A stretch of 39,449 nucleotides of DNA, taken from assembly GCF_005144585.1 (NCBI RefSeq), contig NZ_SSMQ01000094.1, forward strand, positions 1 to 39,449, written 5' to 3'. This DNA comes from Polyangium fumosum (GTDB taxonomy: Bacteria > Myxococcota_A > Polyangia > Polyangiales > Polyangiaceae). Positions 1 through 39,449 of this stretch are shown in pieces. The number at the start of each line of letters is the position of its first letter. Within the stretch, counting starts at the first letter, position 1. Under the pieces are notes generated by a model. It was not told the origin of the DNA, did no database searches, and worked only from the letters and a program-made list of their open reading frames with translations. Position numbers and translations under genes: made by a program.

Positions 1-130
1 ACCGCGCCTCGCCCGGCGGAAGAGACGCCTCGGCCCGCGCCCGCGCCGCGAGGACGTCCGCCGCATCCGCGAGCGGCACCTCGTCCTGCTTGTGACCCGC
101 GAGGTCCTTGACCGACGCGACGCCCCGCGC
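1..130. other. window edge, no confident gene
   Basis: No complete gene can be supported here. On the minus strand, downstream of the stop at 131-133, one frame stays open to the window edge and reads plausibly (it contains AGHKQDEVPLADAADVLAAR), but it has no ATG and its only in-frame candidate start is a GTG well inside it. It may be the 5' part of a further minus-strand gene that continues to the left. Confidence 0.3.
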
Positions 131-487
131 TCAGCGCGCCCCGCTGCGCTCCACGCGCCGCGCCGTGCGCAGACGGGCGACCGGGAAACGTCCGACCACG
201 TTGCGGAGCTGCTGCGCCGTGGTCTCGTCGATCCCCTTTTCGGTGCGCACCACGACACGTCCGCCTTCGAGCCGCAGCACGATTGTCCCGGTCGCCCGGG
301 ATCGGCCGAGGACGTCCTCGATGTCGGCGGCGAGCTCTGCCGGCGCCCGGCCTGAGAGCCGCGCCACCTTTCCCGCTTGCGCCTCCACGACGAGCAACCG
401 GCGCGTGCGCTCGACCGAGACGATCACGACCACGACGAACGCGACGAGCCCCAGGGCGACGAGCCAAGCCACGCGCCAGCATAGCAA
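131..487 (-). CDS. small membrane protein, DUF3634-like
   Basis: Roughly 113-118 residues: one N-terminal membrane helix (WLVALGLVAFVVVVIVSV) followed by a soluble domain. The pattern VERTRRLLVVEAQAGKVARL, then a G-x-IVLRLEGGRVVV strand and TTAQQLRNVVGRFP near the end, matches my recollection of DUF3634, a small family with one membrane helix and an 'RIRN-F' motif; its function is unknown. No ATG is in frame. Candidate starts are TTG at 487 or GTG at 472, both inside the 3' end of the kinase gene, so the two genes overlap by about 50-65 bases and are probably translationally coupled. Neither start has a clear Shine-Dalgarno. The family call rests on pattern memory only. Confidence 0.6.
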   Translation of the reverse strand: MLCWRVAWLVALGLVAFVVVVIVSVERTRRLLVVEAQAGKVARLSGRAPAELAADIEDVLGRSRATGTIVLRLEGGRVVVRTEKGIDETTAQQLRNVVGRFPVARLRTARRVERSGAR

Positions 488-2004
488 GATTGCGCGCGTG
501 TCGCCGCCCCCGGCCCGGCGGGCGCCGCGGCCCGCCGCGGCTTCATGCGGAGCAAGGCAAACCCCACGAGGGCGCCCACGAGCACGATCACGACGACCAC
601 GTAGATCCACGTCCGGGAAGGAGCCGCGGCCCGCGCCTTCTTCGGCGCGATCGGTCTCCCTGGCTCTTCCTTCACGTTGCGGATCGTGGCCTCCTCGGGC
701 TCGGGCCCCGCGGCCGCTTCCTCCGCCTTCTTGTTCTGCGCCGCCGCGGCCGCCGCCGAGGCATTGAGCGCGGCCGTCGCCTTGGCGACATCCTCCGAGA
801 TCTCGGCCTGATCCCCGAAATCGGCCGAGTCGAAGATCGACGCCAACCGCTGCCCGCGCGACTCGGGCCCGACGAGCCCGCTCACGCTGCGCTTCAGCGT
901 CATCGAGGGCGGCGCGCCGACGATCGTCGGCTCGCTGTCTGGCGAGACGAGCCTCGGGCTCCGCGCGGTCGTCGAAGGGAGGCGTCGCGCGAGCGCGAGC
1001 TCGGGCATCCGCGAGAGGACCGCCGTGGGCTCGTCGTCGCCGCCGCTCTGCGTCGTCTCGTCCTCGTCGGTCGAAGGCACGCTCCGGGCCTCGTGGGGCG
1101 CCGTGGAGGCGAGGCTGCCGGTGAGCTCGTGGTAGACCGCGCGCACCGCGGCTTGCATCTCGCGCGCGGTCTGGAAGCGGTCCTTCCGGTCGAAGGCGAG
1201 GGCGCGGTCGAGGAGCGCGACGAGGGCGCGGGGGGTGCCGGGCGAGACCGTCGCGAGCGAGGGCGCGGGCGTCGTGACGGCGGCGACGAGGGACTCCTGG
1301 GGCGTCAGGTTGCCGTGGACGAGTTGCCCCGTCAGCAAGGTGAACAGGGTGGCGCCGACCGCGTAGAGATCGGAGCGCTCGTCGACGAGCTCCCACTGCC
1401 CGCGGGCCTGCTCGGGCGGCATGAAGGCGGGCGTGCCGATGACGATGCCGTTCACCGTCAACGCCTTGCCGCGGGGGGCCTCGCGGAGCTTGGCCACGCC
1501 GAAATCGAGCATCTTGATCTGGCCGGTGCGGAGGAGGAAGACGTTCTCCGGCTTGAGATCGCGGTGCACGACGCCCTTCTCGTGGGCCGCGGCGAGCACG
1601 TCGAGGATCGGGTCGGCCATGGAGAGGACGTCCTCGAAGTCGAGGCTGCCGCCGCTTCGAAGGCGGCGCGCTTCGAGCGTCTCGCCGTCGAGCAGCTCCA
1701 TGACGAGGAAGACGCAGCCGTCCTCGTCGACGTCGTCGTCGAGGATCGAGACCATGCCCGGGTGGCTCACGGCGTTGACGGCGTAGGCCTCGCGCAGGAA
1801 GCGGCTGCGGGCGTCGGCGATGGCGTTGAGCTCGGGGTGGATGATCTTGATGGCGACGCGTTTGCCCGTGCGGTGGGTCGCGGCGTAGACCGCGCCGAAC
1901 CCGCCTGTCCCGAGCACGCTGTCGAGGCGCCACTTGTCCCGGAGCACGCGCCCCACGCGCTGTCGCGCGATCTGGGTCGCGATGCTCAGGGGGGCGCTGT
2001 CCAT
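424..2004 (-). CDS. membrane-anchored Ser/Thr protein kinase
   Basis: Hanks-type kinase of 526 residues. The glycine-rich loop is GTGGFG at 32-37, the ATP-binding lysine is K53 (VAIKII), the catalytic loop is HRDLKPEN at 147-154 and the metal-binding DFG is at 167-169; the activation segment ends in GTPAFMPPEQ. All catalytic residues are present, so it should be active. The kinase domain occupies about residues 25-290. A Ser/Pro/Ala-rich linker with many potential phosphosites follows, then a single membrane helix near 465-485 and a short tail. There is no PASTA or other sensor domain. The ATG at 2004 begins MDSAPLSIATQIA, just upstream of the kinase fold; the frame extends further upstream but that part looks non-coding. 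Such kinases are abundant in myxobacteria, where they feed developmental and stress signalling; this one's target is not evident. Its 3' end overlaps the DUF3634-like gene. Confidence 0.95.
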   Translation of the reverse strand: MDSAPLSIATQIARQRVGRVLRDKWRLDSVLGTGGFGAVYAATHRTGKRVAIKIIHPELNAIADARSRFLREAYAVNAVSHPGMVSILDDDVDEDGCVFLVMELLDGETLEARRLRSGGSLDFEDVLSMADPILDVLAAAHEKGVVHRDLKPENVFLLRTGQIKMLDFGVAKLREAPRGKALTVNGIVIGTPAFMPPEQARGQWELVDERSDLYAVGATLFTLLTGQLVHGNLTPQESLVAAVTTPAPSLATVSPGTPRALVALLDRALAFDRKDRFQTAREMQAAVRAVYHELTGSLASTAPHEARSVPSTDEDETTQSGGDDEPTAVLSRMPELALARRLPSTTARSPRLVSPDSEPTIVGAPPSMTLKRSVSGLVGPESRGQRLASIFDSADFGDQAEISEDVAKATAALNASAAAAAAQNKKAEEAAAGPEPEEATIRNVKEEPGRPIAPKKARAAAPSRTWIYVVVVIVLVGALVGFALLRMKPRRAAAPAGPGAATRAQSCYAGAWLGSSPWGSSRSSWS

Positions 2005-2190
2005 GCGGGCGCGGAGGGTACCAGAAGTCCCACGAAAGGGGGAACCGACCTCGGCGCGGTGAGCCCGGCGGCGTGCCCGGGGCGCTCGGGCGCGCGCCGC
2101 AAGTCCGCGCCGGCCGCCGCCCGCGCACCGCCCAGGGCCAAGCTGTTCTTCGTGCCAAACACGTGGCCCCCGCACCCCAAGTTTTTCCGT

Positions 2191-2218
2191 GGAACTTCCA
2201 AATCGAGCGAACCGTTCG
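2191..2218. promoter_or_regulatory. possible operator in divergent promoter region
   Basis: The 342-base gap 2005-2346 separates the kinase from the divergent gene at 2347. It contains an AT-richer patch near 2185-2245 and two short perfect inverted repeats: GGAACTTCC at 2191-2199 and CGAACCGTTCG at 2208-2218. Their spacing of about one and a half helical turns would suit a dimeric regulator, but short palindromes arise by chance. I see no other feature in the gap. Confidence 0.2.
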
Positions 2219-2346
2219 AAAGAAAATCACGAAAGTACGCAACTGGAGTACACCTCCGGTCGATGGACGGGCGCGAGCCTCGGAGCGCGCACGAGCGGCG
2301 CGTGCGAGGACCGTTCCAGAAAAACCCGATCCGGTAGACGAGCACC

Positions 2347-2847
2347 ATGAAACCTTCCCGTCCCCCCCGTCGTCCCCCGTTTCAAAACCCCTCCCCCCGG
2401 GGTTCGTCCGGACGTCCCACCCGCCTCCCCCCCCCCGATGCCGACGAGATCCGCGCCCTCGTGGCGAGCGTGAAGGAGAAGCTCGTCCACGCGGACGATT
2501 TCGGCGGGGTGATGGACGCGTTTTTCGAGCACCTCGGCACGGATCTTCGCTTCCTGACGAACGGCGTCCGCATCGACGAGCGGCCGCTCGTCGGCTCGCT
2601 CGTGCCCATGGCGGAGCAGATGGCGGGCCGGCCGCTCCGCCTGAAGGAGATGAAGCTGCTCCGGCTGCACGAGTACCGCCTGACGCATGGAATGCTGTAT
2701 TTCGCGGGCTGGCTCGGCGTCGTCCTCCTTTTCGAGGACATCGGCACGGGCGTGCTCGCCATGAGCGAGTCGGACCTGCGCGGCCCGACGCTTTATGGGC
2801 GATTCAAGTTCGTGGCGTCGGAGCGGCCCGCCAAACCGCCGAACTGA
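2347..2847 (+). CDS. hypothetical protein, 166 aa
   Basis: I do not recognise this protein. The first 30 residues are Pro/Arg/Ser-rich and look disordered. From about residue 31 (DADEIRALVASVKEKLVHAD) it forms a compact alpha/beta domain of about 125 residues with a hydrophobic strand (GWLGVVLLFEDIGTGVLAM) and a C-terminal GRFKFV. It has no signal peptide or membrane helix, so it is probably cytoplasmic. The ATG at 2347 is used, but an internal start near the folded region is possible because upstream spacing and Shine-Dalgarno are weak. Its stop lies only 9 bases from the convergent MFS stop, leaving no room for a separate terminator. Confidence 0.75.
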   Translation: MKPSRPPRRPPFQNPSPRGSSGRPTRLPPPDADEIRALVASVKEKLVHADDFGGVMDAFFEHLGTDLRFLTNGVRIDERPLVGSLVPMAEQMAGRPLRLKEMKLLRLHEYRLTHGMLYFAGWLGVVLLFEDIGTGVLAMSESDLRGPTLYGRFKFVASERPAKPPN

Positions 2848-2856
2848 GCGGCGCGT

Positions 2857-4116
2857 TCATCCCCGCTCGAGGGCGGTTTTCTCCAGGGAAAGCGGGGCCT
2901 CCGTCCGCCGGAGCGAGAGCGCGATCCAAACGACGAGCCCCGCCCCCGCCGCCATCGCCCCGATCGCCTGGACCGAGAAGGAGGCCTGGTACAGGAGCGC
3001 TGCGATCAGAGCGCCCACCACCATCGTCGTGGTGGTCGTGAGATCATCGATGCTCGAGAGCCGGCCGATCATCGCGTCGGGCGCGAGGCGCTGGAGGGAC
3101 GCGCTCGTGAGCACCCAGTTGCTCCCGCCGCCCATCCCCCACACGAGCACGGCGACGAGCAAGAGCGCAGGCCAGGGCTGCACCAGCGAAGAGGCGACGA
3201 TGCCCGCGAACGTGGTGAGCGTCGCCGCGTGCTCGAGCCCCCGCCCCGGATCACCGCCGCGCGTGAGGAGCGAGATGCCGAGCGGGCCGAGCCCCGTTCC
3301 CGCCCCTCGCACGGATTGCAAGATGCCGAGCGAAAGGGCCGCCGCGCCAAACGGCGCCGCCCGATCCGCGACGAGGTTCAACGTGACCCAGCCCATGCCC
3401 CCCGCGAGCGCCGCGGGCACCTTCGAGAAGACGGCCCGGAAGAGCGCCGGCCGCGCGCGTGCATGCCCAAGCGCAGCCCAGAGATCACGCGGCACGGCCC
3501 GGACGAGCCCCCAGACGCCGGTGGCCTGTGTCTCCCCGGCCCCCTCGGGCTTCAAGGAGGGCAGGCCCGAGGCGAGCGCCGCGGCGAGGAAAAACGAGAG
3601 GCTGTCCACGAGGATCGCGGGCACGGGCCCGAGCGCGGCGAGCAGGCCGCCGAGCGCCATGCCCGCGACGAACGTGATGCTCCACGTCCCCGAGACGATG
3701 GCGTTCGCCCGGAGGAGCTCCGGCGGCTCGACCGTGTGCCGGAGCGCCGCCGTCTCGGCCGGGACCATGAAGGCCGTGAACGCGGATCGCACGAGCACGA
3801 GCGCCTGCAGCGCGGCGAGCTCGCCCCGCGCGGCCGCGAGCACCATGGCGAGCGTGAAGGCGGCCTGGAGGAGCGGGATGCCGATGAGCAAGCGCCGCCG
3901 ATCGAACCGGTCGGCGACGAACCCCGCGATGGGCGACAGGCACGCATGCGGGAGCGAATGCGCCGCGAAGACCCCCACGAGCGCGAACGCGCCTCCGCCG
4001 TGGTCCAGTGCCAGCCGGCTCACGGCGACGAACGCGAGCCAGTCGCCGACGAGCGAGATGGTCCCAGCCGCCCAGAGGCGACGGAACGCAGGGCGGCGAC
4101 GGAGGAGGTCGAACAT
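2857..4116 (-). CDS. MFS transporter, EntS/MFS_3-like
   Basis: A 419-residue polytopic membrane protein with about 10-12 hydrophobic segments. It starts MFDLLRRRPAFRRLW with a first helix containing GTISLVGDWLAF, the usual N-terminus of the 'MFS_3'/enterobactin-exporter-like branch (F-RLW...S-IGD). The cytoplasmic loop 2-3 has the MFS signature variant GFVADRFDRRRLL. The substrate cannot be read from sequence; relatives export siderophores, macrolides or other small molecules. It stands alone, and its neighbours give no pathway clue. The ATG at 4116 directly precedes the first helix. Confidence 0.88.
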   Translation of the reverse strand: MFDLLRRRPAFRRLWAAGTISLVGDWLAFVAVSRLALDHGGGAFALVGVFAAHSLPHACLSPIAGFVADRFDRRRLLIGIPLLQAAFTLAMVLAAARGELAALQALVLVRSAFTAFMVPAETAALRHTVEPPELLRANAIVSGTWSITFVAGMALGGLLAALGPVPAILVDSLSFFLAAALASGLPSLKPEGAGETQATGVWGLVRAVPRDLWAALGHARARPALFRAVFSKVPAALAGGMGWVTLNLVADRAAPFGAAALSLGILQSVRGAGTGLGPLGISLLTRGGDPGRGLEHAATLTTFAGIVASSLVQPWPALLLVAVLVWGMGGGSNWVLTSASLQRLAPDAMIGRLSSIDDLTTTTTMVVGALIAALLYQASFSVQAIGAMAAGAGLVVWIALSLRRTEAPLSLEKTALERG

Positions 4117-4302
4117 GCGGCAAGCATGGCAGCTTTCTCCGCATCCGCGCGTGGAGCGGGTCAGCGGATTGGCAGATGCTCAATCGACCAGCACGGCCCG
4201 CCTTCCGCCCTCACCCCTTCGTGCTAGCTTGCCGGCCGTCCTCGGGGCCCCTATCGAGGGCGAGCCTTCCGGCGGATGCCCGGGGCAGGCACGGGAGATC
4301 TG

Positions 4303-4698
4303 GTGGTTTTGTCACGACGGTATCGGCCTTTCCTGCTCCTCCTCGCGCTCGCCGCGCCCGGGGCGCTCACCGCGTGCAAGTCGAAGCCGGCGCCGCCGCG
4401 CGACGTGGCCGGCGGGGACGCGCAACGGGGGCGCGAGGCGATCAAGAAATACGCGTGTGGCGCCTGCCACCTCATCCCGGGCGTCGAAGGGGCGATCGGC
4501 AAGGAGTCACATCCGCTGTTCGGCTTCGCGAACCGGGGCGACATCGCGCACGTCGTGTCGAACACGCCCGACAACCTCATCAAGTGGATCCGGCGCCCCA
4601 CGGATCTCGATCCACGCACGAAGATGCCGACCCTCGGCGTGAGCGAGCAGGAAGCGAAGGACATCGCGGCCTACCTCTACACGCTGAACGGCGAGTGA
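4303..4698 (+). CDS. cytochrome c class I lipoprotein
   Basis: A small exported c-type cytochrome of about 131 residues. The N-terminus is a lipoprotein signal (FLLLLALAAPGALTAC, lipobox LTAC, lipid Cys about residue 25). A single covalent haem motif CGACH sits at about 52-56, and the likely axial Met is in TKMPTLGVS. The C-terminal helix EAKDIAAYLYTL is the usual 'DIAAYL' of class I cytochromes. It would carry electrons at the outer face of the membrane. GTG at 4303 is preferred because GGGAG lies 5 bases upstream and the signal peptide is then of normal length; ATG at 4276 in the same frame adds nine residues and has a poorly spaced ribosome site. The partner oxidase or donor is not encoded nearby. 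A single-haem cytochrome lipoprotein resembling the cytochrome attached to quinol oxidases is an alternative reading. Confidence 0.9.
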   Translation: MVLSRRYRPFLLLLALAAPGALTACKSKPAPPRDVAGGDAQRGREAIKKYACGACHLIPGVEGAIGKESHPLFGFANRGDIAHVVSNTPDNLIKWIRRPTDLDPRTKMPTLGVSEQEAKDIAAYLYTLNGE

Positions 4699-4747
4699 GC
4701 GCGGGCGCCCAAGGGGACACGCGGATCAGGTATCCTCGGCGGGCCGC

Positions 4748-5764
4748 ATGACGAAGGCCCGCGCCCTCGCCGTCGCCACGTTCGCGCTCGCCGCCCTCGC
4801 CGGGGGTGCGGCCGAGGCAAACCCGCGCCGCCGGGTGGGATATCCCTGCCCCGGCTGCCTCTTCGATCCGCCGCCCGAGGGAGCGACGAAGGCGCCGCTG
4901 CTCGTGGTGTTGCATGGCGATGCGCCCGGCGGCAAGACGCCGCTCGTGGAGCGGGACGCCTCGCCGTTCGTCGCGGCCGCCGCCGCGCGGGGGGTTTCGC
5001 TCTTTGCGCCGATGTGCCCGAAAGCCGAGGGATGCCGGGTCGGGAGCTTCTGGCAATGGTCCGAGGGGGATCCTCCGGGGTGGATCGAGGCGCAGATCGA
5101 CGCGATCGGCCGTGAGTACGCGATCGACGCGGATCGGGTGTGGATCGCGGGTTGGTCGGGGGGCGCGTCGTTCCTCGGGTGGAACTGGGCGCGGCTCGGG
5201 GCGCGATATGCGGCGGTGGTGTTCGTCGGCGGGGGCATTCCGCCGCGGGAGAGCGCGTGCGCGCCGGCGCCAACCCCGACATGCGCGCCGCCTGCGTATT
5301 TCCTGGTCGGCGACCGGAACCCGCTCCACCACCTCGCCCGGGGGCTGCACGAGCGCGTCGCCGCCTGCACGCGCGACGTGACGTGGGACCTCTTGCCCGG
5401 CAAGGATCACGGCGGCGAGTGGCGGGCGCTCGGCGCGAAAGGGAAAGCCGACAGCCTGCTCGATTGGCTCTCCGCGCGGCCGCGGGCCTGCAACACCGAG
5501 CCTGCCGCGCCGGAGCCTCCGCCTCCGCCCCCGCCGCCCCCTGCGTCGCCGCCGCCCCCGCCACCACCTCCGCAAGCGACGCCGCAAACGACCCCGCCGC
5601 CGGCTGCGCTTTGTGGATGTCGAATGGGCGAACGGCCCCCGGGGTACGAATGGGTCGCCTTTTCATCGGCCCTGGCGCTCCTCGGGGGCCGCCTTCGGCG
5701 TCGTTTTACTCGGGCAAACGGCGGAGCGAATCGAACGGGAAGGGATCCCAAAACGGGGTCGTGA
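4748..5764 (+). CDS. exported alpha/beta hydrolase, MYXO-CTERM-like tail
   Basis: A 338-residue protein with a signal peptide (to about residue 24), then an alpha/beta hydrolase domain of the esterase/PHB-depolymerase (LpqC-like) type. The nucleophile is S137 in GWSGGAS, the acid probably the Asp of VGDRNP near 188, and the His is H221 in KDHGGEW; an HGD motif that may build the oxyanion hole is at about residues 53-55. Six to eight cysteines suggest disulphides. A proline tract of about 30 residues (near 255-285) links the domain to a tail CGCR...VAFSSALALLGGRLRRR, i.e. Cys motif, hydrophobic helix and arginine cluster, the layout of MYXO-CTERM sorting signals in myxobacterial surface proteins. 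About 20 extra residues follow the Arg cluster, which is unusual. Its last 59 bases overlap the convergent DUF4846 gene. The substrate is unknown. Confidence 0.88.
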   Translation: MTKARALAVATFALAALAGGAAEANPRRRVGYPCPGCLFDPPPEGATKAPLLVVLHGDAPGGKTPLVERDASPFVAAAAARGVSLFAPMCPKAEGCRVGSFWQWSEGDPPGWIEAQIDAIGREYAIDADRVWIAGWSGGASFLGWNWARLGARYAAVVFVGGGIPPRESACAPAPTPTCAPPAYFLVGDRNPLHHLARGLHERVAACTRDVTWDLLPGKDHGGEWRALGAKGKADSLLDWLSARPRACNTEPAAPEPPPPPPPPPASPPPPPPPPQATPQTTPPPAALCGCRMGERPPGYEWVAFSSALALLGGRLRRRFTRANGGANRTGRDPKTGS

Positions 5765-6692
5765 GCGCGCCCGCGGCCTCGTCGAGGACGAACCACACGC
5801 GCGCGGGCTCGGGGCGGAGCACGTGGACGTTCTGCGCGGGGACGAAGCTCTGGCCGAGCAACACCGCGCGGCGCCCTGCCGCATCCTTTGCCATGTCGAG
5901 GACCAGGACGGTGTGGCCGAACGGCACGCCGGTCAGCACGAAAAAGTCCCCGGGGCGAAGCGCATCGAGGGCCACGCGCTCGCCGTCCCGCGCGAGGGCG
6001 CCCGTGTTGGTCCAGCCAAACACGTCGTCGAGCCAGGTCCGGAAGAGCGCGTGCGTCGCCTCGGCGCGCTTGGCCGATGGGACGAGCTCGATCCGATTGC
6101 CGTCCACGCGGATCCGCTGGCCCGAGACGTACCGCTGGAATTCGAGCTTCGTGCCGCTCGCCGTCCGGTAGGCGTGATCGCGCTGCCCGTGCGACCAGCG
6201 CCACTCCGCGTGCAGCCGGACGATCGCGTCGGCGCATTGCTGCAAATCCGCCTTCCCGACGTCGATGGCCACGACGGCGGCGACGTTCGGATGCCCGTCC
6301 GCGCGGATCTCGTCGCCGCGGTAGGACTTGACCGGCGTGCCCTTCGCGGCGAGCGGCAAGGTGCGCAGGAACGCGCCGAAGCCCTCGGGGGCGAGGGCCA
6401 CGCGCGTAAAGCCGCGCGGGGGTGGAAACCGCTTTTCGAGCGTGTCGACCGGCGCCGGCATGCCCACGGCTCCCCCTTCGAGCCACGGGTACTGCGCGAA
6501 TGCATCCGCCGCCGGCGGGCTCGCGGGGGACGCGCTCGCCGGCGCGCTGCCTTGGGCGCTCGCCGCGGGAAGCGCGCGGGCGGGCTCGGGACGCACGGCC
6601 GGGTCCTCCGCGTCGCGCCGAGGCTCCGCGCCCGGCGTCCCGAGCGCCGTGCATGCCGAGAGCGAGCCGAGAAGCGCGAGGGTCCACCGCAT
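5706..6692 (-). CDS. DUF4846 lipoprotein
   Basis: A 328-residue exported lipoprotein. The signal MRWTLALLGSLSAC places the lipid Cys at about residue 14, followed by a 50-residue Ala/Pro/Ser linker. The rest matches my memory of DUF4846: F-AFLRTLPL...GTPVKSYRG, then VVAIDVGKADLQQCADAIVR, HAEWRW, a GDFFVLTGVPFGHTVLVLDM block, LLGQSFVPAQNVHVL and a terminal TTPFWD. The conserved H in 'FGHTVLVLDMA' and the C in 'QQCAD' suggest a cysteine-peptidase-like fold, but the family is uncharacterised. Two in-frame ATGs are separated by one codon (6698 and 6692). GGAAGGAG abuts the first and lies 6 bases before the second, so 6692 is chosen. The 3' end overlaps the convergent hydrolase gene. Confidence 0.88.
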   Translation of the reverse strand: MRWTLALLGSLSACTALGTPGAEPRRDAEDPAVRPEPARALPAASAQGSAPASASPASPPAADAFAQYPWLEGGAVGMPAPVDTLEKRFPPPRGFTRVALAPEGFGAFLRTLPLAAKGTPVKSYRGDEIRADGHPNVAAVVAIDVGKADLQQCADAIVRLHAEWRWSHGQRDHAYRTASGTKLEFQRYVSGQRIRVDGNRIELVPSAKRAEATHALFRTWLDDVFGWTNTGALARDGERVALDALRPGDFFVLTGVPFGHTVLVLDMAKDAAGRRAVLLGQSFVPAQNVHVLRPEPARVWFVLDEAAGALTTPFWDPFPFDSLRRLPE

Positions 6693-6698
6693 GGTCAT

Positions 6699-7023
6699 CT
6701 CCTTCCGATCCGATCGTGCCCTCCACGTATCGAACGGGCGCTCGGAAGTGTGACGTGGTCTCACCCGCCCGGGCCCACGCGCCACATCACGGGGAGACAA
6801 AAAAACGAGCGCCTACTCTACGGCGGGGGGGGCGGCCGGAGCAGGCGCTCTGCCTGTAGAGATTGCACGGTCCGGGCCAACGTCGTTCATGTGTCGATCC
6901 GGGCATTTGGCGAGGGGTTCTTCCGGGCTGACTTTCAATCGTGCAAGCTCGCGCGTCGCGATCGTGCAACGCGCCGAGGCGCCGTTGCTAGGGTCACGGA
7001 AAGGTGAAAGCCTCCCGGCCCTC
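6699..7023. other. divergent intergenic region, nothing recognised
   Basis: About 325 bases between the DUF4846 lipoprotein and the acetyltransferase must hold both promoters. I see no convincing hairpin, repeat, RNA gene or short gene. The acetyltransferase frame stays open upstream to 6889, but that extension has no family similarity and is treated as non-coding. Confidence 0.4.
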
Positions 7024-7581
7024 ATGGTCTCGTTCACCCCGTTCCCGACCCTCGAAACACCCCGCCTCGTCCTGCGTGAGCTCGTCCCCGCCGACGCGGA
7101 GGCGATCTTCCGCATCCAGTCGAACCCCGAGGTGGTCCGGTACTTTGGCCGACCTGCGCACGCGACCCTCGCCGACACCGAGAAGCTCCTCGGGATCGTG
7201 TTCGACGCGCAACGCGACGTCACCGGCATCCGGTGGGGCCTCTCGCTCAAGGACAGCGGCGAGCTTTTGGGGACGTGCGGGTTCTGGCGCTGGAACAAGC
7301 CGCACCGCTGCGCGGAGGTCGGCTACGAGCTCGCGCCCGCGTTCTGGGGCCGCGGCCTGATGGTCGAGGCGCTCCGGCCGATCCTCCGCTACGGCTTCAC
7401 GCAGATGGAGCTGCACCGGGTCGAAGCGGTCATCGACCCGAACAACCAGGCCTCGCGACGCGTCCTGGAGAAGCTCGGCTTCAAGCGCGACGCCCTCATG
7501 CGTGAGAACTGGTTCTCCGACGGCAAGTTCACGGACTCGGCGATCTACGGCCTGCTGGAGCAGGAGTTCCTCGTCGAGTGA
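7024..7581 (+). CDS. GNAT acetyltransferase, RimJ/RimL-like
   Basis: A 185-residue Acetyltransf_3-type GNAT. It opens with the hallmark LETPRLVLRELVPADAEAIF, continues through GTCGFWRWNKPHRCAEVGYE (strands 2-4), has the acetyl-CoA binding motif A as FWGRGLMVEAL, and ends with the NQASRRVLEKLGFKRDAL motif B and a short C-terminal beta segment (FTDSAIYGLLEQEF). Such enzymes transfer acetyl from acetyl-CoA to ribosomal protein N-termini, amino groups of small molecules or antibiotics; the target cannot be told here. The ATG at 7024 fits the family N-terminus although its ribosome site is distant. It stands alone, convergent with the next gene. Confidence 0.92.
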   Translation: MVSFTPFPTLETPRLVLRELVPADAEAIFRIQSNPEVVRYFGRPAHATLADTEKLLGIVFDAQRDVTGIRWGLSLKDSGELLGTCGFWRWNKPHRCAEVGYELAPAFWGRGLMVEALRPILRYGFTQMELHRVEAVIDPNNQASRRVLEKLGFKRDALMRENWFSDGKFTDSAIYGLLEQEFLVE

Positions 7582-7671
7582 CCTCCCGAGGGGGTCGACA
7601 CGTGGCGACACCCGCGGTCATGCGACCCACGCGCAGCCACCGCGTCGAGAGGGGACAGCGGGTGAGGCGTT

Positions 7672-10590
7672 CTACGCCTCGTCCTCGTCGTCGCCCTCGT
7701 CGTCGTCCTCCTCCTCGTCGTCGAGCTCGTCGTCTTGCGCGCCCTGCCGCCGCGCGTAGGCGCGCTCGTCCCGCTCGTCGAGCGCGGTGAGCAGGGCACG
7801 CGCGATCTTGGCTTGCGGGCCCCGCTGGTTTGCCTCGATCTCGGCGCGGATCTCCGGGCGTTCGAAGAGAGCCTGTGAGATCGCCGCGCGCGCCTCCGGC
7901 CTCTCGGCATAAAGCGCGAGCGCCATCCCGACCACCCGCGCCGACGCGAGCCGCGCGAGCTGGCTGCCCACCCACGCCGCGTCCGCCACCTTGGAGATCC
8001 GCCCCTCGTACTTCCCGAGCATCTCCTCGCCCGCGAGCGACACCAGGAACACGTCGGGCGCGGACGCAGCCGTCTTGCGATCGAGGAGTTTGTCCCGGAC
8101 CCACGTCGGATCGTCGCCGGCGTGCGCGAGTTCGAGCTCGCACCGCGCGCTGCGCTCGGCTCCGGCGCGGCTGTGGAGCACGAGGTCGAGCATGCGCGGC
8201 GCCTCGCCCGTTTGTCCTTGCCGCCACGACGCCGCGAGCCGCTCGCGCAGCGGGCCCCGCGACCCTTCCACGCGACGCAGGACGAAGCCGAGCTCGAAGA
8301 TCGCGCTCGCGAGCGCCGCCCTGTCGGAGGCCCACGCCTCCGGCGAGAGTTTTCCGAGGGCGGCGACGAACGCCTCGATCGTCTCGCGCCCGCCGACGAG
8401 CGCTTCCAGCAAGAGCACGAACTCCGTGCCCACGTGCGCGGGCACGCTCCACGGCCGCAGGACGAAGGTCTCCACGAGCTTCCGCGCCTCGGCCGCGTAG
8501 AGCATGCGCTCGTTCTTCGCCGCCGCGAGCACGCCGCGATCCCCGGTCACCCACTTGCGCTCGGCCAGGCCCGCGACGCGCGCCCACATGCACGCCGTCC
8601 GGCGCGGCCAGAACAGGCGCACGACGGGCGACGACGCGTTCGTGAGGTGCAGGATCGCCTGCTCCGCCTGCCCCTTCTTGTTCTGCGCCGCGCCGTGCAA
8701 GAGCCACACCCCGTGCGGAAAACCGCGCGCGATCGTGAGGCTCCAGTACGGCGTCACGCCGACGCCCGCGGCCGGCGTCTCCGGCTCGATCGGATCGTCG
8801 CCCTCGGACCATGCGTCGCCGCCCGCGTAGCTGCGGAGCTCCGCCGCGCCGGGGATCCAGCACTCGGGCCGCGCGTTCGCCGCGCCGGGCAGGCGCGTGA
8901 TCTTGCGCCGCGCGCGCAGCGCCTCGACCATCGCCACGAGATCCATCGATCGTGACGCCGGCTCGCCCGCGGCGACGTACTGGAAATCGTCGAACGAGAA
9001 GAGCCGCGTCGCGCCTTGCGGGACCGCCGCGGCGACGCGCAGATCCCGGTCGGCGGCGAAGATCACGTCGCGATGCCGACGGCACAGATCCACGAGGAGC
9101 GCCTCGACCGGCGTCACGAGCCGGAGGCTCCCGCGCGTGGACTCCGGCAGCGCCGCGAACGCGCGCGGAAGGTGGTAACTCGCGCGCAGCGGATCGCCCT
9201 TCTGCCGCACTGCGGCGCGCTTGACGTGCACGATCATGTCGTCCGACGGGAGCGGCAGCGGCACGATGCGCGGGCCGTCGGAGCCCGTGGTGGGCCGGCC
9301 CTTCTCGTCGCGCTCGCCGAGCAGGACGATCTGGTTCGTGATGCCGTCGACGTAGTCGTCCGCGTCGATCTCCACGCTCTGGAGCTCGTCACGCGCCGCG
9401 TCGATGAGCTCGTCGTCGCGCGAGGATCGTTTGCCCGCGCCGGGCCCGTACGCCGAGAGCTCCCAGCCCGCGAGCGTGCCGGATCCCGGGTGGTGGAGGA
9501 TCTGCTCGACGACGAGCACGTCGCCCTTCTGCGACGCGTACCCCGTGATCCGCATCGCCGCCGTCGTGTAGTTCGCGTTGTCCCAGATGGGCAGATCGAA
9601 CCGGCGCGCGGCCTCGTCGAGCTCGGCGATGCTCCAGAGCGGACCCCGCGGCTCGTCGATCGCCTCGGCTTCGGCGAGCAGCCGCTCCACCTCCTCGGGC
9701 AAACGTGTCCGCGGCAGGTCGAACTGCTCGGCGAGCCGCTTGGCCGCTTCGGCGCCGAGCGCCGCCTCGATCGCCTCGCGCACCACGCCGCCGAGCGCCG
9801 CGGCGCGATCCCGCAAGAGCTCCGCCGCGCGCGGGTTCCCCTCGTCCGCGAGCGTCGCGAGCGCCCCGTACGCGTCCGGGTGCCGCGTCATCCACCGCCG
9901 CGCCATGTCGAGACCGTCGTCTTTCGTGGCGCCGTCGGCGCGGGCGTGCTCCTCGTCGTCGTCCTCGTCCGCGCCTGGATCGTCGTCGTCCTCGTCGTCC
10001 TCGTCGTCCTCGTCCTCGTCGCCGTCTTCGTCGTCCTCGTCCTCGGAAGGCGTGGACGTGTCCTCGGCGAGTTCAGGCTCGTCGGCCTCGATCTCGCTGC
10101 CCGCGACCGCGAGCTCCACGATCGATCGCGCGCGCAGCGCGACGTCGAGCGCCTCGCTTGATCCGATCGCGAGCAGGCACGGCACCACGCACCACGGCAC
10201 GTTCACGAGCGCGCCGTCGCCATCGAGGCGGCTCTCGATCCAGGGCAGGATGGCGTCTCCGTAGCGATCGTGGAGCGCGGTGTTGTCGCGGCCGCGTACC
10301 TGGAACTCCCAGCGGATACGTTGGCCGTGCTTCACGAACTCGGCCGCGTCCTCGAGCGACAAGAGCGCCGCCCACACGCGGTCGCTCTCGAACACCATCG
10401 TCCCTGCGGCCGTACGGCCCTCCCCTTTGCGGAAGACCTCGGTCGACTCGATGAGGCGCCGCGCCTCGCTGAGCGACATGAGCCCACGGCCGTCGCGGCG
10501 GGACACACGCGCGTCCCGCATGGCGATGCTCACCGGCGAGGATGGATCGAACCACCGGGGCGCGGTCTTCGTGACGTGTTCCTTCTTCAT
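7672..10590 (-). CDS. large hypothetical protein with acidic tracts, 972 aa
   Basis: I do not recognise a named family. The protein appears soluble, with no signal peptide or membrane helix. The N-terminal 180 residues are a mixed alpha/beta region, followed by an almost purely Asp/Glu tract of about 50 residues (near 185-235) encoded by GTC/CTC/TCG runs on the plus strand. Two further regions follow (about 240-480 and 480-740), the second containing GVWLLHGAAQNKKGQAEQAI. The last 200 residues are helical with repeated 'ERPE-RAEI'-like segments that could be HEAT-type repeats, ending in a second acidic tail (DDEEEDDDEGDDEDEA). ATG at 10590 is chosen over an adjacent TTG. It lies 118 bases downstream of the 430-residue gene on the same strand and may be co-transcribed. 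Acidic tracts of this kind can mimic nucleic acid or bind basic proteins; that is inference only. Confidence 0.85.
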   Translation of the reverse strand: MKKEHVTKTAPRWFDPSSPVSIAMRDARVSRRDGRGLMSLSEARRLIESTEVFRKGEGRTAAGTMVFESDRVWAALLSLEDAAEFVKHGQRIRWEFQVRGRDNTALHDRYGDAILPWIESRLDGDGALVNVPWCVVPCLLAIGSSEALDVALRARSIVELAVAGSEIEADEPELAEDTSTPSEDEDDEDGDEDEDDEDDEDDDDPGADEDDDEEHARADGATKDDGLDMARRWMTRHPDAYGALATLADEGNPRAAELLRDRAAALGGVVREAIEAALGAEAAKRLAEQFDLPRTRLPEEVERLLAEAEAIDEPRGPLWSIAELDEAARRFDLPIWDNANYTTAAMRITGYASQKGDVLVVEQILHHPGSGTLAGWELSAYGPGAGKRSSRDDELIDAARDELQSVEIDADDYVDGITNQIVLLGERDEKGRPTTGSDGPRIVPLPLPSDDMIVHVKRAAVRQKGDPLRASYHLPRAFAALPESTRGSLRLVTPVEALLVDLCRRHRDVIFAADRDLRVAAAVPQGATRLFSFDDFQYVAAGEPASRSMDLVAMVEALRARRKITRLPGAANARPECWIPGAAELRSYAGGDAWSEGDDPIEPETPAAGVGVTPYWSLTIARGFPHGVWLLHGAAQNKKGQAEQAILHLTNASSPVVRLFWPRRTACMWARVAGLAERKWVTGDRGVLAAAKNERMLYAAEARKLVETFVLRPWSVPAHVGTEFVLLLEALVGGRETIEAFVAALGKLSPEAWASDRAALASAIFELGFVLRRVEGSRGPLRERLAASWRQGQTGEAPRMLDLVLHSRAGAERSARCELELAHAGDDPTWVRDKLLDRKTAASAPDVFLVSLAGEEMLGKYEGRISKVADAAWVGSQLARLASARVVGMALALYAERPEARAAISQALFERPEIRAEIEANQRGPQAKIARALLTALDERDERAYARRQGAQDDELDDEEEDDDEGDDEDEA

Positions 10591-10708
10591 CAACTTGCTC
10601 TGCGCGGGCCGATGCTAGCGAGGGCCCAAGCGTCTGGCTACCCTCGCCAACGGGCGGAGGCGGGAGCGGAAGCGGAAGCGGGAGCGCCGGTGGTCTCGGC
10701 GCTTCGCC

Positions 10709-12001
10709 TCACCCTGGCATCGCGTGCGCCAGGAGCCTGGCGCCGTCCTTGAAAATCACTTCGATTTTCGCGCCGTCCACGCGGCGCACGAGCCCACGTC
10801 CGAACTTCGTGTGGTCGACGAGGTCACCGGGGGCAAACCTCGCCGTCGTGCGGTACGGCGCCGCTTTCTCGTCCATCCGCCCGGCGAGCGCCTCCTTCCA
10901 GGCGCGCTCCTTCTGCTCGGCCGCGGTCTCCGCCGGCTTCGGCGGCGCGGGGTCGCGGAGCGGATCCCAGCCGTTCGCGTACCGCAACATCGAAGCGGCG
11001 AGCGCCGGATGCGCGGCGGCCCAGCGATCATCGAACAGGATCCACTGCTCGTAGCCGAACGCGCTCGACGTGTGCGGGCAGAAGAGCGCCGCGTGCTTGC
11101 CCACCTGCACGAGGGCCTTCTCGGGATCTCCGGTCCCCTCGAACGCCGTCCCCACCTTGGAAAACTCGCCCTCCGCGTTCTGGTGCGCGCCCACGCCGAG
11201 GAGCGTGTGGTTCGTCTCGGTGACGACCTCGCGCAGCGGATAGGCCGCACATTTCGCGAGCGCCGGCGCGATCGAGATCTGGCCCGGCTCGATCATCGCC
11301 CGCAGGAGCCGGAGCTCCACCGGCCACGTGTCGAGCCACTCCTTCGACCACGACGCCGGCTTCTTCGCCGGCACCACGGTGCGCAGGTGCGACGCGAGAT
11401 CGGGCAGCCGCACGCCGGGGATCGCCACGGCGCAGCCCGGGATCGAATCGCCGTCGTACGACGTGAGCAGACAGACGTACGTCGTCCCCTCGCCTTCCCC
11501 ACGCGGCAGGACGGGCTCCGGCTCGAAGGGCGGCGTGAACGGGCCGTCCGCGTCGCCCTCCGGCAGCTTCGGCTCCTCGTGAAGCAGAAAGGACACGCGC
11601 TCGGGTTGCGTGCGCGCGACCTCGTCATCGAAGAAGAAGTACGCGAGCTCGACCTCGTCGTCGTCCGTCAACACGCGGAGCGAGTGCGCGTCGATGCGCA
11701 GGTGCCCCGCGTCGCCCTCGACGTAGAGGTGCTTGCGGAGGATCGTCTCGAGCTCGGCCGTCGACTTCGGCGCAAGGAGCCCGTGCTCCTTCACGGCCTC
11801 AAACACCGTGCCGAACCCGTACACGTAGCCGCCGAGCTCGGCCTCATAGACGCTCTGCGGGTCCTCGGCCTTCTTGGCGTCGCTCATCTTCTCCGAGAAC
11901 CACGCGAGGATCGAAGGCGCGTCGAGGCGCCGAACGCGGCGCGAGAGCGGCCCTTCGTAGTGCGATCGATACACGAACCAGATCCCAGGTGCCTCGCTCA
12001 C
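10709..12001 (-). CDS. hypothetical protein with C-terminal KOW/CarD-like segment
   Basis: A 430-residue soluble protein of unknown function. The N-terminus (GIWFVYRSHYEGPLSRRVRR) and the middle, with Trp- and Pro-rich strands, match no family I can name. The last 45 residues, FAPGDLVDHTKFGRGLVRRV followed by KIEVIFKDG and LAHAMPG, resemble the small SH3-like barrel ('DH-KFGRGVV') at the C-terminus of UvrD/PcrA-type helicases and in CarD-like RNA-polymerase-binding proteins. This suggests, but does not prove, contact with the transcription or repair machinery. GTG at 12001 is chosen because AGGAAGGAG lies 10 bases upstream and the start precedes the conserved-looking N-terminus; an internal ATG at MSDAKK would lose 35 residues. 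It precedes the 972-residue gene and is divergent from the hybrid kinase. Confidence 0.82.
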   Translation of the reverse strand: MSEAPGIWFVYRSHYEGPLSRRVRRLDAPSILAWFSEKMSDAKKAEDPQSVYEAELGGYVYGFGTVFEAVKEHGLLAPKSTAELETILRKHLYVEGDAGHLRIDAHSLRVLTDDDEVELAYFFFDDEVARTQPERVSFLLHEEPKLPEGDADGPFTPPFEPEPVLPRGEGEGTTYVCLLTSYDGDSIPGCAVAIPGVRLPDLASHLRTVVPAKKPASWSKEWLDTWPVELRLLRAMIEPGQISIAPALAKCAAYPLREVVTETNHTLLGVGAHQNAEGEFSKVGTAFEGTGDPEKALVQVGKHAALFCPHTSSAFGYEQWILFDDRWAAAHPALAASMLRYANGWDPLRDPAPPKPAETAAEQKERAWKEALAGRMDEKAAPYRTTARFAPGDLVDHTKFGRGLVRRVDGAKIEVIFKDGARLLAHAMPG

Positions 12002-12169
12002 GCGCCACCGACTCCTTCCTCGGCCTCCCCAGAGAACGCGCAGTTTGCCCCGATGCGCGGCGAACGTGAAGGGGCAAGCCGGCCATGCCCGAGGCGCACG
12101 GGCAGCCGCCGCGCCGCGGGCGCGCCGGCTTGCGATCGTACCCGCGCGGCACCACGTGCCGATGGACCC

Positions 12170-14911
12170 ATGGCCGAGCCTCGTGCTGGTGCTGCCCTCC
12201 CAGAGGGCCGATGTCGACGCCTCCTCGACAGCTTGCCCGGGCTCGTCTGGGCGTGCCGGGCGGACGGCACATGCGACTTCGCGAGCAGCTCGTGGATCAC
12301 GTACACCGGCGTCCCCGCGTCGGAGCTCCACGGCCTCGGCTGGCAGCGCGTGCTGCACCCCGACGACCAAGCACGCGCCGCTCGGGCGTGGAGACACGCG
12401 CTCGCCTCGGCCGGACGGTTCGCGGTCGAGGCGCGCATCCGCCGGCACGACGGCGGGTATCGCTGGTTCTCGATCCGCAGCGCGCCGAGCCTCGACGACC
12501 GCGGCGCCGTCGTCGACTGGTCCGGCATCGCCGTCGACATCCACGAGCAGCACGAGCACGCGCGCAACGACTCCCAGGATCTCGCGCGTGCCTTCGATGT
12601 GCTCGATCGCGGCGACGCCTGCTTCGTGCTCGATCACGACTTCCGCTTCGTCTTCGTCAACCCGCGCCAGGAGCACCTGAGCCAGAAGCCGCGCAGCGAG
12701 ACGCTCGGCCGGAGCCTCTGGGAGGTCTACCCTTCCCTCGCGGGCCCGCACTCGCGTTACTTCCGCGAGTACAACCGCGTCATGCGCGAGCGCGTGCCCG
12801 CCGAGTTCGACGAGCACTACGCGCCGCTCGATCTCTGGACACACGTGAACGTGTACCCGACGAAGGAGGGCGGCATCGCGGTCTTTTTCCGCGACGTCAC
12901 GGCGCGCAAGCGGATCGAGGAGGAGCGCCGGCATCTCGTCGCGGCGCTCCGCGAGACCGCGGCCCGCGCCGACCACAGCCGCGCGCAGCTCGAAGCCATC
13001 TTCCAGGCGATCCCGGACGGCGTCGTCGTGTTCGACATGCAGGGCAACGTGGTCCTCGTGAACAGCGCGGAGGCGACGAAGTACGCCTTGACGAGCGCCA
13101 AGCAGATCTGCGTCGCGCACTTCGCCGAGCGCTACGAGCTCACCGATCTCGACGGCCGCGTGCTCCCCGTCGACGAATGGCCGGTCTACCGCGCGCTGCG
13201 GGGCGAGTCCTTCGCGGGCTGGCAGCTCCACACGAGGCGCCTCGACACGGGGCAGGCGTGGATCTTCAACTTCAGCGGCGAGCCCGTGCGGGACGAGCAG
13301 GGCCAGCAGGTCCTCGCGGTCGTGGTCAAGCGCGACGTCACCGAGCACAGGCGAGCCGAGGAGGCGCTCCGGCAGAGCGAGGAGCAGTACCGCGCGTTCT
13401 TCGAGACGGGGATCGTCGGCATGGGCCAGGTAGATCCCGCGACGGGCCGGATCCTGCGCGTGAACGATCGGTATTGCGACATCACCGGCTACAGCCGCGA
13501 GGAGCTGCTCTCGGGCACGGTGCACGACATGACGCACCCCGACGATCGCCAGGCGGACTGGGAGAAGTACTGCCGCATGGTGCGCGGCGAGGTCGACGAG
13601 TACTGCGCGGAGAAGCGCTACATCTGCAAGGACGGGCGGCTCATCTGGGTGCACGTCGCGGCGCGGCTGATCCGCGACGCCGCGGGTGCGCCGGTCCGCA
13701 GCGTGGGCATCATGCAGGACATCACGCAGCGCAAGGAGGCCGAGCAAGCGCTGCGCGAGAGCGAGGCCGCGCTGCGCGAGGCGGATCGGCGCAAGGACGA
13801 GTTCCTGGCGATGCTCTCGCACGAGCTCCGCAACCCGCTCGCGCCCATCCGCAACGGCCTCTACATCCTGGAGCGGGCTCCGCCGGGAGGCCCGCAGGCG
13901 CGGCGCGCGCATGCGGCGATCGAGCGACAGGTCACGCACATGACGCGGCTCATCGACGATCTGCTCGACGTGACGCGTATCTCGCGCGGCAAGATCCAGC
14001 TCCAGCGCGAGCGGGTCGAGCTCGGCGAGCTCCTGCATCGCCTCGCCGAGGATCTCGGGCCGAGCTTCGATCAGGCGGGCGTGAAGCTCGAGGTCGACGT
14101 GGGGCCGGAGCCGCTCTCGGTCGACGGCGATCCGACGCGGCTCGCGCAGATCGTGGGCAACCTGCTGGCGAACGCGGCGAAGTTCACGCCGCGGGGCGGG
14201 CACGCGCTGCTCTCGGCGAAGCGCGAGGGGGGCCTAGCCGTCGTGCGCGTACGGGACGACGGCGCGGGCATCCCACAGGAGACGCTGCCGCACGTGTTCG
14301 AGCCCTTCGTGCAGGCGGATTGCACGCTCGATCGGAGCCGCGGGGGGCTCGGGCTCGGGCTCTCGCTGGTGAAGGGCCTCTGCGAGATGCACGGCGGGAC
14401 GGTGACGGCCGAGAGCGCGGGGCGCGGACAAGGCGCGCAGTTCACGGTGCGGCTGCCGCTCGCTCCGGCCGTCGCGTGGAGCCGGGCCGCGGCGCCGACG
14501 GCTGCGCCGCGGGAGCTGCCGCGGCGGGTCCTCGTCATCGAGGACAACGTGGACGCGGCCGAGACGCTGCGCGACGCGCTGGGGATGGGCGACCACGTGG
14601 TGGAGGTGGCGTTCGCGGGGCCCGAGGGAATCGAGAAAGCGCGGCGCTTCGAGCCGGACGTGGTGCTCTGCGACATCGGCTTGCCGGGCATGGATGGGTA
14701 TGGCGTGGCGCGGACGATACGCGCGGATCCGAAGCTGCGATCGGTCTACCTGGTGGCGCTGAGCGGGTATGCCTTGCAGGAGGACGTGGAGCGCTCGAGG
14801 CAAGCGGGCTTCGACAGGCACATGGCGAAGCCGCCAAGCCTCTCGGCGCTGGAGAAGATGCTGGCCGAAGTGGGGAGCGGGAAGCTGAAGGAGGCCGCGG
14901 GGACGGGATGA
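12170..14911 (+). CDS. hybrid histidine kinase, four PAS domains and REC
   Basis: A 913-residue cytoplasmic sensor kinase. Four PAS/PAC modules lie at about 17-125, 144-250, 272-393 and 404-522; each ends in the PAC-type 'DVT-RKR/DITQRK' motif. The HisKA dimerisation domain follows at about 541-610, with the phospho-acceptor H551 in SHELRNPLAPIRNG. The HATPase domain (about 654-763) has N-box NLLANAAKF, G1 DDGAGIP and G2 GGLGLGLSLVKGL. A receiver domain (about 787-903) has phospho-acceptor D835 in CDIGLPGMDGYG. There is no membrane helix, so the signal is probably intracellular (redox, light or small ligand). No HPt or separate response regulator is adjacent. The ATG at 12170 starts just before the first PAS; the frame is open far upstream, antisense to the neighbouring gene, and that extension is rejected. 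Confidence 0.95.
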   Translation: MAEPRAGAALPEGRCRRLLDSLPGLVWACRADGTCDFASSSWITYTGVPASELHGLGWQRVLHPDDQARAARAWRHALASAGRFAVEARIRRHDGGYRWFSIRSAPSLDDRGAVVDWSGIAVDIHEQHEHARNDSQDLARAFDVLDRGDACFVLDHDFRFVFVNPRQEHLSQKPRSETLGRSLWEVYPSLAGPHSRYFREYNRVMRERVPAEFDEHYAPLDLWTHVNVYPTKEGGIAVFFRDVTARKRIEEERRHLVAALRETAARADHSRAQLEAIFQAIPDGVVVFDMQGNVVLVNSAEATKYALTSAKQICVAHFAERYELTDLDGRVLPVDEWPVYRALRGESFAGWQLHTRRLDTGQAWIFNFSGEPVRDEQGQQVLAVVVKRDVTEHRRAEEALRQSEEQYRAFFETGIVGMGQVDPATGRILRVNDRYCDITGYSREELLSGTVHDMTHPDDRQADWEKYCRMVRGEVDEYCAEKRYICKDGRLIWVHVAARLIRDAAGAPVRSVGIMQDITQRKEAEQALRESEAALREADRRKDEFLAMLSHELRNPLAPIRNGLYILERAPPGGPQARRAHAAIERQVTHMTRLIDDLLDVTRISRGKIQLQRERVELGELLHRLAEDLGPSFDQAGVKLEVDVGPEPLSVDGDPTRLAQIVGNLLANAAKFTPRGGHALLSAKREGGLAVVRVRDDGAGIPQETLPHVFEPFVQADCTLDRSRGGLGLGLSLVKGLCEMHGGTVTAESAGRGQGAQFTVRLPLAPAVAWSRAAAPTAAPRELPRRVLVIEDNVDAAETLRDALGMGDHVVEVAFAGPEGIEKARRFEPDVVLCDIGLPGMDGYGVARTIRADPKLRSVYLVALSGYALQEDVERSRQAGFDRHMAKPPSLSALEKMLAEVGSGKLKEAAGTG

Positions 14912-14930
14912 CCGGGCGCGAGAGGCTGTG

Positions 14931-15283
14931 CCCTTGACGCGAGCGCCCCCGCCCTTGCGGAACACGCCCCCGCCCTTGCGGAACACGCCCCCGCCCCTGG
15001 CGCGAGCGACCTCGCCCTTGCGGGACACGACCTCGCCCTTGCGGGACACGACCTCGCCCTTGCGGGACACGACCTCGCCCTTGCGGGACACGACCCCGCC
15101 CTTGCGGGACACGACCCCGCCCTTGCGGGACACGACCCCGCCCTTGCGGGACACGACCCCGCCCTTGCGGGACACGACCCCGCCCTTGGCGCGAGCGACC
15201 TCGCCCTTGCGGAACACGCCTCCGCCCTTGCGGAACACGCCTCCGCCCTTGGCGCGAGCGACCCCACCCTTGTGGAACCGCGG
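14931..15283. repeat. 21-bp tandem repeat (minisatellite), about 16.8 copies
   Basis: Sixteen complete copies and one partial copy of a 21-base unit beginning CCCTTG occupy almost the whole convergent gap between the histidine kinase stop (14911) and the stop at 15285. Three variants occur: D (CCCTTGCGGGACACGACC plus TCG or CCG), N (with CGGAACACGCC) and A (with GCGCGAGCGACC). Their order is A, N, N, A, eight D, A, N, N, A and a partial N-like unit, so an A-N-N-A block flanks the D array on both sides. Because 21 is a multiple of three, the array is open in several frames, but no convincing gene uses it. Confidence 0.95.
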
Positions 15284-15284
15284 C

Positions 15285-15995
15285 TCAGCGGCCGAGCCCA
15301 AGCTGCGCGAGCTGCGCGAGCGACGCTTGCAGCACCGGCGTCGCGACGTGATGCTTGCGCGCGATCTCGACGGGGTCCTCGGCTGAGAGCAGCAGCTCCG
15401 CGAGGAAGGGCGTGATCGGCCCGAGGACGAGCTTTCCGCGCGCGGCGGCGTAGAGCGTGGGCCCGGCCCGCTCGCCCACCGCGAAAAACCCCCCGGGGAC
15501 GACACGAATCTCCCCCGGGAGGGTGAAATCCGGCTGCGGGCTCATCACGAGCGCCTTCATCATCGCCGTGAGAAACTCCGCCTCCAGGATCGCGCCATCG
15601 CCGATCCCGCGCGCGTCGCAGAATCGAAAGAATGCCTCTTCCAGGCAAACGCCGGGACCCGCGTGGGAATACGCGCGATACGCCTCGAAGGCTGGAGATT
15701 CCAGGAACGACGACATCAATGCATCGAGTTCGTGATCCTCGGGATGCGTGGCTCTCCACGCGTCCAGGGTGCGTGCATAGATCGTGAGGAGCCCGCCGCT
15801 CCCCCGATGTTTTCGCTGCACGACATCCGCGCGCACGCGCTCGGCCGTCCTTCGAAGCTGCTCGGGATCGATGGAACGGAGCGCGCGCAGATCGCCTTCC
15901 GACACGTCGAGCTCGTCCACGCGCCCCTCGAAAAATGCTTCCCGGTACGAGCGATGATGCAGAAGCCGGTCGAGCGCCTGATCGAGCGAGATCAT
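15285..15995 (-). CDS. MNIO partner protein, 236 aa
   Basis: A soluble protein with no signal peptide, starting MISLDQALDRLLHHRSYREA. The N-terminal half is helical and has the spacing of DUF2063-type or similar leader/substrate-handling partners of MNIO enzymes (DELDVSEGDLRALRSIDPEQ). The C-terminal half contains two beta-rich stretches and a terminal helix-turn-helix-like segment (VEIARKHHVATPVLQASLAQ) that could be a winged-helix recognition element. The family cannot be named with certainty; the role as partner is inferred from context. Its ATG overlaps the stop of the MNIO gene in an ATGA junction (15992-15995), so the two are translationally coupled and probably made in fixed ratio. MNIO enzymes usually need such a partner to bind the precursor. 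The stop adjoins the 21-bp repeat array. Confidence 0.8.
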   Translation of the reverse strand: MISLDQALDRLLHHRSYREAFFEGRVDELDVSEGDLRALRSIDPEQLRRTAERVRADVVQRKHRGSGGLLTIYARTLDAWRATHPEDHELDALMSSFLESPAFEAYRAYSHAGPGVCLEEAFFRFCDARGIGDGAILEAEFLTAMMKALVMSPQPDFTLPGEIRVVPGGFFAVGERAGPTLYAAARGKLVLGPITPFLAELLLSAEDPVEIARKHHVATPVLQASLAQLAQLGLGR

Positions 15996-16921
15996 GAGAG
16001 CCAGAGGTCCACGGCGGCGCGGAGGCGCTCGAAGCTCGTGACGGTCTCGGGGGCGAGCCGCCCTTCGGCGTCGAGCCGCGGATCTTCGTAGGTGATCGCG
16101 GACAGGTTCGGACAGAGCGGAAGGAGGCGGCGAAGGAGCTCGAGCTGCTCGTCGAGCAGCACGCCGTGGTGGTGATCCATGAAGGAATCGCCGTCGATCG
16201 CGCAGCCCGAGAGGTGAATCTCGAAGCAATGGTCGAGCGGCAACCGTTCGAGCTCCCCGAACAGCGCCTCGCCTCGCTTGCCGAGCAGCCATTGGTAAGA
16301 AAGGAGGTGGCCCACGTCGAGCGTGGCCGGCGACCTCGTCTCCTCGACGACCGCCCGGAAAAAATCATACGCGTGCATGTGGCCAATGAAAAAGCTCGTC
16401 CCGTCCGAGAATCCGGGGAACTCCACGAAGAGCGGCGCCAGGAGCTTCCCTTGCACCTCGGCCGTGTTCCGGATGGCGGCGTCGAGCCCGGCGGGCGTGA
16501 GATACGGCGGCAGCGGATACGGCAAGGGCCTGCCGTGCAGCGACCAGAGGCCGAGATCCTCGTTCACCCACGCGAAGTGGTAGCGCTCGACGAGCGCGTT
16601 CGTGAAATCGAGGATCCGGCCGCGATCGTAGGCTTCGAGCGCGCCCAGGCTGAACGTCGTCTGGTGGAGGGCGCGCACGGAGAACGCTGGCGTACGGGCG
16701 AACAGGTCGTCGTAGGCGCCAAAGTACTCGCGTGGATCGAGGCGATTTCGGCTCCGGGGCTGGAACGACGTGAAGAGATACCGAAAGGCCCCGGCATGGG
16801 ACGACAAGAACTGTACGACGGGATCCGTCACGTGATCCCCGCGGCTGGGATCGTGGGCGAACCCGACGGGCGCGCCCCACGGGAGATCCATTCCGACGCC
16901 CAGCCCGAGGCGCCCGTTCAC
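15992..16921 (-). CDS. MNIO family enzyme (DUF692), non-haem iron oxidase
   Basis: A 309-residue TIM-barrel protein of the DUF692/MNIO family, the multinuclear non-haem iron enzymes that modify cysteines or backbone in peptides (MbnB, TglH and bufferin-type enzymes are known members). Visible family marks are the N-terminal GLGVGMDLPWG (usual 'GVGLGLR'), VNEDLGLWS (usual 'SEHL'), HMHAYDFF near 181, DVGH at 202-205 (usual 'D-nN'), EIHLSGC at about 234-240 and FMDHHHG near 248-253 (usual 'HLAGH...iDtHd'), and TYEDPR near 277 (usual 'iErD'). The metal-binding His/Asp/Glu set therefore looks preserved. GTG at 16921 is used because the family N-terminus follows at once; it lies 17 bases after the lipoprotein stop and the stop overlaps the partner gene. 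The likely substrate is the Cys-motif lipoprotein encoded just upstream. Confidence 0.9.
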   Translation of the reverse strand: MNGRLGLGVGMDLPWGAPVGFAHDPSRGDHVTDPVVQFLSSHAGAFRYLFTSFQPRSRNRLDPREYFGAYDDLFARTPAFSVRALHQTTFSLGALEAYDRGRILDFTNALVERYHFAWVNEDLGLWSLHGRPLPYPLPPYLTPAGLDAAIRNTAEVQGKLLAPLFVEFPGFSDGTSFFIGHMHAYDFFRAVVEETRSPATLDVGHLLSYQWLLGKRGEALFGELERLPLDHCFEIHLSGCAIDGDSFMDHHHGVLLDEQLELLRRLLPLCPNLSAITYEDPRLDAEGRLAPETVTSFERLRAAVDLWLS

Positions 16922-16938
16922 CTCGGGGAAACGGGCCC

Positions 16939-17463
16939 TCACAGATCCTTGGCCGCGTTCACGATGCTGGCGAGCTTCCCCGCGCGCTCGCAGGTGAGGG
17001 CCTTGGACGCCTGGGCATCGTCCGGGCAGGGGTGCCCGTAACAATTCGTGCTGTTCTTGGGCTCGTCCTTGATCAGCCCCCGGACCTCCAAGATCCCGAG
17101 CGCGTTCAGCGCGGCGAGGTTCTTTTCGATGGTCGCCTCGTCGCAGGCGTCCGGGGCGGGGGTCTTCGCGGCGGACTCGGCGACGTCGGCCAATTTGTCC
17201 ACGCGCAACGCGGCGATCTGGCGATGCTTGCAGACCGAGTAACAATGGCCAGAATGCCCAGGCATCTCGAAGTTGACGTGACCCACGTCGAAGACCGCGA
17301 GCGCGCGCAGGCGGGCCATGTTCTCATCCAGCGACATGAGGGCGGCGTTGCCCGCCGCCGGCTCGGGCTCGGCTACGGTATCCGTCGGGTGACTGGAAGA
17401 CGACCCGGCACAGCCGGCGACCGCGCCGACCGCTCCAGCGACGAGGGCAATTTTCAATTCCAC
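16939..17463 (-). CDS. Cys-motif lipoprotein, candidate MNIO substrate
   Basis: A 174-residue exported lipoprotein. The signal ALVAGAVGAVAGC places the lipid Cys at 18, followed by a short Ser/Pro/Ala linker. The mature domain is an internal duplication: repeat 1 (about 46-100) and repeat 2 (about 109-172) each run N-x-A-x-L-x-AL-x-V/I-L/F-x-V, a Cys motif, then KLA-x-V-x-x-AAK. The motifs are C74-Y-S-V-C78 (preceded by GHSGH) and C141-Y-G-H-P-C146; further cysteines are C107 and C158. Six non-lipid cysteines with nearby His fit a metal-binding protein. Position directly upstream of a MNIO gene, plus the export signal, parallels bufferin-type precursors, so it is probably the modified substrate; that is inference. 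GTG at 17463 has AAGGAG 5 bases upstream. I know no named family for it. Confidence 0.85.
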   Translation of the reverse strand: MELKIALVAGAVGAVAGCAGSSSSHPTDTVAEPEPAAGNAALMSLDENMARLRALAVFDVGHVNFEMPGHSGHCYSVCKHRQIAALRVDKLADVAESAAKTPAPDACDEATIEKNLAALNALGILEVRGLIKDEPKNSTNCYGHPCPDDAQASKALTCERAGKLASIVNAAKDL

Positions 17464-17674
17464 GGAAGCTCCTTGGCGACAGGGCGCGCTGCGGCCCGTT
17501 GGGGTTCCCTCATATAGAACGTGTTCCGATTTGCGTCACGTGTTCTTCGGCCGCCGCGCCCCGTCCGCCGCCGCGACCGCCTCATTTCCTCCTTCGCTCG
17601 GAGCGACCAAGGCCTTCCCCGTCCGGCCGTCGTGGCGTACTCTCCCGCGCCCGATGCCCGATGGAGGAGCCACG
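17464..17674. promoter_or_regulatory. divergent promoter region, MNIO operon and thioredoxin gene
   Basis: This 211-base gap must carry promoters in both directions. It contains a TATAT patch near 17511-17516 and, overlapping it, GAACGTGTTC at 17519-17528 (GAAC/GTTC arms two bases apart). Read on the minus strand, two GGAAC motifs lie about 18 bases apart. GGAAC is a common -35 element of ECF sigma factors, and some bufferin operons are under ECF control, but no clean -10 follows. This is a candidate only. Confidence 0.25.
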
Positions 17675-20131
17675 ATGAACCACGCACGGGGACGGCGCCG
17701 CACGGCCTTCCTTTCGACGGTCCTGTTCTTGCTCGCCGCTTGTGCGCCCCCGCCTCCCGTGCAGCCGGCGGTGAACGTGAGCCAGGACGAACCGCGCCGC
17801 CCTCTCCTCGTGCCCGAGGCGGGCAACGAGGGCGCGGCCGAGGGCGCAGCCGCGTTCCCCGACCCCGGGACGGCCATCCCCGTCGGGCCCGACGCCCCCG
17901 CCTGGGGAAACCCGCTCGCCCCCGTCACCCTGGTCATCTGGGGCGATTTCGAGTGCCCCTTCACGTCGCGGCTGATGGCCACGCTGGCGCTCCTGCAGCA
18001 GCAGTACGGTCCCGACAAATTGCGGGTCGTCTGGAGACACAACCCGCTCCCGTTCCACAAGAATGCGCGTCCCGCGCACCTCGCGGCCGAGACGGTGCTG
18101 CGGCTCGGAGGCGTGAACGCATTCTGGAAGTTTCACGCCCTCGCGTTCCGGAACCAGCGCTCCCTCGACGTCCCCTCCTTCAACGACTGGGCGGCGCAAA
18201 GCGGCATCGATCCCTGGGCCTTCCAGGCCGCCTTCGACCAGCAGCGCTTCGCCGCGAACGTGGACGCGGACATCACGTTCGGCAAAAAGGTCGGCGTCCT
18301 GGGGACGCCGGCCTCGTTCGTCAATGGCATCTTCCTCGCCGGCGCTCAGCCCATCACGAAATTCCAGGAGACCATCGACGCCGAGCTCGAAGAGGCCGCC
18401 GCGCTCCGGCGCGAGGGCACTCCCCCCGAGCGCGTCTATGCCGAGCTCTCCGAGCGAAACCACAAGGAAGCGCCGCCGCCCACGCCGCCACCCCCTCCGC
18501 CGGTGGACTCGGACACGGTCTGGAAGATGCCGCTCGACGGCTCGCCCGCGCGCGGCAAACCGACCGCGCTCGTGACGATGGTCATGTTCGGCGATTTCCA
18601 GTGCCCCTTCTGCAAACGATCCCTCGCGACGATCACCGAGCTCGAAGCCAAGTACGGCGACAAACTGCGCCTGGTGTTCAAGCACAACCCCCTGCCCATA
18701 CATCCGCGCGCCGAGGCAGCCGCCGAGCTCGCCATCGAGGCCGGCGTGCAGAAGGGAGAGGCCGCCTTCTGGAAGGCCTTCCAGGCGCTCTTCGACACCC
18801 AGGATCGCCTCGCGGACCCTGAGCTCGAGAACCTCGCGCTCGCCCTCGGCCTCGACGTGAAGCGCGTGAAAAAGGCGATCACGTCGCACACGCATGCCGC
18901 GCGCATCGAGCGTGATATGGACCTGGCCGAAGACTTCAAGGTGATGGGCACGCCGCATTTCTTCATCAATGGCAGGCGCCTCATCGGCGCGCAGCGCCGC
19001 GAGCAATTCGAAGCCATCATCGACGAAGAGATCACGAAGGCCGGAAAGCTCCTCGCTTCGGGGACGCCGGCCGCGAACATCTACGATGCCCTCCTGAAAG
19101 ACGCGAAGAGCCCCGCGCCCGTGGAGCGAATCCTCGCCCCCGCGCCCACGAAGGACCAGCCGGGCAAAGGCGCGCCGGCCGGCGCCGCGGTCACCGTTCA
19201 GATGTTCGCGGACTTCCAGTGCCCCTTCAGCAAGCGCGTGCAGGCGGACATCGATCAGCTCCTCGCCGCCTTTCCGGGCAAGATCCGCGTTGTCTGGCGG
19301 CATTTGCCCCTCTCCTTCCACAAGCAGGCGCAGCTCGCCGCCGAGGCCTCCGTCGAGGCCTACCGGCAAAAAGGCGAGGCCGGCTTCTGGGCCTTCTCGG
19401 CGCGCCTCTGGGAGGACCAATCGGAGCAGGGCTTGAGCCGCCCGGCCATCGAGCGCAAAGCCGCCGAGGCGGGGCTCGACGTGACGAAGCTCTCGGCGGC
19501 GCTCGACGCGCGCACACACTGGAAGGTGGTCCAGGCCGATCTCGAGCTGGCCGAACGGCTGAAGATCATGGGCACGCCGGCCTTCGTCATCAACGATTAT
19601 TTCGTCGGCGGCGCGCAACCTCTTCACAACTTCAAGCGGATCGTCACGAGGGCCCTGAAGTCGAAAGAGCCGATCGCCTCCGGCACGCTGAAGGCCGACG
19701 CCCGGCAGCTCGTGCCCCTCGTGGCGACGTCGCCGCCGCCGCTGAGCCCGCCGCCCTCCCCGGCTCCGCCCGCGCCCGCGCCCGCGCCCTCCGCGGTGAC
19801 GCCCGCGGGGCACATGGGCGCAAAGCACCTGGTCGTGATGTACGCGGGCTCGAAGCGCGCGCCTGCGCACATCACGCGCAGCCGGAGCGAGGCGCTCGCG
19901 CGCGCGGAAGAGGCGCGCCTGCGATTGCAGGCGGGGGCGAGCTTCAACGACGTCGTCACGCATTACAGCGACGAGCCCAACGCCGGGCAACGCGGGGGCG
20001 ACCTCGGCACATTCCCAAAGGGCGCGATGGTCCGCGAATTCGAGGACGCCGTGCTCAACCTCGGCGTGGGCGAGACGAGCGGCGTCGTGGAGTCGCCGTT
20101 CGGATTCCACATCATCGTGCGGACGCAGTAG
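17675..20131 (+). CDS. lipoprotein: three thioredoxin-fold domains plus parvulin
   Basis: An 818-residue exported protein. The lipoprotein signal (FLSTVLFLLAAC) is followed by three tandem DsbA/Thioredoxin_4 domains at about 70-235, 285-455 and 490-655, and a C-terminal parvulin-type peptidyl-prolyl isomerase at about 715-818 (GAKHLVVMY...EEARLRLQAGASF...GGDLGTFPKG...FGFHIIVRTQ). Active sites differ: domain 1 has C94 in FECPFTSR, domain 2 the redox CPFC (C310, C313), domain 3 C516 in FQCPFSKR. All three keep the cis-proline loop (GTPASF, GTPHFF, GTPAFV). Only the middle domain can form a CxxC disulphide; the others could bind thiols or reduce by a monothiol route. Proline/alanine linkers separate the parts. 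GGAGGAG lies 5 bases before the ATG. Probable role: oxidative folding or isomerisation of envelope proteins, perhaps the divergent Cys lipoprotein. Confidence 0.93.
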   Translation: MNHARGRRRTAFLSTVLFLLAACAPPPPVQPAVNVSQDEPRRPLLVPEAGNEGAAEGAAAFPDPGTAIPVGPDAPAWGNPLAPVTLVIWGDFECPFTSRLMATLALLQQQYGPDKLRVVWRHNPLPFHKNARPAHLAAETVLRLGGVNAFWKFHALAFRNQRSLDVPSFNDWAAQSGIDPWAFQAAFDQQRFAANVDADITFGKKVGVLGTPASFVNGIFLAGAQPITKFQETIDAELEEAAALRREGTPPERVYAELSERNHKEAPPPTPPPPPPVDSDTVWKMPLDGSPARGKPTALVTMVMFGDFQCPFCKRSLATITELEAKYGDKLRLVFKHNPLPIHPRAEAAAELAIEAGVQKGEAAFWKAFQALFDTQDRLADPELENLALALGLDVKRVKKAITSHTHAARIERDMDLAEDFKVMGTPHFFINGRRLIGAQRREQFEAIIDEEITKAGKLLASGTPAANIYDALLKDAKSPAPVERILAPAPTKDQPGKGAPAGAAVTVQMFADFQCPFSKRVQADIDQLLAAFPGKIRVVWRHLPLSFHKQAQLAAEASVEAYRQKGEAGFWAFSARLWEDQSEQGLSRPAIERKAAEAGLDVTKLSAALDARTHWKVVQADLELAERLKIMGTPAFVINDYFVGGAQPLHNFKRIVTRALKSKEPIASGTLKADARQLVPLVATSPPPLSPPPSPAPPAPAPAPSAVTPAGHMGAKHLVVMYAGSKRAPAHITRSRSEALARAEEARLRLQAGASFNDVVTHYSDEPNAGQRGGDLGTFPKGAMVREFEDAVLNLGVGETSGVVESPFGFHIIVRTQ

Positions 20132-20146
20132 CCGCTCGTTTCGGTC

Positions 20147-20953
20147 TTACGTCCACACGCGGGAGATCGCCGTGCCGTTCACCCTGCCGGTGCGCGCGTC
20201 GATGCCCGCCTGGACGAACAGGCCGGTGATGCTGTCGAGAATCGGATACTCGTGGAAGTACAGCCCCGTGCTCTGCGTCCACAGGAGCGGCTCGACGCGC
20301 AGGAGCTGGTGGCCTTTGATGTCGAGCGGGTAATCGCCTTCGCCTCGTAAGGCGTGGACACGGCCCCAGGCGTCGCTTTTCCAGGTGTAATACCAGGTGA
20401 GACCACCGCTGTCCGGGATCGGGAAATCGATGTATCCTTCCTCGCGCTTGTCGATGGGGAAGTGCTGTTTCTTCGCGTAGCTCCGGAGGAACGCCGAGCT
20501 GCCGAGCCAATGCAGCAGGGTCTCGTGGAGCGAATCGCCCACGAGCGGCAGCTCGAAGTGGTCGAACTCCGCATCCCCCTCGTCGCTCGGGTTGCGCACG
20601 GTAAAACCGTGGCGCTGGAGCGCCCGCACGAGGTCGCTGAAGGAGCGAATCTCCTGGTGAAACAAGGGCAGGATCGCCGAGGCCTTCACGATCGCGGCGG
20701 ACGGGTACTTCGCGCGCGCCTTCTGCGGGGCCGCCGGGCCGCCATGGAGGATGACGTCCGCGGTCGCCATCAGCTTGTTCGTCACGCCCTTCGCGCCCAG
20801 CCCATACAACATGGTGCGAGAAAGCTCGTAATCGTCCACGTCGACGACGTAGACGCTCTTGCCCGCCACGCCATTGGGGATGTTCGCGGCGGGCTCGCCG
20901 GCGCCTGCGTGCAAGGCGGTCGGATGTTTCTTCAGAGGAAGCATGGGGCTCAT
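20147..20953 (-). CDS. hypothetical protein, possible BRCT-like N-terminal domain
   Basis: A 268-residue protein without signal peptide. Residues about 28-95 (VAGKSVYVVDVDDYELSRTM, GLGAKGVTNKLMATADVILHG, then PSAAIVKASAIL) have the strand-helix-strand rhythm and the 'G-K-V...a-viv-g' features of a BRCT domain, but the resemblance is loose. The remainder, with many aromatic residues (GLTWYYTWKSDAWG, GLYFHEYPIL), is not recognised. The ATG at 20953 overlaps the stop of the preceding lipoprotein gene (ATGA), so the two are coupled; a second in-frame ATG at 20944 is possible. BRCT-like modules bind phosphopeptides, and this neighbourhood does encode a Ser/Thr kinase, but far away. Its function is unknown. 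Confidence 0.75.
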   Translation of the reverse strand: MSPMLPLKKHPTALHAGAGEPAANIPNGVAGKSVYVVDVDDYELSRTMLYGLGAKGVTNKLMATADVILHGGPAAPQKARAKYPSAAIVKASAILPLFHQEIRSFSDLVRALQRHGFTVRNPSDEGDAEFDHFELPLVGDSLHETLLHWLGSSAFLRSYAKKQHFPIDKREEGYIDFPIPDSGGLTWYYTWKSDAWGRVHALRGEGDYPLDIKGHQLLRVEPLLWTQSTGLYFHEYPILDSITGLFVQAGIDARTGRVNGTAISRVWT

Positions 20954-22407
20954 TTCCCGTCTTTGATCTCGATGACGCGCGGTTTCTCCGGTGCGTGGCA
21001 AATCAAGATCGGGTTCTCGTCCTGCATCGTGGCCTTCACGTGCGAGATGAGGGCCTCCCCCTGCGCCTGGTTCTTCACCTCGACGCCGAGCCGCCGCCCG
21101 CCCTCGGAAAACTCGACCAATCGAATGTCGGCGACGCCGGGGAAGGTGGCGAGGGCCTTGCGGGTCCCCGGGAACGTGAAGTTGTTCGCGTTCCCAGGTT
21201 TCACGTCGTAGAGATACACGAGCGGCGTCTTGCACCCCTCCGCGAACGACCAGCCTTTCCCCTCGCGGACCCGATACACCTTGCCCTCGGCGGAGGCCCA
21301 CATCGCGTCGCCGTCGACGACCATCGTGCGGAAGATCATGGGCCAGGAGAGCTTTCCGACCTCCACCCATTGGCCGCCCTCCCATCGCTCGAGCGAGGGC
21401 CCCGCGACCACGTGCAAGACGCCGCTCGTCGAGACGAACGCGAGCGTCGGCGGCGCCGCGGTCCGGGGCAGCGCCGTGAGCTCGCCGCCTTTGAGCTGGA
21501 GAATCGGGTTGTTTTTCCCCGCATACAGCCAAACCTCGTCCTTGCCGCCGAGGAGCTTCGGCCACCAGCCGATGTCCTTCACCAGAGGCCGGACATCGAT
21601 GAACCGCGATTTCGTCGCGTCCGCATCCCACACCTCCAGCGCCGGCCCCCGCGTGTGGCACATCTGGCCGACGGCGACGAGCACGCCCGATTTCGAGGCG
21701 GCGATCGTGTCCGCCCATATCGCGGGGCGAATCGGCATGAACTCGCTGGGCTCGACCTCCCCCGGCTTGCACCCCGCCTCCGTGGGCATCTGCTGCTTCC
21801 GATCGAGCTTGGGCCCGCGCACAGTCGAGAAAAAGATCCCGTCCCCATACGCGTAGGACCATCCCAGGAGCAGGACCGATTCTCCGATCCGGGCGATGCC
21901 GTTGAGCGCGGCCGGGCCACCGCCCAAGGCGAAGGATTTGCGGGTTCCCTTTCCGGTCAGCGGCATGTACGAGGGCACCGGCGCCCGCATGCTGTCGCTG
22001 CGATAAAGCACGTCGATCGCGTCGGGCCAGCGGCCTTGCACGGAATCGATGACCGTCGCCTGCGGCCCGCCAATCTCGGGCGGGATCGTCTCCTTCAGCC
22101 ATTCGACGCCGTCGCCCGCAATCCGGCCGACGCGTTGCTTGTGCGTGACGACGATCGCGCCCTCGACGTCGAACACGGCCTCCGGCTTGCTGCCGCCCGC
22201 GGGCGCGAATTCTTCGAGGACGAGCGTGGGCACGGCCTTCGGCCCCGCAGGCTGCGCCGAGGCCGCGCTCGCGCTCGGGGCCACGCTCGCCGCAGCTTTC
22301 GGCGGATCCTGCTGGGGCGGCGGGGGATCGCTCTTCTTGCACGACGCGACGCAAGCGAGCATCACGACGAGCGGGAACAGGACAGGAAAACGGGCGGTCC
22401 TCTGCAT
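20950..22407 (-). CDS. lipoprotein, possible beta-propeller
   Basis: A 485-residue exported lipoprotein with signal MQRTARFPVLFPLVVMLACV and lipobox VASC. A Pro/Ala/Ser linker of about 45 residues follows. The mature part is rich in beta strands with repeated Trp/Gly segments (VEWLKETIPPE, WSYAYGDGIFF, ALEVWDADATKSRF, VWLYAGKNNPIL, SLERWEGGQWVEVG, AMWASAEGKVYRV), which reads like a six- or seven-bladed propeller. No catalytic residues are recognised. ATG at 22407 directly precedes the signal peptide; a longer in-frame start at 22449 would put 14 polar residues in front of it. It is translationally coupled to the 268-residue gene downstream, so the pair probably works together. Confidence 0.8.
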   Translation of the reverse strand: MQRTARFPVLFPLVVMLACVASCKKSDPPPPQQDPPKAAASVAPSASAASAQPAGPKAVPTLVLEEFAPAGGSKPEAVFDVEGAIVVTHKQRVGRIAGDGVEWLKETIPPEIGGPQATVIDSVQGRWPDAIDVLYRSDSMRAPVPSYMPLTGKGTRKSFALGGGPAALNGIARIGESVLLLGWSYAYGDGIFFSTVRGPKLDRKQQMPTEAGCKPGEVEPSEFMPIRPAIWADTIAASKSGVLVAVGQMCHTRGPALEVWDADATKSRFIDVRPLVKDIGWWPKLLGGKDEVWLYAGKNNPILQLKGGELTALPRTAAPPTLAFVSTSGVLHVVAGPSLERWEGGQWVEVGKLSWPMIFRTMVVDGDAMWASAEGKVYRVREGKGWSFAEGCKTPLVYLYDVKPGNANNFTFPGTRKALATFPGVADIRLVEFSEGGRRLGVEVKNQAQGEALISHVKATMQDENPILICHAPEKPRVIEIKDGK

Positions 22408-22482
22408 GGGCCGCCCGGAACTATCGGCGATCGGTGCGCCCTTGTCCACACGCGATGCGCCCGCGTGGGCTCGCCGCCCCTG

Positions 22483-23199
22483 TCAATCGATGCAGACGAA
22501 GCCTGAGAATTGATACACCTGCGCCCGAGCCGCGACCCGCACGCGCCCGCTATTCGGCACGAAATAATCCACCGCCGACGTCGGGTGCAGCCCGCACCCG
22601 CAGACCTCCATGTCGAACAGCCGCACCCGGTATCCCCCCCGGACCTTCCGGACGTTCGTCGTCTCGATGCGATCCACCAGGAAATCGCGGCCGTCGTTGA
22701 TCTCGATCGTGTCCTCCGGGGTCGCCGTCGTGAGCGCGACCGCGAAGCCGAGCGCCTCCGCCTGCGAGGTCACCGGGGCGAAGCGCTCGAGAAACGCCGC
22801 AGCCGTGTCGAGCAGCTCGAAGCGCCCGCCGCCCGTCGCCAGCAGATAGCGCCGCTTCTGCGGCAACATGCAGCCGAGGTTGACGATCCCCACAGCCCCA
22901 TCTTCGCGCGCGTCCGCGTTGCACGACGCGATGGCCACGCGCGGCGCGAGGCCGCCGAGCGCCTCGTCGATGTGCAGGGTATTTCCGAAGCACCCGAAGG
23001 GCTGAATCGTGGGCGAGGCCGAGCAATCCAGCGTGTCGTCGCTCCGGACGCACCCCGCGTCGAGGAACGGCTCCACGTCGACCGCCGGCACGCGCGGCGG
23101 CGGATGCTGGATGATGACCGGATCCCGCGCCGACGCCTCCGCCGCGAAGCCAGTCACGAGACCGAGACCAAGCGCGAGAAGCGGGAAAACGTGCTTCAT
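22483..23199 (-). CDS. secreted cysteine-rich hypothetical protein
   Basis: A 238-residue exported protein. A Sec signal (MKHVFPLLALGLGLVTGFAA, cleaved near ASA-RD) is followed by a mature domain with eight cysteines spread across its length (for example DAGC, TLDC, FGCFGN, ASCNAD, LGCMLP, VCGCG, FVCID), which probably form four disulphides. No lipobox or membrane helix follows, so it should be periplasmic or secreted. I do not recognise the family. ATG at 23199 is preferred over the ATG six bases upstream because GGGGAGG then has normal spacing. It lies 76 bases upstream of the propeller-like lipoprotein gene on the same strand and may share its transcript. Confidence 0.8.
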   Translation of the reverse strand: MKHVFPLLALGLGLVTGFAAEASARDPVIIQHPPPRVPAVDVEPFLDAGCVRSDDTLDCSASPTIQPFGCFGNTLHIDEALGGLAPRVAIASCNADAREDGAVGIVNLGCMLPQKRRYLLATGGGRFELLDTAAAFLERFAPVTSQAEALGFAVALTTATPEDTIEINDGRDFLVDRIETTNVRKVRGGYRVRLFDMEVCGCGLHPTSAVDYFVPNSGRVRVAARAQVYQFSGFVCID

Positions 23200-23272
23200 G
23201 GTCATGCCCTCCCCGACGTACCTAAGCCCGTACGCCTGGGTGACAAGCCGCCCCGCGCCCGCCTTTATCCCG

Positions 23273-24229
23273 TCAGAACCGCAAAACCCCGTTCTCCAGC
23301 ACGACGCCCGTGTTCGCGCCCTGCGCCTTGACGAGCTCGACCCGCGTGCGGCCGTCCGACAGGAGTATGGCCCCCCCGACCACCGACGCCACGCTGATGC
23401 CGAGCGTGACGAGGCCAATCGTGCGGACGGCCCGAACGTCCTTCATCGGGTCCGGGTCCTGGGGGGTCGGCTTCGTGTCCATGGTGAAACTCGCAGCCGT
23501 GAACATGACGCCGCCGAGGCTGAGCACGCCGCCCATCGACACCAGGAGGATCCCCGACGCGAACCGGCCCATGCTGGTGCCTTTGACGCGCACCGTCACA
23601 GGGCCCTCCTGGGAATCGAGGCGGAAGGACTCGCCGGGGAACATGCCGGGGCCGCTGATGAAGAACCGATGGCCGTCCCGACCGTCGACGAGCCGATTGC
23701 ACGGCACGCTGCACACGAACTTGGTGATCGCATTGGGCCCAACGTACGGTTGGTGCTGGTAGCCGCCGCCACCTATCTCACCCTCGACCCGCGCGAGCTC
23801 CACGTTGGGCCAATCCGATTCGATGTGGAGGAACGGCACGCCGAGCCCCGGCGTGAGCGGCGCGGGGGCGGCCGGCGGCGCGGGGACGGCCGGCGGCGCG
23901 GGGGCGGCGGCTTCCTGCGGGCCGCCCGCGATCTTGGCGATCTCGCTCCACGGGATGACGCTCTGCTCCCCCGCGACGATGACGATGACGCGTTGCCCCG
24001 GCTCGACGTTGACGAGGGTGCCGCGCATCGTGCTGCCATTCTTGAGCTGAATCTCGGCGGCCCCTGTCGTGACCGCGACCGGGACCGAGACCGGGACCGG
24101 GACCGACACTGAGCCCGACCCCGAACTCGGGACCGAGACCGGGACCGGGACCTCGTCCGCCCGCGCCACACCTGCGGAAGAAGCGCCCACGAGCGCCACC
24201 ACACCCACCCACCGTGCAACGAAGCTCAT
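23273..24229 (-). CDS. exported protein, Sm/SH3-like strand region and two TM helices
   Basis: A 318-residue protein with a signal peptide (WVGVVALVGASSAGVARA, cleavage near residue 24). A low-complexity Val/Pro/Ser segment (VPVPVSVPSSGSGSV) follows, encoded by a six-base DNA repeat. Next comes a small beta domain, EIQLKNGSTMRGTLVNVEPG...SVIPWSEIAKI, of the 'I-L-dG-x-x-x-G-x-v...W-eI-x-I' type seen in many myxobacterial envelope proteins. An Ala/Pro linker, a second beta domain with two Cys (VCSVPC) and two C-terminal hydrophobic helices (ILLVSMGGVLSLGGVMF and LVTLGISVASVVGGAILL) complete it. It probably sits in the envelope. The ATG at 24229 is preceded by AAGGA. No specific function is known to me. 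Confidence 0.8.
   Translation of the reverse strand: MSFVARWVGVVALVGASSAGVARADEVPVPVSVPSSGSGSVSVPVPVSVPVAVTTGAAEIQLKNGSTMRGTLVNVEPGQRVIVIVAGEQSVIPWSEIAKIAGGPQEAAAPAPPAVPAPPAAPAPLTPGLGVPFLHIESDWPNVELARVEGEIGGGGYQHQPYVGPNAITKFVCSVPCNRLVDGRDGHRFFISGPGMFPGESFRLDSQEGPVTVRVKGTSMGRFASGILLVSMGGVLSLGGVMFTAASFTMDTKPTPQDPDPMKDVRAVRTIGLVTLGISVASVVGGAILLSDGRTRVELVKAQGANTGVVLENGVLRF
24071..24152. repeat. degenerate 6-bp repeat inside coding sequence
   Basis: About 13 units of GGGACC/GAGACC/GCGACC, interrupted in the middle, within the gene at 23273-24229. They encode the Val-Pro-Val-Ser low-complexity linker after the signal peptide, on the minus strand. Units are in frame, so slippage would only change linker length. 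Confidence 0.7.
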
Positions 24230-24348
24230 GGGTCCTTCATAGAGCAAACGAGCGCGCGGGTGAAGAGCGCACCGAGCAATCCGAGGCATGTTTCTTCCCT
24301 GGGCAAGACGGGTCGCCGGCGTTAGGGCCCAGGCGAGGGGGTGGCTGC

Positions 24349-25578
24349 ATGAAAGCCGTCGTGTTTCACGGGGTCGGCGACATCCGGCTGGATGACGTCC
24401 GCGAGCCGAAGATCAAAGAGCCGACGGACGCGATCGTGCGCCTGACGGCGAGCGCGATCTGCGGGACCGATCTGCACTTCGTCCGCGGGACCATGTCCGG
24501 GATGAAGCCGGGCACGATCCTCGGGCACGAGGGGGTCGGGGTCGTCGAGGAGCTCGGCAAAGACGTGCGCAACCTGCGGAAGGGCGACCGCGTCGTCGTC
24601 GCCTCGACCATCGCCTGCGGCACCTGCTCGTATTGCCGAGCCGGCTACCAATCGCAGTGCGACAAGAACCCGAATGGCAAGCAGGCGGGGACGGCCTTCT
24701 TCGGCGGGCCCATCCAGACCGGCCCGTTCGACGGGCTCCAGGCCGAGTTTGCCCGCGTCCCCTTCGCGCACGTGGGCCTCGTGAAGCTGCCCGACGGCGT
24801 GAGCGACGATCAGGCGATCCTGCTCTCGGACATCTTCCCGACGGGGTATTTCGGGGCGGAGATCGCCGAGATCACGCCGGGCGACACCGTGGCCGTGTTC
24901 GGCTGCGGGCCCGTGGGCCTCTTCGCGATCGTGAGCGCGCAGATGCTCGGCGCGGATCGGGTCCTCGCGATCGACACCGTTCCCTCGCGCCTCGACATGG
25001 CGCGGGCGCTCGGCGCGGAGGTCATCGATTACAACGAGGAGGACCCGATCGAGACGATCCAGCGCCTCACCGACGGGATCGGCGTGGACCGCGCGATCGA
25101 CGCCGTCGGCGTCGACGCGAACCGCCCGCACGCCGGGCCGGCGAAGGTCAGCCGCGAGGAGAAAAAAGAGGCCGAGCGAATGATCGAGCAGGTGGCGCCG
25201 CGGACGAACGAGGACGGCGACAACTGGCACCCGGGGGATGCCCCGTCGCAGGCGCTCACCTGGGCCGTGGAGGCGCTCGCGAAGGCCGGGACGTTGTCCA
25301 TCATCGGCGTGTATCCGCCGCAGATGAAATGGTTCCCGATCGGCATCGCCATGTCGCGAAACCTCACGGTGAACATGGGCAACTGCCCGCACCGCCGGTT
25401 CATCCCGAAGCTGCTCGACCTCGTCGCGAGCGGCGTCGTGGATCCCACGAAGATCCTCACGAACCGGGAGCCGCTCGTCTCGGTGATCGACGCCTACAAG
25501 GCATTCGATCGGCGCATGCCGGGCTGGGTCAAGGTCGAGCTCGCGCCGGCCTCCGCCCCTGCGAAAAAGGCGGCCTGA
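24349..25578 (+). CDS. zinc-dependent alcohol dehydrogenase (MDR family)
   Basis: A 409-residue medium-chain dehydrogenase. The catalytic zinc ligands are C38 (SAICGTDLHF) and H60/E61 (GHEG). The structural zinc site is C90, C93, C96 and C104. The Rossmann NAD(P) loop is GCGPVG near 185-190, followed by the acidic residue of AIDT that favours NAD. A roughly 50-residue charged insertion (near 255-305, EEKKEAERMIEQ) and the overall length resemble the glutathione-independent formaldehyde dehydrogenase branch and its uncharacterised relatives. It would oxidise an alcohol or aldehyde in the cytoplasm. The ATG at 24349 is preceded by GAGGGGG. The last 85 bases overlap the convergent HTTM gene, and a Lys/Ala-rich tail extends beyond the usual C-terminus. 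Confidence 0.93.
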   Translation: MKAVVFHGVGDIRLDDVREPKIKEPTDAIVRLTASAICGTDLHFVRGTMSGMKPGTILGHEGVGVVEELGKDVRNLRKGDRVVVASTIACGTCSYCRAGYQSQCDKNPNGKQAGTAFFGGPIQTGPFDGLQAEFARVPFAHVGLVKLPDGVSDDQAILLSDIFPTGYFGAEIAEITPGDTVAVFGCGPVGLFAIVSAQMLGADRVLAIDTVPSRLDMARALGAEVIDYNEEDPIETIQRLTDGIGVDRAIDAVGVDANRPHAGPAKVSREEKKEAERMIEQVAPRTNEDGDNWHPGDAPSQALTWAVEALAKAGTLSIIGVYPPQMKWFPIGIAMSRNLTVNMGNCPHRRFIPKLLDLVASGVVDPTKILTNREPLVSVIDAYKAFDRRMPGWVKVELAPASAPAKKAA

Positions 25579-26492
25579 TCGGGGCGCGGCTCGGGGGAGA
25601 CGCCGAAGAGCGCGAAGTTCAGCACGAACATGATCGCGCCGAAGAAGTGGAGGCCGAGGAAGACGGCGATCCCGACGTGAAGCGCGAGGATCGCCGCGAG
25701 CCACAACCTCCGCGTGCGCCGCGGCCAGATGAACACGCAATACCCGAGCTCGACGACGAGCGTGCCGACGCAGGCGAGCTGCGAGATCGCGGGATAAAAC
25801 GCGAGCCACGACATGTCGAATTGCTTGCAATCCGGGAACGAGAGCGCCCGGAAGAGGAGCTCTCCGTCCCACCAGTCGATGCCGGAGGCCTTCTCGATGC
25901 CGCTGGCGAGGTACGAGATGGCCATGTGAATCTGCATCACGCGCAGCCCGAACCGCGCCGTCGATGTGGACGCGGACGCCGGACGGAAGAGCGTCGCGTC
26001 GAGCGAGATCGCGCGGCCGGCGGGGACCCATATCAGGTAAAAAAGAAAAATGTGGGCGTACTTGTCCACCCCGTAGCCCAGCGGATCGGCGCTGAGCATG
26101 AAGGTCCAGTGGAGGAACCACGCGACCCCGGCGGCGAGCCGCGTGCCCAGGCCAACGGCGAGCAGGGCGAGGGCCGCGACGTAGGCGGCGCCGAGGACAC
26201 GAATGCCGCCCGCTTCGCCGAGCCCGAGCCAGGAGAGCCCTGCGAGCAGGTCGTGGACGCGCGGCCCGAACGACGCGCTCGAGGCGTTGCCGATGCCCTG
26301 GAACAGGCCGTCGCGCGAGAACCAATCGACGACCTCGGGGCGAAGCGTGGCGGCCTGCACGAGCAGCACGAGGGCGAGGCCGATGCGCAAGACCGCGAGC
26401 GGCCGCGCCGTGGCCGGGGCGAACAAGAAGGCGTCGACGGCGCCGCGCACGCGTGCCTTCACAGCGAGCTCATCCAGGATCGACCGTTCCAT
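25494..26492 (-). CDS. HTTM domain membrane protein
   Basis: A 332-residue polytopic membrane protein with about seven or eight helices. ARPLAVLRIGLALVLLVQAA, then DWFSRDGLF, GVDKYAHIFLFYLIWVP and QIHMAISYLASGIEKASGID followed by WWDG are typical of the HTTM domain (horizontally transferred transmembrane, related to the membrane part of vitamin K gamma-carboxylase). The conserved 'GVDK' and 'Y--SGIEK' segments are intact. Biochemical function in bacteria is largely unknown. ATG at 26492 has AGGGGGA at good distance; a GTG at 26510 would overlap the upstream stop (GTGA) and is a real alternative. It lies just downstream of the 165-residue gene, the usual pairing for this family, and its 3' end runs into the alcohol dehydrogenase gene. 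Confidence 0.88.
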   Translation of the reverse strand: MERSILDELAVKARVRGAVDAFLFAPATARPLAVLRIGLALVLLVQAATLRPEVVDWFSRDGLFQGIGNASSASFGPRVHDLLAGLSWLGLGEAGGIRVLGAAYVAALALLAVGLGTRLAAGVAWFLHWTFMLSADPLGYGVDKYAHIFLFYLIWVPAGRAISLDATLFRPASASTSTARFGLRVMQIHMAISYLASGIEKASGIDWWDGELLFRALSFPDCKQFDMSWLAFYPAISQLACVGTLVVELGYCVFIWPRRTRRLWLAAILALHVGIAVFLGLHFFGAIMFVLNFALFGVSPEPRPDQAAFFAGAEAGASSTLTQPGMRRSNAL

Positions 26493-26506
26493 GATGTCCC
26501 CCTGTC

Positions 26507-27004
26507 TCACCGAGATCCGCGCTTGAATTTCGCCTGGTAGACCGGCGTCACGCGCGGCGTGCGCCCGTTTCTGTGCTCCTCCATCGAGACCGATTCGAAG
26601 TCTTCGGCGCGCACGACGACCTCACGCGCCTCCGGGTTCCGGGTGAACATCCTCGCGGCGAGCGCGGTGGCGAGGGCGCGCCGGCGCTCGGAATCGTCAT
26701 ACTGGAACTCGGCCGCGACATGGGAGAGGCGGAGGTCGACCTCGCGGCTCCCGCCCGTTTCGAGGGTGGTCGTCGTTTTGCGTCCCTCGTGATCGATCAA
26801 ATCGAAATGGAGCATGAGCTGGTCACGCGCCACGGGCGCGAAAAACCCGTACCCCGTTCCTGCACCCGAGAGGTCGCTGTAGTGCGAGAGGACGCGCCCG
26901 ATGGGCCCGACATGGAGCAAGGGCATGTCCGCGGCTCCGAGCGTCACGAAAAGCAAATGAGCGGCGGCAAGCCCGATCAGCCATCGACGCGGCACGGTGC
27001 GCAT
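26507..27004 (-). CDS. HTTM-associated membrane protein, 165 aa
   Basis: A small protein with one N-terminal membrane helix (WLIGLAAAHLLFVTLGAA) and an extracytoplasmic domain. The features HYSDLSGAGTGYGFFAPVAR and FDLIDHEGRK recur in the proteins that accompany HTTM genes ('YGFFAP...'). It begins at ATG 27004 with AAGGAG six bases upstream, and its stop overlaps a possible GTG start of the HTTM gene, so the two are co-translated. A joint role in the membrane is inferred from the pairing; no catalytic residues are recognised. Confidence 0.82.
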   Translation of the reverse strand: MRTVPRRWLIGLAAAHLLFVTLGAADMPLLHVGPIGRVLSHYSDLSGAGTGYGFFAPVARDQLMLHFDLIDHEGRKTTTTLETGGSREVDLRLSHVAAEFQYDDSERRRALATALAARMFTRNPEAREVVVRAEDFESVSMEEHRNGRTPRVTPVYQAKFKRGSR

Positions 27005-27027
27005 GGTCGACTCCTTACATCACAGCA

Positions 27028-27053
27028 CCGCCCACCGGTTTCCCGGTGGGCGG
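27028..27053. terminator. perfect hairpin between DRRY gene and HTTM operon
   Basis: An 11-bp perfect stem (CCGCCCACCGG paired with CCGGTGGGCGG) closes a four-base loop. On the minus strand, the direction of both flanking genes, the loop is GAAA, a stable GNRA tetraloop. No U-tract follows on the minus strand; on the plus strand TCTTCAT follows. It lies 35 bases after the DRRY gene stop and 24 bases before the next ATG, so it could end the DRRY transcript, protect its 3' end, or attenuate read-through into the HTTM pair. Confidence 0.7.
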
Positions 27054-27087
27054 TCTTCATGAGCTGCCTGCTCGTCCAGGATCTGCG

Positions 27088-27453
27088 TCAATCCCAGCGA
27101 CGGTAGCGACGGTCGTAGCGACGATCGTAGCGACGATCGTAGCGACGGTCGTAGCGACGATCGTAGCGACCGTCATAGCGACGGTCGTAGCGACGATCGT
27201 AGCGACGATCATAGCGACGATCGTAGCGACGGTCATAACGACGGTCCCACGGTTGGGTGCTCAGGGCATCCTCGGCTTCGTCTACGGCTTCGTCGGACTC
27301 GTTCAAGGCATCCTCGGACACGCCCACGTCTTCCGCGACGAGCTCCGGATCCGCCGGGATGTCCGCACGGGCCGCGGACGGCGCCGCGACCACGCCGAGC
27401 CCCGCACCCAACACGCCTGCCACGAGCAACGAACGAATGAAATTCTTGAGCAT
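27088..27453 (-). CDS. exported protein with DRRY tetrapeptide repeats
   Basis: A 121-residue exported protein. The signal peptide (about residues 1-30, LLVAGVLGAGLGVVAAPSAA, cleavage near ARA-DI) is followed by a 40-residue acidic segment (ELVAEDVGVSEDALNESDEA) and a C-terminal array of twelve tetrapeptides, DRRY with one DGRY, closing with RRWD. The mature protein is thus strongly two-faced: acidic N-terminal half, Arg/Tyr-rich C-terminal half. It has no cysteine and no lipobox. Such arrays can bind polyanions or self-associate, but I know no described family. AAGGGGG precedes the ATG at 27453; an upstream in-frame start at 27501 adds only non-signal residues. It is divergent from dhaK and upstream of the HTTM pair. 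Confidence 0.8.
   Translation of the reverse strand: MLKNFIRSLLVAGVLGAGLGVVAAPSAARADIPADPELVAEDVGVSEDALNESDEAVDEAEDALSTQPWDRRYDRRYDRRYDRRYDRRYDRRYDGRYDRRYDRRYDRRYDRRYDRRYRRWD
27103..27246. repeat. 12-bp coding tandem repeat, 12 copies
   Basis: Twelve contiguous 12-base units (plus strand GTAGCGACGATC and close variants) encode the DRRY repeats on the minus strand. Variation is almost confined to synonymous third positions and to one unit that reads DGRY. The array ends cleanly at a Trp codon on one side and at RRWD plus stop on the other. Confidence 0.95.
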
Positions 27454-27623
27454 GAATCCCCCTTCCTGTCCGGAACGTGCAGTCGTCACGCCGAACGGCA
27501 AGGGCCATCCGCGCGGTACGCTCGCACGAAGGTTTCGCCGTCTTCATTCTCCGCCCCCGCCTCTCTCCCGCCTCCGCCGTTTCCGCTCGCGGGCCGCTCC
27601 CCTCTTTCGGTATCCTCCGCGCG

Positions 27624-28625
27624 ATGAAGAAGCTCCTCAACGCGCCTTCCGATCTCGTGAAGGAGGCCCTGGCGGGCATGGCCCTCGCGCACCCGGGCCT
27701 CCTCCGCGTCCACGTCGACCCGGCTTTCCTCGTGCGCGCCGACGCGCCCGTGCGGGGCAAGGTCGCGGTGCTCTCCGGGGGCGGCAGCGGGCACGAGCCT
27801 TTGCATGGGGGGTTCGTCGGGCGCGGCATGCTCGACGCCGCGTGTCCCGGCGCGGTGTTCACGAGCCCCACGCCGGATCAGATCCTCGAGGCCACGCGCG
27901 CCGTCGACGGCGGGGCGGGCGTCGTCCACATCGTCAAGAACTACACCGGCGACGTCATGAATTTCGAGATGGCCGGCGAGCTCGCGCGCGACCTCGGAAT
28001 CACCACCGAGACCGTGCTCGTGAATGACGACGTGGCCGTGGAGAACAGCCTTTACACGGCGGGGCGCCGCGGCGTCGGGGCGACGGTGCTCGTCGAGAAG
28101 ATCTGCGGCGCCGCGGCCGAGGCGGGGCGCGCCTTGGCGGACGTCGCGGCCCTCGGCCGGCGCGTGAACGAGCACGGGCGCAGCATGGGGATCGCGCTCA
28201 GCCCGTGCACGGTGCCGCACGCGGGGAAACCCTCGTTCGAGCTCGGGCCGGACGAGATGGAGGTCGGGATCGGGATCCACGGCGAGCCCGGTCGAAGGCG
28301 CGCGAAGCTCGAACCCGCCGATCGCATCACGGAGATGCTGATGCATCCGATCCTCGACGATCTCCCGTTCCAGGCTGGAAAAGACGTGCTCCTCTTCGTC
28401 AATGGCCTCGGCGCGACGCCGCTCCTCGAGCTGTACGTGGTGTTCCGCAAGGCGCACGAGATCGCGGCGGCGCGGGGCCTGCGGGTCGTGCGGAGCCTCG
28501 TCGGGCCGTACATCACCTCGCTCGAAATGGCGGGCGTGTCCATCACCCTCCTCCAGGTCGACGAGGAGATGGTCCGGTATTGGGACGCGCCCGTGCACAC
28601 GGCGGCGCTGCGCTGGGGGGTGTGA
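27624..28625 (+). CDS. dhaK: PTS-type dihydroxyacetone kinase, subunit DhaK
   Basis: A 333-residue substrate-binding subunit. [15 protein letters not shown] at about 52-66 forms the dihydroxyacetone pocket, and H219 in GIGIHGEPG is the residue that binds the ketone covalently as a hemiaminal. [13 protein letters not shown] and LVNDDV are further family motifs, and the length is close to the usual 330-356. It presents dihydroxyacetone to the ADP cofactor of DhaL for phosphorylation to DHAP, in the cytoplasm. The ATG at 27624 starts at the family N-terminus ([20 protein letters not shown]). It is the first gene of dhaK-dhaL-dhaM; dhaL begins one base after its stop. No glycerol dehydrogenase or DhaR-type regulator lies next to it. 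Confidence 0.96.
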
Positions 28626-28626
28626 C

Positions 28627-29262
28627 ATGGAGAGCGGAATCTTGAACGCGGACACCGTGGTCCAGTGGATCGAGCGCGCGGCCGAGGTGATCGAGGAAAA
28701 CGAGAAAACGCTGACCGAACTCGACGCGGCCATCGGCGACAGTGATCACGGGGCGAACATGGCGCGTGGCTTCTCGGCCGTGCGCGGCAAGCTCGCGGAG
28801 TTTCCCCGCGACGACATCGGCGCAATCCTGAAAATGGTGGGCATGACGTTGCTCTCGACCGTCGGAGGCGCGAGCGGGCCGCTCTACGGGACCTTGTTCC
28901 TGGAAGCGGCGAAAATCTCGGCGGGGAAACCGGAGATCGATCGCGTGGTGATCCTGCAATCGCTCGCGGCCGGGCTCGCGGGGATCCAGAAGCGCGGCAA
29001 AGCCGAGCCGCTCGACAAGACGATGGTCGACGCGCTGGGGCCGGCGATCCGGGCCTTCGAGGGCGCGGAGGGGGTCTCGCTCGCCGAAGCGCTCGCGCAG
29101 GCGGCCGAGGCGGCGCGGCTGGGCGCGGAGGCGACGATTCCGCTCGTGGCGCGCAAAGGACGGGCGAGTTATCTCGGGGAGCGAAGCGCGGGCCATCAGG
29201 ATCCGGGCGCCACGTCGATGTGGCTCCTGCTCCAGAGCCTCGCCGAGGCGGGAGCGGAATGA
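28627..29262 (+). CDS. dhaL: PTS-type dihydroxyacetone kinase, ADP subunit DhaL
   Basis: A 211-residue subunit that carries a permanently bound ADP, rephosphorylated by DhaM. The Mg/nucleotide-binding motif AAIGDSDHGANMARG (near 34-48) is complete, as are GGASGPLYGTLF and the C-terminal QDPGATSMWLLL. These are the hallmarks of DhaL and of the C-terminal domain of ATP-dependent Dha kinases. The length matches the separate subunit of the PTS system. The ATG follows the dhaK stop at once, and its stop overlaps the dhaM start in an ATGA junction (29259-29262), so all three proteins are made from one message. Confidence 0.96.
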   Translation: MESGILNADTVVQWIERAAEVIEENEKTLTELDAAIGDSDHGANMARGFSAVRGKLAEFPRDDIGAILKMVGMTLLSTVGGASGPLYGTLFLEAAKISAGKPEIDRVVILQSLAAGLAGIQKRGKAEPLDKTMVDALGPAIRAFEGAEGVSLAEALAQAAEAARLGAEATIPLVARKGRASYLGERSAGHQDPGATSMWLLLQSLAEAGAE

Positions 29263-31637
29263 GCAAAACGACGGTCGGGCTCGTCCTCGTCTCCCATAGC
29301 CGCGCGCTCGCCGAGGCCACGCGCGCGCTCGCGACGCAGATGACGGGCGATGCAGTGGTCGTCGAATGCGCGGCCGGGGTCGGCGAGGCGGGCGAGGCGC
29401 TCGGCACCGACGCCATGGCCATCGTGGCGGCGCTCGAACGCGCGGCCGGCGCGAGGGGCGTGGTCGTCTTGATGGATCTCGGCAGCGCCCTCTTGAGCGC
29501 CGAGACCGCGCTCGATCTCGTGGATGTGTCGATTGCGGCGAAGACGCGGCTCTCGGCCGGGCCCTTCGTCGAAGGCGCCGTGGCCGCGGCCGTGCGCGCG
29601 GCGGGCGGCGGGACGCTCGACGAGGTCGCGGCCGAGGCACGACGAGGGCTCGTGGCCAAGGAGGAGCAGCTCGGGGAGGCCATGCCCGCCCCCGCGCCCG
29701 CGTCGGTCGAAGAGAGCACGGAAAACGTGTTTTTGGAGGACGCCGTCCTCGGGGACGAGCACGGCCTGCATGCGCGCCCCGCGGCGCGGCTCGTGTCCTC
29801 GGCCGCCCAGTTCGACGCGAAGGTCGCGATCGAAAATCGAACGAATGGAAAGGGACCGCGCGCGGCGGACAGCATCATCCTCCTCGCGGGGCTCCAGGCG
29901 CGGCGGGGGGATGTTTTGCGCATCGCCGCCTCGGGGCGCCAGGCGGAGGCCGCCGTCCGCGCCCTTGCCGCCCTCGTGCGCACGTTCGGCGCGACGCCCG
30001 ATGCGCCCCCGCTGCCGCCCCCCGAAACGACCACGAACGAGCGCGGGATCCCCATTGCGCCCGGTGTTGCCGTGGGGCCGTGTGTCCGCCTGGAACGAGC
30101 CGAGATCCGTTTCTCGCATGCCTTCCCCAAAGATCCCCCCGCGGAGCTCGGTCGGCTCACGGCCGCGCTCGACGAGGTCGAGGCGGAGATCCGCGGCGCG
30201 TTTGGCCGAGACGACATGGCGACCCTGCACGCCACGTTGCTCCGGGATCCCGTCATCCTGCAGGCGGCCCGTGAGCTCATCACGAACCAGCACCAGCATG
30301 CCGCCGCGGCTTTCCACGAGGGCATCGAGCGCGCGGCCCTGGCCCTCGCGAACGCGGACGACCCTTACATGCGCGCTCGTATCGCCGACCTGCGCGACGT
30401 CGAGCTCGCCGTCTTGCGCGCGCTCGGCGCCGCGCCGGCGGCCGTCCTGCCCGAAGGCCCGCCGGCCCTCCTCCTCGCCGACGAGCTCTTGCCGAGTGAA
30501 GCCGCGCGCCTCGACCCCACGCGTGTACTCGGCGTCGTCGACCTGCGCGGCGGCCCGACCTCCCACGCCGCGATCCTCCTGCGCGGCGCCGGCATTCCCG
30601 CGGTCTTCGGAGCCGCCTCGATGCTGAAGAATCTGCCCGCATCCCCTGCCCGCCTTGGCCTCGATGGTTCGACCGGCGAGGTGTGGGTCGATCCACCCCC
30701 GGACCTCACGGCCGATCTCGAACGCCGCCGCGCCGAAGAACGGGCCGCGCGGCGCTCCGTGGCGGCCCTTCAAGGCAAGGTCCCCCTTCCCTCCGGCCCG
30801 ACCGTCGAGCTTTGGGCCAATGCCGCGAGCGCGCTGGAGGCGCGCGCCGCCAAGGAAGCAGGCGCCTTCGGGATCGGCCTTTTGCGTACGGAAATGTTCT
30901 TCCTCGACCGCGGCGACGCGCCCGGCGAGGACGAACAAGCGGACCTGTATGCCGAGGTCCTCGCCGCCTTCCCCGGCGCGCCCGTCGTGATTCGTACGCT
31001 CGACGCGGGCGGGGACAAGCGTTTGCCCTGGCTGCACGTTCCCCCCGAAGAAAACCCTTACCTCGGCCTCCGCGGCATTCGCCTCTCCCTCGATCGGCCC
31101 GACCTCTTGGAGACGCAGCTCCGCGCGATCCTCCGCGCCGGCCGGGGCCGGGACGTGCGGGTCATGCTCCCGATGGTATCGACGGCGACCGAAATCGAGG
31201 CCACGAAGGCGGCCCTCGCGCGCGCCGCGCGGACGCTCGACGCCGCGGGAAAGCCGTACCTCTGGCCCGTCCCGCTGGGCATCATGGTGGAGGTGCCGGC
31301 GGCGGCGCTGCTCGCGGATCGGCTCGCGCCGCATGTCGATTTCTTCAGCATCGGGACGAACGATCTCACGCAATACACGCTCGCGGCGGAGCGAGGCCAT
31401 CCGAGGCTCGCGGCGCTCGCGGACGCGGGACATCCGGCGGTGCTGGACCTCGTGGATCGTGTGTCGAAAGCGGGCCAGGCCGCAGGGCGCGCCGTCTCCG
31501 TCTGCGGCGAGGCAGCGGCGGATCCAAAACTCGCGGCGACGTTCGTCGGGCTCGGGATCACGCGCCTCAGCATGGGCCCGGCGGCCATCGCCCGCGTCGC
31601 CGCGGCGCTCGTCGCGGGCGCCGCCGAGATCGGGTAG
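29259..31637 (+). CDS. dhaM: DhaM phosphotransferase: EIIA-HPr-full Enzyme I fusion
   Basis: A 792-residue multiphosphoryl carrier. An EIIA(Man)-like domain (about 1-130) has active H13 in VLVSHSRALAE. An HPr domain (about 155-240) has H171 in EHGLHARPAARLV. Enzyme I fills the rest, from GIPIAPGVAVGPC (about 265) to the end: H436 in GGPTSHAAILLRGAGIPAVF is the phospho-His, and the PEP-binding barrel is complete (LLRTEMFFLDR, IGTNDLTQYTLAAERG, VSVCGEAAADP). The E. coli DhaM keeps only part of Enzyme I; here one chain should take phosphate from PEP and pass it Enzyme I to HPr to EIIA to DhaL. The start overlaps the dhaL stop. The operon probably ends here or includes the DUF4241 gene 11 bases downstream. 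Confidence 0.95.
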   Translation: MSKTTVGLVLVSHSRALAEATRALATQMTGDAVVVECAAGVGEAGEALGTDAMAIVAALERAAGARGVVVLMDLGSALLSAETALDLVDVSIAAKTRLSAGPFVEGAVAAAVRAAGGGTLDEVAAEARRGLVAKEEQLGEAMPAPAPASVEESTENVFLEDAVLGDEHGLHARPAARLVSSAAQFDAKVAIENRTNGKGPRAADSIILLAGLQARRGDVLRIAASGRQAEAAVRALAALVRTFGATPDAPPLPPPETTTNERGIPIAPGVAVGPCVRLERAEIRFSHAFPKDPPAELGRLTAALDEVEAEIRGAFGRDDMATLHATLLRDPVILQAARELITNQHQHAAAAFHEGIERAALALANADDPYMRARIADLRDVELAVLRALGAAPAAVLPEGPPALLLADELLPSEAARLDPTRVLGVVDLRGGPTSHAAILLRGAGIPAVFGAASMLKNLPASPARLGLDGSTGEVWVDPPPDLTADLERRRAEERAARRSVAALQGKVPLPSGPTVELWANAASALEARAAKEAGAFGIGLLRTEMFFLDRGDAPGEDEQADLYAEVLAAFPGAPVVIRTLDAGGDKRLPWLHVPPEENPYLGLRGIRLSLDRPDLLETQLRAILRAGRGRDVRVMLPMVSTATEIEATKAALARAARTLDAAGKPYLWPVPLGIMVEVPAAALLADRLAPHVDFFSIGTNDLTQYTLAAERGHPRLAALADAGHPAVLDLVDRVSKAGQAAGRAVSVCGEAAADPKLAATFVGLGITRLSMGPAAIARVAAALVAGAAEIG

Positions 31638-31648
31638 GGTCTCGCGTG

Positions 31649-32746
31649 ATGAACGCCCCCGGCTACGCGCTCCCCCGCTCGTTCCTCCCGATTCGCAACG
31701 CCCACCTCGCCGGCAAGAAGGCCGCCGGCGTGAAGGAGGTCGTTCCCGCCGGCGAGATCGTGATCACCACGGGGCGCCTCGTGGCCTGCGATCCCCTGAT
31801 GCAGCCCGAGCGGCCCCCCTTCGAGCGCCTCCTCGCGCCGGGGAAATACCCCGTTCATCTCTTCGTCGCGAAAGAGGGGTCGGTGATCGGATTCGCCGAG
31901 ATCCGACTGCGGAAAACGACCATCGACCATTTCGAGCTCGCCACGATCGCCGGGCAAGATGCAGCAGACCTGCGCGAGGGCCAGTTCTTCGGGTATCCCG
32001 TCGACGCGGGGCTCGGCTGCTTCGCCGACGAAGCCGCCCTGCGTCACCTCCGCGACGCGGACGCCGCGCGCCGGAAGGCGGAGGGCCCCTCCTATGGGAG
32101 CTATTACGACGTCGTGAGCCCCGAGCTTCGCGCGAATGGAGGCCGGTGGGTGGCGCATCGGCCCCAAGGGAGCACGAGCGAAAGCGTGATGATCTTCCGC
32201 TCCGGCGACGGCGACGGGACGTATGCGACCTACTTCGGCCTCGACGCCGACGGCGAGGTGGCGTGTGTCGTCACGAGCTTCAACGTCTTCGCGGAGCCGG
32301 TCTCCCCGGAGCGCAAGCTGCAAAATGTCACCGAAATCTTCGCGCCGTTCGTGGCCGCCATCGAGCGGGACATCGGCGCCTTCCTGCAATCAAAGGGGTT
32401 TTCGCGGCCGAATGCGGCGTACAAGGTGAAGTCGGACGGGGGCGAGCTTGATCTCACCTACACGCGCGACGGGCTCGCCTTCCAGGTGCGCACCACGGCG
32501 CTGTATCGGTCGGTCTTGGACGCCCATTTTCGCTGGACGCGCGGGCGCGCCTCCCTCGACGTGGGCAACGAGCACCACAAGGCGGGTGTCGCGCTGGCTC
32601 TGCCGAGCGCCCTCGCCATCGGCGATGCGGCAGCCTATACATTCGCCGCGAAGATCGGGGCCTCGTACACGGCGCACTGGGACGTGCTCGAGCCGGCGGT
32701 GCTGGGGTACCTGCCGATCAAGGCGCCCAAAGCAAGCAAGCGATGA
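31649..32746 (+). CDS. DUF4241 domain protein
   Basis: A 365-residue cytoplasmic protein. Residues about 30-210 carry the DUF4241 pattern: GRLVACDP, GKYPVHLFVA, FFGYPVDAGLGCFADEAAL, SYYDVV, FRSGDGDGTYATYFGLDADG and VACVVTSFNVF. The C-terminal 130 residues (GAFLQSKGFSRPNAAYKVKS, then a beta-rich stretch ending LGYLPIKA) are an added domain I do not recognise. The DUF4241 family has no established biochemical role; members occur as stand-alone genes and in toxin-immunity surroundings. It starts 11 bases after dhaM and may be read through from that operon, although nothing ties it functionally to dihydroxyacetone. Its stop lies 27 bases from the convergent lipoprotein stop. Confidence 0.85.
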   Translation: MNAPGYALPRSFLPIRNAHLAGKKAAGVKEVVPAGEIVITTGRLVACDPLMQPERPPFERLLAPGKYPVHLFVAKEGSVIGFAEIRLRKTTIDHFELATIAGQDAADLREGQFFGYPVDAGLGCFADEAALRHLRDADAARRKAEGPSYGSYYDVVSPELRANGGRWVAHRPQGSTSESVMIFRSGDGDGTYATYFGLDADGEVACVVTSFNVFAEPVSPERKLQNVTEIFAPFVAAIERDIGAFLQSKGFSRPNAAYKVKSDGGELDLTYTRDGLAFQVRTTALYRSVLDAHFRWTRGRASLDVGNEHHKAGVALALPSALAIGDAAAYTFAAKIGASYTAHWDVLEPAVLGYLPIKAPKASKR

Positions 32747-32772
32747 CCGCCAGGCTTCGGGAGACGATCGAC

Positions 32773-34929
32773 TCACGGCGGCGAGAGGGGCACGAACTCC
32801 GTCCAGCGCAAGCCGCGCGCGACGAACCTCCACGGCTTCGCCGCGCGTGACGAGGGACGTGGCGTCCGCTTGGGCACGAGCGAAAACTTTGCCCGCGTCC
32901 CCGGCGCGATCTCGCCGCCGGCGAGGACGGCCACGTCGATCACATTGCCATCGTCGAGCACGATCTGACTCCTGTCGCTGAACCAGCTCGGATACATCGG
33001 GTACTTGTCGAGATTCTCGACATCGATATCGATCGCGCAGATGTTCGGGAGATACGCAGCGTCGTATTGTGCCGCCGCGGCCTTGCCCTTCGCCTCGATC
33101 TCGCGCTTCACCGCCTCGCCGCAGCGCGCTCTCGCTCCATGAATCTTCCTCTCGGGCGAATCCGAGCGCTCCAGCACGACCCTGCCCGCAGGGTCCGTCT
33201 TGAGCCCCTCGATCGCGCGCCGTATGCCCGCCCCGAATCGCCTGTTCTGCTCCTCCCAACGAGACACGAGCCCTGCGACCCGCGGATCACTCCACCCCAC
33301 GAAGGCCGCCGCAGCGGTCACGCGGCGCTGCGCCTCGTGAAGAGGGGAGTCGCCGAGACCAAAATCACGCTTCTCCGGATGCACGACGACGGGCGACTCG
33401 ACGCACGCGTCGAGAGCGTCCGCCGCGCGGTACCACGCCTTCGCGAACGCCGCCTCCACGGCGCCCCGATCGAAGATGTGGCACTTCATGGTCACGTGCG
33501 TTCGATCGAGGCGGGCCGCGGAGCCGATGGCGCCTGCCATCGTGGCGCCCTCGCGCTTCAGCGTGAGGCTGGCGAGGTGGTCGTTGCCGCTCAACCAGTC
33601 CCAGTCGTAAAAGGACACCTGAACCTTGGATGTTGGGCCGAGCGAGACCAGGGGGAACGCGAAATCTTCGCCGCTTGCCCGGAACGTCTCGTCGCCGATC
33701 GTCACGTTTGCGAACACGCGATCGGCATCATCGTTCGGAATGTTGAACGCCTCGGTGTCGCACGCGAGCACACCGCCCTCCACCTTCGCCGCGACGGGTA
33801 GGGACGTGTCGAGCAGCGAGTGCAGGGGCGTCGGCGCATACTTCGTATCGCTCGTATCGGTCCACCCGTAGGGCCGCGCCGCGAGGCTCTCCTTCGGCGT
33901 GCCGAGCCGCTCGGGGACCTTCGGCAATTCGAGCCCGATCGGCGTGATCTCGTCCGTGGGCCACGGCGCGCTCGGGGCGCAGGCCGAATCGCGCAAGCGC
34001 ACGAGAGAGTCGCGATCACAAGCGCGCCTTTCCTTCACGGCGTCCGGGCCGATCGCCACGCGCGCGCCCGGCAGCTCCGCGACGGCGAGCCTCGTCGCCG
34101 CACGTGCGAGCCGCTCCTCGAGCCGGCCCCCTTCGGGCACGGGGACCGTCGCCACCGCTGACACGACCACGCCCGAGGGGCGCGTGACGTTCACGATCAC
34201 GTCGAGCGAGAGCGGCGCGTCCTCACGCTGCGGGCGCCTGAGCACGAAGCGGTCTTCACAAGGACCCTTCGCGCAGCTCCCGGCGAGCGCCTTCTCGAGC
34301 AAGAGGGCGCGCGGCACCGCGGCGCGCACGATCTCCTCCGGCGGCCGCGAATACGTCGTGTCCACGCGCGCCGTCAGCACCGTGAGCACGCCTGCCGTGA
34401 GCAGGTGCAAAGGAAACGGAAAATCGCCGGTCGTGAGCTTCGAGTGCTCGATATCGGGCGGATAGGTCTCGCCCGTGAGCACGGTCAGCGACTTCGCGTC
34501 CTTGCCGATCACGAGCAACGCCTTGTCCTCGGACGTGACGTGCACACGCGCGCTCACGGCGCCGAGCGCCGCGTTGCGCGCCGAGCCGTGCACGCGCAAG
34601 AAGACCCACGCGGGATCCACGGCGCGCAGGAGGTGGATTCCCGTCGTCTTTCTCAGCTCGTCCGGCGGGACCACGTCGACCGTGATGCTTGGCCCCGCGG
34701 CCGCCATCACCGCGCGCGCGATGCGCTCCCGTGTGCCTTCGTCCACCTTCGAGGAGAAAGCGGCCGCATCGAGCGCGGCCCCGGGATCGCCGGCCGCGAG
34801 CAGCTCGGCCGCCGTCTTCGAGGGCGGAGGCTCGAACGAGGCGCACCCCGTCAGCGTGAGGGCGAGCGCGACGCCCCAGAGGCCCCTCCCCATCCCCTGC
34901 CCCACCGGCCCGCGCGTCCATCCGCTCAT
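32773..34929 (-). CDS. large lipoprotein with possible C2-like domain
   Basis: A 718-residue exported lipoprotein: GLWGVALALTLTGC gives a lipobox LTGC with the lipid Cys near 29. The N-terminal half is mixed alpha/beta, with a segment like a periplasmic assembly domain (VFLRVHGSARNAALGAVSAR). At about 400-490, DADRVFANVTIGDETFRASG, FAFPLVSL, KVQVSFYDWDWLSGNDHLAS and LTL follow the strand order and the Asp-rich loops of a C2 domain (usual 'DPYV-V', 'W-e-F-F', 'v-V-D-D'); Ca or lipid binding is thus possible. The last 200 residues are helical, then a beta tail. The ATG at 34929 gives an eleven-residue basic lead before a second Met; a start at 34893 is possible. No family is known to me. Confidence 0.8.
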   Translation of the reverse strand: MSGWTRGPVGQGMGRGLWGVALALTLTGCASFEPPPSKTAAELLAAGDPGAALDAAAFSSKVDEGTRERIARAVMAAAGPSITVDVVPPDELRKTTGIHLLRAVDPAWVFLRVHGSARNAALGAVSARVHVTSEDKALLVIGKDAKSLTVLTGETYPPDIEHSKLTTGDFPFPLHLLTAGVLTVLTARVDTTYSRPPEEIVRAAVPRALLLEKALAGSCAKGPCEDRFVLRRPQREDAPLSLDVIVNVTRPSGVVVSAVATVPVPEGGRLEERLARAATRLAVAELPGARVAIGPDAVKERRACDRDSLVRLRDSACAPSAPWPTDEITPIGLELPKVPERLGTPKESLAARPYGWTDTSDTKYAPTPLHSLLDTSLPVAAKVEGGVLACDTEAFNIPNDDADRVFANVTIGDETFRASGEDFAFPLVSLGPTSKVQVSFYDWDWLSGNDHLASLTLKREGATMAGAIGSAARLDRTHVTMKCHIFDRGAVEAAFAKAWYRAADALDACVESPVVVHPEKRDFGLGDSPLHEAQRRVTAAAAFVGWSDPRVAGLVSRWEEQNRRFGAGIRRAIEGLKTDPAGRVVLERSDSPERKIHGARARCGEAVKREIEAKGKAAAAQYDAAYLPNICAIDIDVENLDKYPMYPSWFSDRSQIVLDDGNVIDVAVLAGGEIAPGTRAKFSLVPKRTPRPSSRAAKPWRFVARGLRWTEFVPLSPP

Positions 34930-35206
34930 GCTGACTCTCTCTTCACGCCCACCTCGAGAGCACGTGATCGAGCGGCTCCGAACGCAGGACGAAGAAACCA
35001 GGATTGCTGCCTCCTCGGCGCGTAGCACGCTTCGATGCGGCGGCCAACCACGGGCTGGGGGTGTGAACGAATCCTCATCCACGGAGCGAGTGATTTATTT
35101 TCTTCGAGCCTCGTCAGGTCTCGCCCCCCGGAATCGTAGTCCCAACGTGGCCGGAGAAGGCCGCTCAAGAGGGTTCGCGCCCTTCGCGCCCAGGGAGAGA
35201 CAGCTT
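34930..35206. other. divergent intergenic region
   Basis: This 277-base gap separates two divergent exported-protein genes. It holds a short AT-rich stretch (TGATTTATTTTCTTC, near 35089-35103) about 105 bases before the plus-strand ATG, a plausible promoter position, but no -35/-10 pair is clear. No hairpin or small gene is evident. Confidence 0.35.
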
Positions 35207-35809
35207 ATGAAGAACACGCTCAAGCTCGCCGCCGCAGGACTCGTGATCGCCCAGGCCTTCCTCGCGGGCCACGCCGAGGCCGTGAACAAGAAAAACATCG
35301 GCAGTCCGCTCGTCGGCGCCTGCTCCGCCTACCCCCAACATCCCCACTATTACCAGGCGCCCGACGGCAAATCGTACTGCTGCGAGGAGATGATCCCGGA
35401 CGGCTCCCCTTCGGGCTACGGCCAGGGCTGCGTCCTCTTCCATAACATCTACAACACCATCGATCCGGGGATCCGCGTCGACTTCCAGCTCGGCTTCGGG
35501 CAGCCGAACACCCCGCTGGGGAGCGACCACAGCCGTATCACGATCATCCCCGGCAACAATGGCTTCGCGACCGTGAACTGGGACATCGCGCTGAATGGCG
35601 CCACCATCGGCGGCGACACGGTCACGATCGCCTATGACGACGCGGACGTCGATCTCCATCCCAACGTTGCCTCGCCCGCCCCCGGCGCCGCCTCGGTCTA
35701 CACCTTCCATTGGACGAAGGACGTGAGCGGCGCGATCGTCGGCTGGGAGTTCACCGACAACCTCGGCCACATCGACCACGGCTGGGATTGGCAGATCGGA
35801 TATTATTGA
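35207..35809 (+). CDS. small secreted hypothetical protein, 200 aa
   Basis: An exported protein with a clean Sec signal (MKNTLKLAAAGLVIAQAFLA, cleavage near GHAEA-VN). The mature part starts with a Cys-containing segment (GACSAYPQHPHYYQ, SYCCEEM, GQGC), i.e. four cysteines likely joined as two disulphides, then a beta-rich domain with Asp/Asn turns (IPGNNGFATVNWDI, IAYDDADVDLHP) and ends in an aromatic run (HIDHGWDWQIGYY). No lipobox or membrane helix is present, so it is probably secreted. GGGAGAGA lies 6 bases before the ATG. I do not recognise the family. Confidence 0.82.
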   Translation: MKNTLKLAAAGLVIAQAFLAGHAEAVNKKNIGSPLVGACSAYPQHPHYYQAPDGKSYCCEEMIPDGSPSGYGQGCVLFHNIYNTIDPGIRVDFQLGFGQPNTPLGSDHSRITIIPGNNGFATVNWDIALNGATIGGDTVTIAYDDADVDLHPNVASPAPGAASVYTFHWTKDVSGAIVGWEFTDNLGHIDHGWDWQIGYY

Positions 35810-35987
35810 TGCTCCGATGACGCGTCACCCGCCGAAGCGCGCGAGATCGCCGCGCGTGATCTCGCCAGGCCGCCTGAGACCCCCCGTCCCTCCGCGCATT
35901 CGCGTCCGCTTCCGTGGGCTCACCTCTGCAAAGACGACTCGCACTCATGGGATGGCCTCGCCTTCGTCGTGGGGCTACGCTCCGCCC

Positions 35988-36506
35988 ATGCCGTCGTACG
36001 CCCATCTCGTGGCGCGAGTGCGATGTCCTGGATGCCGTGTGGAGATCGCGACGCGCCCCAAAGACCTGATCGCATTCCAGTGGGGCTACTGTCCCAGCCG
36101 TCTGCCCTGGGAGGATCTGTTTTACCGCATCGGCGATGCGCTCCGCTGGAGGCTCGACGATGAGGGCCGGATCCGGCCGTGGGTGTATTTCAAGGGTGCG
36201 CTCCAGGCGGGCAACATCGGCGATCCCTTGTTGCGCGATCTCCTCGTACGGGGCCTCCACCTCAACGGGCTCGACATCGAATGTGCGGCGTGCGGCGCAA
36301 GTGGTGTCGCCATCCGCATCCGCGACGGTCGCATCGTTGGACTCGAGGCCGCACGCGCGGACTGCGACGTCGCGGTCGTCGGCCGGGACGGACAGATCCA
36401 CCCGCGTCCGGACTTGGATGATCCCCCCATGCCGATCCTCGAGGTCCGGAGCCGGGTGCTTGCGACCTGCGAAGGTACGGTGATCCCCGGCATACACGCC
36501 CCGTAA
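35988..36506 (+). CDS. zinc-ribbon-like hypothetical protein, 172 aa
   Basis: A cytoplasmic protein with a CPGC pair near the N-terminus (ARVRCPGCRVEIATRPKD) and a second CxxC (ECAACGAS) about 90 residues later, an arrangement that could bind zinc, plus three single cysteines. Between them lie helical and beta segments (DLFYRIGDALRWRLDDEGRI, GNIGDPLLRDLLVRG). The C-terminal half has beta-strand periodicity. The ATG at 35988 directly precedes the conserved-looking region; the frame runs upstream to 35817 with Arg/Pro-rich residues that look non-coding. I do not recognise the family. It is convergent with the peptidase gene. Confidence 0.72.
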   Translation: MPSYAHLVARVRCPGCRVEIATRPKDLIAFQWGYCPSRLPWEDLFYRIGDALRWRLDDEGRIRPWVYFKGALQAGNIGDPLLRDLLVRGLHLNGLDIECAACGASGVAIRIRDGRIVGLEAARADCDVAVVGRDGQIHPRPDLDDPPMPILEVRSRVLATCEGTVIPGIHAP

Positions 36507-36515
36507 GCACAGGCC

Positions 36516-36546
36516 GGGCGGCGGCGCTCATTTGCGCCCCGCCGCC
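36516..36546. terminator. hairpin between convergent genes
   Basis: An imperfect stem pairs GGCGGCGGCGC with GCGCCCCGCCGCC (8 + 3 bp around a two-base bulge) across a six-base loop TCATTT. On the plus strand it is followed by TCTTTCA and begins 10 bases after the zinc-ribbon stop, so it could act as an intrinsic terminator there; in the other orientation it lies just past the peptidase stop. Confidence 0.55.
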
Positions 36547-36550
36547 TCTT

Positions 36551-38098
36551 TCACCTTGCGCGCGCGGGAGGCGCAAACGACGGCACCTCGAACGTGGGCA
36601 CCGGCAACGTCAGCTCGGCGGGGAGGTTTTCCATCTTGCCGGTCTCGAGGAATGTATACACTGCCTGCTTCACAGCCGGTTCTCCGCGAAGCTGATAAAA
36701 CGTGCCGTCGTGGCCGGCGCGATGGACGACGATCGCATGGCCGTTCGGAAAGTAAGGCTTGAGGTCCAGGGTATTTTCGACCGGCGTCGACGTATCCCAA
36801 TCCCCATGCACGAACACGACCGGGATCGGGCTCTCGACCGGCTCGCGCAGCGCGTCGCCCATGTCGCGGGTCGGCCAGTCGGGCGCGGAAGCGATGTTCG
36901 ACTCGAAGTTCCATGTGCCCAGCATCTCGACGGCCGGATCGGTCCGTAGCTTTTGCTCACGCGCGGCGGTGACACCCAGGCTGCTGTCGACCAGGGGACC
37001 GATGAGCTTCGTCTTGCTCGCTTTTCGCTCTTCGAGGACCTCGCGCGCCCAAGCCTCGTAGTGCCCGTGATACAGCGACAAGATGAACGCTGGCCATTGC
37101 TCGCCTTCCTGCGTATGCGACTGCAGGGCGAGCTGGAGGTCTTCCGCCCCGAGGACCACCGTGCGCTCGCGTCCGGCCTCGTCCTTGGCCTGTACGGCCG
37201 CCGGCTTCTCGGCGAAACGAAGGCGCAGCACGCGCACGGCTTCCATGACGCCGCCCGCGGGTAGATAAGGCGCGAGCCCAGGATTCCGGTCGGCGTCGTT
37301 CGCGATACGTTGCAGCGCCGCGAACACGTGCGAGGGCATGTCATAGCCATTGTTCAACGGCTCCACGCCCGAGAGCACCGCGCGCGCGACGGTTTCGGGA
37401 TGGAGGCGCATCACCGCGAAGCTCCACTGCGAGCCGAAGCTCCCTCCGAACAGGCTGATCTTTTCATAACCGAGCGCCCGGCGAAGGTCGTCCACATCCG
37501 CGACGAGCTCGCCGATGTCGTAGCCCGAGAGGTCCTTGTCGGGGTTCGCCGCAACGGCCGCCTTGGCCAAGGCACGCATGGCCTCGGCTTCCGCGCGCGC
37601 CGAGCCGGGTTGATCCAGGGGCAAGGCTTCGCTCATGGCTTCGAGCATTTCGCCGCGGCGTGTACACCCGCGCTGTTCGACCACGACGAGGTCTCCCACG
37701 GCCCCGAAGGTCAACCAGGACCGGAGTCGGTTCTTGGCAGCCGCATCGTCGTCGGTGAACGCGCCGAGCACGCTCAGACCGGGACCTCCCGGTAGCCAGA
37801 ACACGGGCGGCGCGCCGGTGGGCCGAGGCGCCTTGATGCGGGCAAACCCGACGCCGATCATGCGGCTTTTGGGGTTTCGCCTGTTCTCGGGCACCAAGAG
37901 CGTGCCGAGCTCGTACGGCACATCGGTGCCATTCTCGTGCCGGACGGTCCCCCGCTCCACGACGATTTCACGGGGTTTTGACGGGCTCGCCGCGGAGACC
38001 GGCGGTGCGACCGGCAATGGCGATACCTGGTTCGTCGGACTTGCGGAATGGCAGCCAGCCGTGAGCAGGAGGGCGGCGAGGACGAGGGAGCGAGCCAT
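36551..38098 (-). CDS. exported alpha/beta hydrolase, S33 TAP-like peptidase
   Basis: A 515-residue lipoprotein (SLVLAALLLTAGC, lipobox TAGC, lipid Cys near 16) with an alpha/beta hydrolase fold. The nucleophile is S220 in FGGSFGSQWS, the HG(G)P oxyanion region is WLPGGPGLS, and VVEQRGCTRRG matches the 'DQRG-G-S' motif of proline iminopeptidase and tripeptidyl aminopeptidase relatives. The acid and base are the Asp of HGDWDTSTPV and the His of HRAGHDGTF, in the TAP-like C-terminal region. It probably cleaves short peptides or amides at the cell envelope. The ATG at 38098 starts the signal peptide. It is divergent from the last gene in the window, with a 126-base gap. Confidence 0.9.
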   Translation of the reverse strand: MARSLVLAALLLTAGCHSASPTNQVSPLPVAPPVSAASPSKPREIVVERGTVRHENGTDVPYELGTLLVPENRRNPKSRMIGVGFARIKAPRPTGAPPVFWLPGGPGLSVLGAFTDDDAAAKNRLRSWLTFGAVGDLVVVEQRGCTRRGEMLEAMSEALPLDQPGSARAEAEAMRALAKAAVAANPDKDLSGYDIGELVADVDDLRRALGYEKISLFGGSFGSQWSFAVMRLHPETVARAVLSGVEPLNNGYDMPSHVFAALQRIANDADRNPGLAPYLPAGGVMEAVRVLRLRFAEKPAAVQAKDEAGRERTVVLGAEDLQLALQSHTQEGEQWPAFILSLYHGHYEAWAREVLEERKASKTKLIGPLVDSSLGVTAAREQKLRTDPAVEMLGTWNFESNIASAPDWPTRDMGDALREPVESPIPVVFVHGDWDTSTPVENTLDLKPYFPNGHAIVVHRAGHDGTFYQLRGEPAVKQAVYTFLETGKMENLPAELTLPVPTFEVPSFAPPARAR

Positions 38099-38224
38099 GA
38101 GGACACGCCCTACCACGCGTCCCGCGGGGCGGGCAACCGCCCCAGCGCGGAAATGGCGGGCTGTGAGAAGCGGATGGTCATTGATTGGGCTCGAAGGACT
38201 GGTACCCTCGGCGCGGGAGGTCCC

Positions 38225-39449
38225 ATGCGTCGTGACGTCTTCACCTCGTCCCTGCTGACGCTGACCCTTCTCTTCTGCGCTTCGCCCGCGCACACGCTGG
38301 AGTTCCGGGTCTGCGTCAAGCCGCCGGACGTCCCGCCCGGCATGACCCAGTGGGCCTATGAGCAAGGGTCGGCGACGGTGTGGACCACGCGCAGCCGGGT
38401 GGAGTTCGCGCGGAAGGTCGAGGGGCGCGCCACGTATATTTTTGACCCTCATGCCCCGCCAGAGAGCGTGCGCATTTTGCCCATCCCGTACAACACGCTG
38501 AAATGCCCGCCGCCGCCGAAACCGGCGCCGGCGAAGGAGCCGCCCAAAGAAGAGAAGAAAGCGGAGGACGGGAGCACGAGCAAAGCGCGTGGCAAGCGCG
38601 GCGGGGACGAGGAACACAAAGGCGGCGACGACGAGGGCAGCGTCGAGAAGCGCGTCGAGAAACATCGCGTTCCGCAGCCGAAGGAGGGCCCGCCGCCTCC
38701 GCGTGCTTCAGCCCCGGTCAAGCAGAAGGATCCAGTCTTGCCGCGGGAAGGCGTTTTATCGAGCGAGCCCATCCTCCCGCAGCGGGAGACGAAGTGGGCG
38801 GACGAGGAACACGGGCTCGTGGATCGAGGCGGCGCGCTCCCCCAGCTCGTGAACACGGCGGACCGCAAGCCGTTGAACGTCACGTCGTGCGAGCAGACGA
38901 AGGAAGGCTGCCCGGCGCGGAAGCAGAAGACGCGGGCCGGGGCGCTCCTGGAGCAGGTGGTGATCGCGGGGGCGATCTTCAACCTGCAAATGAACGAGGA
39001 CCTCCATCGGCCCGACGGGAAGGAATACGGGATCGTCGGGGGGATGAATGCCGACGGGCCAAACGATCCGCGGCTCCAGGCGGCGGCCGCGGCGGTGATG
39101 TTCTCGCCGGTCGCGATGGCGCTGGGGAACAAGTTCATGAAGGCGGCGGCCGCGGCGAGCGAGGCGGGGGAGAAGCTCGTTCTCAAGGACGTGAGTGAGC
39201 TGTCGGAGGAGGCGGCGGAGTACCTCGCGAAGGAGTATGGAGAGGAGCTGACGCAGGCGCTCGCGGAGGCGGGCGTGGTCGGGCCGTTCCGGGTGATGCA
39301 GAAGTTCACGCGGGGGTATGAGCGGAAGTGTCGAGTAGCCCCGGTCGACTGCCCCGGGGCCCTCACCAGATCCGGACAAGGAGATTTCCACCATCCGGCT
39401 CTTCCGCTGCTGAGTCTTGCAGGCTACCGCCCCCATATTTGGACTTTGA
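38225..39449 (+). CDS. exported protein interrupted by intron, partial
   Basis: The frame opens at ATG 38225 with a Sec signal (SSLLTLTLLFCASPAHT) and stays open to the window edge. Residues up to about 75 form a small domain with two Cys; a Pro/Lys/Glu-rich disordered region follows (about 85-180), then a helical C-terminal region rich in Ala (ALLEQVVIAGAIFNLQM, MFSPVAMALGNKFMKAAAAA, YLAKEYGEELTQALAEAGVV). The architecture (exported, linker, Ala-rich pre-toxin-like helix region ending GPFRVMQKFTRGYERK) recalls polymorphic secreted proteins of myxobacteria with a nuclease-type C-terminus, but that end is missing. From base 39330 the frame reads through antisense intron sequence: codon use changes (CGA, GTA, AGA, AGT, GGA appear) and the last 40 residues are probably not native. 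The gene is therefore likely disrupted. Confidence 0.75.
   Translation, partial: MRRDVFTSSLLTLTLLFCASPAHTLEFRVCVKPPDVPPGMTQWAYEQGSATVWTTRSRVEFARKVEGRATYIFDPHAPPESVRILPIPYNTLKCPPPPKPAPAKEPPKEEKKAEDGSTSKARGKRGGDEEHKGGDDEGSVEKRVEKHRVPQPKEGPPPPRASAPVKQKDPVLPREGVLSSEPILPQRETKWADEEHGLVDRGGALPQLVNTADRKPLNVTSCEQTKEGCPARKQKTRAGALLEQVVIAGAIFNLQMNEDLHRPDGKEYGIVGGMNADGPNDPRLQAAAAAVMFSPVAMALGNKFMKAAAAASEAGEKLVLKDVSELSEEAAEYLAKEYGEELTQALAEAGVVGPFRVMQKFTRGYERKCRVAPVDCPGALTRSGQGDFHHPALPLLSLAGYRPHIWTL
39330..39401 (-). ncRNA. group II intron domains V and VI
   Basis: Domain V spans 39401 to 39369 on the minus strand: GAGCCGGAT pairs with GTCCGGATC around a GGTG-GAAA-TCTCC upper hairpin with a two-base TT bulge, 33 bases against the usual 34; the catalytic AGC triad is present. 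Domain VI follows from 39365: TGAGGGCCCCGG pairs with CCGGGGCTACTCG, leaving a single bulged adenosine at 39336, seven bases from the intron's last base. That is the expected position of the lariat branch point. Confidence 0.85.
39330..39449 (-). mobile_element. group II intron, 3' end (partial)
   Basis: Read on the minus strand, the last 120 bases hold the ordered 3' parts of a bacterial group II intron: a domain V hairpin, a domain VI hairpin with one unpaired A, and the terminal CTACTCGAC ending in the required AY dinucleotide. The intron's 3' boundary is between 39330 and 39329; the rest, including any reverse transcriptase gene, lies beyond the right edge. It is antisense to the interrupted gene, so splicing of that gene's message cannot remove it. 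Introns of this kind are repeated in genomes and often break assemblies, which may explain why the sequence stops here. Confidence 0.85.

Follow-up and report, generated by a model that had tools for sequence, protein, structure and literature searches.

A tandemly duplicated lipoprotein as the probable substrate of a biphenomycin-clade MNIO and its partner protein in Polyangium fumosum

A three-gene cassette of Polyangium fumosum, in which a lipoprotein gene stands beside genes for an MNIO enzyme and a partner protein, raises the question of whether the lipoprotein is the substrate of the enzyme and, if so, which of its residues are modified. An earlier note on this DNA had proposed that it is, and that a metal-binding protein results, by analogy with MNIOs that modify Cys, Asn or Asp residues. 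Within the window (the whole 39,449-nucleotide stretch that was analyzed, contig NZ_SSMQ01000094.1), the three genes were found where that note had placed them, on the minus strand, in the order lipoprotein, MNIO, partner and with overlapping frames that form one operon.

16939..17463, minus strand: lipoprotein, 174 aa, putative MNIO substrate (GTG start; carries a signal peptide, a lipobox with C18 and a tandem pair of leader-like/Cys-Tyr units)
15992..16942, minus strand: MNIO enzyme, 316 aa (PF05114; start GTG 16942, alternative start GTG 16921; assigned by sequence to the PbsC/BipE clade)
15285..15995, minus strand: partner protein, 236 aa (PME-type 2, that is, DUF2063-like plus RRE; homologous to PbsD/BipF)

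The MNIO and partner genes are joined by an ATGA overlap, as had been reported; the 17-base gap described between the lipoprotein and MNIO genes holds if the MNIO starts at the internal GTG 16921 but gives way to a 4-base overlap (GTGA) of the lipoprotein stop and the MNIO start if it begins at GTG 16942. Pairwise dN/dS values among four congeners were 0.27–0.78 for the lipoprotein, 0.10–0.15 for the MNIO and 0.23–0.40 for the partner, and all three frames are therefore considered real genes. A divergent DsbA/parvulin gene was dropped as a fourth member because, in a comparison of the window with 14 loci (the gene caller performed poorly on one, L025), it was seen again in same-genus loci only.

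The MNIO matched PF05114 (E 2.5e-13, 50.3 bits, cut-off 25) and gave weak matches only against the PDB by sequence. A phmmer search with a Peribacillus PbsC homologue as the query found it at E 2e-116, compared with E 1.2e-12 or weaker for the MNIO paralogues in the same genome. All nine iron ligands predicted for PbsC (H97 D133 E178 / H216 D260 H262 / D213 H247 E290; PMC12257519), the numbering of which was checked on the Peribacillus homologue L034, are kept with a constant offset of 4, as H93, D129, E174, D209, H212, H243, D256, H258 and E286. In an alignment that takes in L013 and leaves out L037, each of the 35 lipoprotein- and biphenomycin-type rows conserves the nine; L065, where some bases are undetermined, has gaps at four of these positions. 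Asp129 and His212 are replaced by His and Asn in five other MNIOs (TglH, MbnB, 3bww and two same-genome paralogues), as read from an alignment made partly via a paralogue. E286 was set aside as a clade-diagnostic ligand; because the alignment around it is uncertain, D129 and H212 alone were used. A tree split 37 rows (those of L013 and L037 added by hand) from the two paralogues of the Polyangium genome at 100/100, with these two as the only outgroup rows, a poorly resolved backbone and a bootstrap that had not settled. The sequence comparisons thus place the MNIO in the biphenomycin (PbsC/BipE) clade, apart from other MNIOs. The analogy to Cys-, Asn- or Asp-modifying enzymes is not supported in the form proposed; the closest characterized enzymes instead hydroxylate Phe/Tyr rings.

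The partner protein was found at E 1e-18 by phmmer with the Peribacillus partner, a PbsD homologue, as the query. The earlier remark that it is not a clear DUF2063 member is borne out by Pfam, where no family was matched at E up to 10 and the DUF2063 signature is absent, but not by its predicted fold, which resembles DUF2063/RRE partners. The AlphaFold2 model (pLDDT 91) gave VIA-align matches to 3dee (Z 9.7 over 157 residues), TglI (Z 9.7 over 206) and MbnC (Z 7.7 over 153); Z values of this size can reflect a common arrangement, and what counts is that MNIO partners fill the first five rows. Foldseek alone found nothing for this model at E 0.001. The C-terminal part matched TbiB1 with leader peptide (VIA-align Z 6.6, 69 residues, 2.5 Å).

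15285..15509, minus strand: winged-helix, RRE-like C-terminal region of the partner, from about residue 163 to residue 236 (match to TbiB1 with leader peptide)

The partner can thus be assigned to PME-type 2, with a DUF2063-like helical domain and an RRE fold but no Pfam signature; the likeness is to TglI, NGO1945 and MbnC by fold and to PbsD homologues by sequence.

The lipoprotein carries the following features.

17410..17463, minus strand: signal peptide through lipobox Cys18 (AVAG-C18, read by eye from the sequence; Cys18 in 18/18 homologues)
17230..17334, minus strand: unit 1, residues 44–78, leader-like helix-strand plus CYSVC loop (sequence, AlphaFold2 model, profile comparisons)
17239..17244, minus strand: Cys74-Tyr75, proposed modification site 1 (Cys 16/18, Tyr 16/18, both in the same row 15/18)
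17143..17145, minus strand: Cys107, probable disulfide partner of Cys158 (co-occurrence in the alignment)
17026..17133, minus strand: unit 2, residues 111–146, leader-like helix-strand plus CYGHPC loop (sequence, AlphaFold2 model, profile comparisons)
17038..17043, minus strand: Cys141-Tyr142, proposed modification site 2 (both residues 18/18)
16990..16992, minus strand: Cys158, probable disulfide partner of Cys107 (co-occurrence in the alignment)

The duplicated motif noticed earlier was confirmed: the profile of unit 1 matched that of unit 2 (16 sequences each) with hhalign at E 2.2e-15 and a score of 59.4, far above the top score of 17.7 from 100 column shuffles, so the duplication exceeds chance and the protein is taken to be tandemly duplicated. 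Each unit resembles the biphenomycin leader at family level, with Cys-Tyr following at +15/+16, and the spacing is regular: 31 of the 34 units have their Cys at +15 (the third CY match of L037 being omitted, and L039 and L063 contributing one unit each). Besides the lipobox, the only invariant columns among the 18 aligned homologues (the L039 row starts at an arbitrary codon) are Cys141, Tyr142 and two leader leucines. Cysteines near column 107 and at 158 occur together in 10 homologues, are both missing from 7, and the first stands alone in 1, making a disulfide pair probable. The AlphaFold2 model (mean pLDDT 86; ten-residue means 95–98 over most of the mature domain, 79–87 at residues 61–80 and lower before residue 41) places the leader-like stretch inside the folded domain. 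No known fold could be assigned because Foldseek returned no match at E 0.001 and all VIA-align rows lay at or below Z 3.1. Profile searches of the 174-aa and 236-aa proteins, which the earlier note had proposed, returned no Pfam family for either; the lipoprotein also had no NCBIfam match, and its 18 homologues gave one weak Pilus_CpaD match to Pfam, in one member.

The cassette was found repeatedly across Myxococcota. In the sampled genomes of this phylum, each of the 16 with a lipoprotein match also has the MNIO, with the genes side by side in 15; a lipoprotein common in genomes lacking an MNIO, which the earlier note would have taken as counting against it, was not seen in any of them, although divergent orphan copies could go unseen since the lipoprotein profiles were drawn almost wholly from MNIO-adjacent copies. 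The lipoprotein is present in 16 of 19 genomes with the MNIO; of the other three, two have FHAFRF (biphenomycin-type) loci and in the third the cassette has decayed. The whole cassette is decayed in one congener, and MNIO and partner are fused in 4 loci. Twelve chosen genomes, the sole sample of other phyla, gave no match in a search run without a positive control (L036 and L053 repeat G122 and G102).

The biphenomycin leader motif, LxxLxVIExxxL, is matched by each lipoprotein unit at family level, and the hydroxylated Phe at +13/+15 of biphenomycin precursors compares with Cys-Tyr at +15/+16 here. In hhalign, the lipoprotein family scored 16.4 against the biphenomycin leader profile and 17.7 once the core was included; none of 150 column shuffles reached these values in either test, none of 120 windows from the MNIO and partner profiles scored as high (maxima 10.4 and 14.4), and the best-scoring lipoprotein windows begin at residues 45 and 109, that is, at the two units. 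Single lipoproteins were not significant against the profile with core (best E 0.29). With the leader-only profile, the two top ORFs were not lipoproteins, lipoproteins made up 4 of the best 25 and the window lipoprotein received no score; taken singly, the latter does not stand out, since 169 of 996 ORFs of matched length reach its score. The link to the biphenomycin leader depends on the family profile. A Mann-Whitney rank test gave p 5e-10 with core and 4e-6 with leader only (no score for 4/18 and 6/18 lipoprotein ORFs, respectively); because it treats related sequences as independent, these values are support and not a probability.

No FHAFRF, FHTFMF or YHxYxY precursor was found in the window or in lipoprotein-type loci; such precursors were seen in 18 distinct loci, which account for 20 locus entries. 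A loose precursor motif matched once in L065 and once within a window frame of 443 codons, neither match being precursor-like. For the B12-radical SAM enzyme of biphenomycin-like clusters, three radical SAM queries (L023, L026, L034) gave 0 matches at E 1e-4 among 2637 ORFs drawn from the window together with 21 loci; this set takes in each of the 18 lipoprotein-type loci, although not every contig is long (L033, 3.0 kb). Relatives of the arginase-like and JmjC-type genes of biphenomycin clusters were likewise not found in the ORFs of lipoprotein loci.

Because the MNIO accompanies the lipoprotein in every sampled genome that has it and the repeats resemble, at family level, the precursor leader of the same clade, we consider it very probable, as originally proposed, that the MNIO pair has the lipoprotein as its substrate. 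The Cys-Tyr sites are probably where it is modified. On sequence grounds, we lean toward a reading in which both sites are oxidized before export, with Tyr hydroxylation slightly preferred over Cys oxidation. The operon would then encode a dedicated protein-modifying pair, an MNIO plus an RRE partner, together with its own exported lipoprotein substrate. In the cytoplasm, the partner RRE would bind the leader-like strand (LxxLxIVEVxxL) of each unit by beta-addition, and the MNIO would use its multi-iron center and O2 to oxidize the Cys-Tyr site 15–16 residues downstream. The most likely reaction would be hydroxylation of the Tyr75 and Tyr142 rings at C-delta-1, modeled on PbsCD, which performs the same reaction on Phe/Tyr in almost the same place. 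Sec export, lipidation at Cys18 and folding would follow, and the lipoprotein would be kept whole because radical SAM, arginase-like and JmjC-type relatives were not found in its loci. The mature product would be membrane-anchored, with a duplicated fold and two Cys/hydroxy-Tyr sites. Counting against this mechanism, a leader-like stretch within a folded domain must be reached before folding.

The choice of residue is the closest question. Cys, not Tyr, stands exactly at +15, and unit 1 of L013 reads C-A-Y, with Cys in place and Tyr displaced, which favors Cys as the target. With the same recognition, Cys74 and Cys141 could instead undergo four-electron oxidation of the thiooxazole or oxazolone/thioamide type, and the lipoprotein would then be anchored in the membrane and bind metal, for instance as a copper buffer; Cys is the usual target of characterized MNIOs (PMC12452194), Cys141 is invariant, and NedA, itself a lipoprotein, is changed by -4 Da per motif (PMC12636315). 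We regard this as unlikely on balance: PbsC and BipE, the closest characterized enzymes, hydroxylate aromatic rings, D129/H212 set the enzyme apart from TglH, MbnB, 3bww and the two paralogues, Tyr142 is as invariant as Cys141, and Pfam/NCBIfam searches found no bufferin signature. The metal-binding product of the earlier note is for the same reason, the nearest characterized relatives of the MNIO being ring hydroxylases, not supported as stated. It is improbable that the lipoprotein is only a companion, with a part in resistance, sensing or transport as a carrier, and that an unannotated peptide is the target of the MNIO. A folded 174-residue lipoprotein would be an unusual precursor, and the dN/dS values indicate that it evolves faster than the enzyme; however, both repeats carry leader-like units, the genes follow bufABC in placing the precursor first (PMC12452194), and a scan for known motifs turned up no precursor-like peptide in the window or the lipoprotein loci. 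By analogy with a second activity of BipEF, which cut its precursor in vitro without Fe and DTT, the pair might act chiefly as a cleaving maturase, but cleavage was confined to additive-free reactions and hydroxylation dominated with Fe and DTT (PMC12707348), and we consider this highly improbable.

Tyr hydroxylation of the lipoprotein would be closest to PbsCD and BipEF (PMC12257519, PMC12707348), which share the MNIO clade, the nine predicted ligands, a homologous RRE partner, a related leader motif at family level and target spacing within 1–2 residues. They differ in acting on a small FHAFRF or YHxYxY peptide rather than an exported, probably folded two-unit Cys-Tyr lipoprotein, and in the three accessory genes, relatives of which were not found in lipoprotein loci. 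In the DAG-RiPPs (RiPP-lipoprotein hybrids) DybA and NedA, a precursor associated with an MNIO likewise bears the signal peptide of a lipoprotein, so that the idea of MNIO-modified lipoproteins is not new in itself, but they belong to the ChrH and oxazolin groups with CPxCGxG or EGKCG motifs (PMC12636315). A lipobox, as expected of a DAG-RiPP, is present here by sequence; their mining applied a 50–160 aa length limit, below the 174 aa of this protein (PMC12636315). Bufferins and oxazolins share the precursor-MNIO-partner order, an export signal and a DUF2063/RRE-type partner, and tandem-duplicated bufferins exist (12-Cys Buf2; PMC12452194). In contrast, our MNIO scores 41 bits where the BufB equivalog has its cut-off at 310, the lipoprotein lacks the DUF2282 signature, and the partner belongs to PME-type 2 and not to PME-type 1, the type that goes with the large groups of exported precursors (PMC12452194). 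TglHI (pearlin) and MbnBC (methanobactin) also combine an MNIO with a partner, and the partner model resembles TglI and MbnC, but they are Cys-modifying enzymes with His and Asn at the Asp129/His212 positions.

A bolder reading, which we hold only tentatively and think rather doubtful, is that one branch of the biphenomycin ring-hydroxylase clade was recruited to place aromatic modifications in a folded membrane-anchored lipoprotein, itself the result of tandem duplication of leader plus core, with adjacent Cys-hydroxyTyr pairs as protein-derived redox or metal-binding sites. If the preferred mechanism is true, the cassette would be an exception to the reported pairing of exported precursors with PME-type 1 partners and a small test system of two or three genes, where one mass spectrum would separate +16 per Tyr from -4 per Cys. 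It would also tie a known recognition leader to a protein with leaders built into its own fold, and MNIO ring hydroxylation would take in a structured lipoprotein as well as the small precursors of antibiotics.

Sequence comparison establishes the cassette as an operon in which a conserved, tandemly duplicated lipoprotein co-occurs with an MNIO of the biphenomycin (Pbs/Bip) clade that retains the ligands predicted for this clade. The window corresponds to contig C194 in a genome of 12.98 Mb, and the three genes, whose coordinates the earlier note had placed correctly, are as follows:

17463-16939, minus strand, lipoprotein, 174 aa
16942-15992, minus strand, MNIO, 316 aa
15995-15285, minus strand, partner protein, 236 aa

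The 17-base gap previously described between the lipoprotein and MNIO genes arises from the choice of an internal GTG at 16921; the start at 16942 gives a 4-base overlap (GTGA), and the MNIO and partner genes overlap by 4 bases (ATGA). A tandem array with 15.5 copies of a 21-bp repeat (14947-15272) lies immediately 3' of the partner gene, and a divergent gene (17675-20131), encoding three DsbA-like thioredoxin stretches and a PpiC-type rotamase, adjoins the cassette in same-genus loci only.

The window MNIO matches PF05114 (E 2.5e-13) and falls far below the cut-offs of the curated MNIO subfamilies (ApyH, 44 vs 400 bits; BufB, 41 vs 310). The Peribacillus PbsC homologue, used as a query, recovered it at E 2e-116. 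The window MNIO has counterparts of all nine ligands assigned to PbsC by AlphaFold 3 prediction (PMC12257519), each offset by 4 positions, and these residues are identical across all 35 lipoprotein- and biphenomycin-type rows, one row being gapped at four sites. In contrast, His and Asn replace window Asp129 and His212 in 3bww, TglH, MbnB and the two MNIO paralogues of the same genome, a comparison made indirectly via a paralogue for MbnB at both sites and for TglH at the Asp129 site. In a 39-row tree, 37 clade members split from the two paralogues (100/100) and the FRF- and YTY-type enzymes cluster (95/66, drawn open); the lipoprotein-type MNIOs fall outside this group, on a backbone not resolved by the tree.

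When genome contigs were scanned by a pattern-based method with the MNIO alignment, 35 loci were recovered. FHAFRF, FHTFMF or YHxYxY peptides, which are Pbs/Bip pathway precursors (PMC12257519, PMC12707348), are present in Streptomyces, Embleya, Nonomuraea, Peribacillus, Tumebacillus, Nannocystis and Paraliomyxa loci. Myxobacterial biphenomycin-type clusters occur in Nannocystis pusilla (L023/L036) and Paraliomyxa miuraensis (L026/L053) and contain an FHAFRF peptide, a radical SAM protein with a B12-binding domain, an MNIO, a partner and a JmjC-type protein, identified by Pfam for Nannocystis and by similarity for Paraliomyxa. A Pseudomonas MAG locus (L047, 135-1872) holds a long-branched clade member and a partner, the contig end truncating the upstream precursor region. 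A second cassette and a third MNIO with a partner lie in the Polyangium fumosum genome itself: the cassette (L029:9081-11131, contig C114) combines an 86-aa Cys-containing lipoprotein-like ORF with a BufB-type MNIO (351.6 bits vs a cut-off of 310) and a DUF2063/NGO1945_C partner, and the third locus (L030:9730-11458, contig C178) has an MNIO best matching BufB below cut-off (207 bits) and a partner with a weak PqqD-like C terminus and a weak Frankia_peptide-like N terminus, both below Pfam cut-offs.

No Pfam family was found for the window partner, whose N terminus gave a weak Os1348-type match (E 0.0038, 17 bits vs a cut-off of 40). A query with just one partner sequence, that of Peribacillus, recovered it at E 1e-18, which makes it a relative of PbsD/BipF; a profile search, in which the profile already included two myxobacterial biphenomycin-type partners, agrees with this kinship. 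For the AlphaFold2 model (pLDDT 91), Foldseek alone gave no match at E 0.001. A second look with VIA-align ranked NGO1945 first (Z 9.7, 157 residues), then two TglI rows (Z 9.7 and 9.4, over 206 and 207 residues) and two MbnC rows (Z 7.7 and 6.7); after these best five came proteins that modify peptides, among them MibB, TbtB and the leader-bound TbiB1 and lasso B1, interspersed with GdmN rows at Z 5-6. Z values of this size may mirror common arrangements, and the argument rests on the identity of the top rows. The modelled structure establishes the partner fold, and its architecture corresponds to PME-type 2 as described in PMC12452194. MNIO and partner form one open frame in four loci (L020, L013/L025, L028 and L061); L065, also a single frame, contains undetermined bases and was left out of this count.

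The lipoprotein profile matched 10/317 class and 11/377 phylum genomes, and the MNIO 13/289 and 12/377; these samples overlap, and their union comprises 16 genomes with the lipoprotein and 19 with the MNIO. All 16 lipoprotein genomes carry the MNIO. Of the 18 lipoprotein-type MNIO loci, 17 gave a partner match, weakly so in L063 (the L037 contig stops ~660 bases past its MNIO). The lipoprotein gene lies directly 5' of the MNIO gene in 15 of the 16 genomes, with a gap of at most ~170 bases by match ends; G056 has only a remnant of 45 residues (signal peptide plus tail) ahead of its MNIO, its full-length copy being on a separate contig. Near this orphan copy (L077, G056:C414, ~1900-2500), two ORFs with double-glycine-type leaders lie close to an ABC-transporter-like ORF, and the region looks, by eye, like a bacteriocin-type locus. 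Three of the 19 MNIO genomes have no lipoprotein. Two (G122 and G102) contain FHAFRF peptides, and in the third, the congener G197, only MNIO residues 1-154, partner C-terminal residues 180-236 (as matched by the window query) and lipoprotein tail residues 144-174 are recognisable, all three genes having decayed together. Another congener, G178, has neither lipoprotein nor MNIO. The lipoprotein profile, run without a positive control, matched none of 12 genomes from biphenomycin-type or unassigned MNIO loci. Same-genus synteny aside, no neighbour family was a shared fourth gene in the window and 14 loci compared. Among ORFs of the 18 lipoprotein-type loci, Nannocystis, Paraliomyxa and Peribacillus cluster queries (radical SAM, JmjC-type, arginase-like and others, labelled from cluster position and papers, with Pfam for two Nannocystis proteins only) gave no match at E 1e-4, and only the MNIO and partner queries matched.

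The lipoprotein is a tandem duplication (unit 1 vs unit 2, hhalign E 2.2e-15), modelled as two helix-strand-loop-helix units with a Cys-Tyr (CY) pair, Cys74-Tyr75 or Cys141-Tyr142, within each loop. Averaged over ten residues, pLDDT is 95-98 for most of the mature domain and 79-87 for residues 61-80, which contain the first site; structure comparison of the model found no solved structure clearly matching the fold. Across 18 homologues, only Cys18 (lipobox), Leu55, Leu122, Cys141 and Tyr142 are invariant; Cys74 and Tyr75 are each retained in 16 (both in 15), and the second Cys of each loop (78, 146) in 16. The Cys near column 107 and Cys158 vary jointly: 10 homologues have the two, 7 lack them and 1 has a single one, a pattern indicative of a disulfide rather than a modification target.

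The units also resemble the biphenomycin leader. LxxLEVIExxEL precedes the core in biphenomycin-type precursors and LxxLxxLxIVEVxxLV precedes CY in the lipoprotein, and profile alignment places both in one register with the VIE acidic residue aligned. The score was 16.4 for the leader (shuffled maximum 9.2) and 17.7 for leader plus core (shuffled maximum 14.9), with 0/150 shuffles as high in either case; MNIO and partner profile windows (n=120) reached 10.4 and 14.4, and the best lipoprotein windows fall on the two units, with starts at residues 45 and 109. Single-sequence scoring with the biphenomycin profile gave no significant lipoprotein (best E 0.29). Among 2637 ORFs, lipoproteins were 6 of the best 8 with the leader-plus-core profile and 4 of the best 25 with the leader-only profile, whose best two were not lipoproteins; the window lipoprotein was unremarkable, being equalled or exceeded by 169/996 length-matched ORFs.

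Counted from the acidic leader residue, Pbs substrates carry the hydroxylated Phe/Tyr at +13 and +15. In the lipoprotein it is Cys that occupies +15, in 31/34 units (exceptions, L009 unit 1 and unit 2 of L061 and L075), and in L013 Cys holds its position while Tyr shifts, so that Cys oxidation at CY is a plausible alternative. Tyr directly follows Cys in 33/34 units. Because the PbsC clade hydroxylates Phe and, in substrate variants, Tyr at C-delta-1 (PMC12257519), and because Tyr142 never varies, our analysis favours Tyr hydroxylation over Cys oxidation.

MNIO-modified lipoproteins have already been published (PMC12636315); in the article passages covered by the literature searches, no lipoprotein was described as a substrate of PbsC-clade enzymes. 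The many unnamed small precursor groups reported in PMC12452194 could include this lipoprotein. Overall, we propose that the RRE of the partner would bind the leader-like strand of the lipoprotein and that the MNIO would act before export, presumably by oxidation at the CY sites, on a protein that would be lipidated.
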